Source of the DNA: Selenomonas bovis DSM 23594
GTDB lineage: Bacteria; Bacillota; Negativicutes; Selenomonadales; Selenomonadaceae
DNA length: 55,767 nucleotides
Direction: 5' to 3'
NCBI RefSeq assembly: GCF_000381005.1
Contig: NZ_KB908395.1
Location: 1-55,767 of the forward strand
Shown piece after piece: positions 1-55,767 of the stretch. The position numbers and the translations under genes are program-made. The notes beneath the pieces are model-generated. The model saw only the letters and a list, made by a program, of their open reading frames with translations, had not been told where the DNA came from and did not search any database. The first letter of the stretch is position 1. The number at the start of each line of letters is the position of its first letter.

Positions 1-55
1 AGATGGAAAAATCCGTTTACAAGATGTCACCATATCAGAGAAAGGAAGATGTGAA

Positions 56-619
56 ATGAAGGTATTTATTAACCCGGGGCACGACCAGAAGTACGACTCC
101 GGCGCCGTCCATCCGAACAGCGGCCTGCGCGAGTGCGATGTAGCGGCCGAGGTCGGCGCGCTCGTCGTTGACTATCTCGAAGCGGCAGGCTGCGAGTGCC
201 GTATCTTGCAGAGTGACAACCTTGCGGGGGAGTCAGAGTACTCCGACCGCCAGGGGAATACCGTTTGCGGCGAAGCGAACAACTGGGGAGCAGACGTATT
301 CGTAAGCATCCATTGCAATGCTGCGAACTGCGTAGCGCGCGGGACGGAGGTCGAATGCTACGACGCAGACAGCGGCAACAACGGCGCGCAGCTCGCGCAG
401 TGCATTCAATCGCAGATCGTCGATGCGCTAGGCACAACAGATCGTGGCATCAAGAGCCGCCCAGGCCTGCTCGTCCTGCGGCAGACAGATATGCCCGCCG
501 TGCTCGTCGAGATGGCGTTTATCGATAATGATGAGGACGCGGCGCTCTTGACGGGTAAGACGGATGAGTTTGCGCGGGCAATCGCGCGCGGCGTGACAGA
601 CTACGAGCAGACGCTTTGA
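56..619 (+). CDS. N-acetylmuramoyl-L-alanine amidase (Amidase_3), phage-endolysin-like
   Basis: A 187-residue zinc amidase that cleaves the bond between N-acetylmuramic acid and L-alanine in peptidoglycan. The Amidase_3 signature is complete: NPGH with zinc ligand His9, LRE with Glu26, SIHCNA with His86, and VEMAFIDN with the catalytic Glu152. There is no signal peptide and no cell-wall-binding repeat, so it is a bare catalytic domain, as in phage endolysins that need a holin. A GGAAG ribosome site lies just upstream of the ATG. Downstream lie hairpin-rich repeats and a small protein with a hydrophobic C-terminus, which together suggest a prophage lysis remnant. The family call is secure; the phage origin is inference because no other phage gene is in the window. 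Confidence 0.92.
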   Translation: MKVFINPGHDQKYDSGAVHPNSGLRECDVAAEVGALVVDYLEAAGCECRILQSDNLAGESEYSDRQGNTVCGEANNWGADVFVSIHCNAANCVARGTEVECYDADSGNNGAQLAQCIQSQIVDALGTTDRGIKSRPGLLVLRQTDMPAVLVEMAFIDNDEDAALLTGKTDEFARAIARGVTDYEQTL

Positions 620-622
620 TGT

Positions 623-817
623 GCATCAAAACGTTATAAAATCAAGGGATTTTATAAATTTTGATGCGCAACCGTTATAAAATCAAGGGATTTTATAAAC
701 GGGCAGACGCTTTGACGTGCAAATCGACTCGTGCGAAAATCGTACGATTCTAAAAAGCGGCATGAAATTAGACTGATGAATGGGTGTAGTCTAAAAAGCA
801 GCATGAAATTAGACTGA
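623..817. repeat. Paired hairpin repeats between amidase and small ORF
   Basis: Two kinds of duplicated hairpin sit here. A 24-nt core, TTATAAAATC-AAGG-GATTTTATAA, occurs at 634-657 and 675-698; the first copy is enclosed by a further perfect stem GCATCAAAA (623-631) / TTTTGATGC (659-667), the second by a CCGTT/AACGG stem. A second motif, TCTAAAAAGCRGCATGAAAT followed by TAGACTGA, occurs at 749-776 and 790-817 and has TCTAA/TTAGA arms. Both pairs have a 41-nt period. The amidase 3' end (GCAGACGCTTTGATGTGCA, 607-625) is echoed at 702-720. A perfect 12-bp palindrome AATCGTACGATT lies at 738-749. The first hairpins may also end the amidase transcript, though no long T-run follows. Confidence 0.75.
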
Positions 818-845
818 ATGTAGGTTTCAGAAAGGATGATTCATT

Positions 846-1139
846 ATGAGTAAGTGGACAGATATCAGAGACGGCGCGCTCGACGCGATGAAGCAGGGCG
901 CACTCGATGTCGCCGAGGAGACGAAGCAGCAGTTTCTCACGAACTTTCTCGAGGCGGGCGTGCCAGTCATTGAAGAGTACGCGGCGCAGTTCTCCGCAAA
1001 AGTCAGGGAACAGTCAGCAGGCGAAGAGGGATGGTCGAAGATTCGCGACGCCATCGTGATTCCGTTCGCGGTGCAGATCGGACTCTACATCGGCAAGCAA
1101 ATCTTGCAGACGGTGCAGACGCAGACGGCAGCGGCATAA
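846..1139 (+). CDS. Small unknown protein with hydrophobic C-terminal segment
   Basis: A 97-residue protein that I do not recognise as a named family. The first about 70 residues are charged and probably helical (SKWTDIRDGALDAMKQGALD..., EETKQQFLTNFLEAG). The last third contains an apolar stretch, DAIVIPFAVQIGLYIGKQIL, that could insert in or lie on a membrane. It starts with ATG after an AGAAAGGATG ribosome site and is followed by a clear terminator. Its position after a phage-like amidase raises the possibility of a holin or lysis-associated protein, but one weak membrane segment at the C-terminus is not a typical holin layout. The ORF is probably real because the start, ribosome site and terminator agree; the function is unknown. 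Confidence 0.7.
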   Translation: MSKWTDIRDGALDAMKQGALDVAEETKQQFLTNFLEAGVPVIEEYAAQFSAKVREQSAGEEGWSKIRDAIVIPFAVQIGLYIGKQILQTVQTQTAAA

Positions 1140-1170
1140 GGGTTTCATAGTGGTTCGATTCTGATTGCAG

Positions 1171-1211
1171 AATAGGCGGCGGGGAGAAATCCTTGCCGCC
1201 TATTTTTATTT
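1171..1211 (+). terminator. Rho-independent terminator after the 97-aa ORF
   Basis: A 10-bp stem AATAGGCGGC / GCCGCCTATT (1171-1180 with 1195-1204) is followed by TTTATTTTT. The 325 bases from here to mdh contain no convincing gene; they hold the mdh promoter and leader. Confidence 0.9.
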
Positions 1212-1392
1212 TTGTCTGCATTTTGTCTGCAATAGATACGGATGTCGTAAAAATATGATGAGGTACAAAAGACACTGCTTTCCTTTAATATATGGGCGTT
1301 CTAAGTGGTGAAAAGACATTTACGGAGAATATAATAATAGGTAAACTATAATTGCGGTTAATGATAAAATATGAAAATCGCGTTGTTTGTCG

Positions 1393-1421
1393 TTGATTTT
1401 CTGACTATTTTTTGTTATAAT
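1393..1421 (+). promoter_or_regulatory. Sigma-A promoter of mdh
   Basis: TTGATT (1393-1398), a 17-nt spacer and TATAAT (1416-1421) give a good promoter about 115 bases before the mdh start codon. The leader contains the inverted repeat TGTCCC / GGGACA (about 1446-1471), which may form a hairpin in the mRNA. Confidence 0.75.
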
Positions 1422-1535
1422 CAAGGCGTAGCAAGTCCTAAGTATGTCCCGCAGCGGATGGTATCTGGGACAAGGAGATGAAGCGTTCTCTCGATAGGGA
1501 TGCGTCGTCTAGTTCATAAGGAGGCTGTTTATATT

Positions 1536-2504
1536 ATGAAGGTAACAGTTGTTGGTGCAGGTAATGTCGGTGCAACGGTCGCGAATGTGCTCGCACAGAA
1601 GAACTTCGCGAGCGAGGTCGTCCTCGTCGATATCAAGGAAGGCGTTTCCGAGGGCAAGGCGATGGACATCATGCAGACGGCTCATCTGCTGAACTTCGAC
1701 ACGACGGTCACGGGTGTCACGGCGAAAATCGGCGATGAGGAAGGCTACGCTCCGACGGCTGGCTCCGACGTTGTCGTCGTCACGTCCGGCATGCCGCGCA
1801 AGCCGGGCATGAGCCGTGAGGATCTCATCGGCGTCAACGCGAAGATCGTCAAGAGCGTTGTCGACCAGGCCCTCAAGTATTCCCCGAATGCCATCTTCAT
1901 CATCATCTCGAACCCGATGGACGCTATGACGTTCCTCACGCTGAAGGATTCCAAGCTGCCACGCAACCGCGTCATCGGCCAGGGCGGCATGCTCGACAGC
2001 AGCCGTTTCCGTTATTTCCTCAGCAAGGCACTCCAGAAAGCTGGCTATCCGGCTACGCCGACGGACATCGACGGCATGGTCATCGGCGGCCACAGCGACA
2101 AGACGATGGTGCCTCTGACGAGCGTTGCAACGTATCGCGGCATCCCTGTCAAGGAGCTCCTCACGAAAGAGCAGCTTGATGAGGCTGTTGCTCAGACGAA
2201 GGTCGGCGGCGCTACGCTCACGAAGCTCCTCGGCACCTCCGCTTGGTACGCTCCGGGCGCTGCTGCTGCTGCGATGGTCGAGGCGATCGCGCTCGATGCT
2301 AAGAAGCTCATCCCGTGCTGCGTCTACCTCGATGGCGAGTATGGCGAGAAAGACCTCTGCATCGGTGTGCCGGTTCTGCTCGGCAAAGACGGCGCAGAGA
2401 AGATCGTCGAGTACAAGCTCGAGGGTGACGAGAAGGCGAAGTTCGACGAGAGCGTCCAGGCTGCGCGCAACACGAACTCCAAGCTCGGCGACGCACTGAA
2501 ATAA
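1536..2504 (+). CDS. mdh: Malate dehydrogenase
   Basis: A 322-residue NAD-dependent malate dehydrogenase of the lactate/malate dehydrogenase superfamily, which interconverts malate and oxaloacetate. The Rossmann start VVGAGNVGATVA is visible near residues 4-15, the mobile loop PRKPGMSREDL carries the arginines that mark malate over lactate specificity, and the active-site segment GGHSDKTMVP contains the catalytic histidine. The ATG at 1536 follows AAGGAGG at 1517-1523, which fixes the start; an upstream in-frame extension exists but has no ribosome site. The gene is monocistronic, between its own promoter and a strong terminator. In Selenomonadaceae it fits the oxaloacetate-to-malate step of the succinate/propionate route. 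Confidence 0.95.
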   Translation: MKVTVVGAGNVGATVANVLAQKNFASEVVLVDIKEGVSEGKAMDIMQTAHLLNFDTTVTGVTAKIGDEEGYAPTAGSDVVVVTSGMPRKPGMSREDLIGVNAKIVKSVVDQALKYSPNAIFIIISNPMDAMTFLTLKDSKLPRNRVIGQGGMLDSSRFRYFLSKALQKAGYPATPTDIDGMVIGGHSDKTMVPLTSVATYRGIPVKELLTKEQLDEAVAQTKVGGATLTKLLGTSAWYAPGAAAAAMVEAIALDAKKLIPCCVYLDGEYGEKDLCIGVPVLLGKDGAEKIVEYKLEGDEKAKFDESVQAARNTNSKLGDALK

Positions 2505-2587
2505 GCGTTTTGCACAAAGTGCAGCTCGGCTGCATGCGATAGAGGGTATCGCAGACACATTTCGTGCCTGCGGTATCGGACAAAGGG

Positions 2588-2620
2588 AGACCTCGCACGT
2601 CATGCGTGCGGGGTCTTTCT
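2588..2620 (+). terminator. mdh terminator
   Basis: Stem AGACCTCGCACG / CGTGCGGGGTCT with a 5-nt loop, followed by TTCT. It ends the mdh transcript just before tadA. Confidence 0.85.
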
Positions 2621-2654
2621 GTGTGGATATAGAAAAGGAGACGAGGAGGTATCT

Positions 2655-3161
2655 ATGAAGCAGGAAGATGCGTTCTATATGCGCGCGGCGCTCGCGGAGG
2701 CGGTTCAGGCGTATGCGCTCGGCGAAGTCCCCATCGGAGCGGTGCTCGTCGATGAGACGGGAGAGATCGTCGCGCGCGGGCACAACCTGCGCGAGCGCGA
2801 CCACGACGCGACAGCGCACGCGGAGATGATCGCGATCCGCGCGGCCTGCGAGCGCCTCGGGCGCTGGCGCCTCTCGGGGCTCACGCTCTATGTGACCATC
2901 GAGCCGTGTCCGATGTGTGCGGGCGCCATCGTCATGAGCCGCGTGGACCGCGTCGTGTACGGCGGCACGGACTACAAGGCGGGCGCCTGCGAATCGCTCT
3001 TCAATATCCCCGGCCATCCCGCGCTCAACCACCATCCGGAGGTGACGGCCGGCGTGCTCGCGGAGGAATGTGCGGGCATCATGAAGCGCTTCTTCCGTGA
3101 ACGGCGGGCGAGGAAGAAGGCAGCGCAAAAAAATATTGACAAGAGTACCTGCCACGATTAG
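2655..3161 (+). CDS. tadA: tRNA-specific adenosine deaminase
   Basis: A 168-residue zinc deaminase that converts adenosine-34 to inosine in tRNA-Arg(ACG). The CDA-fold signature is complete: HAE at residues 55-57 (zinc ligand His55, proton shuttle Glu57) and PCPMC with zinc ligands Cys85 and Cys88. The C-terminal FRERRARKKAAQK tail is basic, as is usual for RNA contact. The start codon follows GAGGAGG at good spacing. The last codons overlap the -35 and -10 boxes of the bipA promoter, so translation end and downstream initiation share the same bases. Length and motifs match TadA; a guanine deaminase is less likely because of the HAE...PCPMC spacing and the basic tail. Confidence 0.95.
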   Translation: MKQEDAFYMRAALAEAVQAYALGEVPIGAVLVDETGEIVARGHNLRERDHDATAHAEMIAIRAACERLGRWRLSGLTLYVTIEPCPMCAGAIVMSRVDRVVYGGTDYKAGACESLFNIPGHPALNHHPEVTAGVLAEECAGIMKRFFRERRARKKAAQKNIDKSTCHD

Positions 3162-3164
3162 AAT
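3136..3164 (+). promoter_or_regulatory. bipA promoter overlapping the tadA stop codon
   Basis: TTGACA (3136-3141), 17-nt spacer, TAGAAT (3159-3164), one mismatch from consensus overall. The tadA TAG stop is inside the -10 box. The predicted start of transcription is near 3171, giving a leader of about 120 nt. Confidence 0.85.
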
Positions 3165-3173
3165 GAATAGTGT

Positions 3174-3265
3174 TGCTTCATCGAAGTATGGATGAAGCAT
3201 GGATTGGAAGATTCGGATACCGGTGCGTATCCATTTTTTTTAAGGAACCGCTGATGAGGTTCCTT
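3174..3265 (+). promoter_or_regulatory. Hairpin-rich bipA leader with an intrinsic-terminator-like attenuator
   Basis: Three hairpins occur in order: TGCTTCATC / GATGAAGCA (3174-3182 with 3191-3199, perfect 9 bp), GGATAC / GTATCC (3215-3220 with 3227-3232) followed by eight T residues (3234-3241), and AAGGAACC / GGTTCCTT (3242-3249 with 3258-3265). The second has the form of a rho-independent terminator and lies between a strong promoter and bipA, so premature termination is likely unless overridden. The third lies just before the AGGAGG at 3269-3274. The 3' part also matches the terminal repeat of the MITE family seen at 8.2 and 37.7 kb. Confidence 0.6.
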
Positions 3266-3289
3266 CCTAGGAGGCAGGTCTTAACAGAT

Positions 3290-5107
3290 ATGAGTACGAA
3301 CGAGAAACTGAGAAACATCGCTATCATCGCGCACGTCGACCACGGCAAGACGACGCTCGTCGATGCCATGCTCAAGCAGAGCCATGTGTTCCGCTCGAAC
3401 GAGCAGGTGGCGGAGCGCGTCATGGACTCCGGCGACATCGAGCGCGAGCGAGGCATCACGATTCTCTCGAAGAATACGTCCATCATGTACAACGGCATCA
3501 AGATCAACATCGTTGATACCCCGGGCCATGCGGACTTCGGCGGCGAGGTCGAGCGCGTGCTCAACATGGTCGACGGCGTGCTGCTGCTCGTCGACGCGTT
3601 CGAGGGGCCGATGCCGCAGACGAAGTACGTCCTGCGCAAGGCGCTCGAGCAGAAGCTCAAGCCGATCGTCGTCATCAACAAGATCGACAAGCCGAACCAG
3701 CGCGTCGACGATGTCTACGACGAAGTGCTCGAGCTCTTCATGGAGCTCGATGCCGATGACGATCAGCTCGATTTCCCGGTCATCTACGCGACGGCGCGCG
3801 ACGGCATAGCGAAGTACAAGATGGAGGACGAGAGCGACAACCTCGAGCCGCTCATGGAGACGATCGTCAAGGAGATTCCCGCGCCGCGCGGCGATGCGGA
3901 CGGCCCGCTCCAGATGATGGTCACGACGCTCGAGGCGGACGACTATGTCGGCCGCGTTGCGGTCGGCCGCGTGAGCCGCGGCAAGGCGCGCCCAAACCAG
4001 AACGTCGTGCTCATCAACGGTGACCAGGAGACGCGCGCGAAGATCGGCAAGGTCTTCGTCTATCAGGGCATGCAGCGCGTCGAGGTGCCGGAAGCGCCGA
4101 TGGGTGAGATCGTGGCGCTCACGGGTCTCGGCGATGTGAGCATCGGCTATACGGTCGCGGACGCAGAGCAGCCGGAGGCGCTGCCGGCCATCCGCATCGA
4201 CGAGCCGACGCTCTCGATGACGTTCGGTGTCAACACGAGCCCGTTCGCGGGCCGCGAGGGCCAGTTCGTCACGAGCCGTCATCTGCGTGACCGCCTGTTC
4301 AAGGAGGTCGAGACGAATGTCGCGATGAAGGTCGAGGAGACGGACTCGCCGGATGTCTTCAAGGTCTCGGGCCGCGGCGAGCTGCATCTCTCCATCCTCA
4401 TCGAGGAGATGCGCCGCGAGGGCTACGAGCTCCAGGTCGGCAAGCCGGAGGTTGTCTACAAGACCATCAACGGTCAGCTCTGCGAGCCGATCGAGAACCT
4501 CACGGTCGAGGTGCCACAGGAGTACATGGGCGCTGTCATGGAGGGCCTCGGCACGCGCAAGGCGGAGCTCACGAACATGACGGAGACGGCGGGCTATATG
4601 CGTCTCGAGTTCACGATTCCGGCGCGCGGCCTCATCGGCTTCCGTTCCGAGCTCCTCACGAGTACGAAGGGCAACGGCATCATGAACCATGTGTTCCATG
4701 GCTATGCGCCGTACAAGGGCGATATCCCGGGCCGCACGCGCGGCTCGCTCGTGGCGTTCGAGCAGGGCGAGACGACGGGCTATGGCATCTATACGCTGCA
4801 GGATCGCGGCACGATGTTCATCTCCCCGGGCCAGCAGGTGTACGAGGGCATGATTGTTGGCGAGAACTCCCGCGAGAACGACATCGACATCAACCCGTGC
4901 AAGAAGAAGAACGTCTCGAACATGCGTACGTCCTCCTCGGATGAGGCCATCCGCCTCACGCCGCCGCGCATCCTCTCCCTCGAGCAGGCCATCGAGTACA
5001 TCAACAACGATGAGCTCGTCGAGGTGACGCCGGAGAACATCCGTCTGCGCAAGGCGATTCTCGACCGCACGATCCGCGGCCGCAATGCAAAGAACGCGCG
5101 CAAGTAA
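3290..5107 (+). CDS. bipA: Ribosome-associated GTPase BipA/TypA
   Basis: A 605-residue translational GTPase that binds ribosomes and supports 50S assembly, particularly in cold or stress. Domain order: G domain (residues about 1-200) with P-loop AHVDHGKTT, switch [13 protein letters not shown] and NKID, then EF-G-like beta-barrel and alpha/beta domains, then the BipA-specific C-terminal domain. Length matches the family (about 605-615). I chose ATG 3290 because [22 protein letters not shown] is the family N-terminus; the AGGAGG at 3269-3274 is unusually far (15 nt). The frame is open upstream to 3170, but those codons lie over the leader hairpins and are not expected to be translated. Confidence 0.95.
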
Positions 5108-5130
5108 ATACCAAATACATACGATTTTCC

Positions 5131-5160
5131 AAGGGCTGTCGGCTGCGGCAGCCCTTTTGT
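5131..5160 (+). terminator. bipA terminator
   Basis: Stem AAGGGCTG (5131-5138) / CAGCCCTT (5149-5156) followed by TTGT. The T-run is short but the stem is strong. Confidence 0.8.
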
Positions 5161-5327
5161 GTTCCGCAGGATGAGCAAGGGGCGCAATCAGAGCGTTCAT
5201 CCTCTATGCAGCGTTTTTGGTGGTTTATTAATAGCTCCTGCCTATCTGCCAAAAATGTTCTCGGCGCAGAGGGAAATATGGTATGATATTTCTTGAGTTC
5301 TGCATGAATAAATGAGAGGAATCTATC

Positions 5328-8198
5328 ATGGAAAACAGTATCAAGATCAAGGGCGCACGCGCCCATAATCTAAAGAATATCAATGTGGAAATCCCGCGCG
5401 ACAAGCTCGTCGTCATCACGGGGCTTTCCGGCTCGGGGAAATCTTCGCTCGCGTTCGATACGATCTACGCGGAGGGACAGCGTCGCTACGTGGAGTCGCT
5501 GTCGTCCTACGCGCGGCAGTTTCTCGGGCAGATGGACAAGCCGGATGTGGACAGCATCGACGGCCTGTCGCCGGCCATCTCCATCGACCAGAAGACGACG
5601 AGTCACAATCCGCGCTCGACGGTCGGCACGGTGACGGAGATCTACGACTACCTGCGCCTGCTCTTCGCACGCGCGGGACGGCCGCACTGCCCAAAGTGCG
5701 GCAAGCCGATCACGCAGCAGACGGTCGATCAGATGGTCGACCGCATCCTCGCGCTGCCGGAGCGCACGAAGCTGCTCATCATGGCGCAGGTCGTGCGCGG
5801 GAAGAAGGGCGAGCATAAGAAGACGCTCGCGCATATCCGTCACGAAGGCTACGTGCGCGTGCGCATCGACGGCGACATCTACGATGTCAATGAGGACATC
5901 GTGCTCGAGAAGAATAAGAAACACACCATCGAGGTCGTCGTGGACCGCCTCGTCGTGCGTGAGGGCATTGACACGCGGCTCGCCGACTCGCTCGAGACAG
6001 CGCTCAAGCTCGGCGAGGGCGTCGTCTATGTGCAGGTCGTCGGCGGCGAGCTTTTGATGTTCAGCGAGAATTTCGCCTGCGTGGATTGCGGCATCAGTCT
6101 GCCGGAGATCACGCCGCGCATGTTTTCTTTCAACAACCCCTACGGTGCCTGCCCTGTCTGCATGGGGCTCGGCAGCCACATGGAGTTCGACGAGGAGCTC
6201 GTGCTGCCGGACCCTGCGCTCTCCGTCGCGGCGGGCGTCTTTGCGCCGCTCTCGAAGAACCCGCACTCCTACGCGATGTGCGCCATGAGCTCGCTGCTCA
6301 AGGCGGCCGGCTACACGCTGGATACGCCGTGGCAGGACATCGACAAGAAGACGCAGAAAGCGCTGCTCTACGGTTCGGGGGAGACATGCTACAAGTTCGG
6401 CTACACGAATATGTTCGGCGAGCGCAAGGAATACAATGTGCCGTTCGAGGGCGTGATGCCGCTGCTCTCGCGCCGCTACCGCGAGACGGACAGCGACGAG
6501 ATGCGCGAGTCGTATGAGAACTACATGACGCAGATCCCTTGCAAGGCCTGCCATGGTGCGCGCCTGCGCCCGGAGACGCTCGCCGTCACCGTCGGCGGCA
6601 AGAACATCTATGAGGTCACGGAGATGAATATCCGCGAAGCGGACGCCTTCCTCGGCAGCGTGGAACTTACGCCGCGTGAGGCGAAGATTGCCGCGCAGAT
6701 CCTGAAGGAAATCCACGCGCGCCTCACGTTCCTGCTCAACGTCGGGCTCGACTATCTCACGCTTTCACGCGCGGCGGGGACGCTCTCGGGCGGCGAAGCG
6801 CAGCGCATCCGGCTTGCCACACAGATCGGCTCGGGGCTCACGGGCGTGCTCTATGTGCTCGATGAGCCGAGCATCGGCCTGCATCAGCGCGACAACAACC
6901 GCCTGCTCGCGACGCTCAAGAAACTGCGCGACCTCGGCAATACGCTCATCGTCGTCGAGCATGACGAGGACACCATGCGCGCGGCGGACTGCATCATCGA
7001 CATCGGCCCGGGCGCGGGCGCGCAGGGCGGCCACGTCGTCGCGCAGGGGACGGCCGAGGAAATCGAGCAGGTGCCTGCATCCATTACGGGCGCCTATCTC
7101 TCGCGCCGCCGCTACATCCCCGTGCCCGCGAAGCGGCGGCCCGGCAACGGGAAATTCCTCGAGGTCGTCGGTGCGCAGGAGAACAACCTCAAGAATCTCC
7201 GCGTGAAATTCCCGCTCGGCACGCTCACGCTCGTGACCGGCGTCTCAGGCTCCGGCAAATCGACGCTCGTCAATGAGATCCTCTACAAGGGCATCGCCTC
7301 GCGCCTCTACCACGCGAAGGGGAAGCCTGGCAAGCACAAGGCCATCCGGGGGCTCGAGAACATCGACAAGATCATCGACATCGACCAGCAGCCCATCGGG
7401 CGCACGCCGCGCTCGAACCCCGCGACCTACACGGGCGTATTCGATGCCATCCGCGACCTCTTCAGCCAGACGAGCGAAGCGAAGATGCGCGGCTACAAGG
7501 CCGGGCGGTTCAGCTTCAACGTCAAGGGTGGACGCTGCGAGGCATGCCGCGGGGATGGCATCCTCAAGATCGAGATGCACTTCCTGCCGGACGTCTACGT
7601 GCCCTGCGAGGTCTGCAAGGGCGCGCGCTACAACCGCGAGACCCTCGAGGTGCGCTACAAGGGAAAGAACATCTCCGAAGTCCTCGACATGACCATCGAC
7701 GAAGCGGTCGAGTTCTTCAAGAATGTGCCGCGCATCGCGCGCAAGCTCCAGGTCATCCAGGACGTCGGCCTCGGCTACATCAAGCTCGGCCAGAGCGCGA
7801 CGACGCTCTCCGGCGGCGAGGCGCAGCGCGTCAAGCTCGCGACCGAGCTCTCGCGCCGCTCGACCGGGCGCACGCTCTATATCCTCGATGAGCCGACGAC
7901 GGGACTGCACACCGCCGACATCCACAAGCTCCTCGACATCCTGCAGCGCCTCGTCGACGGCGGCGATACCGTCGTCGTCATCGAGCACAACCTAGACGTT
8001 ATCAAGACGGCCGACTACATCATCGACCTCGGCCCCGAGGGCGGCAGCGGCGGCGGCACCATCGTCGCGACCGGCAGGCCGGAGGACATCGTGAAGGTTC
8101 CAGCATCCTACACGGGGAAATTCCTCAAGCCGCTGCTCGAGGAGGCAGCGCAGCAGGAAGGGAACAAAGATCACGACGGATCCCTCACGAAGGAATGA
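5328..8198 (+). CDS. uvrA: Excinuclease ABC subunit A
   Basis: A 956-residue UvrA, the damage-recognition ATPase of nucleotide excision repair. Two ABC modules are visible: Walker [14 protein letters not shown] near residue 30 and [13 protein letters not shown] near residue 640, with signature motifs [12 protein letters not shown] and [12 protein letters not shown]. Zinc-binding cysteine pairs are present ([14 protein letters not shown]...[14 protein letters not shown]...CEVCKG). Length is typical (about 940-960). The ATG at 5328 follows GAGAGGAATCT. No uvrB or uvrC lies next to it. It is followed directly by a MITE-like repeat rather than a standard terminator. Confidence 0.97.
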
Positions 8199-8209
8199 AA
8201 ATCAAGGCT

Positions 8210-8391
8210 TAGGGAACCACTGATTCATTCAGCACTCCGTCTTCACGCGTCTGCACTGTCCTCTCGCCCTTGACAATCCTCAGCACAAAACGCGATGGAG
8301 CGTTTTGCCGCTACGCCTGCGGTTTGTCTCCTAGAGAGATACAATGCATCCACGTAAATCCGGAGTACTTCATTTCATCAGCGGTTCTTTA
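8210..8391. mobile_element. MITE-like element, copy A
   Basis: A non-coding element of about 182 bp with imperfect terminal inverted repeats. The left end begins TTAGGGAACCACTGATTCAT and the right end, read on the other strand, begins TAAAGAACCGCTGATGAAAT; both continue to ACTCCG. An internal perfect hairpin CAAAACGC / GCGTTTTG is present. It is about 80 percent alike by eye to the element at 37746-37930. It encodes no protein, so mobilisation would need a transposase acting in trans. Element ends are approximate. Confidence 0.75.
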
Positions 8392-8429
8392 GACCTGGCA
8401 CAGAAGTATGGAAAGGAAGCGTTTGCTTT

Positions 8430-9143
8430 ATGAGGAAGAATACAATGCGTATGGCGGGAATCCTGGCAGTGGAGATGCTTTTTGCCACAGGGATGGCAGG
8501 TGCGGCGGCTCCCGTGAGCGCAGCAGATCATACGACTGCCGCATCAGGTGCAACAGCGGCCGCAACACCGCAGACGTCCACTGCGCCTGCCGCCGCTGAG
8601 GCGGGGGAATCCCAGCAGGTGCCGTCGCAGGAAAAGGAGCAGGCGGCATCGCAGGGAAGAGCGCGTGCCATCGACATCCAGATGGATTATTTCGAGGGGC
8701 GCTTTTTCAAGGAACGCAACATCGACCTCTACAACCTCCACGTCTTTTGGCAAAACCGCACGGTGCATCACCTCAAGACCTACTACGGGCTGACTGTTGA
8801 GCGCGCCGTCGGCTGCACGACGAAAGACGGCATCTACCGCGACTCCGAGGCCGTCGGCCTCGGCCCGGCCGTCCAGCTGCGCTGGGAGCGCCCGCTCGGC
8901 GGAAAATTCACAGGCAGCATCGACGGCACCGGCTCGTTGCTTCTCTACAATCACGCCCATCCCGCCGACGGACGCGCCTACGGCTTCCTCTGGCGCATCG
9001 GCCCGCGCCTCACATATCACTATACATCTCGCGATGCCGTCAGCCTCGCCTACATGTTCCATCACTCCTCGAACGGTATGAAGGACCATAACCCCGGCTA
9101 CAACGGCGTCGGGTTCTCTCTGGGGTACGAGCATCGTTTCTGA
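8430..9143 (+). CDS. PagL-like lipid A 3-O-deacylase, outer membrane
   Basis: A 237-residue exported protein. Residues 1-31 form a signal peptide (basic start, apolar core, APVSAADH cleavage region), followed by a low-complexity Ala/Thr/Gln linker to about residue 70, then a region of alternating beta strands ending in Phe as outer-membrane barrels do. The C-terminal FHHSSNGMKDHNPGYNGVGF resembles the PagL (PF09411) active-site segment, in which H-x-S-N supplies catalytic His and Ser. PagL removes the 3-O acyl chain of lipid A. At the place of the third catalytic residue (Glu in Pseudomonas PagL) I see Asn in NPGYNGV, so activity is uncertain. AAGGAAG lies at suitable distance from ATG 8430. 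It is monocistronic and not related to the adjacent cas genes. Confidence 0.75.
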   Translation: MRKNTMRMAGILAVEMLFATGMAGAAAPVSAADHTTAASGATAAATPQTSTAPAAAEAGESQQVPSQEKEQAASQGRARAIDIQMDYFEGRFFKERNIDLYNLHVFWQNRTVHHLKTYYGLTVERAVGCTTKDGIYRDSEAVGLGPAVQLRWERPLGGKFTGSIDGTGSLLLYNHAHPADGRAYGFLWRIGPRLTYHYTSRDAVSLAYMFHHSSNGMKDHNPGYNGVGFSLGYEHRF

Positions 9144-9203
9144 TGGCTGGGCGACGTAGATCACGCAAGCATGCGTGCGTTCGATGAGAAAGGAGTTTTG
9201 TTT

Positions 9204-10223
9204 ATGGTTAGGGAACAAAGGGAATATTTAACGCCGACAGACTTGAAACATATTCTTTTTTCTAAACGTGCGAATCTATATTATCTCGAGAAATGCCGCG
9301 TCATGCAGAAAGACGGTCGTGTCCTATATCTGACGCAGGGCAAGAAGGAAAACTGCTATTACAATATCCCCATTGCGAATACGACAACCATTCTGCTGGG
9401 GACTGGAACATCAATCACACAAGCGGCTGTGCGGATGCTTTCCGCCGCGGGAGTCTTGATTGGCTTCTGCGGCGGAGGCGGCACGCCGCTTTTTGCTAGC
9501 ACGGAAATCGAGTGGCTGAGTCCGCAGAATGAATATCGCCCCACTCAGTATGTACAAGGCTGGCTGGCCGGCTGGTGGGAGGAGGACAAGCGGCTTGCCG
9601 CGGCGAAAAAGTTCCAGCTTGCGCGGTGTAGTTTTCTCGAAACTGTTTGGAACCGAGATGCCGATCTGGCGGAAAATGGCATCGACGGAGAGGACGAGGC
9701 GGTGGAAAGCGCCTTGGAAACGTACCGCCATAATATCCAAAGAGCGCAGGATGTCCAGCATCTGCTTACCCATGAGGCGCATTTCGCCAAATCCCTGTAT
9801 GCCTATGTAGCGGAAACTATGGATGTAGAGGATTTTGTGCGCAATCCGCGTGGCGGCGATCAGGCCAATAGGAATCTCGATCAGGGGAATTATCTCGCCT
9901 ATGGTCTGGCGGCTTCGGCCCTCTGGGTACTTGGTATCCCGCATGGCTTTGCGCTCATGCATGGCAAGACGCGGCGCGGCGCGCTGGTATTTGATGTCGC
10001 AGATCTCGTGAAAGATACGCTGGTGCTGCCATTTGCCTTTATCGCGGCGAGCGAGGGACTGAGTGGACAGGAATTTCGGGAGATGTGCCTCAACAAGCTT
10101 GTCGAGCATAAAGCCTTGGACTATATGTATGAAAAAGTCAAAGCGCAAAGCCTGGCATGGAAGGAGGAAAAGGAACATCATGATGATCCTCATCGTCAGT
10201 CAGAGTACGAAGAAGGCAATTAA
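9204..10223 (+). CDS. cas1: CRISPR-associated endonuclease Cas1, subtype I-F
   Basis: A 339-residue integrase that, with Cas2 (here fused to Cas3), inserts new spacers at the leader end of the array. The I-F Cas1 core is visible: LTPTDLKHILFSKRANLYYLE near the N-terminus, LGTGTSITQAAVRML and CGGGGTPLF, and the catalytic region GIPHGFALMHGK followed by RRGALVFDVADLVKD, which supplies the conserved His and Asp. ATG 9204 is chosen because AAAGGAG precedes it by 8 nt; the longer frame from 9171 lacks a site. It is first in the operon and its last 44 nt overlap cas2-3. A + T content rises at about this gene and stays high through csy4. Confidence 0.96.
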   Translation: MVREQREYLTPTDLKHILFSKRANLYYLEKCRVMQKDGRVLYLTQGKKENCYYNIPIANTTTILLGTGTSITQAAVRMLSAAGVLIGFCGGGGTPLFASTEIEWLSPQNEYRPTQYVQGWLAGWWEEDKRLAAAKKFQLARCSFLETVWNRDADLAENGIDGEDEAVESALETYRHNIQRAQDVQHLLTHEAHFAKSLYAYVAETMDVEDFVRNPRGGDQANRNLDQGNYLAYGLAASALWVLGIPHGFALMHGKTRRGALVFDVADLVKDTLVLPFAFIAASEGLSGQEFREMCLNKLVEHKALDYMYEKVKAQSLAWKEEKEHHDDPHRQSEYEEGN

Positions 10224-13200
10224 GACCACGCGCTGGATTCTCGATGCTTTCGCCGAGCGCGTTGGCACGGATGTCTGGCGGACTGTGATTACAGAGGAAG
10301 GCCTCCGTCAGGTGAAATCCCTTTTGCGCCAACATGCTACGAAAGATATGGCTGTGGCCTGTCATTGGCTCCGATCCCGGCATCAGAGCGAGCTTCTCTG
10401 GATCGTTGGCAACCGCAGTCGCTTCCGTGCAGATGGATGCGTTCCTGTGAATCAGACGGCAAAGGATCCGCGTCATCTCGACTGGGAAAACCAATGGGAG
10501 CGCATGCCGTTGCTGCAGGCACTCGTCGGCGTAGCGGGCCTTCTGCATGACTGGGGGAAAGCCAACGACACCTTTCAGGGAAAATTGACCGACAGAAGTG
10601 TCACGGATCCATATCGGCATGAGTGGCTTTCTTGCTGCCTGATCCGCGCACTTGTCCAGATGTCTGCTGATACAGGGGAAGATCAGGGATGGCTGGAACT
10701 CCTGGAGCAGGAGCATCTGCCGGAAGAAGAGCTGATCGCAGGTGTGACAGCACATCATACGGAAAAGCTGACGGGTCTGCCGCCAGCTGCACGGCTGATC
10801 TGCTGGCTCATCCTTTCGCATCACCGTCTGCCCACGCTTGATGAGGAAACAGCCAAAAATTATCGCGGTGCAGAAAAATTGGGGGATGAAGCAATCATAT
10901 CCCTGCTCGATGCCTCCTGGAGCTATCGGAAGAAAACAGAGGCAGACGCCGTCTCCTTTTCGCATGGTCTGCTGGATGACTCGAAACTCTGGCATGCGAA
11001 GCTTCGCAAGTGGTGCAGCCGTTTGCAGGAAAATCTGTCTGCGCTTGAAAAATGCCGCGAGGAGAACGCCTTGCGCCCCTTGATGATTTATGCGCGGCTT
11101 TCCCTCATGTTGGGGGACTACACCTGCTCGTCGCAGCCGGCGGCAGCAGAATGGACGGGACAGACACGGCTTTTTGCCAACACATGGCAGGGGCAGAAGA
11201 AACAGAAACTGGATGAGCATCTCATCGGCGTTGCCCGCACGGCCGTACATAGTGCCTACGCTCTTCCGCGCCTGCCGCAGGAGGCTGAGCGCGTGCATCA
11301 TGTTACGGCCCTGCGGCGCAAAAGCCCGAAGCGTTTTGTCTGGCAAGATAGAGCGGCTGCCAGACTGTCCCTGCTGCGGGAGAAGGAGCAGAAAGAGAGT
11401 GGCAATGCCCCGCACTGGTTCATCGTGAACATGGCCAGTACTGGCTGCGGTAAGACTTTTGCCAATGCCAAGATCATGCAGGCCATCTCTGAGGACGGCG
11501 ATTCCCTGCGATATAGTCTGGCCCTCGGACTGCGCACCCTCACTTTACAGACCGGCGATGAGTATCGCCAGCGTGTCCACCTCGAGCCGGATGAGATGGC
11601 AGTACTCATTGGCTCTGAGGCGGTAAAGGAATTGCACGTGAAAGAACAAATGCAGGAAGAGCCCAGCCTTCATACTGAGGCGCAGGATTCCCTGGTACAG
11701 GGAGAACTCAACGGTATCTTCCCACAACAGGATGAGTTCTTGCAGGTGCTCTTTCCTGCTGGCAGCAGAAAAGAGCGCGCGCTCCTCTATGCGCCGGTTC
11801 TCGTATCGACCATTGACCACCTCATGCCGGCGGTAGAATGTACGCGCGGCGGGCGTTATCTTCTGCCCATGCTCCGCCTGCTTTCTACTGACCTCGTCAT
11901 CGATGAGGTCGACGACTTTGCCGTACCAGACATGTATGCGATTGCGCGTCTCGTGCATCTTTCGGGAATGTTCGGCAGGAACGTGCTGATTTCCTCGGCT
12001 ACCATTCCGCCTGATCTGGCGCAGGCACTCTTTTCTGCCTATCAGAGCGGTCTTGCCTGTTGGCAGGCCTTTTTCAGGCAGCCCGCGTCGCTTGCCTGCG
12101 GTTTCGTCGATGAGTTTTCTGCGCAGGATGCCCTGCTGTCTGCCAGCGGACAGACCTTTGAGATGGTTCAGCAGGGATTCCTCAAAAAGCGCATCAGCCA
12201 TCTCCAAAAAGTACCTGCCAAGAGGAAGGGCGTTCTCGTTGATTGCGAGGAAGCCGCCAAAAAGGAGAGCGGAAAAGAAAAGCAGGAGGCTTATTTTGCT
12301 GCTATCAAAGGGGCAATCCTCTCCCTGCATGAACAGCACGGTTGGAAGGATAAAGAAACGGGCAAAAAAATCTCCATTGGTATGGTGCGGCTGGCAAATA
12401 TCACGCCATGTGCGGCGCTTGGTAAATATCTGCTCCAGACACCTTTTCCCAAAGATATTGCACCACGCTTCATGGTCTATCACAGTCGGCAGGTTCTGCT
12501 CCTGCGCCACGAGCAGGAAGCCTATCTGGACCGGGTACTGAAGCGGAAGGAAAAGGCGGCGACTGAGTACGAGGTCAAAGACCCTATGATGCGGCACTGC
12601 ATCGATCAGGCGAAAGAAAAGGAACTCATCTTTTTGGTGATTGCCTCGCCGGTCGAGGAACTTGGCCGTGACCATGATTTCGACTGGGCGGTCGTCGAGC
12701 CTTCCTCCTACAGGTCCTTTATCCAGCTTTCCGGGCGTGTTTTGCGTCATCGGCAGATTTCTGCAGCGATTCGTCTTCCCAATGTCGCCATTATGAGATA
12801 TAATTTAAAAGGAATTGAAAATTCGCAGAAAAACTCCTTTGCCCGACCGGGCTATGAGGAGGGAGATTATTTGCTGCATACGCATGATCTCGCCGCACTC
12901 GTAGATACGGAAGCACTGGCATCCGGAATCGATGCGGTTCCGCGCATTTGGAAACGTGAGCCACTGCATCCCAAAGACAGTCTCATCGACCTTGAGCAGC
13001 AGGTTATGGCTGATTTTCGTAATCTGACGGAGCTCGGCCCGGCTTGCCTTCATGGTTGGCAGCAGGAAGACTGGTGGATGACAGGTCTACCGCAGCGGCT
13101 GCATCCCTTCCGCAAGGGGGAGGAGGATTTAGAGCTTTATCTGAGGCTCAACAACAAGAGGATTGTTTTTTACCAAAAGGGAGAGCGGGGAAATCCCGAT

Positions 13201-13458
13201 CAGGAAATAGAAAAAATCTATCGCATCCAGCAGGAGGAAGACCCGCCTTCCGACCGTTTCTGGCTGGCGCGCAGCTATGAAAAGAGCCTCCGTGCGCTGG
13301 TCGAGCAGGAGATGGCAGAGGAACTCACCGAGGAAGATCTGAAGCGGGCTGCACGGAAATATGGTGTCATCGCCTATCCGGCGTATTGGGAGAACAGTTC
13401 CCGGATTTGCCGCTATTCCGATCAGTTTGGCCTTTATCAGGACAGGCCTGAGATGTAA
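10180..13458 (+). CDS. cas2-3: Cas2-Cas3 fusion, subtype I-F
   Basis: A 1092-residue fusion typical of I-F. Residues 1-95 are Cas2 (MMILIVSQSTKKAIKTTRWI...), needed for spacer integration. Next is the HD nuclease (LLHDWGKAND around residue 125, AHHTEKL, SHHRLP), then an SF2 helicase with Walker A STGCGKT, DEVD-box IDEVDDF, motif III SSATIPP and motif VI LSGRVLRHR, and a C-terminal domain. It is recruited by Cascade to unwind and shred target DNA. The start lies inside cas1 (44-nt overlap), with AGGAGG about 11 nt upstream; MM gives two adjacent ATG choices. All catalytic motifs look intact. Confidence 0.96.
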   Translation: MMILIVSQSTKKAIKTTRWILDAFAERVGTDVWRTVITEEGLRQVKSLLRQHATKDMAVACHWLRSRHQSELLWIVGNRSRFRADGCVPVNQTAKDPRHLDWENQWERMPLLQALVGVAGLLHDWGKANDTFQGKLTDRSVTDPYRHEWLSCCLIRALVQMSADTGEDQGWLELLEQEHLPEEELIAGVTAHHTEKLTGLPPAARLICWLILSHHRLPTLDEETAKNYRGAEKLGDEAIISLLDASWSYRKKTEADAVSFSHGLLDDSKLWHAKLRKWCSRLQENLSALEKCREENALRPLMIYARLSLMLGDYTCSSQPAAAEWTGQTRLFANTWQGQKKQKLDEHLIGVARTAVHSAYALPRLPQEAERVHHVTALRRKSPKRFVWQDRAAARLSLLREKEQKESGNAPHWFIVNMASTGCGKTFANAKIMQAISEDGDSLRYSLALGLRTLTLQTGDEYRQRVHLEPDEMAVLIGSEAVKELHVKEQMQEEPSLHTEAQDSLVQGELNGIFPQQDEFLQVLFPAGSRKERALLYAPVLVSTIDHLMPAVECTRGGRYLLPMLRLLSTDLVIDEVDDFAVPDMYAIARLVHLSGMFGRNVLISSATIPPDLAQALFSAYQSGLACWQAFFRQPASLACGFVDEFSAQDALLSASGQTFEMVQQGFLKKRISHLQKVPAKRKGVLVDCEEAAKKESGKEKQEAYFAAIKGAILSLHEQHGWKDKETGKKISIGMVRLANITPCAALGKYLLQTPFPKDIAPRFMVYHSRQVLLLRHEQEAYLDRVLKRKEKAATEYEVKDPMMRHCIDQAKEKELIFLVIASPVEELGRDHDFDWAVVEPSSYRSFIQLSGRVLRHRQISAAIRLPNVAIMRYNLKGIENSQKNSFARPGYEEGDYLLHTHDLAALVDTEALASGIDAVPRIWKREPLHPKDSLIDLEQQVMADFRNLTELGPACLHGWQQEDWWMTGLPQRLHPFRKGEEDLELYLRLNNKRIVFYQKGERGNPDQEIEKIYRIQQEEDPPSDRFWLARSYEKSLRALVEQEMAEELTEEDLKRAARKYGVIAYPAYWENSSRICRYSDQFGLYQDRPEM

Positions 13459-13472
13459 AGGAGGAAAGATGC

Positions 13473-14675
13473 ATGAGTATATTTCTGGATTTTTTGCAGG
13501 AAAAGGCAGACAAGAAGAAAAAAACAAAGGAGGAATGGCTGCAGGCAACGGCCCAAAATGCTGATAAGTGCCTTTTTGCGACACATATCGGTCGCTTTAC
13601 TCATCCGAGCATTGACACAAAAGTGTCTTTTAGTGCGGGTACCCCATTAGTGCGTGTGACGGGGGTTGTTTCCTCCGCCGGCACCTGCATGGAAAAAGAC
13701 GTAGCAACTGGGGCAAATTATCTGAGTACGGCGGATCTGGCATCTCTCGTACTGGAAAATGGCAAGACTGTATATGAGAATCTTCAGGAAGACAATCCAA
13801 ACCTAAAAGACGATTTTTCGGCGCTTGCTGTTGACTATGATGAGATACGGGAAAAACTGCTTCAGATACCTGAGCATCATGTTCCGGAGGCAACCGATAA
13901 TCGGCTGAAGCAGGTTTATTTCCCTGTTGATGGGGAAGGACAGTATCATCTGCTTTCCGTGCTGCCGCCGTCCAGTCTGACGGCGGAGCTGCAAAAGCGG
14001 ATCAGGCAGGAGGACACCGCAGCGCGGGAGACCAAGGACAGCAAATCAGAAAATTACGGCCGCCCATATGACTTTGTGGCGGAACGAGTGGAATATAGTG
14101 TCGGCGGTACAAAGCCGCAAAACATTTCCCGGCTCAACAACTTACTGCATGGAACATTTTCTGCCTTGCTTTCTCTGCCTCCCCAGTTGAGCTCGGATGC
14201 GGTCAGAAAACCCCATCGGGATTTCTTTCAGGAAACGCTTCGGGATCTATACTATGATTCGTCGTTCTCCGATCATATTTTTGCGGTACACGACCTGCTC
14301 TTAGTGGATCGGAACAATAAAGATATTCGTCTGACATTGCGCCGACGGGAGGATGAGCTGATCGATGCGGTCATCTGGCAGGCTATGGCACTTCAGCAAC
14401 TGCCGGGAGGCTGGACTGGAGCAGCAGAGAATCAGCTTCCGAAAGAACAGAAAATTTGGCTCGACCAGGCCTATGAAGAGGAGCGGCAGCAGGGCGGCTG
14501 GGAAGATATCATTGCCGGACAGATCGCCAGCTGGCTGTTGCGGGCCTATCGCCGCAAGTGTCAGGACAAGGCTGTGGTACTCGACGATGAAGTATGGAAA
14601 AATCTGCGTAAAAATGCCTTGTCGGCATTGCGGGACGATCTCGCAGACAACGCAGGAGAAAGGGGAATGATCTGA
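13473..14675 (+). CDS. csy1: Type I-F Cascade large subunit Csy1 (Cas8f)
   Basis: A 400-residue Csy1, which with Csy2 caps the 5' end of crRNA and helps recognise the PAM. The conserved EYSVGGTKPQNISRLNNLL segment (about residues 208-226) is the family hallmark, and DFFQETLRDLY and AWRRK-like C-terminal basic stretches (LLRAYRRKCQDK) are also present. ATG 13473 follows AAAGGAGGAAAG. It begins 14 nt after cas2-3 and overlaps csy2 by one base (TGATG), so the two are translationally coupled. Somewhat shorter than gammaproteobacterial Csy1 (about 430). Confidence 0.94.
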   Translation: MSIFLDFLQEKADKKKKTKEEWLQATAQNADKCLFATHIGRFTHPSIDTKVSFSAGTPLVRVTGVVSSAGTCMEKDVATGANYLSTADLASLVLENGKTVYENLQEDNPNLKDDFSALAVDYDEIREKLLQIPEHHVPEATDNRLKQVYFPVDGEGQYHLLSVLPPSSLTAELQKRIRQEDTAARETKDSKSENYGRPYDFVAERVEYSVGGTKPQNISRLNNLLHGTFSALLSLPPQLSSDAVRKPHRDFFQETLRDLYYDSSFSDHIFAVHDLLLVDRNNKDIRLTLRRREDELIDAVIWQAMALQQLPGGWTGAAENQLPKEQKIWLDQAYEEERQQGGWEDIIAGQIASWLLRAYRRKCQDKAVVLDDEVWKNLRKNALSALRDDLADNAGERGMI

Positions 14676-15589
14676 TGAGCAGACAATATATCCTGCTCCC
14701 GCATATCGTCGTCCATAACGCCAATGCCATGAGCAGCACCTATACGGTCGGCTTTCCCGCTATGACAGCCTGGCTCGGCGCGTTTCACAGGATGGAGCGT
14801 GAGTTGAGGCGGAAAGACTGTCCAGCCTTGCGAATTACCGGCGTGGCCGTTGCCTGTGAGCACTTTCATCTGCAGCAGTATCAAAAAAATAAATTTGCGC
14901 CGATCAATTTGGCTATGACGGCCAATCCACTAAAAAAGAGTAAAAAAACAGGAGCCTATGAACGTCCGCCTTTTATCGCTGAAGCTCGCTGCGACATAAG
15001 GGTATCCTTTATCTTGAGGACAGAAGGGATAGAAGCAGAACAGTCGGATGATCTGAAAGAACGGATGCTTTCCCTTTTGGCGAGGCAGAAGCTGGCCGGC
15101 GGTGATATTGTATCCTTGCCAGAGAAGAAGCAGATACAGATGAAGCATCTGGAGGGCAGTGCAGAGGAGAGGAAGTTTATGCGGCGTCTCATGCCGGGCT
15201 TTGTCCTTGTTGAGCGAAAGGATCTTTTTGAAGCTTTAGAAGGCGATGATCTCGACAAACTGCTGACGGCGGTTTCTCTCCACGCTGAGCCTGTTTTAGA
15301 TGAAACAACCGGCAAGATTGAAAAGTGGATGTATAGAAAGAACCTCGCGCAGGGCTGGGTGGTGCCGATTGCCGTTGGCTATCGGGATCTCTCCGGGGAT
15401 AAGGCTCTGCACGTTGCAAATCAGCGCGATCCGCAGACAGAGCATCATTTCGTCGAACCTCTGGTCACCTTAGGAGAGTTCAAAATGCCCTACCGCTTTG
15501 AGCGGATCGAGGAGATTCTCTGGACCTATCACTATGGTCAGAGCCGCGGGCTCTATGAATGTGTCAATGACATATCAAAGGAAAGCTGA
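14675..15589 (+). CDS. csy2: Type I-F Cascade subunit Csy2 (Cas5f)
   Basis: A 304-residue RAMP-fold protein that pairs with Csy1 at the crRNA 5' handle. The N-terminus YILLPHIVVHNANAMSSTYT and the following FPAMTAWLGAFHRMERELR match the Csy2 pattern (PHI-x-x-NAN...). The glycine-rich MPGFVLVERKD segment and the C-terminal HYGQSRGLYECV are also in keeping. Its start overlaps the csy1 stop. Downstream, 50 nt separate it from csy3, which has its own strong ribosome site. Confidence 0.93.
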   Translation: MSRQYILLPHIVVHNANAMSSTYTVGFPAMTAWLGAFHRMERELRRKDCPALRITGVAVACEHFHLQQYQKNKFAPINLAMTANPLKKSKKTGAYERPPFIAEARCDIRVSFILRTEGIEAEQSDDLKERMLSLLARQKLAGGDIVSLPEKKQIQMKHLEGSAEERKFMRRLMPGFVLVERKDLFEALEGDDLDKLLTAVSLHAEPVLDETTGKIEKWMYRKNLAQGWVVPIAVGYRDLSGDKALHVANQRDPQTEHHFVEPLVTLGEFKMPYRFERIEEILWTYHYGQSRGLYECVNDISKES

Positions 15590-15639
15590 GTTCATCCGTG
15601 CTTCCCTGCGTATCAAGTAAAATAAAAGGAGAAATTATC

Positions 15640-16695
15640 ATGGCAAAAGCAAAAAACAACATTCCTTCCGTACTGGCTTTCGAGAAAAAACTCGTCCCCT
15701 CAGATGGCTTTTTCTATGGCACGACTTGGGAGAATCGTCTGGACGCCGCCAGCAGCCGTCCTCTTTCCCTGGTAGAAAAGGCCGTGCGTGGCACGATTTC
15801 CAACCGCCTTTCTGCGAAGGACGCCGATCCGGCTAAACTCAATGCTAAGATGGAAGTGCCGAACTTGCAGCGCGTGGATTCCTGTGCCCTTGGTATGGAG
15901 CAGGATACGTTGCGCCTTTCCTTCACGCTCAAGGTCCTGAGCGGCATCGCGCATCCATCGGCATGCAATTTGCCGGAGTTCCAGGAAAGCTACGAAAAGA
16001 CTGTCAAGGCCTATATGGAGCAGTACGGCTTTCGCGAAATTGCCCACCGCTATGCCATCAACCTGGCCAACGGCCGTTATCTTTGGCGCAATCGTCTGAG
16101 CGCGGAAGAAATCGAGGTTCATGTCACAGACGATGTGCATACATGGATCTTTTCCGCCTATGACTTTCCATGGAAAGATTTTGAGGAAGACGATCTTACG
16201 GATGAAGAAAAGCAAGGCGTCAAAGAGCTTGCGGCAGAGATTGCTGATGCTCTGTGCGGCAAAAAGAGCAGTGCCTTCTTCCACATCGATGCCTATGCTC
16301 GGGTAGGGGAAGGGCAGGAAGTTTATCCCAGTCAGGAACTCGTACTCGATACTAACAGCCGGAAAAATGAAAAGGGGAAAAAGAGCAAGATCCTTTATCA
16401 GGTGGACGGCATCGCGGCCATGCACAGCCAGAAGATTGGCAATGCCCTGCGCACCATTGATACCTGGTATCCTGCCTATGAGAAAAAACTCGGTCCGATT
16501 GCGGTCGAACCGTATGGTGCCGTGACTAGCCGGAGTCAAGCGTTCCGTACTTCAAAAGAAAAGGCTGATTTCTATACCCTGTTCGATTCGTATGCTTTGG
16601 GGAATCAGCTTTCCACCGAAGAAGATGAACACTACGTCATGGCCATGCTCGTGCGCGGCGGTGTCTTTGGACAAGGGTCAAAGGAGAATGAATGA
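15640..16695 (+). CDS. csy3: Type I-F Cascade backbone Csy3 (Cas7f)
   Basis: A 351-residue RAMP protein; six copies are expected to coat the crRNA spacer. Family landmarks: IPSVLAFEKKLVPSDGFFYG at the N-terminus, NPSVLAFERKLdpSDa-type in relatives; VPNLQRVDSCALGMEQDTL; and AVEPYGAVTSRSQAFR near the C-terminus. ATG 15640 follows AAAAGGAG; the frame upstream to 15598 is open but has no ribosome site. Its strong site suits the high subunit number. It overlaps csy4 by 4 nt. Confidence 0.95.
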   Translation: MAKAKNNIPSVLAFEKKLVPSDGFFYGTTWENRLDAASSRPLSLVEKAVRGTISNRLSAKDADPAKLNAKMEVPNLQRVDSCALGMEQDTLRLSFTLKVLSGIAHPSACNLPEFQESYEKTVKAYMEQYGFREIAHRYAINLANGRYLWRNRLSAEEIEVHVTDDVHTWIFSAYDFPWKDFEEDDLTDEEKQGVKELAAEIADALCGKKSSAFFHIDAYARVGEGQEVYPSQELVLDTNSRKNEKGKKSKILYQVDGIAAMHSQKIGNALRTIDTWYPAYEKKLGPIAVEPYGAVTSRSQAFRTSKEKADFYTLFDSYALGNQLSTEEDEHYVMAMLVRGGVFGQGSKENE

Positions 16696-17264
16696 TGAAA
16701 TATTATCAAGAGCTGACTCTGCTGCCAGACTCCGAAATACCTCTCTTTGCCCTTTGGAGCAAAGTCTATGAAACTGTCCACATCGCTTTGGCGGAAGACG
16801 GCAGCGGCGAGATAGGCATCTCTTTTCCGGATTATGGAGATACGGCGTTCCCTTTGGGAGATAAAATAAGGATCATTGCTTTCTCGGCGGAAACTTTGGA
16901 ACAGCTGCAGTTGAAAAAGAAGCTGAACCGGTTGCAGGATTACTTGCACATGAAAAGCGTCAAACCGGTGCCAGAGAAAAAAGTCCATTCCTATGCCAGT
17001 TACAGCCGCTGGCACAAAGAGAATACGAAAGAGCAGAAAGTGCGCCGCTACCTGAAGCGCCACAGCGATGTGACTGAAAAGGAGGCAAGGGACCTGTTCC
17101 CAGGGAATCAATACGGCAAGGAACCGCCGTTTGTCCAGATGAAGAGTTGCTCTAACCATCACCGCTATCAACTATATATCAAAAGAACGGAGAAGCAAGA
17201 AGAGGTGAATGGTCTGTATACTACCTTTGGTTTGTCCATGGATGCGACGGTCCCTGAGTGGTAA
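16692..17264 (+). CDS. csy4: CRISPR pre-crRNA endoribonuclease Csy4 (Cas6f)
   Basis: A 190-residue Cas6f that cuts pre-crRNA at the 3' base of the repeat hairpin and stays bound. The expected catalytic histidine is His30 in YETVHIAL (equivalent to His29 of Pseudomonas Csy4). The arginine-rich helix that reads the hairpin groove is seen as EQKVRRYLKRHSDV (about 117-130), and the C-terminus FGLSMDATVPEW matches the family end. It overlaps csy3 by 4 nt and is followed by the array leader. The substrate hairpin in the repeats (CCGCC-GTGTA-GGCGG) is the classic Csy4 type, so enzyme and repeat agree. Confidence 0.95.
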   Translation: MMKYYQELTLLPDSEIPLFALWSKVYETVHIALAEDGSGEIGISFPDYGDTAFPLGDKIRIIAFSAETLEQLQLKKKLNRLQDYLHMKSVKPVPEKKVHSYASYSRWHKENTKEQKVRRYLKRHSDVTEKEARDLFPGNQYGKEPPFVQMKSCSNHHRYQLYIKRTEKQEEVNGLYTTFGLSMDATVPEW

Positions 17265-17474
17265 AATACCAAAATTTTTTAGGTAGTAGGAAGCCCGTGA
17301 AATATAGAGGCTTGTCAACGATGAAAAATTTTTGGTAAAATAAAAAGGTCGGTTGCAATACCCTGTAATGATGGGCTTTTTTGCTTGTGTATATGCAGTG
17401 AACAGCCGTGTAGAGTGAACCGCCGATTACTGTTACCTCTAGGTACATCTGCTGTTCGTGAACCGCCGTGTAGG
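17265..17474 (+). promoter_or_regulatory. CRISPR leader with degenerate repeat fragments
   Basis: The 210 bases between csy4 and the first intact repeat are AT-rich in the first half, as leaders are. Three partial repeats occur before the array: GTGAACAGCCGTGTAG at 17398-17413, GTGAACCGCCG at 17415-17425 (then diverging), and GTGAACCGCCGTGTAG at 17458-17473, which abuts repeat 1. Offsets between fragments and the real repeats are 60 nt (17398 to 17458; 17415 to 17475), the array period. No sigma-A promoter was clear to me; orientation (leader at the csy4 side) is judged from repeat strand, intact repeats here and a decayed terminal repeat at the far end. Confidence 0.7.
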
Positions 17475-18462
17475 GTGAACCGCCGTGTAGGCGGCTTAGA
17501 AAATTATACCACGTTTTCAGTCAGCCATCGATTAGTGAACCGCCGTGTAGGCGGCTTAGAAAATTGCATACATTGCCTTTCTGTATGCAACCCTGTGAAC
17601 CGCCGTGTAGGCGGCTTAGAAAATGCCGTCGATATTGTCTGCCGCTTCGCCGTGGTGAACCGCCGTGTAGGCGGCTTAGAAAAGAAACAGGTTCAGAACT
17701 TCGAGTGGTACGTTGTGAACCGCCGTGTAGGCGGCTTAGAAAAGCATCCCGGGCGGAAAGCCCAATCGCCGAACGTGAACCGCCGTGTAGGCGGCTTAGA
17801 AATTTCGCGTGATCTTCCACAAACTCGCCGTTCTGTGAACCGCCGTGTAGGCGGCTTAGAAATAAAGGATGTAGCCGAGTATCTTGAGTACGAGGTGAAC
17901 CGCCGTGTAGGCGGCTTAGAAATTCGCCGCCTTAGTCACTTCCTGCGGCTTCCCGTGAACCGCCGTGTAGGCGGCTTAGAAAGTCTGGACGGCCTGCACG
18001 ACACGGAACTTGATGTGAACCGCCGTGTAGGCGGCTTAGAAAGCAACGAGTGCAGAATTTGATAGCCATGATAAGTGAACCGCCGTGTAGGCGGCTTAGA
18101 AATTCAGCACTGCGGCGCGCTTGCTCTCTTCCGCGTGAACCGCCGTGTAGGCGGCTTAGAAATGTGAGACTTGTACGGCGTGATGTCCTCCCACGTGAAC
18201 CGCCGTGTAGGCGGCTTAGAAATGTCAAGCAAGCGGCAAAGAAAGCCGCAAGCAGTGAACCGCCGTGTAGGCGGCTTAGAAATATCATGGGAAACGCCCT
18301 TTTTCTTTCGCCTAGTGAACCGCCGTGTAGGCGGCTTAGAAATGCGACATCTCCTCCTCGGCGTAGAGAAAGAGGTGAACCGCTCGAAAAGCGTCCAGGC
18401 GTGAACGGTGAGTTTCCTCGGCGTAGAGAAAGAGGTGAACCGCCGTGTAGGCGGCTTAAAAA
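17475..18462 (+). CRISPR. Type I-F CRISPR array, 15 identical repeats plus decayed end
   Basis: The 28-bp repeat begins GTGAACCGCCGTGTAGG and ends CGGCTTAGAAA. Fifteen identical copies start at 17475 and every 60 bp to 18315, so all spacers are exactly 32 bp, the I-F size. Repeat bases 6-10 and 16-20 form the CCGCC/GGCGG stem with a GTGTA loop that Csy4 recognises. A seventeenth slot, 18375-18402, keeps only the first 9 bases; the last, 18435-18462, has one change (AAAAA for AGAAA at the end). Fourteen spacers lie between perfect repeats, and one more (18343-18374) precedes the decayed slot. Transcription is expected on the plus strand. I found no match of a spacer to the rest of this window. 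Confidence 0.98.
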
Positions 18463-18464
18463 AG

Positions 18465-18516
18465 GGAGAACTTCCTTCGTACGACATCCTGCGTCGTAAA
18501 AGTCAGGAAGCTCTCC
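18465..18516. other. Nested inverted repeat directly after the array
   Basis: Arms GGAG..CTTCCT (18465-18476) and AGGAAG..CTCC (18505-18516) enclose a second perfect stem TACGAC / GTCGTA (18480-18485 with 18493-18498). It starts 3 bases after the terminal repeat and could stop or protect the array transcript. There is no T-run, so it is not a classical terminator. Confidence 0.6.
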
Positions 18517-18636
18517 ATCGGCCTTTGCTGTAATAGAACTCTTGACATGCGTCATGGACCGACAGGGAATTTTTATGTCTCGTGTAGGTTCACCATGCAT
18601 ATGTGAAAACCAACCTCTGTAAGTCTGTCCGTATTC

Positions 18637-18665
18637 TTGCACACATAGCAGAAACGGTTTATAAT
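18637..18665 (+). promoter_or_regulatory. Promoter of the phoH-recO block
   Basis: TTGCAC (18637-18642), 17-nt spacer, TATAAT (18660-18665), about 50 bases before the phoH start. A second TTGACA at 18542-18547 has only a poor -10. Confidence 0.7.
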
Positions 18666-18714
18666 TCCATATAGTAGTTTCTTTCCTATATGTTGCGTGA
18701 AGGTGGTTTGTTTT

Positions 18715-19773
18715 TTGCGAGAGAAAGAGCCTGTGGAGAAGGTCATTTATTTTGAGGATCAGAAGGAAGCGTACAGTCTGCTCGGGGGGCGGGATGAGTT
18801 CATCCGCGTCTTTCAGGAGAATTTCGATTGTCAGATGGTGAGCCGGGGAGACAGGCTCGAGATTCTCGGCGCGCCGGAGGAGGCGGGGGCTGCCGCGCAT
18901 GTGCTCGAGGAGCTCCAGTATCTCTATCGGCAGGGAACGCAGATTACGATGCATGAGGTACGCTATGGCATCCAGCTGGAGAAGCGGGGCGAGGGGGAGG
19001 CGCTGCACAAGCTCTTTAGCGACACCATCCTCGTGACGGCCAAGGGACGTCATGTGCGGCCGAAGACGCTCGGCCAGCGCGTCTATCTCGAGGCCATTCG
19101 CAGGAACAGTATCACGTTTGGCATCGGGCCGGCGGGCACGGGCAAGACGTATCTCGCCGTCGTCATGGCGGTGGCGGCGCTGCGCACGAAGGAAGTCAAC
19201 AAGATCATCCTCACGCGCCCGGCGGTCGAGGCAGGGGAGCGGCTAGGCTTCCTCCCCGGCGACCTGCAGGATAAGGTGGATCCGTATCTGCGCCCGCTCT
19301 ACGATGCGCTTCAGGATATCCTCGGGCTCGACATGTACCAGAAATTCATGGCGCGCGGCATCATCGAGATTGCGCCGCTTGCCTATATGCGCGGACGTAC
19401 GCTCGAGGATGCTTTCATCATCCTCGATGAGGCGCAGAATACGACGGATAAGCAGATGAAGATGTTCCTCACGCGTCTCGGCTTCGGCTCGCGCATGGTC
19501 GTCACAGGCGATCTCGGTCAGGTGGATCTGCCGCGCGGCGTGACGAGCGGCCTGCGGCAGGCGAGCGAGATCTTGGATGGCGTCGAGGGCATCGGCATCG
19601 TGCGCCTCGCGCCGCTCGATGTGATCCGTCATGATGTCGTCACGCGCATTGTCAAGGCGTACGGCGCCTATGAGGAGCAGCAGAAAAAGCAGCGCGAGCA
19701 GCGTCAGGCGAGGCGGCGACGCCAGTATGGCGAGCGGGCGGAGGCTGCGGCAGAAAGCGAGGTGAAGGCATGA
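18715..19773 (+). CDS. phoH: PhoH-like ATPase
   Basis: A 352-residue PhoH-family P-loop ATPase. An N-terminal KH-like region (to about residue 100) is followed by the ATPase core: Walker [16 protein letters not shown], Walker [14 protein letters not shown], and [12 protein letters not shown]. PhoH proteins co-occur with YbeY and are thought to act in rRNA or RNA metabolism. The C-terminus is a basic Gln/Arg-rich tail. I prefer the TTG at 18715, 8 nt after AGGTGG; a GTG at 18697 in the same frame would add six residues. It overlaps ybeY by 4 nt, first in a phoH-ybeY-era-DUF502-recO operon. Confidence 0.92.
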
Positions 19774-20243
19774 AGGTCATCATCAGCAATTATCCGGAGG
19801 AGCTCAGCTTCCCGACGGAGATCGAGGAGAATGTGCGGGCAGCTGCCGAGAAGGTCGGGGAGCTCTACGGCGTCGAGAACGGCGAGGTCAGCGTGACGCT
19901 CACGAACAACGACTACATCCACCAGCTCAACCGAAAGTATCGGCAGATTGACCGGCCGACGGACGTGCTGTCCTTTGCGCTCAACGAGAGCGAGGAGCCT
20001 GACATCGAGAATGGGCCGGATATCAACGTGCTAGGGGATATCATTCTTTCCGTCGAGCGTGCCGAGGAACAGGCGGCGGACTATGGGCACAGCCTGCGGC
20101 GGGAGATCGCCTTCCTGACAGTGCACGGCATGCTGCATCTCCTGGGCTACGATCATATGGAGGAGGCGGATCGCCTCGAGATGGAGAAGGAACAGCGCTA
20201 CGTCATGGAGCAGCTGGGCATCTCAAGAAATGAAGGAGCGTGA
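19770..20243 (+). CDS. ybeY: Endoribonuclease YbeY
   Basis: A 157-residue zinc RNase used in 16S rRNA 3'-end maturation and ribosome quality control. The metal site [11 protein letters not shown] (H-x3-H-x5-H) is intact near residues 114-124. PTDVLSFAL, another family landmark, is present. The ATG overlaps the phoH stop. In many Firmicutes dgkA and cdd lie between ybeY and era; here they are absent and era follows after 4 nt. Confidence 0.96.
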
Positions 20244-20247
20244 TGCT

Positions 20248-21150
20248 ATGAAAGAGAAACAGCATAAATCGGGATTCATCGCCGTCATCGGTCGGCCGAA
20301 CGTCGGCAAATCGACACTCATCAACAGCCTGATCGGGCAGAAGATCGCCATCATGAGCGACAAGCCGCAGACGACGCGCAACAGGATTCTCTGCATTCTC
20401 ACGCGGCCAGAGGCGCAGATTGTCTTTCTCGATACGCCGGGCATCCACAAGCCGAAGCACAAGCTCGGCGAGTATATGGTCAAGGCCGCCGAGGGCACGC
20501 TCAAGGAGGTCGACGCCATCTTCTTCGTCGTCGATGCCACGGAGAAGATGGGGCCGGGGGAATATTATATTCTCGAGCGCCTGCAGGCGACGGCAAAGCC
20601 GGTCATCCTCGTCGTCAACAAGCTCGACCTCATCGAGAAGGAGCAGGTGCTGCCCATCATTTCTCATTATACCGACAAGTATCCCTTTGTCGGTGTCGTG
20701 CCCATCTCGGCGAAAGAAGAGACGAACCTCGACGCGCTCATCGAGGAAGTGGAGAAATACCTGCCCGAGGGGCCGCAGTACTATCCGGAGGACATGGTCA
20801 CGGATCAGCCGGAGCGGCTCATCGTCGCGGAGCTCGTGCGCGAGAAGGCGCTCCAGCTCACGCGCGACGAGGTCCCGCATGCCATCGCCGTCGACGTCGA
20901 CGAGATGAAGGCGCGGGACAACGGCGACACCTACATCCGCGCGACCATCTATGTCGAGCGCGATTCGCAGAAGGGTATCCTCATCGGCGCGAAGGGCTCC
21001 ATGCTCAAGGAGATCGGCAAGCTCGCGCGCGCGGACATCGAGATGCTCCTCGGCACGCGCGTCTTCCTCGACCTCTGGGTCAAGGTGAAAAAGGACTGGC
21101 GCGACCGTGACAGTGTCTTGAGAGGGTTTGGGTTCGGCAATGAACAATGA
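20248..21150 (+). CDS. era: GTPase Era
   Basis: A 300-residue Era, a GTPase that binds the 3' end of 16S rRNA during 30S assembly. G motifs: GRPNVGKST (P-loop), DTPGIHKPKH, NKLDL and SAKEETN; the C-terminal KH domain includes GAKGSMLKEIGKLAR. I chose ATG 20248, which has AAGGAG 9 nt upstream; an ATG at 20230 lies inside ybeY. It overlaps the next gene by 11 nt, in line with coupled translation. Confidence 0.97.
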   Translation: MKEKQHKSGFIAVIGRPNVGKSTLINSLIGQKIAIMSDKPQTTRNRILCILTRPEAQIVFLDTPGIHKPKHKLGEYMVKAAEGTLKEVDAIFFVVDATEKMGPGEYYILERLQATAKPVILVVNKLDLIEKEQVLPIISHYTDKYPFVGVVPISAKEETNLDALIEEVEKYLPEGPQYYPEDMVTDQPERLIVAELVREKALQLTRDEVPHAIAVDVDEMKARDNGDTYIRATIYVERDSQKGILIGAKGSMLKEIGKLARADIEMLLGTRVFLDLWVKVKKDWRDRDSVLRGFGFGNEQ

Positions 21151-21895
21151 GAAACGCAGGGCATTGCGGCGGGTGATATCCCGCCGCTTCATCAATGGCC
21201 TGATTCTGCTCGTTCCCATCGCGATCACGCTTTTCGTCGTAGCGGAGACGCTGCAGTTCACGGAAGGCGTGCTGGGGAAGCACCTCCCGTTCTATTTCCC
21301 CGGCATGGGCATCATCACGCTCGTCCTGTTCATCTACTTTGTCGGCTGGCTCTCTTCCTACTGGTTCATGCGGCGCTGCATCCGCATGGGCGAGCGCCTG
21401 CTCGGGAAGATTCCCGTCGTGAAATTCATCTACAACAGCGTCAAGCATCTTTCGACGGCTGTCTTCGAGTCGAACAGCATGTTCGACCGCGTCGTGCTCG
21501 TCCCCTTTCATCAGTCAAAGGCGCTCGGTTTCATCATGGCGGATGTGCCGCAGGCGCTCAAGGAGAAGCTCGGCGATGACTATGTCTGCGTCTTCGTCCC
21601 TTGGAGTCTCAACATGACCTCGGGAACGAATCTCTTCGTCAAGGAGAGCGATGTCATCTACCTCGATATCAGCAGCGAATCCGCACTGCAATATATGCTC
21701 ACAGCTGGGGCCGTCATGCCAAAGAAGATCGGGCAGCCTCCTCTGTCGCAGCGGGATAATGGGGAGCAGATTTCTTTGGAGAATCACGGCGCGCAGGATG
21801 AGAAAGAGAGCAATAAGCAGACCGCGCCGGAGCAGGAAGAGGGCGCGGCATTTGCGTCTGACGCGCGGACAGGAACAAAAGGGGAGCATCGCTGA
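21140..21895 (+). CDS. DUF502 family membrane protein
   Basis: A 251-residue protein with two predicted membrane spans (FINGLILLVPIAITLFVVAETL and GIITLVLFIYFVGWLSSYW) and a soluble domain with FDRVVLVPFHQSKALGFIM, which is the DUF502 pattern. The tail after residue 200 is charged and low in complexity. The biochemical role of DUF502 is not established. It lies between era and recO and overlaps both slightly, which suggests co-expression with the RNA/DNA maintenance genes but does not show a shared function. Confidence 0.85.
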   Translation: MNNEKRRALRRVISRRFINGLILLVPIAITLFVVAETLQFTEGVLGKHLPFYFPGMGIITLVLFIYFVGWLSSYWFMRRCIRMGERLLGKIPVVKFIYNSVKHLSTAVFESNSMFDRVVLVPFHQSKALGFIMADVPQALKEKLGDDYVCVFVPWSLNMTSGTNLFVKESDVIYLDISSESALQYMLTAGAVMPKKIGQPPLSQRDNGEQISLENHGAQDEKESNKQTAPEQEEGAAFASDARTGTKGEHR

Positions 21896-22626
21896 TGGCG
21901 CGCTACACGGCATCTGCACTGGTTCTCGGCGTGCACAACTGGGGCGATGCGGATAAGATCGTCACGCTCTTCACACGGGAGCGCGGACTCATCCGGGCCG
22001 CGGCCTTCGGCGCGCGCCGCCCGAAAAGTCCGCTTGCAGCGGGACTGCAGATGTTCAACGAGATCGAGGCGGAGCTCACGGAGGGACAGCGGCTTGATAC
22101 GGTGCGGACGGCCTCACTGCTCCATCATCCGAAGAAGCTCAGCGAGGATCTTGCGGCGATGTCCTACGGCTCGTTCGTCGCGGAGCTCGTGCGCGAGTTC
22201 CTGCCGGAGAAACAGCCGGAGCCCGCGATCTACACACTGCTCGGCAAGGTGTTCGCGGCGTTCGAGACGCGCAACGCACGCATTGTCGCACTCGTGGCCG
22301 CGTATCAGCTCATGGAGCATACGGGGCTGCAACTCTCCTATGAGCGCTGCGCACATTGCGGGAAATTGCTGGAGGGGGACGCTTTTTTCAGCGAACAGGC
22401 GGGCGGCGCGCTCTGCGCGGAGGATAGGGCCGCGGATGCCGTGCCCTATCCGGCGCAGTTGCGGGAGTTCCTCGCGCGCATCTTTGCCTATGACTGGCGA
22501 CCAAATGCGTCGTCCACGGTCACGCGGGACAATCTCCTCGCGGCGGAACAGATGCTCATCGGCTACTTGCAGCGGCTCTTAGGGCATCCACTCAAATCGC
22601 TCGTCTTCATCCATCAGCTGGGGTGA
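21895..22626 (+). CDS. recO: DNA repair protein RecO
   Basis: A 243-residue RecO, which helps load RecA onto SSB-coated DNA in the RecFOR pathway. An N-terminal OB fold (YTASALVLGVHNWGDADKIVTLFTRERG) is followed by a helical domain carrying the CAHCGKLL zinc motif near residue 150. Only part of the four-cysteine set is clear: CxxC plus Cys in GGALCAED. The start ATG overlaps the DUF502 stop. It is the last gene of the tightly packed block. Confidence 0.94.
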   Translation: MARYTASALVLGVHNWGDADKIVTLFTRERGLIRAAAFGARRPKSPLAAGLQMFNEIEAELTEGQRLDTVRTASLLHHPKKLSEDLAAMSYGSFVAELVREFLPEKQPEPAIYTLLGKVFAAFETRNARIVALVAAYQLMEHTGLQLSYERCAHCGKLLEGDAFFSEQAGGALCAEDRAADAVPYPAQLREFLARIFAYDWRPNASSTVTRDNLLAAEQMLIGYLQRLLGHPLKSLVFIHQLG

Positions 22627-22688
22627 TGGTGCTGTGACAGCTGGAGGGAACTGCCTTAGGGGGGTGCGAATAGAGAGGTTACACCACC

Positions 22689-22919
22689 ATGAAGAGAAAT
22701 TTCATACTGGACATACTGCTCGTAGTGAGCACCTTACTCTGTGCTGTAACAGGCATCGTATTGGATTTTCATCTCTTTTCCGGCGGCCGCAGCGTCAAGA
22801 TGCTTTTGTTTACGATTCATAAGTGGAGCGGGTACGGCATGGCCATTCTTGTGGCTTTGCATTTTGCTTGGCATTGGAACTGGTTGCGGTATGCGGCGAG
22901 GACTTTGTGGAAACGCTGA
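22689..22919 (+). CDS. DUF4405-like two-span membrane protein
   Basis: A 76-residue protein with two membrane segments (FILDILLVVSTLLCAVTGIVL and GYGMAILVALHFAWHWNWL). Histidines at each span (TIHKWSG, LHFAWHW) match DUF4405 proteins, which look like the membrane cytochrome fold and may bind heme; this is inference. GAGAGGTTACACCACC lies before the ATG. It could be co-transcribed with the next small membrane protein. Confidence 0.75.
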   Translation: MKRNFILDILLVVSTLLCAVTGIVLDFHLFSGGRSVKMLLFTIHKWSGYGMAILVALHFAWHWNWLRYAARTLWKR

Positions 22920-23027
22920 GGATCGGGGTGCGTTGTTTGTCAGTATGGAGGCCGTTTGGAGATGGTAATGGACGGCATTCCTGCTGCGCCCATGCGGGCG
23001 ATGGATCGCGAGAGGGAGAGAAGAACT

Positions 23028-23318
23028 ATGGTTAGATGCGCACATTGCGGCAAGTCTCTGGATGAGAAGGAAGCGCTCCGCCACAAAAAGAAGGACGGCG
23101 GGGAGGAGATCATCTGCAGGGATTGTTTCAAGGAAATCACGGGGATTGATTATCAGACGTTTGCTTATCGGCGGGAAAATGCGAAACAGACCATCTTTGC
23201 TGTCGTGTTCTGTCTCGCGGCGACGGTCTATGCCTTTGTCGAGAAGGGCGCGCTCTGGGGCGTGCTCGGTCTGGTGCTGACGGTGCTTGTGTATCTCTTC
23301 GCAAGCAAGGCGCGTTGA
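23028..23318 (+). CDS. Small zinc-ribbon membrane protein
   Basis: A 96-residue protein. An N-terminal zinc ribbon is indicated by CAHCGKS (residues 4-10) and CRDC (about 29-32). Two apolar segments follow, TIFAVVFCLAATVYAFV and LWGVLGLVLTVLVYLFA. I do not recognise a specific family. ATG 23028 has GAGGGAGAG upstream; the open frame upstream to 22956 lacks a site. It is followed by a terminator. Confidence 0.7.
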   Translation: MVRCAHCGKSLDEKEALRHKKKDGGEEIICRDCFKEITGIDYQTFAYRRENAKQTIFAVVFCLAATVYAFVEKGALWGVLGLVLTVLVYLFASKAR

Positions 23319-23388
23319 TGGCCGAAAAATATACGAATATAATGGATAACGAACGAGGCGCTGATTCTTTCGTCACTTTTTCTAAAAA

Positions 23389-23434
23389 GATGAGCCGTCG
23401 CTTTCCCTTGGAGGAGAGCGGCGGCTCGTCTTTA
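23389..23434 (+). terminator. Terminator after the zinc-ribbon gene
   Basis: A 14-bp stem (23389-23402 with 23417-23430; two G-U pairs) with the sequence GATGAGCCGTCGCT on the left, followed by TTTAT. The remaining bases to 23672 are taken by repeats and by the terminator of the opposite gene. Confidence 0.85.
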
Positions 23435-23440
23435 TCTTCT

Positions 23441-23605
23441 TTACTGCAAGGGCGGGCGCACAATGTCCACAAAGTGGACGTTTGTGCGTTGAGTTTACTA
23501 CGTAAATCCCCAAGAACGCAAGCCGCAGGCGCAGCGCGATTGGTTGGATTTACTGCAAGGGCGGGCGCACAATGTCCACAAAGTGGACGTTTGTGCGTTG
23601 AGTTT
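23441..23605. repeat. Dispersed hairpin repeat family, 1.5 tandem units
   Basis: A 56-bp block beginning TTACTGCAAGGGCGGGCGCA occurs at 23441-23496 and again at 23550-23605, a 109-bp period. Each contains the hairpin GCACAATGTCCAC-AAA-GTGGACGTTTGTGC (23458-23487; 23567-23596). Between them is a link with CGCAAGCCGCAGGCGCAGCG. The same unit is found inverted at about 50936-51055. There is no coding sense; the block separates a convergent gene pair. Confidence 0.85.
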
Positions 23606-23621
23606 GTTATGGAGAGAAAAC

Positions 23622-23648
23622 GAGGGCAGTGCGCCGTGCACTGCCCTC
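23622..23648 (-). terminator. Terminator of the PycB-like gene
   Basis: Perfect 10-bp stem GAGGGCAGTG / CACTGCCCTC; on the minus strand it is followed by GTTTTCTC. Confidence 0.85.
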
Positions 23649-23672
23649 GCTGTGTTTCGTATATGGGAACTT

Positions 23673-25055
23673 TTAACGGCGATATGCCGTGATGGACTGA
23701 TAATGCTTCTTGAAGAACTCCTCTGCGACCTGCGGGAAGAGCGCGTAGGAAAGCACGTCCTCATCCGTCGGGTTCAGGAAGCCCTTGCCGATGAGCTCCG
23801 CCTTAAACTGGTCGAACGTCTCTGCCTTTGCATCCTCGACGGAGCAATCCTCGATGATATCGCTCTCGGCGATGTGGAGCGTCTTCGTGAGGAAGTCGTG
23901 ATCCACAGGCACCGGCGTGCGGCCGAACTTGCCGCGTGCGAGATCCTTGAATTCGTTCGGTACCATCTTGTAGCGCTCGCCGCTCATGACGTTGAACGTT
24001 GCCATCGTGCCGACGATCTGGGAGGACGGCGTGACGAGCGGCGGATAGCCGATATCCTTGCGGACGCGCGGCATCTCGTCGAGCAGATCCTGATACTTGT
24101 CCTCCATGCCGGCTTCCTTGAGCTGGTTCGCGAGGTTCGAGAGCATACCGCCCGGAATCTGGAAGTCGAGAACGTTCGGATTGATATCGAAATAGCCCTT
24201 GAGGTTGAACTCTTTGATGAGGCGTTTCTTGACCTCGAGGAAGTGTTTGGAAATCGGCGTGAGTTGCTGGACGTCGATGCCCGTATCATGTTCCGTGCCC
24301 TCGAGCATGCGGATCATCGTCTCCGTGCAGGGCTGGGACGTATCGGAGGAGAACGGCGCGAGAGCGCAGTCGATGATATCGACGCCGGCCTCGACGGCCT
24401 TGAGGTACGTCGCGTGGCCGAAGCCGGACGTGCAGTGCGTATGGAGCTCCACAGGGATGTCGAGTTCGCTCTTGAGCTTCTTGACGAGATCCTCTGCAAC
24501 GTACGGTTTTAGCAGGCCGGACATATCCTTGATGCAGATGGAGTGGCAGCCCATCTCCTGCAGCTCCTTGGCGAGCTTGACGAACGTATCATTGGTATGC
24601 ACCGGGCTGATGGTATAGACGAGGCAACCCTGGACCTCCGGTTTCTCTGGGCAGTTCAGCGCCGCATTGATAGCGACCTTGAGATTGCGGACATCGTTGA
24701 GCGCATCGAAGATGCGGAAGACACCGATGCCGTGCTGGGATGCCTTCTGGACGAATTTCTCGACGACATCATTGGAGTAATGATTGTAGCCGAGGAGGTT
24801 CTGGCCGCGCAGGAGCATCTGGATCGGCGTCTTGAGTTTCGACTTCAGCGTATCGAGACGCTCCCACGGGTCCTCATCGAGGAAGCGCAGGCAGGTATCG
24901 AAGGTGGCACCACCCCATGCCTCGAGAGCCTTGTAGCCGACCTGGTCAAGCGCAGCGAGCTGCGGCAGCATATCAGAGAGGTGCATGCGCGTCGCACAGA
25001 GCGACTGATGGCCATCGCGCAAGACGGTTTCCATGATTTTCACAGGTTTTGCCAT
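23673..25055 (-). CDS. Pyruvate carboxylase subunit B / oxaloacetate decarboxylase alpha-type carboxyltransferase
   Basis: A 460-residue carboxyltransferase that moves CO2 between biotin and pyruvate/oxaloacetate. The DRE-TIM barrel metal site is visible: ETVLRDGHQSL near residue 10, the carbamyl-lysine region CIKDMSGLL near 180, and HTHCTSGFGH near 210. The PYC_OADA conserved domain follows (about 280-450). There is no C-terminal biotinyl domain (no AMKM-type motif), so the biotin carrier must be a separate protein, not seen here. I cannot tell a pyruvate carboxylase B from an Na-pumping decarboxylase alpha or a transcarboxylase 5S subunit from sequence alone. Start ATG has GGAG 9 nt upstream. 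Divergent from lctBCD. Confidence 0.88.
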   Translation of the reverse strand: MAKPVKIMETVLRDGHQSLCATRMHLSDMLPQLAALDQVGYKALEAWGGATFDTCLRFLDEDPWERLDTLKSKLKTPIQMLLRGQNLLGYNHYSNDVVEKFVQKASQHGIGVFRIFDALNDVRNLKVAINAALNCPEKPEVQGCLVYTISPVHTNDTFVKLAKELQEMGCHSICIKDMSGLLKPYVAEDLVKKLKSELDIPVELHTHCTSGFGHATYLKAVEAGVDIIDCALAPFSSDTSQPCTETMIRMLEGTEHDTGIDVQQLTPISKHFLEVKKRLIKEFNLKGYFDINPNVLDFQIPGGMLSNLANQLKEAGMEDKYQDLLDEMPRVRKDIGYPPLVTPSSQIVGTMATFNVMSGERYKMVPNEFKDLARGKFGRTPVPVDHDFLTKTLHIAESDIIEDCSVEDAKAETFDQFKAELIGKGFLNPTDEDVLSYALFPQVAEEFFKKHYQSITAYRR

Positions 25056-25190
25056 AATAAAACACTCCAATGCTTTAATAATCCTAGATTATCCCTTGTG
25101 GCACAAAAGAGGACGAACGCAAAGCTCTGAACAAGACGTGTCGTATTGTTTCTTTTTTGCGTCCGGGCCAGTCCAATTTCGCAGCACACC

Positions 25191-25222
25191 TTTAGTATAG
25201 GTACTAAATTGGGATGTGTCAA
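25191..25222 (-). promoter_or_regulatory. Consensus promoter and operator-like dyad of the PycB-like gene
   Basis: On the minus strand: TTGACA (25217-25222), 17-nt spacer, TATACT (25194-25199). A perfect 7-bp inverted repeat TTTAGTA-TAGG-TACTAAA (25191-25208) covers the -10 box and looks like a repressor site. The leader is about 135 nt. Confidence 0.8.
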
Positions 25223-25377
25223 TCAAAAAATTTCCCCTCGATTGTGAAAAACGATATGGAAAAATAGCAAATAAGTTAATATCTTCACTTTGTAGACAAA
25301 TCGGAGAAAATTTTATACAATATGAATCAGGAAAAAACACACTGCAACAAGTAGTGAAATGAAAGCTAATAATAAAA

Positions 25378-25439
25378 GTGACGTGGGCAAAGGAAGGTTC
25401 GCCACAGCGCGGTACCGCGGAATCTTTTCCTGATGTCAC
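25378..25439 (+). promoter_or_regulatory. Structured leader element before lctB
   Basis: Nested pairing arms: GTGAC (25378-25382) with GTCAC (25435-25439), AGGAA (25391-25395) with TTCCT (25427-25431), and the inner palindrome CGCGGTACCGCG (25408-25419). The AGGAGGGG ribosome site of lctB follows 6 bases later. It could be a cis-acting RNA or an operator. The class is unknown; a weak promoter (TTATAC near 25314) may lie upstream. Confidence 0.5.
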
Positions 25440-25458
25440 AAAGTAGGAGGGGCGATTT

Positions 25459-26250
25459 ATGGAAATTCTTGTTTGCATCAAACAGGTACCTGGCTCGAAC
25501 AAGGTTGAGGTCGATCCGGTGACGGGCGTGCTGAAGCGCGATGGCGCGGACAGCAAGATGAATCCTTACGATCTTTATGCGCTCGAGGTCGGCATGGAGC
25601 TCAAGGAGCAGTACGGCGGCCGGGTGACGGTGCTGACGATGGGGCCGCCGCAGGCGAAGGCGGTGCTCTACGAGGCGTTCTCGATGGGTGCTGACGAGGG
25701 CGCGCTCGTCACGGACCGGAAGTTCGGCGGCGCGGACGTGCTCGCGACGAGCTACACGCTCTCGCAGGGTATCCGCCGTCTGGGCAAGTTCGACCTCATC
25801 CTCTGCGGCCTGCAGACGACGGACGGCGATACGGCACAGGTCGGCCCGGAGGTATCCGAGATGCTTGGGATTCCCTGCGTCTGCAACGTGAATGCCATCG
25901 GCGCGGTCAAGGCGGGCGGCATCACTGTGACGATGGAGATGTCGGAGGACATCGAGGAGCTCGATGTCTCGTTCCCCTGCCTGCTGACAGTGCAGAAGGA
26001 CATCATGCAGCCGCGGCTTCCTTCCTATAAACTCAAGCAGGCGACGAAGGATCGCAAGATCACCGTCTATACCTTCCAGGATATGGAGGATCAGGACGAG
26101 CACCATTACGGACTGAACGGTTCGGCAACGCAGGTGCAGCGCATTTTCCCGCCGACGTCTGATAAGGAGCAGAGGACGATCGAAGGGACGAGTGCAGAGA
26201 CGGCACAGCAGGTGCTGGATCTTTTGAAGCAGAAGAAATTCATCGCGTGA
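25459..26250 (+). CDS. lctB: Electron transfer flavoprotein beta subunit of lactate dehydrogenase complex
   Basis: A 263-residue EtfB. The conserved N-terminus ILVCIKQVPGSNKV, NPYDLYALE and LQTTDGDTAQVGPEVSEML are the features of bifurcating-type EtfB, which holds a second FAD where other EtfB proteins hold AMP. Together with the next two genes it matches the lctBCD set of Acetobacterium, in which lactate is oxidised with NAD+ by confurcation with reduced ferredoxin. AGGAGGGG lies 6 nt before the ATG. Operon spacing to lctC is 18 nt. Confidence 0.9.
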   Translation: MEILVCIKQVPGSNKVEVDPVTGVLKRDGADSKMNPYDLYALEVGMELKEQYGGRVTVLTMGPPQAKAVLYEAFSMGADEGALVTDRKFGGADVLATSYTLSQGIRRLGKFDLILCGLQTTDGDTAQVGPEVSEMLGIPCVCNVNAIGAVKAGGITVTMEMSEDIEELDVSFPCLLTVQKDIMQPRLPSYKLKQATKDRKITVYTFQDMEDQDEHHYGLNGSATQVQRIFPPTSDKEQRTIEGTSAETAQQVLDLLKQKKFIA

Positions 26251-26268
26251 GAGCAGGGGGAAAGAACG

Positions 26269-27468
26269 ATGGCAAAATTAGTTGTTCATCAGGACAAGAT
26301 TGATGATGTGCAGAAATTGATTTCCATCTGCCCGTTCGGCGCGATGGTGGAACATAACGGCAAGGTAGAGGTGACGGCAGCATGCCGCATGTGCCGCCTC
26401 TGCGTCAAGAAGGGCCCGAAGGGCGCGATGGAATACGTCGAGGACGAGCCTGTGCCGCAGGTCGACAAGAGCGCATGGCGCGGCATCGCCGTCTACGTCG
26501 ATCATGTCGAGGGGAACATCCATCCCGTGACGTTCGAGCTCCTCGGCAAGGCGCGGGAACTTGCGGACAAGATTCATCATCCTGTTTACGCGCTCTTCCT
26601 CGGCAATGAGATTGAGGAGCGGGCGGGGGAGCTTCTCCACTATGGGGCGGACAAGGTGTTTGTCTGCGACAAGGAGGAATTGCAGGATTTCAGCATCGAG
26701 ACGTATACGACGGCGTTCGAGCAGTTCATCCATGATGTGAAGCCGACGGCCATCCTCGTCGGTGCGACGCCTGTGGGACGCCAGCTGGCACCGCGTGTCG
26801 CCGCGCGCTTCCGTACGGGCCTCACGGCAGACTGTACGATCCTCGACATGCACGAGAATACCGATCTCGTGCAGATCCGTCCGGCGTTCGGCGGCAACAT
26901 CATGGCGGAGATCCTCACGCCGAACAGTCGCCCGCAGCTTGCGACCGTGCGCTACAAGGTCATGGACGCGCCAGAGCGCAGCGAAGAGGCAAAGGGAGAA
27001 ATCGTGCCGTTCGATGTACCGACAGAGAAGCTTGGCAGCCGCGTCACAGTCATTGGTATGAAAAAGAAGCCGAAGGAAAAGAGCATCGAGATGGCGGATG
27101 TGCTCGTGGTCGCAGGGCGCGGCGTGAAGAAAAAGGAAGACCTCTCGTTGCTGCGGGAGCTTGCCGATGCCTTGGGCGGCGAACTCGCCTGCACGCGCCC
27201 CCTGGTTGAGGCGGGCTGGCTCGACGCAAAGCACCAGATCGGTCTCTCCGGGCGCACGGTTCGACCGAAACTCATCATTACTTGCGGCGTTTCCGGCGCG
27301 ATCCAGTTCGTCGCGGGCATGGATCATTCCGATACGATTTTCGCCATCAATACAGACCCGAAAGCCTCGATTTTCAAGGCGGCGAATTATGCAGTCATCG
27401 GCGATCTCTATGAAATCGTTCCGCAGCTTCTGGCAGGAATCCGCGCGGGGAAAGGAAAAAGGGGATAA
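26269..27468 (+). CDS. lctC: Electron transfer flavoprotein alpha subunit with N-terminal ferredoxin domain
   Basis: A 399-residue EtfA. Residues 1-65 form an added iron-sulfur domain with Cys in SICPFGA and the cluster CRMCRLC, four cysteines in all, enough for one [4Fe-4S] centre. The EtfA body follows: [35 protein letters not shown], and the FAD site [20 protein letters not shown] through [20 protein letters not shown]. The ferredoxin extension is typical of lactate- and caffeyl-CoA-linked bifurcating Etf proteins. It lies 3 nt before lctD. Confidence 0.92.
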
Positions 27469-27470
27469 GT

Positions 27471-28871
27471 ATGTTTCAGAGAGTGACAGAAAACGACTAC
27501 AAAGCGATTGCCGCCATCATTGGCGATGAGGAGCGGGTTCTTTTTGCAGAAACCATCCATGAGGAATACAGCCATGACGAGCTTTCGAGCGAGCATATCT
27601 ATCCTGACATCGTCGTGCGCGTCCAGTCCGCAGAGGAAGTCTCGAAGGTTATGGCCTATGCGTCGGAGCATCATATCGCTGTGACGCCGCGCGGCGCCGG
27701 CACGGGACTTGTCGGCGCGTCCGTGGCAGTCGAGCATGGCATCATGATCGATATGACGCTCATGAACCATATCCTTGAGCTCGATGAGGACAACCTGACG
27801 CTGACGGTGGAGCCGGGTGTCCTGCTCATGGAGATCGCAGCATACGTTGAGGAGCGCGGCTTCCTCTATCCGCCGGATCCCGGTGAGAAATCGGCGACCA
27901 TCGGCGGCAACATCAGCACGAACGCAGGCGGCATGCGCGCCGTGAAATACGGCGTGACGCGCGACTATGTCCGCGGACTGGAGGTTGTGCTCGCAGATGG
28001 TACGATCCTGCATCTCGGCGGCAAGGTTGTCAAAAACAGCTCCGGCTATGACCTCAAGGATATGATCGTTGGCTCGGAGGGCACGCTCGCCATCGTGACG
28101 AAGGCCATCCTCAAGCTCATGCCACTGCCGCGCAAGCGCGTGAGCCTGCTCATCCCGTTCCCCACGCTTGCGCAGGCCATTGGCACAGTGCCGCGCATCA
28201 TCCGCTCAAAGGCCATCCCGACGGCCATCGAGTTCATGGAGCGCGATGTCATCCTCGACTCCGAACAGTATCTCGGCAGGAAGTTCCCGGACAACCAGGC
28301 GGATGCCTACCTGCTGCTACAGTTCGACGGCAATACGATGGAGGAGATCGCCTCCTACTATGATGAGACGGCGCAGATCTGCCTCGAACAGGGCGCCATC
28401 GATATCCTCATTGCGGACACGGAGGAGCGCAACGAGCCGGTATGGAAATCGCGTGGCGCCTTCCTCGAGGCCATCAAGAGCTCGACGTCCGCGATGGATG
28501 AGGTCGACGTCGTCGTGCCGCGCAACCGCGTGCATGAGTTCGTCGAGTTCGCGCATGCGCTGCCGAAGGAAATCGGCGCGCGCATCAAGCTCTTTGGTCA
28601 TGCCGGCGACGGCAATCTGCACGTCTATGTGCTGCGCGACAAGCTCTCTGATGAGGAGTGGCAGAAGGTCCTCGACCTCGCCATGGAGAAGATGTACGCG
28701 AAAGCCCGCGCACTCGACGGACAAGTTTCCGGCGAGCACGGCATCGGTCTTGCGAAGCGTTCCTATCTCAAACAGTCGCTGCCGCCGGAGCAGATTGCCC
28801 TGATGCAGCGCGTCAAGAAGGCCTTCGATCCGCAGGGTATCCTGAATCCTCATAAGGTCTGCGAGGACTGA
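27471..28871 (+). CDS. lctD: FAD-linked lactate dehydrogenase catalytic subunit (GlcD family)
   Basis: A 466-residue flavoprotein of the GlcD/D-lactate dehydrogenase family. The FAD domain includes [13 protein letters not shown] and [21 protein letters not shown]; the C-terminal domain has the metal-binding-like [17 protein letters not shown] and [11 protein letters not shown], then the family end [12 protein letters not shown]. With LctBC it forms the complex that oxidises lactate to pyruvate. A glycolate oxidase role is the alternative, but the etf neighbours favour lactate. A GGGGAT site precedes the ATG. Confidence 0.9.
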
Positions 28872-28893
28872 GAAGAAATCACGGTGATAGCTT

Positions 28894-28938
28894 AAAACCA
28901 TCTGTTGCAAAGCGTATGCTTTCCACAGGTGGTTTTTT
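28894..28938 (+). terminator. lctBCD terminator
   Basis: Stem AAAACCATCTGT / ACAGGTGGTTTT (28894-28905 with 28925-28936), followed by TT. Confidence 0.85.
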
Positions 28939-29015
28939 GTGCCGCATACGATGGAGCGCTGCAAAGCGGATTGCCGTCTTATTTTCCATCAGCACAGACG
29001 GGAGAAAACGATAGA

Positions 29016-29066
29016 TTGACATATATCAATGTATATGCTAGAATAAATGCATTGATGATCATCAAT
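29016..29066 (+). promoter_or_regulatory. ars promoter and ArsR operator-like palindromes
   Basis: TTGACA (29016-29021), 17-nt spacer, TAGAAT (29039-29044). The spacer carries ATATATCAATGTATAT and a perfect 16-bp palindrome ATTGATGATCATCAAT lies at 29051-29066, a likely ArsR site. A related ATATATCAATATATA recurs at 29494-29508 before arsD. Confidence 0.8.
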
Positions 29067-29126
29067 ACAAAAGAATGCGGGCTGATCCGGCGTTCTTCAG
29101 CATCATGTCAAGGGAGGACGATCTGT

Positions 29127-29444
29127 ATGCAGGGACAGCAGCATGATTTCGTCAAAATCGCGAAAGCGCTTTCGGATGACAATCGTCTCCGTATCCTGAC
29201 TTCCTTGCGGGAGGGGGAGAAGTGTGCCTGCGAGCTGTTGACGGATTTGCGCATCTCGCAGCCGACGCTGTCGCATCACATGAAGATCCTCTGCGATGCG
29301 GGATTGGTCACCTGCCGTCGGGATCGCCGCTGGGCGTATTACTCGACGGACGCGCGGGAGATCGACGCCGTCGCCGAGGAGTTTCAGGCGAGGTTCCGTC
29401 CCGTGGCGCAGGCTGCGTGCGCTCGCTGTGATGGGAGGGTGTAG
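29127..29444 (+). CDS. arsR: ArsR-family metalloregulator
   Basis: A 105-residue winged-helix repressor expected to leave DNA on binding arsenite. Winged-helix core: IAKALSDDNRLRILTSL, then the recognition helix region RISQPTLSHHMKIL. The CACELL segment (Cys in GEKCACELL) matches the ELCVCDL arsenic-binding site; a further CARC is at the C-terminus. GGGAGG lies 9 nt before ATG 29127. A terminator-like hairpin follows, so downstream genes may be partly uncoupled. Confidence 0.92.
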   Translation: MQGQQHDFVKIAKALSDDNRLRILTSLREGEKCACELLTDLRISQPTLSHHMKILCDAGLVTCRRDRRWAYYSTDAREIDAVAEEFQARFRPVAQAACARCDGRV

Positions 29445-29448
29445 CGGT

Positions 29449-29478
29449 AAAAAGAAGCGCTTTGCGCGTTTTCTTTTT
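29449..29478 (+). terminator. Hairpin between arsR and arsD
   Basis: Stem AAAAAGAAGCGC with GCGCGTTTTCTTTTT ending in a T-rich arm. It could cut arsR expression off from arsDA or serve as an attenuator. Confidence 0.65.
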
Positions 29479-29527
29479 GGCCTACACATTCATATATATC
29501 AATATATAAATCAATGGAGGAATCGTC

Positions 29528-29992
29528 ATGAAGAATATCCGTATTTTTGAACCTGCGATGTGCTGCGCGACGGGGCTTTGCGGGCCATCCATCGATCCCG
29601 AGCTCCTGCGCATTTCTACGCTGCTTTCCTCGTTGAAGGAAAAGGGAATTGTCGTGGAACGGTATAATCTCACGAGCCATCCGCAGGTATTCGCGCAGAA
29701 CGAGGCGGTCAAAGAGCTTTTGTCAAAGCATGGGACGGCGATTCTACCCGTGACCACCAGTGGGGATGATGTCGTGCTGACGGGCCGCTATCCGACGAAT
29801 CAGGAAGTGCTTGCTTGGCTGCAGGTCGATGCGCAGGCCATCGGGCTCAAAGAGGAGCCGGCATGCTGTGCGGCAGAGACGGCATCTGGCTGCTCTTGCA
29901 GCGCAGCGGGATGCGCTGCGGATGAGGATGTAGCAGCGGGCACAGGTTGCTGCTGTTCCGCAGAGGAGGGAGACCATCATGGAACGATTTGA
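29528..29992 (+). CDS. arsD: Arsenic metallochaperone ArsD
   Basis: A 154-residue ArsD that hands arsenite or antimonite to ArsA. The essential triad is present as MCCATGLCG (Cys12, Cys13, Cys18). The thioredoxin-like body continues to about residue 110. The C-terminal tail is unusually cysteine-rich (CCAAE, GCSCSAAGC, GCCCSAEE, nine cysteines), more than the vicinal pairs of E. coli ArsD. It overlaps arsA by 14 nt. GGAGG precedes the start. Confidence 0.94.
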   Translation: MKNIRIFEPAMCCATGLCGPSIDPELLRISTLLSSLKEKGIVVERYNLTSHPQVFAQNEAVKELLSKHGTAILPVTTSGDDVVLTGRYPTNQEVLAWLQVDAQAIGLKEEPACCAAETASGCSCSAAGCAADEDVAAGTGCCCSAEEGDHHGTI

Positions 29993-31715
29993 TCCCGCAA
30001 ACGTCGTCCAGACGAAATATCTGTTTTTCACTGGGAAAGGCGGCGTGGGCAAGACGTCCACTGCGTGCGCCACAGCCGTCTATCTCGCGGATCACGGCAA
30101 ACGCGTCTTGCTGGTGAGTACGGATCCGGCTTCCAACCTGCAGGATGTGTTTTCTCTGGCCCTGGATCGCAAGGGAACGGAGATACCACAGGCACCGGGC
30201 CTTTTCGTTGCCAACCTCGATCCCATCAAGGCAGCGGAGGAGTATCGTGAGAGCGTCGTCGCGGCGTACCGCGGCGTGCTGCCCGAGGCAGCCATCGAGA
30301 ATATGCGGGAGCAGCTTTCTGGCTCCTGTACAACGGAAATCGCGGCATTCAACGAGTTCTCCAGCTTCCTGACCGACGAGGCGCTGAACAGGCGATACGA
30401 TCATATCATCTTCGATACCGCGCCGACAGGACATACGCTGCGCCTGCTGCAGCTGCCGTCCGCCTGGAGCGGCTTCATCGAGCAGAGCAAGCATGGAGCT
30501 TCCTGCCTCGGACAGCTCTCCGGACTGGCGGACAAAAGAAAGCTCTATGAGACGGCTGTCCGCACCTTGTCGGACGGAGGCAAGACGACGCTGCTGCTCG
30601 TAGCGCGGCTGGAAGAAACGCCGCTGAAAGAAGCGGAGCGTGCGGCTGAGGAATTGCGAGGGCTGGGCATCTTGCGCCAGGTACTCATCCTCAATGCCGT
30701 GGCGCCTCCGGGAGATGATGCGGTTTCGGCGGCGCTCTATAAGAAGCAGAGACAGGCGCTCGCACACATGCCGGAAGGGCTGCGCCGTATGGCTTCGTAT
30801 GAGATTCCGCTGCGGGCCTACAATATCACGGGTATCGCACATGTGCGGGATATGCTGCGGACGGATCATCTGGAGGACGCGCAGGCGGCCGTTCGGGCAA
30901 GGGAAGGCCATCGGCTGTCCGATCTTGTTGACGATTTGGTGAGACATCGGAGGAAGGTCATTTTCACGATGGGCAAAGGCGGTGTCGGCAAGACGACGAT
31001 TGCCGCTGCCATCGCGCTGGCACTCGCGGAGAGAGGAGAGTGCGTACATCTCGCGACGACGGACCCGGCCGCACATCTGAAATTCGTCCTCGATGAGGGA
31101 AGCGGCATTCGTACGAGCTATATCGACGAAAAGAAGGAACTGAAGAAATATCAGGAGGATGTCATCCGGGAAGCGATGGCAGGCGGCATCGCACCGGCAG
31201 ATCTCGACTATATCAAGGAGGATCTGCGGTCTCCCTGTACGCAGGAGATTGCCGTCTTTCGTGCGTTTGCGGAGATCGTCGCGCAGGCGGAGGACGAGAT
31301 CGTCGTCATCGATACGGCGCCGACAGGTCATACGCTGCTGCTGCTGGAGTCAACAGCGGCATACGACCGCGAACTGAAGCGCTCGCAGGGGAAGACGCCG
31401 GCATCGGTCAAGAAACTGTTGCCGCGTCTGAAGAGCGAGGAGACGGAGACTGTGATCGTCACGCTGCCGGAGGCGACGCCTGTCTACGAGGCGGAGCGGC
31501 TGCGCGAGGATTTGCAGCGCGCGCAGCTGCAGGTGAGATGGTGGGTGGTCAACCGCTCTTTCCTGGGACTGGAGACAAAAAATCCGCTTCTGCGCGCACG
31601 AGCTGCGCAGGAAGCGGCGTGGATTGATGAAGTGAATCGCAAAACCAGCGGACGGGAAGTGCTCATCCCCTGGAAAGCGGAATCGCTGAAGGGTGCGGCG
31701 CTGCTGTCGCTCTGA
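29979..31715 (+). CDS. arsA: Arsenite-activated ATPase ArsA
   Basis: A 578-residue duplicated ATPase. Two P-loops, TGKGGVGKTST near residue 20 and MGKGGVGKTTI near 330, and two DTAPTGHTL signal regions are seen. Candidate arsenite-binding cysteines are in LSGSCTTEI, GASCLGQL and LRSPCTQEI, in keeping with the three of E. coli ArsA. ArsA normally powers the ArsB channel, but no arsB is next to it. It may pair with an efflux protein elsewhere. Full length, no damage visible. Confidence 0.95.
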   Translation: MERFDPANVVQTKYLFFTGKGGVGKTSTACATAVYLADHGKRVLLVSTDPASNLQDVFSLALDRKGTEIPQAPGLFVANLDPIKAAEEYRESVVAAYRGVLPEAAIENMREQLSGSCTTEIAAFNEFSSFLTDEALNRRYDHIIFDTAPTGHTLRLLQLPSAWSGFIEQSKHGASCLGQLSGLADKRKLYETAVRTLSDGGKTTLLLVARLEETPLKEAERAAEELRGLGILRQVLILNAVAPPGDDAVSAALYKKQRQALAHMPEGLRRMASYEIPLRAYNITGIAHVRDMLRTDHLEDAQAAVRAREGHRLSDLVDDLVRHRRKVIFTMGKGGVGKTTIAAAIALALAERGECVHLATTDPAAHLKFVLDEGSGIRTSYIDEKKELKKYQEDVIREAMAGGIAPADLDYIKEDLRSPCTQEIAVFRAFAEIVAQAEDEIVVIDTAPTGHTLLLLESTAAYDRELKRSQGKTPASVKKLLPRLKSEETETVIVTLPEATPVYEAERLREDLQRAQLQVRWWVVNRSFLGLETKNPLLRARAAQEAAWIDEVNRKTSGREVLIPWKAESLKGAALLSL

Positions 31716-31731
31716 GCGGTGGCAGATTGAT

Positions 31732-31772
31732 AGCGGAGACAGCGTGCGTCAGGCAGCGGTCTCTGCTTTTTG
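31732..31772. terminator. Terminator between arsA and the convergent MFS gene
   Basis: Stem AGCGGAGAC / GTCTCTGCT (31732-31740 with 31759-31767) followed by TTTT on the plus strand. It overlaps the 3' end of the MFS gene. Confidence 0.75.
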
Positions 31773-32936
31773 CGTGCGCGCATTTTCTGGATAAGGCGTT
31801 GCTGCGGCGACAAAGATGGAGAGGATGAGCGGCAGCGTCGTGAGGAGCAGGGCCGGGGCGAGGCCGATCTGGTCGGCGATGGCTGCCGTGAGGGCGGCGC
31901 CGAGGCTGCCGAAGCCGAAGGAGAGGCCCATCATCATGCCCGAGGCCATGCCGGCGCTGCCGGGCATCGCGCGCTGTGCCCAGACGATGGAGCTCGGCTG
32001 GGAGGCGATGAGGAAAGCGCCGGAGAGGAAGAGCGCGAGCAGCGAAAGCGGTGCTGTCCCCGCGTGCGTGAAGAAATAAGCGGTCGGCGCGACGGCGAGG
32101 ATGAGTGCGCCGAGGATGATGCGCTTGTGGCCGAAGCGGTCGCCGAGCATGCCGCCCGTGATGCCGCCGCACGCGCAGCCGGCGAGGAAGAGCGTGAGGA
32201 GCGTGCCGGAGATCATCGCGGAGTAGCCGGCGCTCACGAGCAGCAGCGGCAGGAAGGTCGAGACGGCGACATGCGTCCAGCAGCGCAGTCCCATTGCGAT
32301 GTTGAGACGGACAACGGAAGGATTCCGCAGCATCTTGCGAAGCGGCAGGCGGTCAGAGGGAGATGTCTCCTGTATCGTCGAGAAGCGGGCGAGCCCGGAA
32401 TACGCGTAAAGTCCCATCATGCAGAGGCTCGGCAGGATGAGCCAGGGAAGTGCGGAGAGCGGCAGGGCCTGCGTATAGGCGACGATGACGACGGGCGCGA
32501 ACGCGAAGCCGATGTTGCCGCCTGCCACATAGAGTGACATGGACTGTCCCTGTCGGCCGGCAGGCGCGACCTTGGCGACGAGCGAGGAGCCGAGCGGGTG
32601 GAAGGCGGAGACAGAGAGCCCCGTGAGCGCGATCAGCAGGAAGAGCATCGCCTTCGTCGTGAGAAAACCGATCGTGCAGATGCAGATGGCGCCGAACGGG
32701 ATGACGGGGATAAGCAGCCAGCTCATGCGGTGGCGATCCATGAGAAAGCCGAACACCGGCTGCATCATGTTGCTCGCGATGCTCATGACCATGACGAGCA
32801 GCCCGGAGAGCGTGAGCGAGAGGTCGAGCCGCGGCATGATGATGGGCAGCAGCACCGGCAGGAAGTTGCAGTAGAAATCGTTGAAGAGATGGCCAAGTGC
32901 CAGTAAGACAACAGAAACACGGGCGGAAAACCGCAT
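31749..32936 (-). CDS. MFS transporter, fosmidomycin-resistance-like
   Basis: A major-facilitator membrane protein of about 395 residues with roughly twelve apolar segments. The N-terminus VVLLALGHLFNDFYCNFLPVLLP and LFNDF motif resemble the FsR/fosmidomycin-resistance branch; MFS loop motifs GFLMDRHR and GGMLGDRFGHKR are seen. The substrate is unknown. The first ATG (32948) touches its ribosome site, so I favour 32936. It has its own consensus promoter and an operator-like dyad. Convergence with arsA could be accidental. Confidence 0.82.
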   Translation of the reverse strand: MRFSARVSVVLLALGHLFNDFYCNFLPVLLPIIMPRLDLSLTLSGLLVMVMSIASNMMQPVFGFLMDRHRMSWLLIPVIPFGAICICTIGFLTTKAMLFLLIALTGLSVSAFHPLGSSLVAKVAPAGRQGQSMSLYVAGGNIGFAFAPVVIVAYTQALPLSALPWLILPSLCMMGLYAYSGLARFSTIQETSPSDRLPLRKMLRNPSVVRLNIAMGLRCWTHVAVSTFLPLLLVSAGYSAMISGTLLTLFLAGCACGGITGGMLGDRFGHKRIILGALILAVAPTAYFFTHAGTAPLSLLALFLSGAFLIASQPSSIVWAQRAMPGSAGMASGMMMGLSFGFGSLGAALTAAIADQIGLAPALLLTTLPLILSIFVAAATPYPENARTQKAETAA

Positions 32937-32956
32937 GAAATATCGCATCCTTTCTT

Positions 32957-33013
32957 TACGATCAATCGTTAAGATGGTTTCATCATTATAGAAAGAATGC
33001 GAATTTCTGTCAA
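32957..33013 (-). promoter_or_regulatory. Consensus promoter and dyad before the MFS gene
   Basis: Minus strand: TTGACA (33008-33013), 17-nt spacer, TATAAT (32985-32990). Downstream, TTACGATCAATCGTTAA (32957-32973) is a near-perfect inverted repeat between promoter and gene, a likely regulator site. Confidence 0.8.
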
Positions 33014-33050
33014 ATTCTCGGAAATCTTCCAGAAACGCGGGTGTGGGCTA

Positions 33051-33101
33051 TTGGTTTTTCCTGCTGGTCTTGCTATAATAATAGATACATCTTTGTATCT
33101 G
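33051..33101 (+). promoter_or_regulatory. Promoter of the ACT-domain gene with leader hairpin
   Basis: TTGGTT (33051-33056), 17-nt spacer, TATAAT (33074-33079). The start of the transcript holds AGATACA-TCTT-TGTATCT (33084-33101). Confidence 0.7.
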
Positions 33102-33162
33102 TGCATTGTCTCCATGACTTTTGGGAGTGCACAAAGTGTCGCTGTGAAGGAGAAATGTCTCA

Positions 33163-33435
33163 ATGAAATTAGTCGTTACCATCGTCGGCAAGGACCGCGT
33201 CGGCATCATCGCCACGGTGAGCTCCGTCCTTGCGGAGAACAATGTCAACATCCTCAATATCAACCAGAACATCATGGAAGGCTTCTTCAACATGGTCATG
33301 ATCGCCGAGATGAGCGAGGACAGCAAGCTGAAGCTCGGCGAGCTGCAGAAGGTCCTCAAGGACAAGGGCGAGGAAATGGGGCTTGACATCAAGGCCCAGC
33401 ACATGGACATCTTCAATGTCACGCACAACGTCTGA
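33163..33435 (+). CDS. ACT domain protein (UPF0237)
   Basis: A 90-residue stand-alone ACT domain ([22 protein letters not shown]). ACT domains bind amino acids, but the ligand of this family is not known. It nearly always precedes a UPF0210 gene, as here, 14 nt apart, so the two likely act together. GAAGGAGAAAT precedes the start. Confidence 0.92.
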
Positions 33436-33449
33436 GGAGGCTTCTTCAT

Positions 33450-34811
33450 TTGATTACCATTGATGATATTTTTGAAACGAATCGGATGATTACGGAGAAC
33501 AAGCTCGACGTGCGCACGATCACGATGGGCATTTCCCTGCGCGACTGCGCGCATCCGAACATCACGAAGTTCTGCCAGAACATCTATGACAAGATCACGA
33601 AGTCGGCGGAATTCCTCGTGAAGACAGGCGAGGACATCGAGGCGGAGTACGGCATCCCCATCATCCATAAGCGCATCTCGGTCACGCCGATCGCCATCGC
33701 GGCGGATGCCTGCGAGACGGATACCTATGTGCCGGTGGCGGAGGCGCTCGACCGTGCGGGCAAGGAGGTCGGCGTCAATTTCATCGGCGGTTTCTCCGCA
33801 CTCGTGGAGAAGGGCTACACGAAGGGTGACCGCACGCTCATCCAGTCGATCCCACAGGCGCTCGCGACGACGGATATCGTCTGTTCCTCTGTCAATCTCG
33901 GCTCGACGAAGGCCGGCATCAACATGGACTGCGTGCGCGAGATGGGTGAGGTCATCAAGCGCACGGCGGAGCTCACGCGGGAGCAGGAGGCGCTCGGCTG
34001 CGCGAAGCTCGTCGTGTTCTGCAATGCGCCGGGAGACAACCCGTTCATGGCGGGGGCGTTCCACGGCGTCAGCGAGGGCGACAAGGTCGTGAGCGTCGGC
34101 GTCAGCGGTCCGGGCGTCGTGAAGCACGCGCTCGAGGGCATGAAGGGCGCGGATTTCACCGAGGTCGCGGAGACCATCAAGAAGACGGCGTTCAAGATTA
34201 CGCGCGTGGGCCAGATGGTCGCGCGCGAGGCGAGCAAGCGCCTCGGCGTACCGTTCGGCATCATCGACCTCTCCCTCGCGCCGACGCCGGCCGTCGGTGA
34301 CAGCGTCGCGCGCATCCTCGAGGAGATGGGACTGGAGGCGTGCGGTGCGCCGGGTACGACGGCGGCGCTGGCGATGCTCAACGATGCCGTGAAGAAGGGC
34401 GGCCTCATGGCGTCCTCCCATGTCGGCGGCCTCTCGGGCGCATTCATCCCCGTGAGCGAGGACGAGGGTATGATCCACGCCGTCTCGCAGGGCAGCCTCT
34501 CCATCGAGAAGCTCGAGGCCATGACCTGCGTCTGCTCCGTCGGTCTCGACATGATCGCCATCGAGGGCGATACGACGGCGGCGACGATCTCCGGCATCAT
34601 CGCGGACGAGGCGGCCATCGGCATGATCAACAACAAGACGACGGCTGTGCGCGTCATCCCTGTGCCGGGCAAGAAGGTCGGCGATACGGTCGAGTTCGGC
34701 GGCCTGCTCGGCTATTGCCCGATCGTGCCCGTGCGCAACCAGTACAGCTCAGCGGCGTTCATCGCGCGCGGCGGACGCATCCCGGCACCGGTGCGCAGCC
34801 TCACGAACTGA
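33450..34811 (+). CDS. UPF0210 (DUF711) family protein
   Basis: A 453-residue protein matching UPF0210 in full. Landmarks include [52 protein letters not shown] and [13 protein letters not shown] at the C-terminus. The fold is related to PFL-like glycyl-radical-fold proteins, but no function is established. It starts with TTG, placed by GAGGAGG 7-8 nt upstream. It is followed directly by nth (1 nt gap). Confidence 0.9.
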
Positions 34812-34812
34812 T

Positions 34813-35451
34813 ATGCGCGTCACGAAGAAAATCAAGGAGGAGCAGATCCGCATCCTCGAGCAGACGTATCTCGGCGCCAAGCCGGCGCTCAAGTTTCGCA
34901 ATCCGTTCGAGCTGCTCATCGCAGTCATCCTCTCGGCGCAATGCACGGATAAGCGCGTCAACGTCACGACCGCGCGGCTCTTCGCCAAGGCGCCGACGCC
35001 TGCGGCCATCGTCGCGCTCGGCCTGCCGCAGCTCGAGGAGGAGATCCGTGACTGCGGGCTCTTCCGCAACAAGGCGAAGAATATCATGGCGACCTGTGTG
35101 ACGCTCTGCGAGCAGTACGGCGGCGAGGTGCCGGAGGACTACGACGCGCTCCTGAAGCTTCCGGGCGTCGGCCGCAAGACGGCGAACGTCGTGACTTCCA
35201 TCGCGTTCCACCGCCCGGCCATCGCTGTCGACACGCATGTCTTCCGCGTGGCGAACCGGCTGCATCTCGCGGTGGGGGAGACGCCGCTCGCGGTTGAGCG
35301 CGGCCTCCAGCGCGCCATTCCTAAGGAAAAGTGGTCGGACGCGCATCACTGGCTCATCTGGCATGGGCGGCGCGTCTGCAAGGCGCGTCGGCCGCTCTGC
35401 GAGACGTGTCCGCTCGCGCCCGTCTGCCCGAGCGCGGGCCATGCGGAATGA
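34813..35451 (+). CDS. nth: Endonuclease III
   Basis: A 212-residue DNA glycosylase/AP lyase for oxidised pyrimidines. The helix-hairpin-helix LPGVGRKTANVV contains the catalytic lysine (RKTAN), the Asp is in AVDTHVFRVANRL, and the iron-sulfur loop has the four cysteines CKARRPLCETCPLAPVC. It starts 1 nt after the UPF0210 stop and has no ribosome site of its own, so it depends on coupling. Confidence 0.96.
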   Translation: MRVTKKIKEEQIRILEQTYLGAKPALKFRNPFELLIAVILSAQCTDKRVNVTTARLFAKAPTPAAIVALGLPQLEEEIRDCGLFRNKAKNIMATCVTLCEQYGGEVPEDYDALLKLPGVGRKTANVVTSIAFHRPAIAVDTHVFRVANRLHLAVGETPLAVERGLQRAIPKEKWSDAHHWLIWHGRRVCKARRPLCETCPLAPVCPSAGHAE

Positions 35452-35511
35452 GGCGGAGCGCGGCGGATTCCTGCCGCCGAGGCAGACTATCTTTTCTCAG
35501 AGGTGTTCAGT

Positions 35512-35994
35512 ATGAAATATCGCAAGGCGACATTTGCCGACATTGAGGCAATCTTTGCCCTGGTCAATGATTATGCGGGGGACGGCGTGATGCTCGCGCG
35601 TTCGCGCAATACGCTCTATGAGACGCTGCGAGACATGATCGTTGCGGAGGACGACGCGGGCGAGATTGTCGGCGTGGGCGGGCTGCATATCCTCTGGGAC
35701 AGACTGGCGGAGATCCGGACGATGGCCGTCTCGCCCCGGCTGACGCGCCACGGCATCGGCGGGGAAATCGTCCGCCGCCTCATGGCGGAGGGAAGGACGC
35801 TCGGCGTAGAAAAGTTCTTTACGCTCACATATAAGCCGGGATTCTTCCAGACGCTCGGCTTCCATACGGTGACGAAGGATGCCCTGCCGCAGAAGGTCTG
35901 GAAAGACTGCATCGACTGCCCGAAGTTCCCGAACTGCGATGAGATCGCTATGGTGAAACTCGATGGTGCGGCAGAGGATACCAGCGGCCAGTAA
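35512..35994 (+). CDS. GNAT N-acetyltransferase, ArgA-like
   Basis: A 160-residue GNAT acetyltransferase. The acetyl-CoA site is AVSPRLTRHGIGGEIVRRLM, and the tail VWKDCIDCPKFPNCDE is characteristic of a family that includes short N-acetylglutamate synthases of arginine biosynthesis. No arg gene is nearby. I prefer ATG 35512 with AGAGGTG upstream; a GTG at 35503 is in frame. Confidence 0.82.
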   Translation: MKYRKATFADIEAIFALVNDYAGDGVMLARSRNTLYETLRDMIVAEDDAGEIVGVGGLHILWDRLAEIRTMAVSPRLTRHGIGGEIVRRLMAEGRTLGVEKFFTLTYKPGFFQTLGFHTVTKDALPQKVWKDCIDCPKFPNCDEIAMVKLDGAAEDTSGQ

Positions 35995-36017
35995 CAAATG
36001 AAACAGCATTGACGAAG

Positions 36018-36063
36018 AAAATTCCGTATCATATTCATCAGAGAATGTGATACGGAATTTTGT
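36018..36063. terminator. Bidirectional terminator after the GNAT gene
   Basis: A perfect 14-bp stem AAAATTCCGTATCA / TGATACGGAATTTT (36018-36031 with 36048-36061). It sits only 34 bases before the next start codon. Confidence 0.9.
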
Positions 36064-36094
36064 TTCAGATAAACATGGAGAAAGTGAGGAAAAC

Positions 36095-37306
36095 ATGATG
36101 AAGGAGACGAAAAAAGAAGTTTTGCGCGGCTATCTCGATCGCCTGCAGCAGGGAGAGGAACTCGCCTCTGTGCGCCGCGATTTCGTGCGGTCGTTCGTGG
36201 ATGTCCAGCCGGAGGAGATCATGGAGGCGGAGCAGTCGTTGCTGCGTGACGGTGTCGCGCCCCAGAAACTCCAGAAGCTCTGCGACCTCCATTCCGCGCT
36301 CTTCTGCGGGAGCAGTGAGGAGGAGATTGCCGCCCAGCGGGCGGCGACCGAGCGGGCGGCACAGGCGGCCCCGGAACTCGACGGCCTGCCGGAGGGGCAT
36401 CCTATCTCCATTCTGCGGCGGGAGAACGAGGCGCTCGAACATCAGCTGACGGCGCTCTTCCGTCTGCTGGGCAAGAAGGAGGACGGCACGGCCTTCGCCG
36501 CCGCGTTCCCGCGGCTCAACGCTCTGCGCGCGCATTACGCGAAGAAGGAAGAGCTCCTCATGCCCATCCTCTATCGCTATGGCGTGACGGGGCCGTCGGA
36601 AGTCATGTGGGGCGTCGATGACGAGATCAAGAAGGAGCTCGGTGTCCTCACGAAGGCGCTGAAGGAGGACGCGGAGAATGTCGTGATTTACCGCGGCCGC
36701 CTGCATGATCTCATGACGCGCATCCGGGAGATGATGGTCAAGGAGGAGCGCATTCTCTTCCCGCTCGCCGTGCGTTATTTCACGCAGGAAGAGTGGTATG
36801 CCGTCTACCGCGATGACAAGGACTTCGCCGCCGTGCCGCCAACGGACACTCAGCCCAAATGGGAAGAAGCGGAGACGTGGTGCGCCGAGCAGCAGGAAGC
36901 GCTCGCGCGTGAGGAGATCCTCGACGGCAAGGTCCAGCTCGAGACAGGGGAGCTCACCGTCCGCCAGCTGCGCGCGCTGCTTGCGCTTTTCCCTGTGGAC
37001 ATCACGTTCATCGACGAAGACGATGTGCTGCGCTATTTCCTCAACGAGGGCAAGATCTTCGCGCGGCCGCGCTCGGCGCTCGGCCGCAAGGTCTATGAGT
37101 GCCATCCGCCGCAGATCATCCCGGTCGTGCGTCAGATGCTCGCCGATTTCAAGGCGAAGAAGCGCGATCACATGGTTGTCTGGCGTCGCATCATGGGCAA
37201 GCCCGTCGGCGTGCGCTACCAGGCGGTATACGGAGAAGATGACACCTACCTCGGCACGGTGGAGTTCGTGCAGGACTTCACGGAGGCGCTCGCGCATTTC
37301 GCGTGA
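36095..37306 (+). CDS. DUF438 / hemerythrin / PAS protein
   Basis: A 403-residue cytosolic protein. Residues 1-75 match DUF438 (VLRGYLDRLQQGE, VRRDFVRSF, LCDLHSALF). The middle is a hemerythrin-like HHE helical bundle with HPISILRRENEALEHQL, RLNALRAHYAKKEELLMP and KEERILFPL, which could hold a di-iron site. The C-terminus (about 295-400) is a PAS-like domain (DITFIDEDDVLRYFLNEG...GRKVYECHPP). Such proteins are suspected oxygen or NO sensors or repair proteins. ATG 36095 is set by GAGGAAAAC; it ends with a strong terminator. Confidence 0.88.
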   Translation: MMKETKKEVLRGYLDRLQQGEELASVRRDFVRSFVDVQPEEIMEAEQSLLRDGVAPQKLQKLCDLHSALFCGSSEEEIAAQRAATERAAQAAPELDGLPEGHPISILRRENEALEHQLTALFRLLGKKEDGTAFAAAFPRLNALRAHYAKKEELLMPILYRYGVTGPSEVMWGVDDEIKKELGVLTKALKEDAENVVIYRGRLHDLMTRIREMMVKEERILFPLAVRYFTQEEWYAVYRDDKDFAAVPPTDTQPKWEEAETWCAEQQEALAREEILDGKVQLETGELTVRQLRALLALFPVDITFIDEDDVLRYFLNEGKIFARPRSALGRKVYECHPPQIIPVVRQMLADFKAKKRDHMVVWRRIMGKPVGVRYQAVYGEDDTYLGTVEFVQDFTEALAHFA

Positions 37307-37326
37307 TAGGCGCGAGGAGAGAATAT

Positions 37327-37370
37327 AAAAGCGCTGCGGGAACCAGCTGGCTCCCGCAGCGCTTTTTGCT
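37327..37370. terminator. Bidirectional terminator
   Basis: A 15-bp stem AAAAGCGCTGCGGGA / TCCCGCAGCGCTTTT (37327-37341 with 37352-37366) and a T-run; it serves both the DUF438 gene and the opposite small gene. Confidence 0.92.
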
Positions 37371-37375
37371 GCCGT

Positions 37376-37582
37376 TTATTTCTTTACGACTTCCTTGAGG
37401 ATGTCTGTCATGGCCTGCTGCATGACGCGCATCACATCCTGCAGGACCGCATTGTACAGATCGCCACCGTCCGTGACGCCACGACCGTTCGCAGTGATGA
37501 AGAACTTGTGCGGATGCTCATTGGCCTTGTAGGCCTCATTGAGTTTGTCCTGGACGAGCTTTTCGAGTTCCTGTTCCGTCAT
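37376..37582 (-). CDS. Small unknown protein
   Basis: A 68-residue soluble protein (MTEQELEKLVQDKLNEAYKA...). It is rich in charged helix and has the phrase FFITANGRGVTDGGDLYNAV. I do not recognise it. A GAGGTG site precedes the ATG at 37582, better than an upstream in-frame start at 37618. The terminator behind it supports a real gene. Confidence 0.65.
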   Translation of the reverse strand: MTEQELEKLVQDKLNEAYKANEHPHKFFITANGRGVTDGGDLYNAVLQDVMRVMQQAMTDILKEVVKK

Positions 37583-37745
37583 TCGTGTCACCTCTTTTCG
37601 TTTAGCATACACATCCATTATACAACATCTTCCGGAATATTTCCTCGTTTTTCTTTTTGTCTCTGAGAAAATTTCTTTTTGAGGCGGAGTGAGGCGGTGA
37701 TTTCAAGAAATACGTTGCTGCGTTGGACCTCCGGATTTCATGAAA

Positions 37746-37930
37746 CTAAGGAAGCATTGATTACTTCGGCACTCCGTCTTCACACGACTGCACGGTCCTC
37801 CCGCCCTTGACAATCCTCAGCACAAAACGCGATGGAGCGTTTTGCCGCTACGCCTCCGGTGTATCTCCCAGGGAGATACAGGGTATCCGCGTAAATCCGG
37901 AGCACCTCATTGCATCAGTGCTTCCCTAAG
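37746..37930. mobile_element. MITE-like element, copy B
   Basis: About 185 bp, alike to the element at 8210-8391. Ends: CTAAGGAAGCATTGATTACT at left, CTTAGGGAAGCACTGATGCA at right on the other strand, both running to CTCCG. The internal CAAAACGC / GCGTTTTG hairpin is kept, and a second, TGTATCTCC / GGGAGATACA, is clearer than in copy A. GAAA flanks both sides and may be a target duplication. Confidence 0.75.
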
Positions 37931-38389
37931 GAAAATGGTGCGCAGGTATGATTTCATTTGAAGTCACTTCTAACAACGAGCTAAAAAGGGTCTAATTGTA
38001 TATCTTTATACTGTGAGAATGGAAATATGTTATAGGAGAGGATATTCTTCCTGTATGTATTTCGAGATGTTTGATTTTATCCAGCTCTTCGACCCGATGG
38101 GAGGAGATTGTGCTTCTCGCGTCGTGTGCCTGCGTGCGGTTGTTTGTTGTGGTGACATTATGTGTCACTATTGTACGAAAATTTTTAATCGCCTGTGGCC
38201 TGTGCAGGTGCTTCTTGATTCATCATGGAGTGCGTGTGGTGGGCGACAATGGAGGGGAAGGCGGGTACGCGAGGACGGGGACTGGATGGAATCGACGATC
38301 ATTTGGGCCGTTGCAGGGGACTGTTGCGCAAGTGGCAGGTATCGGTCCAAGAGGATGGATAACCGAGGGATGGAAAGGGATAGTGCGAT
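37931..38389. other. Stretch without a convincing gene
   Basis: Between the MITE and the next gene there is no ORF with a good start site and recognisable protein. Two overlapping frames (38013-38393 and 38071-38403) are open; the second has apolar stretches (VVLLASCACVRLFVVVTLCV) but starts with an unsupported TTG. TGTGTCACTATTG... at 38160 and TATACT near 38010 could be regulatory. I leave it unassigned. Confidence 0.5.
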
Positions 38390-39094
38390 ATGAGGAGCAA
38401 TAGGAAGAAAGTGTTGATCGGTATGGCTGTTGGCTTGCTGCTGGTTGGCGGAGGAGCGTTTGGCTACGTTCATACCGTAGGCCAGGTCAGAGCGGAAGCG
38501 GAGGCGTGGCAGGGACAGCCGCCGCCGGTGATGCAGGTGGATCCAGAGAAAGCTGCGAAGCATATTGCCGAGGCATTCTGTATCGATGAAAGCGAAGTCC
38601 GTGCAGCCATTGAAGCCAAGCGCGATTTCCGCGACATCGGTCATGCGGCGATGCTGGCGAAGATCAGCGGCGAGTCATTCAAAGATGTTTTGGCGTTGAA
38701 ACGAGATGGCAAAGACTGGCGTGAGGTGGACGGGGAACTCCACATCACGCGTGAACAGATACGCGGCGTGATGATGGAAATAGAAGCGCGTCATCTTGCG
38801 GTTAGGAGTAACATTTCGGAAGGAAAAGCGTTGGCATTGTTGCGTGATGGCTACCGTAGCTTTGACGTATTCGAAGCGGCGGAGATTGCCAATGCCTCTG
38901 GGAAAGATATCCAGTCGGTGCTCGATAGGAAGAAGATCAATAATCATTGGGAAGATGTGGCGCGGGGATTCGACGTCGATCCGGAGTTGCTGCGCGAGCA
39001 TCGCGGTACAGCGTTGGAATTCCTGCCATGTGCCACTGCACAGAGAGAGTCGGATGCTATGGTGCCACCGCCATTGCCGGATGATCTGCCATGA
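38390..39094 (+). CDS. Membrane-anchored protein with two internal repeats
   Basis: A 234-residue protein with an N-terminal anchor or signal (KKVLIGMAVGLLLVGGGAFGY). Two helical repeats are seen: AAMLAKISGESFKDVLALKR through DWREV (about 86-110) and AAEIANASGKDIQSVLDRKK through HWEDV (about 163-190). The pattern A-x-I-A-x-x-SG-x-x-x-x-x-VL-x-x-K...W-x-x-V is like repeats in uncharacterised Negativicutes envelope proteins. No enzyme motif is present. The C-terminus ends in a proline run. The function is unknown. Confidence 0.72.
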   Translation: MRSNRKKVLIGMAVGLLLVGGGAFGYVHTVGQVRAEAEAWQGQPPPVMQVDPEKAAKHIAEAFCIDESEVRAAIEAKRDFRDIGHAAMLAKISGESFKDVLALKRDGKDWREVDGELHITREQIRGVMMEIEARHLAVRSNISEGKALALLRDGYRSFDVFEAAEIANASGKDIQSVLDRKKINNHWEDVARGFDVDPELLREHRGTALEFLPCATAQRESDAMVPPPLPDDLP

Positions 39095-39154
39095 AAGCTG
39101 AGGAAAATGCTAAGCTCATCGCGACGGCATTTTCTTTTTTTTTGAGGAAAAGGG

Positions 39155-39183
39155 TTGACAATATTACATGTGCGGTTTATGAT
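39155..39183 (+). promoter_or_regulatory. trp operon promoter
   Basis: TTGACA (39155-39160), 17-nt spacer, TATGAT (39178-39183). Transcription would begin near 39190 and run through the T-box leader. Confidence 0.85.
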
Positions 39184-39189
39184 AAGAGC

Positions 39190-39494
39190 CATCAAGTGAA
39201 TAGCTCAGTAAATCAGAGAGCGGGAAATAGTAGTGCAGTCAACCACTGTCAAGCGAGCCGATGTCCGGGAATCCGGAGGTGAGATGGTCGGCCAGGGGTA
39301 CTGTGTGAATGGTCCTGTGAGAGTCCACCGAAACGTTGCGTATCAGCGGAGTAGGCTGGAACGGCTGCCTCCGTTAGCAGGCTAGGGTATCGGATGTGTT
39401 CCCGTACCTGAAATGAGGTGTATTTTTCATACATGAACTGGGTGGCACCGCGAGTATATCGCCCCGGCAGGAGGAATCCTGTCGGGGCTTTTTC
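39190..39494 (+). ncRNA. T-box leader, probably tRNA-Trp-sensing
   Basis: A leader of about 300 nt. The T-box GGGTGGCACCGCG is at 39440-39452 and the terminator GCCCCGGCAGG / CCTGTCGGGGC plus TTTTT at 39461-39493. AGAGAGCGGG near 39216 fits the start of stem I. The TGGC in the T-box would pair with a tRNA ending GCCA, that is discriminator G, as in bacterial tRNA-Trp, and the genes downstream are trp genes. I could not place the specifier codon with certainty. Uncharged tRNA would favour the antiterminator and turn the operon on. Confidence 0.9.
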
Positions 39495-39640
39495 ATGTGA
39501 TGTTTTCGGAAGATATTCCAGAAAAAGGCTGTGGAAAAAGCAATGTAGGGCATCGCACGTTGCAACTGTTGCAAGTGTTCAAGATAAACATTTGTGCATT
39601 TGCACGAATGATAGAGCGTGGCAAGAAAGGAGTGCTGGCA

Positions 39641-40267
39641 ATGAAAGCAAAGCTGTGCGGTATGAAAACGCGTGAGGCGGCCGAGACGGCCGAGGCGGCG
39701 GGGGCGGATCTCGTCGGCTTCATCTTCTGGGCGAAGAGCCGCCGCGCGGTGACGCCGGAGCAGGCGGCAGCCATCGGCGCTAGCCTGCGGCGCGCGAAGA
39801 AGGTCGGCGTCTTCGTCGATGCGCCGGTCGCGCGCGTCAACGAGATCGCCGCCGCCTGCAAGCTGGATTTCGTCCAGCTGCACGGACATGAGGACGCCGA
39901 CTACGCGCGGCAGGTGCGGGTGCCGGTCATCAAGGCGTATCGCTTCGGCGATGGTTTCGACGCGCGCGCGGCGGCGGCGTTCCCCGCGGAGCTCATCCTG
40001 CTCGACAGCGGGACGGCGGCGCTCCCCGGCGGCACGGGCCGGCGGTTCGCCTGGCGCGAGGCGGCGGAGGCCGTCCGCACAGCCGGAATCCGCGAGCGCC
40101 TGCTCGTCGCGGGCGGCGTTGCGGCGGAGAACTTGCCGGAGCTTTACGAGACATTCCATCCCTACGGTGTGGATGTCTCGGGAAGCCTCGAGGTGCATGG
40201 GGAAAAATCCATCGGGAAGATCAAGGAATTCATGCAGGCCGTGCAACGGCTCGCGCAGGAAGCATAG
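39641..40267 (+). CDS. trpF: Phosphoribosylanthranilate isomerase
   Basis: A 208-residue TIM barrel that isomerises phosphoribosylanthranilate. The N-terminal KLCGMKTREAAETA holds the catalytic Cys, DFVQLHGHEDADY is typical, and the phosphate site is LVAGGVAAENL then GVDVSGSLE. ATG 39641 is supported by AAAGGAG; upstream in-frame codons fall in the leader. It is first in a trpF-C-B-A run, an unusual order, and directly behind the T-box. Confidence 0.95.
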   Translation: MKAKLCGMKTREAAETAEAAGADLVGFIFWAKSRRAVTPEQAAAIGASLRRAKKVGVFVDAPVARVNEIAAACKLDFVQLHGHEDADYARQVRVPVIKAYRFGDGFDARAAAAFPAELILLDSGTAALPGGTGRRFAWREAAEAVRTAGIRERLLVAGGVAAENLPELYETFHPYGVDVSGSLEVHGEKSIGKIKEFMQAVQRLAQEA

Positions 40268-40273
40268 GAGGAT

Positions 40274-41071
40274 ATGATGAGGGATATACTTGCTGAGATC
40301 GTGGAGAAGAAAAAAGACATCGTGCGCGAGGCGAAAGAACGTCTGCCGCTCGCGGAGGTGAAGGCGCGCCTGCGCCCCGGGACGTTCCGCATGGCGGAGC
40401 GGTTCCGCGCGGAGCCGTGGAGCCTCATCGCCGAGTGCAAGCTGCAGTCGCCCGCGAAGGGACGGCTCAACCGCACGCATACGGTCGACCAGCTTGCGCG
40501 CATCTACGAGGCGAACGGCGCGAGCATGCTCTCGGTGCATACGGATCCGCATTTTCTCGGGTGCAATGAGGATTTCGTCCGCGTGCGCAAGGAGGTCGCG
40601 CTGCCGCTTTTGCGTAAGGATTTCGTCATTGACGAGTACCAGCTCTACGAGGCGCGGCTGCTCGGTGCGGATGCCGTGCTGCTCATCGCGCGCATCCTCA
40701 CGCCGGCGCAGCTCAAGGAGTATCTCTATACGACCTGGAGCCTCGGCATGGACGCGCTCATCGAGGTGCATGATGAGCGCGATATGGCGGCGGCACTCGC
40801 GACACCGGCGGAGTTCATCGGCATCAACAACCGGAATCTCGTGACATTCACGACGAGCATCGAGAACACGCTCGCGTTGCTGCCGTTCGCCGACAGAAGC
40901 CGGACGCTCATCAGCGAGAGCGGCGTCTTCACGCACGAGGACGCGGAGAAGCTGCGCGATGCGGGCTGCGATGGCATCCTCGTCGGCGAGGGCCTCGTGC
41001 GGGCGGAGGACATCGCGGCACAGACGCGGGCGTTCGTCGGCGTCGGCAAGGAACAGGAAGCAACCGCCTGA
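40274..41071 (+). CDS. trpC: Indole-3-glycerol phosphate synthase
   Basis: A 265-residue TIM barrel that closes the indole ring. Family motifs: LIAECKLQSPAKG (usually KKASPSKG), LLRKDFVIDEYQLYEARLLGADAVLLI, GINNRNL and SESGVFTHEDAEKL. Note CKLQSPAKG with Leu-Gln in place of the more common Lys-Ala/Arg-Ala, still with the catalytic Lys. It begins 6 nt after trpF with an AGGAGG site. Confidence 0.95.
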   Translation: MMRDILAEIVEKKKDIVREAKERLPLAEVKARLRPGTFRMAERFRAEPWSLIAECKLQSPAKGRLNRTHTVDQLARIYEANGASMLSVHTDPHFLGCNEDFVRVRKEVALPLLRKDFVIDEYQLYEARLLGADAVLLIARILTPAQLKEYLYTTWSLGMDALIEVHDERDMAAALATPAEFIGINNRNLVTFTTSIENTLALLPFADRSRTLISESGVFTHEDAEKLRDAGCDGILVGEGLVRAEDIAAQTRAFVGVGKEQEATA

Positions 41072-41104
41072 GCACAGGCAGAAATGGATAAAGGAGAGGT
41101 TTTC

Positions 41105-42288
<1,184 letters not shown>

Positions 42289-42292
<4 letters not shown>

Positions 42293-43119
42293 TGGAGCAG
42301 AGAGTGGAGGCAGAAACTATGCAGACGCGTTTCGATAAAAAAATGGCCGCGCGCAAGGCAGCGGGCCGCAAGGGGATCTTCATCTATATCACGGCGGGTG
42401 CGCCCGACATCCAGACGACCCTCCGGGCCGTCAAGGAAGCGGAAAAGGCGGGGGCGGACGTCATCGAGCTCGGCCTGCCGTTCTCCGATCCGATGGCGGA
42501 CGGGCCGGTCATTCAGGATGCCTCGGTCTGCGCGCTGCGCGGCGGCATGACGACGCAAAAGGAACTCGAGATCGTTCGGCAGATCCGCACGTTTTCCGAC
42601 ATCCCGCTCATCGGCATGGGCTACGCCAACACGATGCTGCACTACGGCTTCGAACGGTTCGTCAAGGACTTCAAGGCGGCGGGCATGGACGGCATCATCG
42701 TACCGGATGTGCCGCACGAGGAGTCGGGCGAGATGCGCCGCATCTGCGCGGAGCAGTCGTTCCATCTCGCGGAGTTCATCACGCCGGGCACGACGCCGGC
42801 GCGCATGAAAGAGACCTGCGTCGGCGCGACGGGCTTCATCTACTGTGTTTCGAACAATGGCGTCACGGGCGTCAAGAAAATCGACTACTCGACTATCGGC
42901 AAGGTCTGCGCGCAGGCGCGCTCCTTCACGGACACGCCGCTGGCCGTCGGTTTCGGCATCGGTTCGCCGGAGGCGGCGGTCGATGCGGCGGTGCATGCGG
43001 ATGCCGTCATCGTCGGCAGCGCCGTGGTCGGACGTCTCATGAAGGGGCAGTTCGACGACGCCATGGCGCTCATCCGCGCGATGCGCGAGGCGCTTGACGC
43101 GGCGTACTGCGCGAACTGA
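42289..43119 (+). CDS. trpA: Tryptophan synthase alpha chain
   Basis: A 276-residue TIM barrel that releases indole from indole-glycerol phosphate. Catalytic residues: Glu in [21 protein letters not shown] and the Asp in the same segment; the phosphate site includes GFGIGSPE. Start overlaps trpB. Its last 50 nt overlap the 3' end of the convergent glycosylase gene. No trpD follows or precedes it. Confidence 0.96.
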
Positions 43120-43639
43120 GCTTGCCTGCGGGCGGCGTCCCGAGAATCGCTTCGCCCCAGACCTCGGCGAGCATCGGCAGGCGCCATTTCGCGTTGGCGG
43201 GGCTGGTCGACGGCAGCTGATGGAATGTAAGGTCGGCGCGCGTGAGGAGCGGCCGGTTGTAGCGGCGGAAGCATTGATATGATTTCGCACCGTTGAAGCA
43301 GATGGTATGGATCGCGGGATGCGCCGCGAGGAACGAGGTGAAATCGTTGCCGCGTTCCTCGTGGATGGCCGTATCGAGGCTGCCGACGCGCTCGCAGCTC
43401 GCGATCGCGTCCCAGAGCGCGATGTGATGTGAGAGCAGCAGATGGAGGCGCTCGCCGTAGTCAGCGGGCGGCTCGGCCGCTCCCGTCAGGAGCAGCGCCA
43501 TGAGCGGCCAGAATCTGTTCTGCGGATGTGCGTAGTATTGCTGCGCCGCGAGGGACTTGACGCTCGGCATCGAGCCGAGCACCAGGACGCGGCAGCCGGC
43601 GTCGATGCTCGGTGGGAAACCGACGCAATGTGTGTCCAT
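43070..43639 (-). CDS. DNA-deoxyinosine (hypoxanthine) glycosylase, UDG superfamily
   Basis: A 189-residue glycosylase. VLVLGSMPSVKSLAAQQYYA and HPQNRFWPLMA form the N-terminal motif of the family 6 hypoxanthine glycosylases, and LPSTSPANAKW is the second UDG motif. It should remove deaminated adenine from DNA. It lies opposite to and between the two trp segments and overlaps trpA tail to tail; the last about 35 residues, coded in the overlap, are basic and of low complexity. Confidence 0.85.
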   Translation of the reverse strand: MDTHCVGFPPSIDAGCRVLVLGSMPSVKSLAAQQYYAHPQNRFWPLMALLLTGAAEPPADYGERLHLLLSHHIALWDAIASCERVGSLDTAIHEERGNDFTSFLAAHPAIHTICFNGAKSYQCFRRYNRPLLTRADLTFHQLPSTSPANAKWRLPMLAEVWGEAILGTPPAGKLSSRSTPRQAPRASRG

Positions 43640-43797
43640 GAGGATACCTCTTTTCTTCGTGAAATATGACTTCAGCCTACCACAGAGGAGAGGAAATTAC
43701 CAGATGTTCCTGATTTCCGGGATAAGGGAATCGCGGGACAGATCTGATGATCGCAGGAATGCGGGTGGCAGGCCTCGCAGCCAGACAGGGAGTGAAT

Positions 43798-45300
43798 ATG
43801 ATGAAATTGACACCGAATCTTGAGGATTTCTGCTGCTTGGCGCAGGAGAAGAATCTCATTGCCGTCTCGACAGAAATCAATATGGATCTCGATACACCGG
43901 TATCGGTCTATTACAAGCTCGTCGATGAGGAGAAAGGATTCATCCTCGAGTCCGTCGATACCACGCAGCAGCAGTTCGGACGGTTTTCCTTCATCGGCGC
44001 GGAGCCCTTTGCGCGGCTCCAGGTATTCAGGGACAAGCTGATGATCAAGGAGAACGATCTCATGAAAAGCATCGACGGCGCGCCCGTCGATACCATCAAG
44101 CAGTATATGGCGCGGTTCCGCCCCGCGCTCGAGGACGCGCAGCTGCCACTCGCGAACGGCGGTCTCGTCGGCTATTTCAACTATGAGGTCGTCGCGACAT
44201 TCGACCGCGTGCGCGGCATGGCGATTGGCGATGAGGAGCTGCTCGGCCAGTTTATGCTCTGCCGCGTGCTCGTCGTCATCGACGCCCTCAAGAACAGCGC
44301 GCGGCTCATCTGCCTCGTTGACACCAAGGGCAAGCCTGCTGCTGAGGCCTATGAAGAGGCGGCGGCGAAGATGGAGGCGCTCACAGGCAAGCTTTCAGCG
44401 CCGCTCGCCCCGCACGCGGCGCCGAAGACGCAGCGCAGGGTGCCGCTCGACTTCCTCAAGAAATTCGGCAAGGCGCCAGCGGATTTCATCGCCGCCATCG
44501 AAAAGGCGAAGGAGCACATCTTCGCGGGCGATATCTTCCAGGTCGTGCCCTCCCGTCAGTTCCGCGCGAAAATCACGAAGCCAAGCTTCCATTTCTACCG
44601 CCGCTTGCGCCAGGTCAATCCGTCGCCGTATATGTTTTATATCAATTTCGGCAGCGTCAAGCTCGTCGGTGCCTCGCCGGAGATGCTCGTGAAAGTCGCG
44701 GGCAAGCAGATCTTCACCTATCCGATCGCCGGCACGCGCAAGCGCGGTAAAGATGCGGCGGAGGACGCGGCGCTCGCGACAGATCTCACGGCGGACGCGA
44801 AGGAATGCGCGGAGCACTCCATGCTCGTCGATCTCGCGCGCAATGACATCGGCCGCATCAGCGATGCCGGTACCGTGCGCGTCACGAAGCTGCGCAAGGT
44901 CGAGTATTTCAGCCACGTCATGCACATGGTCTCCGAGGTCACGGGACGGCTCAGGCAGGGCTTCACGCCGATGGACGTCCTGCGGGCGACGTTCCCCGCG
45001 GGCACGGTCAGCGGCGCGCCGAAACTGCGCGCGATGGAGATCATCCACGACCTCGAGCCCGTCAAGCGCGATACCTACTCGGGCACAGTCGGCTATATGG
45101 ATTTCGCCGGCAATATGGACATGTGCATCACGCTCCGCACCATGCGCATTGAAAACGACGACACCGCCGTCATCCAGTCGGGCGCGGGCATCGTCGCGGA
45201 CTCCGTACCCGAGCGGGAGTATCAGGAAATCCTGCAGAAATCGAAAGCGCTCTTTGAAGTCGTCGAGGAGGTAGAGAACGATGCTGTTGCTTTTAGATAA
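43798..45300 (+). CDS. trpE: Anthranilate synthase component I
   Basis: A 500-residue chorismate-utilising enzyme. The regulatory N-terminal part has ILESVDTTQQQFGRFSFIG, where the ES motif binds feedback tryptophan. The catalytic C-terminus has IAGTRKRGKDAAED, DLARNDIGRI, GTVSGAPKLRAMEII and the end GAGIVADSVPEREYQE. Start ATG 43798 follows AGGGAG. It overlaps trpG by 20 nt. No T-box was seen in the 158 bases before it, so its control may differ from trpFCBA. Confidence 0.95.
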   Translation: MMKLTPNLEDFCCLAQEKNLIAVSTEINMDLDTPVSVYYKLVDEEKGFILESVDTTQQQFGRFSFIGAEPFARLQVFRDKLMIKENDLMKSIDGAPVDTIKQYMARFRPALEDAQLPLANGGLVGYFNYEVVATFDRVRGMAIGDEELLGQFMLCRVLVVIDALKNSARLICLVDTKGKPAAEAYEEAAAKMEALTGKLSAPLAPHAAPKTQRRVPLDFLKKFGKAPADFIAAIEKAKEHIFAGDIFQVVPSRQFRAKITKPSFHFYRRLRQVNPSPYMFYINFGSVKLVGASPEMLVKVAGKQIFTYPIAGTRKRGKDAAEDAALATDLTADAKECAEHSMLVDLARNDIGRISDAGTVRVTKLRKVEYFSHVMHMVSEVTGRLRQGFTPMDVLRATFPAGTVSGAPKLRAMEIIHDLEPVKRDTYSGTVGYMDFAGNMDMCITLRTMRIENDDTAVIQSGAGIVADSVPEREYQEILQKSKALFEVVEEVENDAVAFR

Positions 45301-45850
45301 TTACGATTCCTTCACCTACAACGTATATCAGCTGCTCTCCGAACTCGGCGCGGACGTCGAGGTCGTCCGCAATGATAAGACGACAGTAGAAGAGATCGAG
45401 AAGAAAGGCTATGCCGGTATTGTGCTCTCGCCTGGGCCCGGCGTGCCGGCGGACGCGGGCATCACGGAGAGCGTCATCCGCGCGTTCGCGGGGCGCGTCC
45501 CCATCCTCGGCATCTGCCTCGGCCATCAGGCCATTGGCGAGGTCTTCGGCGGCCACGTCGTGCGCGCGGACGCCATCGTCCACGGCAAGACCTCGCCGCT
45601 GCGCCATACCGGCAAGGGCCTCTACGCAGGACTCCCGCAGGAAATCCCCGTGGGGCGCTATCATTCCCTCGTCATCGACCGCAAGACTCTGCCGGCCTCG
45701 CTCGAGGTGACGAGTGAGCTTGCTGACGGCACCATCATGGGGGTGCGCCACAGGGAGTACGACGTTGAGGGCATCCAGTTCCATCCGGAGTCCATCCTCA
45801 CGCCGGGCGGCAAGAAGATGATGGAGAACTTCCTCGCGCATCTCGGCTGA
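45281..45850 (+). CDS. trpG: Anthranilate synthase component II (glutamine amidotransferase)
   Basis: A 189-residue class I amidotransferase that supplies ammonia to TrpE. Catalytic Cys in GICLGHQAIGE and His/Glu in IQFHPESIL are present, with LLLDNYDSFTYN at the N-terminus. It is not fused to TrpD, and a terminator follows, so anthranilate phosphoribosyltransferase must be coded elsewhere. It might also serve PabB, as in other Firmicutes. Confidence 0.95.
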   Translation: MLLLLDNYDSFTYNVYQLLSELGADVEVVRNDKTTVEEIEKKGYAGIVLSPGPGVPADAGITESVIRAFAGRVPILGICLGHQAIGEVFGGHVVRADAIVHGKTSPLRHTGKGLYAGLPQEIPVGRYHSLVIDRKTLPASLEVTSELADGTIMGVRHREYDVEGIQFHPESILTPGGKKMMENFLAHLG

Positions 45851-45893
45851 TTGCTGGAATGGTGAGAAGAACAACCAATCGTTCACAGATCAA

Positions 45894-45929
45894 AAAGCCT
45901 CTTTTCTCATGGTCGAGGGAAGAGGCTTT
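45894..45929. terminator. Bidirectional terminator between trpG and lysR-type gene
   Basis: Perfect 10-bp stem AAAGCCTCTT / AAGAGGCTTT; T-rich on the minus strand (CTTTTTGAT), weaker on the plus. Confidence 0.8.
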
Positions 45930-45963
45930 CGTTATATGATATCAGTATGACTGCACTGTCAGA

Positions 45964-46866
45964 TCACTGCGCGGCGTTGTTTCCGCTTTCGCGCTTGCGC
46001 AGGGTGTCGCGGCAGAAATCGATGAACGATTGGGCGGCTTTCGAGATGTAGCGGTCTTTTTTCCAAGCGAGGCCGACGTCGACGAAGAGCGGTTCCTCGA
46101 GCGGAATGGCCTTGACGCCCGGGGCATCCTCGAGCACCATGTCGAGCAGGAACGAGATGCCGACGCCGCTCGCGACGAGACCCTTGATGGTGACGACCTG
46201 GTTGGACTCGAGTACGATATTCGGTGTGATGCTCTGTTCCTTGAGTTTGCCGAGGATGGTCTGACGCAGGAAAGAGCCTTCCTTGAGCATGATGACGTTG
46301 GCCGTGGCGATATCATCTTTCGTGAGACGTTCCTTGTCGGCAAGCGGGCTGCCCGCCGGTACGCAGGCGACAATCTGGCTCGTCGTCATAGGCAGGAGCT
46401 GCAGATTGTGCGAGGCGCCGGAGATGATGATGATGCCGAAATCGAGCTCGTCGCGCTCGAGCTGCTCGCGAATCGACATGGAGCCTTCCTCGTGTAAGTA
46501 GATGTCGAGATGGGAGTATTTCTTCTGGAAGCTCGAAAAGATTTTCGGGAAAAGATAGGCACCCATCATCGGGGGGATACCGATCTTGATCGTTCCCTTC
46601 TGGAGCTGCTTGTAGTCGTTGACCTCGAGGACGGCATCCTGGATGTTGCGCAGGGCGAGCTCGATGCGGTTGAGGAAGACGGCGCCCTCAGGCGTCAGGG
46701 CGAGCTGCTTCTGGCTGCGGTCGAAAAGCTGGATGCCGAGCTCGGCCTCGAGCTTCTTGATTGCGACCGTGATGTTTGGCTGAGAGACGCGCAGGCGCTC
46801 GGCAGCGCGTGTGATGTTACGCAGTCGGCTCGCCATCTGGAAATATTCAAGCTGACGCAATTCCAT
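45964..46866 (-). CDS. LysR-family transcriptional regulator
   Basis: A 300-residue LysR protein. Winged helix MELRQLEYFQMASRLRNITR with AAERLRVSQPNITVAIKKLE (residues 1-40 or so), then an effector-binding domain of two lobes. The CynR/CysB-like LysR class fits, but the inducer is unknown. A TATAAT -10 (46908-46913, minus strand) lies 42 bases upstream. It is divergent from motAB and convergent with trpEG; neither need be its target. Confidence 0.9.
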   Translation of the reverse strand: MELRQLEYFQMASRLRNITRAAERLRVSQPNITVAIKKLEAELGIQLFDRSQKQLALTPEGAVFLNRIELALRNIQDAVLEVNDYKQLQKGTIKIGIPPMMGAYLFPKIFSSFQKKYSHLDIYLHEEGSMSIREQLERDELDFGIIIISGASHNLQLLPMTTSQIVACVPAGSPLADKERLTKDDIATANVIMLKEGSFLRQTILGKLKEQSITPNIVLESNQVVTIKGLVASGVGISFLLDMVLEDAPGVKAIPLEEPLFVDVGLAWKKDRYISKAAQSFIDFCRDTLRKRESGNNAAQ

Positions 46867-47068
46867 ACAATCGCTTCTTTCTCTATAAATTTCACTTATC
46901 TTTTGATATTATACCATAGATTGAACTGGAATATGATAAAATAAGGGGAATTTATTGTCATGCTGAGAAATTTTTTTCACGGCGAAAGTAGGATTTTCTT
47001 TTTCGATGGGGAATGTTATACTAAGAGACAAGGGAGTATCACAAGGATGGGTATAGGGGGTCTTCTAT

Positions 47069-47842
47069 TTGGAAATATCGACAGTCATCGGCTTGTGCTT
47101 GGGATTTTTCTGCATCTTCTTCGGCATGGTCCTGAAGGGTGCCCCGCTCAGCGCGCTGAATAACCCGGCGGCATTCCTCATCATTATCGGTGGTACGGTG
47201 GCTTGCCTTTTTAATGCGTTCCGCATGGATGAGCTCAAGACGCTGCCCAAGATCATCAAGATGACGTTTTTCAAGCCTGCGACACACGCGAAGGCGGAGC
47301 TTTTGCAGCTCTTTGTCGAGCTCTCGCAGATTGCGCGTAGGGAAGGTATCCTCGCACTTGAGAATAAGGTATCTGATATCGATGATCCGTTTTTCCGTAC
47401 GGGACTCAATATGGTTATTGACGGCATGGATCCTGATTTTGTCAGCGATGTGCTTGACGCGGAGCTCGCCGTCATGCAGGAACGTCATTCCAAAGGCCGG
47501 TCGATGCTGACGCAGGCTGGTACGTATGCGCCGACGCTGGGCGTTCTCGGTGCCGTCGTCGGTTTGATTGCGGCGCTCGGCAACCTCGATGATATCAATA
47601 AGCTGGGTCACGCGGTGGCCGCGGCTTTTGTCGCCACGATCCTCGGTATTTTCACGGCGTATGTCCTCTGGCTGCCGCTTGCAAATAAGCTGAAGCTGCT
47701 CTCGGAGGAGGAGGTCAGCGAGAAGCGCATGATCATCGAGGGAATTCTTTCCCTGCAGGCTGGCGATTCTCCGACGGCAATCGAAGCGAAGCTCATGGTC
47801 TTCATCCCGCAGTCGGAACGCGAAAATGTGAAGAAGGAGTGA
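47069..47842 (+). CDS. motA: Flagellar motor stator protein MotA
   Basis: A 257-residue membrane protein with four spans (STVIGLCLGFFCIFFGMVL, AAFLIIIGGTVACLF, PTLGVLGAVVGLIAAL, VATILGIFTAYVLWLPLANK). The proline-bearing YAPTLGVLG and cytosolic loop charges that touch FliG are typical. It forms the proton channel with MotB. TTG start, with GGGGG 8 nt upstream. No other flagellar gene is in the window. Confidence 0.94.
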   Translation: MEISTVIGLCLGFFCIFFGMVLKGAPLSALNNPAAFLIIIGGTVACLFNAFRMDELKTLPKIIKMTFFKPATHAKAELLQLFVELSQIARREGILALENKVSDIDDPFFRTGLNMVIDGMDPDFVSDVLDAELAVMQERHSKGRSMLTQAGTYAPTLGVLGAVVGLIAALGNLDDINKLGHAVAAAFVATILGIFTAYVLWLPLANKLKLLSEEEVSEKRMIIEGILSLQAGDSPTAIEAKLMVFIPQSERENVKKE

Positions 47843-47846
47843 TTGG

Positions 47847-48713
47847 ATGGCTCGTAAGAAACGCGGCAAGCAGAAAGAGGAGGAGGCCGGCGAGGCTTGG
47901 CTGCTGCCGTATTCTGACCTCATGACGTTGCTCTTGGCGCTCTTCATATCGCTTTTCGCCATCTCGCAGACGGATCAGAAGAAGGTATCCGACCTTGCGC
48001 AAGCATTCAGTTCCGCGTTCAACATGGGTGGCCCGTCCATGTTCGACAAGATGGGTCCGAATCCGGGACGCCGTGCGGAGATGCCGTCGGATGAGGATTT
48101 CGGCAACTCGGCCTATATCCAGGAGAATCAGTCGCTCGAGCAGGCGAAACGGGAAATGGACGAGTACATCGATCAGAATCAGCTCACAGATCAGCTTTCG
48201 ACGGAGCTTACAGAGGATGGACTGCTCATCCGTATCAAGGAGAAGGCGCTCTTCCCGTCAGGGTCAGCGGAACTCGGCGGCCAGGCACAGAACATCGGGC
48301 CCGTCGTTGCGGGGCTTCTCGCCGCCATCCCAGAGCGTGTCGTCATCTCCGGACATACGGACAATGTGCCGATTCACAGCGCGCAGTTCCCTTCGAACTG
48401 GGAGCTGAGTTCGCAGCGTGCGTTGAATTTCATGAAGTATCTCCTTTCGCTCAATCCAAAGCTGCAGCCGCAGCGATTCAGCGCAATCGGCTACAGCGAA
48501 TACCGGCCGATTGCGGATAACAGTACGGAGGCGGGACGGATGAAGAACCGCCGTGTCGAGGTACTCATCGCGCGCAGCCTGCGCTTCAATCCGAATGAAA
48601 GCGGTAAGAACCCGAACAAGGACACAGGAGAAGCTGCACCGGCGAGCACGGGTGGGCAGGTGCCGAATGCCGCTGTGGCAGATGGATCGCATGTGACGAC
48701 AACAACATTCTGA
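47847..48713 (+). CDS. motB: Flagellar motor stator protein MotB
   Basis: A 288-residue protein. One N-terminal span with the proton-carrying Asp (LLPYSDLMTLLLALFISLF), a linker with plug region, then an OmpA-like peptidoglycan-binding domain (VVISGHTDNVPIHS, NWELSSQRALNFMKYL, GRMKNRRVEVLI). A Ser/Ala/Gly-rich tail follows. Starts 4 nt after motA. An aspartate rather than a serine/valine pattern suggests proton coupling, but ion choice is not certain. Confidence 0.94.
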   Translation: MARKKRGKQKEEEAGEAWLLPYSDLMTLLLALFISLFAISQTDQKKVSDLAQAFSSAFNMGGPSMFDKMGPNPGRRAEMPSDEDFGNSAYIQENQSLEQAKREMDEYIDQNQLTDQLSTELTEDGLLIRIKEKALFPSGSAELGGQAQNIGPVVAGLLAAIPERVVISGHTDNVPIHSAQFPSNWELSSQRALNFMKYLLSLNPKLQPQRFSAIGYSEYRPIADNSTEAGRMKNRRVEVLIARSLRFNPNESGKNPNKDTGEAAPASTGGQVPNAAVADGSHVTTTTF

Positions 48714-48724
48714 GGGATTTCGGG

Positions 48725-48766
48725 GGACTGCTGTATGGCCGAAGCGACCATGCACAGTCCTTTTTT
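48725..48766 (+). terminator. motAB terminator
   Basis: Stem GGACTG / CAGTCC (48725-48730 with 48755-48760), inner ATGG / CCAT, and six T residues. Confidence 0.88.
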
Positions 48767-48929
48767 GCTGTGTGGTTTCTCAAGTACGCAGGTCCGAGGG
48801 GGAGCGCAAACGGCGGAAAATGCTCTCAGAGGTGATGTACGATTTCCATGATACGGATGCCTGTGCATGTAGTTTGTTGCGCAAGAGCAAGGGCCGCTTG
48901 GCTCGTATGATATGAGAGGATGATTGCGT

Positions 48930-49307
48930 ATGCTGGCAGGAATTGGCACGGACATTGTAGAAATAAATCGTGTAAGAAAAGCCATCGCGAACCCACGGTT
49001 TCGTGAGCGCGTCTATACGCCCGCGGAACGCGGGTACTGCGAGGGCCGCGGGGCATCGATGGCAGCTTCTTTTGCCGCGAGATTTGCTGGAAAAGAGGCC
49101 GTGCTCAAAGCGTTTGGCACAGGATTGCGCGGCGGGACCCTACAGGAAATCGAGATTCTGCCGGATGAGCTCGGCTGTCCCCAGGTGACGCTGTCGGGAT
49201 TCTTTGCTGAGCTCGCGCAGAGGAAAAGGGTTACGCGCGTGGCCATCTCACTAAGCCATGCGCGGGAGTATGCAACGGCACAGTGCGTGATGGAGGGAGC
49301 AGAATGA
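48930..49307 (+). CDS. acpS: Holo-[acyl-carrier-protein] synthase
   Basis: A 125-residue phosphopantetheinyl transferase that activates ACP. IGTDIVEINRV carries the magnesium-binding Asp and FAGKEAVLKAFGTG the Glu/Lys; both are intact. ATG 48930 follows GAGAGGA; an in-frame TTG lies 6 nt earlier. It overlaps nnr by 4 nt, a pair common in Firmicutes. Confidence 0.96.
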   Translation: MLAGIGTDIVEINRVRKAIANPRFRERVYTPAERGYCEGRGASMAASFAARFAGKEAVLKAFGTGLRGGTLQEIEILPDELGCPQVTLSGFFAELAQRKRVTRVAISLSHAREYATAQCVMEGAE

Positions 49308-50878
49308 GAATATCACTTGTAGAGGAAATGCGCGATATTGACAAAAAGGCGGCGGAGACATACGGGCTTTCGACAGCTGTCCTCATGGAGAATGCCGGTC
49401 ATCGGACTGCGGAAGCTGTTGTTGAGCTCCTGGGGACCACTGTGGCTGGGAAGAGCGTCATCGTCCTTGCTGGTTCGGGGAATAACGGTGGTGATGCATT
49501 TGTCGCGGCACGTCATTTGTCGAATTTCGGCGTGCGCCTGAAGATTTTCTTCATCGGAGACGCGACGCATTTTTCACCGGCTACGGCTGCGAATTGCGAG
49601 ACGGTGAAAAAGATGGGCGTTGAGATTCACGAGCTTTCGAGTGATCGGACCTGGGACAGGCTGACGGTTTCGCTGCGGCTTGCTGACGCCGTGGTAGACG
49701 GCGTACTCGGCACGGGATTTTCAGGAGAGTTGCGCAAGCCCGTGCTAAGGCTCATCGAGCTTGTCAACGGCATGGGAAAATCGGTTGTCTCCATAGATAT
49801 TCCTTCTGGTGTGGCCGCGGATACGGGAGCTGTTTCGACCGTAGCGATGCAGGCAGCGGTGACGCTTACCTTCGGTTTGCCGAAGGTGGGACACTTCCTT
49901 TGCCCCGGTGCGGCGCTGACGGGGAAGCTGCTCGTCGATGATATCGGTCTGCCGCTCCAGCTGCTTGAGGAGAAATCGATACGGCAGGTATTGCTCGACG
50001 ATGCGCTGGCGACGACGCTCCTGCCGCTGCGCCCGCCTGATGTACACAAGGGGAGTTGCGGGCACGTGCTCGTTGTTGCAGGTTCACGAGGCATGACGGG
50101 AGCTGCGTATCTCGCATCGCTTGCAGCGCTGCGGATCGGCGCAGGTATGGTGACGCTCGCGGTGCCGGAAAGCATCGCGGAGCTCATGGAGATGAAGACG
50201 ACGGAGGTCATGACAGTGCCGGTACCGGAGTGCGCGCCGGGCGTCATGGGCGGCGATGAGGCACTCGCGAGGCTCCTCGAGCTTTCCGAGGGAAAGGATG
50301 CGGTGCTCATCGGACCTGGCCTCGGCAGGTTGGAGGCGACGGGAGAGGTCGTGCGTAAATTCGCCGCGTATCTCGAGAAGCCTTTTGTGCTAGACGCCGA
50401 TGCATTGTTCGCCTTCCACGGACACCTCAAGGAACTCGCGCGATGCAAGCAGATGCCGGTGCTCACACCGCATCTCGGCGAGCTGGCTGGCCTCTTGGGC
50501 GAGACGGTGGAGGCGGTGCGCCAGGATTTGCTGAAGTGTGTCCGTGAGGCGGCAGCGCGTTTGCAGAGCGTCATCGTCGCAAAAAGCGAGTGCACGCTCG
50601 TCGCCTACCCGAACGGTGAAGTCTTTTTCACGACGAAGGGGAATCCTGGCATGGCGACGGCTGGCTGCGGCGATGTGCTTGCAGGTACGGTCGTCGGTCT
50701 CATGCAGCAGATGGAGAGCGCTTTGGCGCCGCTCGCCGGCGTCTATCTGCACGGCCTCGCGGGTGATCTCGCGGCGTCGCACAGCGGCGATGGTCTCATT
50801 GCCTCCGATGTCCTCGCGCAGTTGCCGCGCGCGCTTGTGAATCTGCGCCGTCGCCAAACGGGTGCAGATATAAAATGA
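49304..50878 (+). CDS. nnr: Bifunctional NAD(P)H-hydrate epimerase/dehydratase
   Basis: A 524-residue repair enzyme for damaged NADH/NADPH. The N-terminal YjeF domain (epimerase; GSGNNGGDAFVAARHL, IDIPSGV) covers about 1-220, and the C-terminal ADP-dependent dehydratase (HKGSCGHVLVVAGS, VLIGPGLG, TPHLGELAGLLG, GNPGMATAGCGDVLAG) covers the rest. GGAGGGAG precedes ATG 49304. Confidence 0.95.
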   Translation: MRISLVEEMRDIDKKAAETYGLSTAVLMENAGHRTAEAVVELLGTTVAGKSVIVLAGSGNNGGDAFVAARHLSNFGVRLKIFFIGDATHFSPATAANCETVKKMGVEIHELSSDRTWDRLTVSLRLADAVVDGVLGTGFSGELRKPVLRLIELVNGMGKSVVSIDIPSGVAADTGAVSTVAMQAAVTLTFGLPKVGHFLCPGAALTGKLLVDDIGLPLQLLEEKSIRQVLLDDALATTLLPLRPPDVHKGSCGHVLVVAGSRGMTGAAYLASLAALRIGAGMVTLAVPESIAELMEMKTTEVMTVPVPECAPGVMGGDEALARLLELSEGKDAVLIGPGLGRLEATGEVVRKFAAYLEKPFVLDADALFAFHGHLKELARCKQMPVLTPHLGELAGLLGETVEAVRQDLLKCVREAAARLQSVIVAKSECTLVAYPNGEVFFTTKGNPGMATAGCGDVLAGTVVGLMQQMESALAPLAGVYLHGLAGDLAASHSGDGLIASDVLAQLPRALVNLRRRQTGADIK

Positions 50879-50898
50879 GGTACGCCGCGCTTTACAAC

Positions 50899-50927
50899 TT
50901 GACAACTCAAAAATGCTGCATTAGAAT
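50899..50927 (+). promoter_or_regulatory. ilvE promoter
   Basis: TTGACA (50899-50904), 17-nt spacer, TAGAAT (50922-50927). Expected start near 50934, so the entire repeat that follows would be in the mRNA leader. Confidence 0.85.
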
Positions 50928-50935
50928 AGAAATCA

Positions 50936-51055
50936 CTCTAGTAAGCTACATGCACAAACATCTACTTTGTGGACATTGTGCATCGCCCTTACAGTAAGTC
51001 CAGCCAATCGCGCTGCGCCTGCGGCTTGCGCTCTTGGGGATTTACATAGTAAGGT
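50936..51055. repeat. Dispersed hairpin repeat, inverted copy in the ilvE leader
   Basis: Reading the minus strand, this copy has the same order as 23441-23605: CAATGTCCACAAAG hairpin, then on the other side AATCGCGCTGCGCCTGCGGC and GGGGATTTAC. Hairpin arms TGCACAA / TTGTGCA are at 50951-50957 and 50976-50982. A near-identical 14-mer, TAGTAAGSTACATG, flanks it at 50939 and 51047. Confidence 0.8.
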
Positions 51056-51081
51056 ACATGAAACGAAAAGGGGCAGGATTT

Positions 51082-52107
51082 ATGTCAAAAGTGAATGTTG
51101 ATTGGTCAAAACTTGGGTTTTCGTATCAGCCGATTTCCCAGCGCTATGTGGCAAACTATAAAGACGGCAAGTGGGGCAAGGGCGGCCTGACGGACAATCC
51201 GAACGTGACGCTCAATGAATGTGCCGGTATCCTGCAGTATTGCCAAGAGGTGTTCGAGGGCCTCAAGGCGTACAAGACAAAGGATGGCCGCACGGTTACG
51301 TTCCGCCCGGATATGAATGCGAAGCGCATGATCGACTCCGCAAAGCGGCTGGAGATGCCCCCGGTTTCCGAGGAGATGTTCATGGAGGCTGTTGACCAGG
51401 TCGTCGCGGCGAACAGGGACTGGATTCCTCCGTTCGAGACGGGCGGTGCGCTCTATCTGCGTCCGTATCTCTTCGCGTCGGGCCCTGTCATCGGGGTCAA
51501 GCCGTCAGATGAGTATCAGTTCCGTCTCTTCGGTACCCCGGTCGGCTCATATTTCAAGAATGGTGTCAAGCCAATCACGATCTGCGTGAGCGACTTCGAT
51601 CGCGCTGCCCCGCGCGGTACGGGCCATATCAAGGCTGGCCTCAACTATGCGATGAGCCTGCATGCCTACATCACGGCGCATACGAATGGCTTTGATGAGA
51701 ACATGTTCCTCGATCCGGCGACGCGCACATATGTCGAGGAGACGGGCGGCGCGAACTTCCTCTTTGTCAAGAAGGATGGCACGCTCGTGACGCCGAAGTC
51801 AGATTCCATTCTGCCGTCCATCACGCGTCGCTCGCTCATCACGATTGCGACGGATATGCTCGGTATGAAGGTGGAACACCGTCCGGTGAAGCTCACCGAG
51901 GTCGGTGATTTCGCGGAGGCGGGTCTCTGCGGCACGGCGGCTGTCATCTGCCCGGTGGGCAAGGTCGTCGATCACGATAAGGTCTATAACATCGCGAGCG
52001 GCATGGAGAAGATGGGCCCAGTGCTCCAGAAGCTCTATGATACGCTGCGCGGCATTCAGCTCGGCACGATCGAGGGGCCGGCAGGCTGGGTGCATGAGGT
52101 CAAGTAA
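51082..52107 (+). CDS. ilvE: Branched-chain amino acid aminotransferase
   Basis: A 341-residue fold-IV PLP enzyme for the last step of valine, leucine and isoleucine synthesis. GTGHIKAGLNYAMSL and YVEETGGANFLFV are the active-site segments, QEVFEGLKAYKT is at the N-terminal side. ATG 51082 has AAAGGGGC upstream; the open frame to 51034 crosses the repeat and lacks a site. Monocistronic, with a very strong terminator. Confidence 0.95.
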   Translation: MSKVNVDWSKLGFSYQPISQRYVANYKDGKWGKGGLTDNPNVTLNECAGILQYCQEVFEGLKAYKTKDGRTVTFRPDMNAKRMIDSAKRLEMPPVSEEMFMEAVDQVVAANRDWIPPFETGGALYLRPYLFASGPVIGVKPSDEYQFRLFGTPVGSYFKNGVKPITICVSDFDRAAPRGTGHIKAGLNYAMSLHAYITAHTNGFDENMFLDPATRTYVEETGGANFLFVKKDGTLVTPKSDSILPSITRRSLITIATDMLGMKVEHRPVKLTEVGDFAEAGLCGTAAVICPVGKVVDHDKVYNIASGMEKMGPVLQKLYDTLRGIQLGTIEGPAGWVHEVK

Positions 52108-52119
52108 CGAGTTTTGCAC

Positions 52120-52160
52120 AGAAGCATCCCGGGGCAATCCGCCCCGGGATGCTTCTGACT
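52120..52160 (+). terminator. ilvE terminator
   Basis: A perfect stem of about 16 bp, AGAAGCATCCCGGGGC / GCCCCGGGATGCTTCT (52120-52156). Confidence 0.9.
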
Positions 52161-52297
52161 TTTCCAGAGGAAAGTTGAGCTCACAGTCTGGAAGGGGAGT
52201 TTTTATACTATTTTTTTGTTCAGGTAACAAGGATTTTAGCAAAAGCTGCGAGAATAGAAAAAGAAAAGGTGTTTGTTCGTTCTAAGGGGTTTTGCTT

Positions 52298-53146
52298 ATG
52301 CCGGTCGATTTCCAGATACCACAAATTCCGCTGCCGATTCGCGGCATTCTTTCGACGGTGGGACCGCTCGACATCGTCGATATCTTGATTGTTGCCATCA
52401 TCCTCTACAAGATTTACGAGATGCTGCAGGATACGCGCGCCATCACGCTGGTCAAAGGACTGCTCGTGCTGCTTGGCGTCACGCTCGTCTGTAATGCGTT
52501 CGAGCTACATGTCATCTCCTGGCTGCTGCAGAAAGCGGTGACGCTGATTTTCGTGGCGCTGCCGATTGTCTTTCAACCGGAACTGCGCCGCGGGCTTGAA
52601 CATCTCGGACAGGGGAGGTTCCTTGGTAACGGCACGCTGCTTGACGACGAGCAGGCGCGTTCCGTGGTGCATGAGCTCACGCGGGCTGTGCGCACGCTGT
52701 CCTCGACAAAGACGGGGGCGCTGCTCGTCATCGAACGCGAGATGGGACTCAACGACATCAGTGCGACAGGAATTCAGATCGATGGCCTTATAACAGCAGA
52801 TTTCCTGCTCAATGTATTCATTCCCAATACGCCGCTGCACGATGGTGCCGCGGTGATTCGCGGCAATCGCCTCATCGCGGCTGGCTGTCTGCTGCCGCTC
52901 ACGGAGAACCGGTCACTGTCGACAGAGCTTGGCACGCGCCATCGTGCGGCCATCGGCCTTTCGGAACAATGCGATGCGCTCATCGTTGTCGTGAGCGAGG
53001 AGACGGGAACGGTCTCTGTTGCAGAGAATGGCCATATCATGCGTCATCTTGATACGGAGACACTCAAGGCCATATTAGAGCCGGTATTTTCCTCCAAAAG
53101 GCAGAGTCTCCGAGAGATGTGGGAGAACTGGAGGAAAGAGAAATGA
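52298..53146 (+). CDS. cdaA: Diadenylate cyclase CdaA
   Basis: A 282-residue membrane enzyme that makes cyclic di-AMP from two ATP. Three N-terminal spans (IVDILIVAIILYKIYEM, LVKGLLVLLGVTLVCNA, AVTLIFVALPIVF) precede the DAC domain, with catalytic LHDGAAVI and GTRHRAAIG. ATG 52298 has AAGGGG 8 nt upstream; a TTG 6 nt earlier is possible. cdaR follows with a 4-nt overlap; glmM, usually next, is absent here. Confidence 0.95.
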   Translation: MPVDFQIPQIPLPIRGILSTVGPLDIVDILIVAIILYKIYEMLQDTRAITLVKGLLVLLGVTLVCNAFELHVISWLLQKAVTLIFVALPIVFQPELRRGLEHLGQGRFLGNGTLLDDEQARSVVHELTRAVRTLSSTKTGALLVIEREMGLNDISATGIQIDGLITADFLLNVFIPNTPLHDGAAVIRGNRLIAAGCLLPLTENRSLSTELGTRHRAAIGLSEQCDALIVVVSEETGTVSVAENGHIMRHLDTETLKAILEPVFSSKRQSLREMWENWRKEK

Positions 53147-54078
53147 TGAATCGCATCAATAGTATCTTCCGCCGCAACCTGCCGGCGAAAATCGTGGCGC
53201 TCGGCGTAGCTGTCGTGCTCTGGGTTGTTGTGATGAGCGACCAGAACCCCGCCATTGAAGGTTCGTTTACGGTACCGGTGGCTGTGGTCAACAGCCCGGA
53301 GGGCTACAAGGTCACGAAGAGCGAGGATACCGTGAAAATCAAGGTGCGCGGCGCACGCTCGCTTTTTGTCTCTGCGACGGCAGATGATTTTCGCGCTTAT
53401 GTGGACTTGGGCGGCGCGGAGGCGGGGAAGCAGTCGTACAAGGTACAGACAGCGCTGCCGCAGGGGTTCGAGCTTGTCGAGGTACAGCCGGAGACAGTGG
53501 AGTTCAACCTCGATAAGATCATCCAGAGACAGGTGCGGGCAGATGTCATCGTGACAGGGAACTCTGCGCCCGGCACGACCGTTGCGAAGGTCACGCAGGC
53601 TTCGTCCATCGTGACAATCGAGGGTCCGCAGTCGGCAGTGGAGAGTGTCACGCGCGTCGTGGGCTATGTCGGGCTTTCTGGCAATAGTACGGATTTCGAC
53701 CTGCAGGTGCCCCTTACAGCGCTCAATGCCGATGGCCGCGAGGTGCATGATGTGAAGGTCGTACCGTCGGCAACAGAAGTTACGGTCCAGCTCGCAAGAG
53801 GCCTCACGAAGAAAATCGTCACCATTCATCCGGTGCTTGATGGCAGCCTGCCAGACAATCTGACGCTCAGCGAGGTACGCACGGATCCCATCAAGCTCGA
53901 GATTGCAGGTGAAAGCAAGGTGCTCGCGCCATTGAGCTCTGTCGATACGGAGAAGATCGACCTCAGCAAGGTGACGGAGTCGGAGAAACTTACGGTACGG
54001 CTCGATCTGCCGAGCGGCGTCACAGTGACCAATCCGGAGATCAGCGTGAGCATCGTTGTCAAGAAAAAAGAGAAATAG
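53143..54078 (+). CDS. cdaR: YbbR-domain regulator CdaR
   Basis: A 311-residue protein with one N-terminal span (AKIVALGVAVVLWVVV) and three to four extracytoplasmic YbbR repeats (e.g. FTVPVAVVNSPEGYKVTKS, KIKVRGARSLF). It controls CdaA. Start 53143 has GAGGAAAGAG upstream and overlaps the cdaA stop. Confidence 0.9.
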   Translation: MMNRINSIFRRNLPAKIVALGVAVVLWVVVMSDQNPAIEGSFTVPVAVVNSPEGYKVTKSEDTVKIKVRGARSLFVSATADDFRAYVDLGGAEAGKQSYKVQTALPQGFELVEVQPETVEFNLDKIIQRQVRADVIVTGNSAPGTTVAKVTQASSIVTIEGPQSAVESVTRVVGYVGLSGNSTDFDLQVPLTALNADGREVHDVKVVPSATEVTVQLARGLTKKIVTIHPVLDGSLPDNLTLSEVRTDPIKLEIAGESKVLAPLSSVDTEKIDLSKVTESEKLTVRLDLPSGVTVTNPEISVSIVVKKKEK

Positions 54079-54220
54079 TCAGGTGAAAAGAAAGCGTGGT
54101 AGAATGACTTTCTGACAGAGATAGGTGAAGAATTTTGTATACATGCGTTTGATGATATAGACAGTTGTCCTTTTATGGCGTATGATAAGACAAGTTGAGC
54201 AATTAAGGAGGAGTTATCAG

Positions 54221-55465
54221 ATGACGAATAGTATGGCTGCATCTCATGCAAGGGACAAGAGACTCAAAGACGCGATTTTCGGTGCGAGCGCTGCCTGCCG
54301 TGAGGCTGTGGCGAAGTACGGCGCGGAGAAGGTTACGAACGCGACCATCGGCACGATGATTGACGACGATGGGAAACTTGCCTGCCTGCCGACGATGGAG
54401 CGCGTCTATCGTTCGTTGCCGATGGAGGATATCATCGCCTACGCGCCGATTTCCGGTCTGCCGGACTATCTCGATGCGGTCATCGACCTGACATTCGCCG
54501 ACCACAAGCCTGAGGGGTATTGCGGGGCTGTGGCGACGGCAGGCGGCACGGGTGCCATCCATCATGCCGTTGCCAACTATGCGGAGCGTGGTACCTACGT
54601 ACTGACCTCGGACTGGTTCTGGGGTACGTATAATGTCATCTGTAACGAGTGTGGCTGCAAGCTCGCGAATTATACGCTCTTCGATGAGCAGCAGCATTTC
54701 AACATCTCTGCCTATACGGCGAAGGTCGATGAGATCATGAAGGGGCAGGACAGTCTGCTCGTCATCATCAATACGCCGGCCCATAATCCGACGGGCTTCA
54801 GCCTCACGGAGGAGGACTGGGACGCTGTACTCGCGCTCACGAAGAAGTATGCCGCGCAGGGGAAGAAGATGAGCATCCTCGTAGATATCGCCTATATCGA
54901 CTATGCAGGCGAGAAGAATGAGACGCGCGCATTCATGGATAAGTTCGCCGGTCTGCCGGACAATGTACTCATCATGTTCTCTTTCTCTATGTCGAAAGGC
55001 TATACGATGTATGGGCAGCGCACGGGCGCGATCATCGCTGTCTCCTCGAGCGAGGCGGTCATCGATGAGTTCAAAGAAATCAACAAGTATACGAGCCGTG
55101 CGACGTGGTCGAATATCAACCGCGGCGCGATGACGCTGCTCACGCGTATCCAACAGGATAAGGCTGCGCTTGCGCAGTTTGAGAAGGAGCGCGACGACTT
55201 CTACAAGCTCATCCAGCATCGCGGCGATATCTTCATGCAGGAAGCAAAAGCCTGCGGCCTGAAGGCTCTGCCGTACAAAGGCGGTTTCTTCCTGTCGGTA
55301 CCGGCGAAGGATCCGGGAGCTGTCTGCGACGAGCTGCACAAGGATCTTGTCTTCGCTGTGCCGCTCAAGCTCGGCGTCCGTATCGCTGCGTGCTCCGTGT
55401 CGACGGCGAAGATGAAGGGCATTGCCGCGAAGGTGCTCAAGGCACAGAAGACCGTCGAGGGCTGA
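54221..55465 (+). CDS. PLP-dependent class I/II aminotransferase, aspartate/aromatic type
   Basis: A 414-residue fold-I aminotransferase. Motifs: ATAGGTGAIHHAVANY near the cofactor, NTPAHNPTGFSL, DIAYIDYAG (PLP-contacting Asp and Tyr) and the Lys in FSFSMSKGYTMYGQRTG. The layout resembles TyrB/AspC-like enzymes found in Firmicutes. The preferred amino acid cannot be read from this. AAGGAGG precedes ATG 54221 at good distance. Confidence 0.88.
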   Translation: MTNSMAASHARDKRLKDAIFGASAACREAVAKYGAEKVTNATIGTMIDDDGKLACLPTMERVYRSLPMEDIIAYAPISGLPDYLDAVIDLTFADHKPEGYCGAVATAGGTGAIHHAVANYAERGTYVLTSDWFWGTYNVICNECGCKLANYTLFDEQQHFNISAYTAKVDEIMKGQDSLLVIINTPAHNPTGFSLTEEDWDAVLALTKKYAAQGKKMSILVDIAYIDYAGEKNETRAFMDKFAGLPDNVLIMFSFSMSKGYTMYGQRTGAIIAVSSSEAVIDEFKEINKYTSRATWSNINRGAMTLLTRIQQDKAALAQFEKERDDFYKLIQHRGDIFMQEAKACGLKALPYKGGFFLSVPAKDPGAVCDELHKDLVFAVPLKLGVRIAACSVSTAKMKGIAAKVLKAQKTVEG

Positions 55466-55493
55466 GAAAAAAATAGATTATCACGCATCGTGC

Positions 55494-55534
55494 GGGGCTG
55501 TTGCACGTATCAACAACGTGTAGCAGCCCCTTTT
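55494..55534 (+). terminator. Aminotransferase gene terminator
   Basis: Stem GGGGCTGTTGCACG / CGTGTAGCAGCCCC (55494-55507 with 55517-55530) and TTTT. Confidence 0.9.
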
Positions 55535-55548
55535 AGTTTGCAAAAAAA

Positions 55549-55767
55549 TGTTGCCAAGGACTTAAAAATCCTTGGCAACAGGCGTAAAATATAGATATGC
55601 AAAATCAAATTTTACAAGGAGATTATACATCCCTCGGCGGAAGTTTTCAACTCTGCCTTCCCTTAAATTTTGAATTTCAAATTCCAAAGGATGACCCGGT
55701 CCGTCTGCTACGCCACTTTGTGGATGAAATGGATTTATCCGCACTTTACCAGACATTCTCTCAGGCC
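55549..55767 (+). mobile_element. Left end of an IS1182-like insertion sequence
   Basis: A perfect 12-bp inverted repeat TGTTGCCAAGGA / TCCTTGGCAACA (55549-55560 with 55569-55580) lies 16 bases before a transposase start. The element runs past the window end, so its extent and target duplication cannot be seen. The 12-bp dyad may be part of the end or a regulatory hairpin that blocks read-in. Confidence 0.6.
55597..55767 (+). CDS. IS1182-family transposase, N-terminal fragment cut by window end
   Basis: 57 codons remain open to the last base. The segment FEFQIPKDDPVRLLRHFVDE followed by MDLSALYQTFSQ matches the start of IS1182-type DDE transposases, which begin with a PxDDPVR-x-L motif and a D-L-x-x-LY pattern. 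No catalytic residues are visible because the rest is outside. AAAATATAGAT before the ATG lacks a strong ribosome site, which is common for transposases. Confidence 0.7.
   Translation, partial: MQNQILQGDYTSLGGSFQLCLPLNFEFQIPKDDPVRLLRHFVDEMDLSALYQTFSQA

What the first reader, a model, noticed from the sequence alone, without database searches (positions are those of the whole stretch)
9204..18462. Complete type I-F CRISPR-Cas locus in a Firmicutes-lineage chromosome, with lower GC than its surroundings
All six I-F genes and an array with 28-bp repeats and 32-bp spacers are present. Known I-F systems are mostly in Proteobacteria. The cas block is visibly AT-richer: a 60-base line inside csy1 (13801-13860) has 26 G+C, one inside recO (22021-22080) has 36. 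This supports acquisition by transfer while Csy4, repeat hairpin and catalytic motifs all remain intact.
Basis: partly seen in the sequence, partly recalled or inferred. Interest (0 to 1): 0.55.

Follow-up and report, generated by a model that had tools for sequence, protein, structure and literature searches.

The report
CRISPR memory locus with jammed entry
This is a complete, ordinary-type bacterial CRISPR immune locus that belongs to a lineage shared by many relatives of this bacterium rather than a fresh import, but the end of its memory array where new entries are written carries a small duplication that was probably copied once by the writing machinery and may make every new entry unreadable.

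Summary
The locus is real: cas1, cas2-3, csy1-csy4 and an array of 28-nt repeats and 32-nt spacers at 9204-18462. It is type I-F1 and not rare here: csy3 is in 35 of 380 genomes of the class, two of them with only the HNH variant. Class Cas1 (27 of 27 rows) and effectors (32 of 32) each lie on one side of a branch, beside gammaproteobacterial I-F, partly plasmid-borne. Inside the class Cas1 breaks the species tree. Transfer is supported, but as an old entry plus circulation. The block is AT-richer than its flanks, like 23 of 26 kin blocks. Of 86 arrays examined only this one has repeat fragments there. Best reading: a leader-anchored 28-bp ruler, in a host with one HU and no IHF pair found, leaving an array that can be read but not usefully extended. 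An assembly error is not excluded.

The parts
9204..10223 (+). cas1 (Cas1f integrase)
   Evidence: TIGR03637 447.7 bits, cut-off 150; aligns to a solved type I-F Cas1 with the E, H and DxxD-region residues in place (residue roles recalled)
10180..13458 (+). cas2-3 fusion (integrase subunit and helicase-nuclease), overlaps the end of cas1
   Evidence: TIGR02562 870.3 bits, cut-off 565.95, and PF21384 Cas2 domain at the N end; HD, Walker A and DEVD stretches align to solved Cas2/3 (motif names recalled)
13473..14675 (+). csy1 (Cas8f)
   Evidence: PF09611 218 bits; below the TIGR02564 cut-off
14675..15589 (+). csy2 (Cas5f)
   Evidence: PF09614, TIGR02565 182.5 bits, cut-off 154.1
15640..16695 (+). 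csy3 (Cas7f); start inferred within ORF 15598-16695
   Evidence: PF09615, TIGR02566 409 bits, cut-off 157.55
16692..17264 (+). csy4 (Cas6f, crRNA-processing nuclease)
   Evidence: PF09618, TIGR02563 139.3 bits, cut-off 36.25; a His and a Ser that are catalytic in Csy4 (recalled) are aligned with solved Csy4
17265..17397 (+). leader, 133 nt, with inverted repeat 17267-17280 / 17324-17337 (13 of 14 complementary)
   Evidence: 25 of 29 kin leaders measured are 128-132 nt
17398..17425 (+). A: chimeric 28-nt leader-adjacent unit (first 17 nt of a repeat with 2 substitutions, then first 11 nt of a repeat)
   Evidence: fold -1.3 kcal/mol against -10.4 for an intact repeat
17426..17457 (+). S0: newest spacer, exactly 32 nt
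   Evidence: no other match in 189 family genomes with up to 3 mismatches
17458..17485 (+). B: second copy of the chimeric unit, 26 of 28 identical to A, running 11 nt into the first intact repeat
   Evidence: (family D2)
17475..18342 (+). 15 identical repeats with spacers S1-S14 between them (60-nt period)
18343..18462 (+). trailer end: S15, broken repeat 18375-18402 (15 of 28), S16 (last 20 nt same as S15), last repeat 18435-18462 (27 of 28)

Best explanation
A type I-F1 CRISPR-Cas system of a lineage that probably entered this bacterial class once, from the gammaproteobacterial side (inferred; the root was not fixed), and has since moved between families of the class. Its interference arm looks intact: the older spacers can be cut out by Csy4 and guide the Csy complex and Cas2-3 (inferred from known I-F biology). 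Its writing end is damaged. First, 17 bp at the leader border of the first repeat were duplicated in tandem (inferred). Later Cas1-Cas2/3 inserted one more 32-nt spacer (S0) at the leader border and, measuring 28 bp from that border, copied the leader-adjacent 28 bp straight across the duplication (inferred from the two 28-bp copies 60 bp apart, which are shown). The copied unit lacks the 3' arm of the hairpin and the CTTAGAAA handle, so S0 should not become a normal crRNA, and any further spacer would inherit the same defective unit: the array can be read but not usefully extended. In the genome one HU protein and no IHF pair were found, and the IHF site seen at position -97 in leaders of sister systems is not seen at that place in its leader.
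For: Genes and array. One side of a branch: Cas1 27 of 27 class rows, support 100/97, joined at 99/94 to Acinetobacter, Methylomonas and Methylobacter rows (five plasmid loci and one contig filed as phage); effector proteins 32 of 32, 99. Movement within the class: f33 needs 5 changes on Cas1 and 1 on UvrA. Leader border: 25 of 29 kin leaders end 128-132 nt after csy4 and the window's chimeric unit starts after 133 nt. A and B are 28 nt, 26 of 28 identical, exactly 60 nt apart with a 32-nt spacer between. Of 86 arrays examined, including the window's, only the window's has an exact copy of the first 10 nt of its repeat in the 150 nt before the first repeat. Hairpin: A -1.3, B -6.9 with other pairing, intact repeat -10.4 kcal/mol. 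HU/IHF family: one protein in the genome, best to HU-beta and below all IHF cut-offs shown. IHF site at -93 to -100: 0 of 29 class leaders exact, 5 of 13 proteobacterial leaders exact, window 4 mismatches.
Against: One array in one draft assembly (75 contigs); no reads and no second strain, so an assembly error in a repeat-rich place is not excluded. The order of events is inferred; a repeat lesion followed by gene conversion would give the same letters. A preprint reports that swapping the I-F repeat for the I-E repeat lowers the second integration step (PMC12259127, section 12 read), which would make integration into a chimeric repeat less likely. The array search needed an exact 10-nt prefix and would miss diverged fragments; two other arrays (L073, L142) hold a broken repeat inside the array. 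The five exact IHF sites are all in Acinetobacter or Psychrobacter records; one class leader (L065) has an exact IHF consensus at another place, -54, and four class leaders come within one mismatch at -93 to -100. The HU-beta model's own cut-off is not reached either (113 against 157). In the effector tree the Acinetobacter plasmid rows L130 and L132 fall with the enteric rows, not beside the class, so the sister group differs between modules. Only one integration is recorded after the lesion. No protospacer was found for any spacer tried, so activity is not shown.
Confidence: 0.6

Rival explanations
1. The leader-end oddity is an assembly error: reads from repeats were joined wrongly and the true first repeat is normal.
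For: The genome is in 75 contigs, and the place is repetitive; of 86 arrays examined only this one shows it. S0 is found nowhere else in 189 family genomes, so no second record supports the unit.
Against: The pieces are exactly 28, 32 and 28 nt in register, and A differs from B by two substitutions, which a mere misjoin of identical reads would not produce. S0 is unique sequence joined to a leader of the usual length.
Confidence: 0.2
2. The array had an ordinary first unit (repeat, S0, repeat) and was damaged afterwards by two events: a 17-bp duplication in the second repeat and copying of its changed part into the first repeat by gene conversion.
For: Gives the same final letters; array recombination is known in general (recalled).
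Against: The converted stretch would have to end exactly at the repeat-spacer border, where the two copies share no further sequence; it needs one event more than slippage plus one normal integration.
Confidence: 0.15
3. A, S0 and B form a CreR-like guide, a degenerate mini-array that represses the cas promoter.
For: Degenerate repeats around a spacer between leader and array resemble such elements (recalled).
Against: S0 has no better seed match to the cas1 upstream region (9101-9300) than shuffled versions: 7 of 10, the commonest value in 300 shuffles. B is not an independent repeat but overlaps the first intact one.
Confidence: 0.03
4. The cas block is a recent import from a proteobacterium.
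For: Lower GC than its flanks; csy3 not found in the 6 other same-genus genomes. Window Cas1 is as close to some proteobacterial plasmid Cas1 (up to 63.7 percent) as to many class members (59-68 percent over near full length).
Against: The class rows stand together with 100/97 support apart from every proteobacterial row in the tree (32 rows), and the window lies inside them; 23 of 26 kin blocks are also AT-richer than their flank.
Confidence: 0.05

Closest known systems
Type I-F1 CRISPR-Cas (Pseudomonas aeruginosa, Pectobacterium, Acinetobacter)
   Same: All six genes, gene order, Cas2-Cas3 fusion, 28-nt hairpin repeat, 32-nt spacers, inverted repeat in the leader
   Different: Lies in a diderm Firmicutes-type genome with one HU and no IHF pair found; no IHF site at -97; leader-end repeat broken
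Plasmid-borne I-F of Acinetobacter, Methylomonas and Methylobacter (L130-L134; L131 has an I-Fv effector)
   Same: Cas1 rows joined to the class at 99/94; leaders of 131 nt
   Different: IHF consensus at -97 with 0-2 mismatches; on plasmids; effector proteins of L130 and L132 fall elsewhere
Selenomonas HNH-Cascade (Cas8-HNH)
   Same: I-F1-derived effector; three genomes of the window's family carry a locus of this kind or like it (L094-L096; HNH tested in L095)
   Different: HNH domain in Cas8 (L095) and no cas1 or cas3 match in the fetched regions; the window system has the ordinary Cas8f and Cas2-3

Membership tests
Type I-F1 CRISPR-Cas | Cas1f | tested here: met
   TIGR03637 447.7 bits, cut-off 150
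Type I-F1 CRISPR-Cas | Cas2 fused to the N end of Cas3 | tested here: met
   PF21384 and TIGR02562 on one ORF
Type I-F1 CRISPR-Cas | Csy1 (Cas8f) separate from Csy2 (Cas5f) | tested here: met
   PF09611 and PF09614 on separate ORFs; Csy1 is below the TIGR02564 equivalog cut-off, 137 against 169.4
Type I-F1 CRISPR-Cas | Csy3 and Csy4 | tested here: met
   TIGR02566 409 bits, TIGR02563 139.3 bits, both above cut-off
Type I-F1 CRISPR-Cas | 28-nt hairpin repeats with 32-nt spacers | tested here: met
   not met at 17398-17485 and 18375-18402
Type I-F1 CRISPR-Cas | CC PAM beside protospacers | tested here: inconclusive
   7 of 17 spacers scanned in viral contigs; one seed hit, 22 of 32 and no CC
IHF-dependent I-F adaptation | IHF alpha and beta in the host | tested here: not met
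   one PF00216 protein in the genome, best to HU-beta and below the IHF cut-offs
IHF-dependent I-F adaptation | IHF site phased in the leader | tested here: not met
   window 4 mismatches at best in the -93 to -100 stretch; 2 at best anywhere in the leader
HNH-Cascade | HNH domain in Cas8 and no Cas3 | tested here: not met
   Csy1 hits PF09611 only; Cas2-3 present
CreR-like cas regulator | spacer-like element with seed match at the cas promoter | tested here: not met
   7 of 10 seed positions, the commonest value in shuffles

The most novel reading that the evidence does not exclude
A natural experiment in spacer integration: a type I-F Cas1-Cas2/3 complex, in a cell without an IHF pair, completed a full integration at a first repeat that lacked its normal 3' half and still duplicated exactly 28 bp. 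That would mean the repeat length is measured from the leader border and does not need the repeat's 3' arm, and that a small slip there converts a CRISPR array into self-perpetuating read-only memory.
Probability: 0.5. Interest if true: 0.5.

Novelty: new member of a known kind. Interest (0 to 1): 0.38.

Why it matters
The damaged leader end matters more: it offers a ready-made DNA substrate to ask how I-F integrase sets repeat length and whether the repeat's second arm is needed, a point on which a 2025 preprint (PMC12259127, section 12 read) stresses the repeat sequence. It also shows a simple route by which an immune memory could stay readable while losing the ability to learn. The lack of an IHF pair in the host, together with the lack of the phased IHF site, makes the class a place to test how I-F adaptation works without IHF.

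Tried and rejected
The one seed hit (S3) matches 22 of 32 and has no CC, so it was rejected. Ten of the 17 spacers S0-S16 were not scanned there. Within the window no spacer of S0-S15 has a second match above 22 of 32; the rest of the genome was searched for S0 only.

First spacer base: in the 14 spacers S1-S14 it comes in runs (AAAAATTTGGTTTT), p 0.0015, the lowest of 343 tests; for S1-S15 p is 0.0006 and with S0, S15 and S16 added 0.0004. This could have meant a 29-bp duplication. Pooled over arrays with at least 6 spacers there is no excess (568 observed, 562.3 expected in 1758 pairs), so it was set aside as chance or unexplained.

Empty-site test: six same-genus stretches upstream of phoH hold no uvrA, PagL or cas match, so no empty site could be read.

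Rows dropped: from the careful Cas1 tree, nine of 35 kin regions (seven without a cas1 match in the fetched stretch: L067, L074, L087, L088, L094-L096; two fragments: L071, L076), and L057, L058, L061, L144, L145, L146 (all but L061, a fragment, were in the first tree, where the class rows also stood together, 27 of 27, 98). From the effector tree, L076, L094-L096 and the proteobacterial rows L043, L131, L136, L138, the distant ones, and L139, which had no hit for at least one of the four genes. From the UvrA tree, G269 (fragment) and G342 (its only hit was a distant one); UvrA was sought in 30 genomes and 29 rows, the window included, entered the tree. Leaders could be read in 29 of 35 kin regions and 13 other loci. 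An earlier count said 19 of 33 genomes with one HU/IHF protein; the table gives 18 of 33.

The named set comes from a scan with six exact peptides of the window's Cas1 and is not a survey: it lists no class member although many exist.

A search of the held library for 'type I-F', 'Negativicutes' and 'CRISPR' together gave no paper. In the listings of the other searches (titles and starts of abstracts, 1 to 15 rows shown of up to 165) I saw no report of such a leader-end lesion. The library lacks most subscription journals.
Full report
What is there. The window holds a complete type I-F1 locus at 9204-18462: cas1, cas2-3, csy1, csy2, csy3, csy4 on the + strand, then a leader and an array. Each protein passes at least one curated model; Csy1 reaches only 137 bits on TIGR02564 (cut-off 169.4) while passing PF09611. 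Alignments to solved Cas1, Cas2/3 and Csy4 show the catalytic stretches in place (the residue roles are recalled). The array has 15 identical 28-nt repeats from 17475 and a last one with 27 of 28. No other array with this repeat was found in the genome (first 21 bases, up to 3 mismatches).

Where it belongs. csy3 is found in 35 of 380 genomes of the class, the window's included, in 16 of 102 genera, and in none of the 6 other genomes of the genus. Two of the 35 (G244, G253) have only a copy of the variant type described below, so 33 carry an ordinary one. In 299 genomes sampled from the phylum, 2 reach the Cas1f cut-off, the window's own and one more of its family. One anchor is that kin genome G253 (same family) carries a Cas8-HNH matching a solved Cas8f-HNH chain over 342 residues with 596 bits (which names no organism); the HNH-Cascade studied in two papers comes from Selenomonas (PMC10910872 and PMC11459484, passages seen).

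Origin. I fetched 35 kin regions, 21 named loci from genome contigs and 17 loci from plasmid and phage records. In the careful Cas1 tree (59 rows), all 27 class rows form one side of a branch with support 100/97, joined at 99/94 to I-F loci of Acinetobacter, Methylomonas and Methylobacter. The concatenated effector proteins give the same split, 32 of 32 class rows, 99, but there the neighbours are L133, L134, L135 and L143, and the Acinetobacter plasmid rows L130 and L132 fall with the enteric side. The modules thus disagree on the sister group. By identity alone, the window's Cas1 is 59-68 percent like near-full-length class rows, up to 63.7 percent like plasmid rows and 51-55 percent like the enteric ones. 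A single old entry from the gammaproteobacterial side is the simplest reading, but the root was not fixed. Within the class the Cas1 tree needs 5 changes of the label f33 (7 rows; starred branches force 4; 64 of 500 shuffles reach 5 or fewer), whereas the UvrA tree needs 1 (6 rows, 99). Genomes G139 and G334 of different families have almost the same Cas1. None of the 35 kin stretches has a phoH or PagL match. The locus therefore moves within the class.

Composition. Cas genes have GC 0.48-0.55 and GC3 0.53-0.61; uvrA, phoH, era and recO have GC3 0.78-0.88 and the PagL gene 0.74. In 23 of 26 kin loci the cas block is also AT-richer than its flank on the cas1 side, by 0.057 on average over all 26. 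The difference marks the block as mobile or as having its own make-up; it does not date the arrival.

The leader end. In 25 of 29 kin loci the first repeat starts 128-132 nt after csy4; the other four have 142, 146, 150 and 198 (which looked up to 260 nt). In the window the first intact repeat starts after 210 nt, but at 133 nt lies a chimera: the first 17 nt of a repeat (two substitutions) followed by the first 11 nt of a repeat, 28 nt in all (A, 17398-17425). Then come exactly 32 nt (S0, 17426-17457), and then again 17 nt plus the first 11 nt of the intact repeat (B, 17458-17485). A and B agree at 26 of 28 and are 60 nt apart. The simple history is: a 17-bp tandem duplication at the leader border of the first repeat, then one spacer integration that copied the leader-adjacent 28 bp across the duplication, then two substitutions. 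If the second cut were set by the 3' arm of the repeat, the copy would have been 45 bp. Of 86 arrays examined, including the window's, no other has an exact copy of its repeat's first 10 nt in the 150 nt before its first repeat; two (L073, L142) have a broken repeat inside the array.

Consequences. A folds at -1.3 kcal/mol and B at -6.9 with different pairing; the intact repeat at -10.4. A also lacks the CTTAGAAA that becomes the 5' handle (recalled). S0 should thus not give a normal crRNA, and further spacers would copy A. These are inferences from known Csy4 biology; no expression data exist here.

Adaptation without IHF. The genome has one HU/IHF-family protein, closest to HU-beta and below all IHF cut-offs shown, as it is below the cut-off of the HU-beta model itself. 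Of 33 class genomes with ordinary I-F, 18 have exactly one such protein, 12 have two and 3 have three (some drafts are incomplete). At -93 to -100 from the first repeat, 5 of 13 proteobacterial leaders hold an exact WATCAANNNNTTR, all at -97; of 29 class leaders none does, 4 have one mismatch, and the window has four. The five exact cases are all Acinetobacter or Psychrobacter records, and one class leader has an exact site elsewhere, at -54, so this is suggestive only. The consensus is recalled. The window's leader keeps an inverted repeat, 13 of 14; 1 of 30 shuffles of the leader reached its score, and in 12 of 29 class and 5 of 13 other leaders at most 1 of 30 of their own shuffles reached theirs. 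A preprint describes conserved I-F inverted repeat motifs as contacts of Cas2 and IHF as critical for folding the leader (PMC12259127, passages and section 12).

Verdict. The array's leader end is the part worth following.

Noticed in passing
L094, L095, L096 (genomes G244, G253, G266): Three kin genomes carry an I-F variant with csy3 and csy2 but no cas1 or cas3 match in the fetched stretches. L095 reads csy3-cas6-cas8-HNH-csy2 and its Cas8-HNH matches a solved HNH-Cascade protein; the other two were not examined gene by gene.
   Followed up: partly
17503-18374: The first base of successive spacers comes in runs (A, then T, G, T), p 0.0015 for 14 spacers, lowest of 343 tests, but no such effect is seen in pooled arrays.
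   Followed up: yes
18343-18462: The two oldest spacers share their last 20 nt and the repeat between them is broken while the 60-nt register is kept. Unexplained.
   Followed up: no
L143 (CAKLQF020000007.1): A record filed as Acinetobacter phage carries a full set of I-F genes among chromosome-type genes such as hemL and thiE; it looks like a bacterial contig.
   Followed up: no
L077 and L082 (genomes G139 and G334): Nearly the same Cas1 in two families of the class whose UvrA is far apart: a fairly recent transfer.
   Followed up: partly
L130, L131, L132, L136: Plasmid I-Fv loci (L131, L136) have a Cas1 that groups with I-F1 plasmid and class rows, and L130 and L132 change sides between the Cas1 and effector trees: adaptation and effector modules seem to have been exchanged.
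   Followed up: no
upstream of phoH in L124, L127, L128, L129: By eye the ORFs upstream of phoH are not the same in the four same-genus stretches listed, and none is like the window; the place may be a rearrangement hot spot.
   Followed up: partly
L063, L068, L072, L076: These kin loci have repeat arrays between cas2-3 and csy1; in L068 it is the only array found in the stretch.
   Followed up: no
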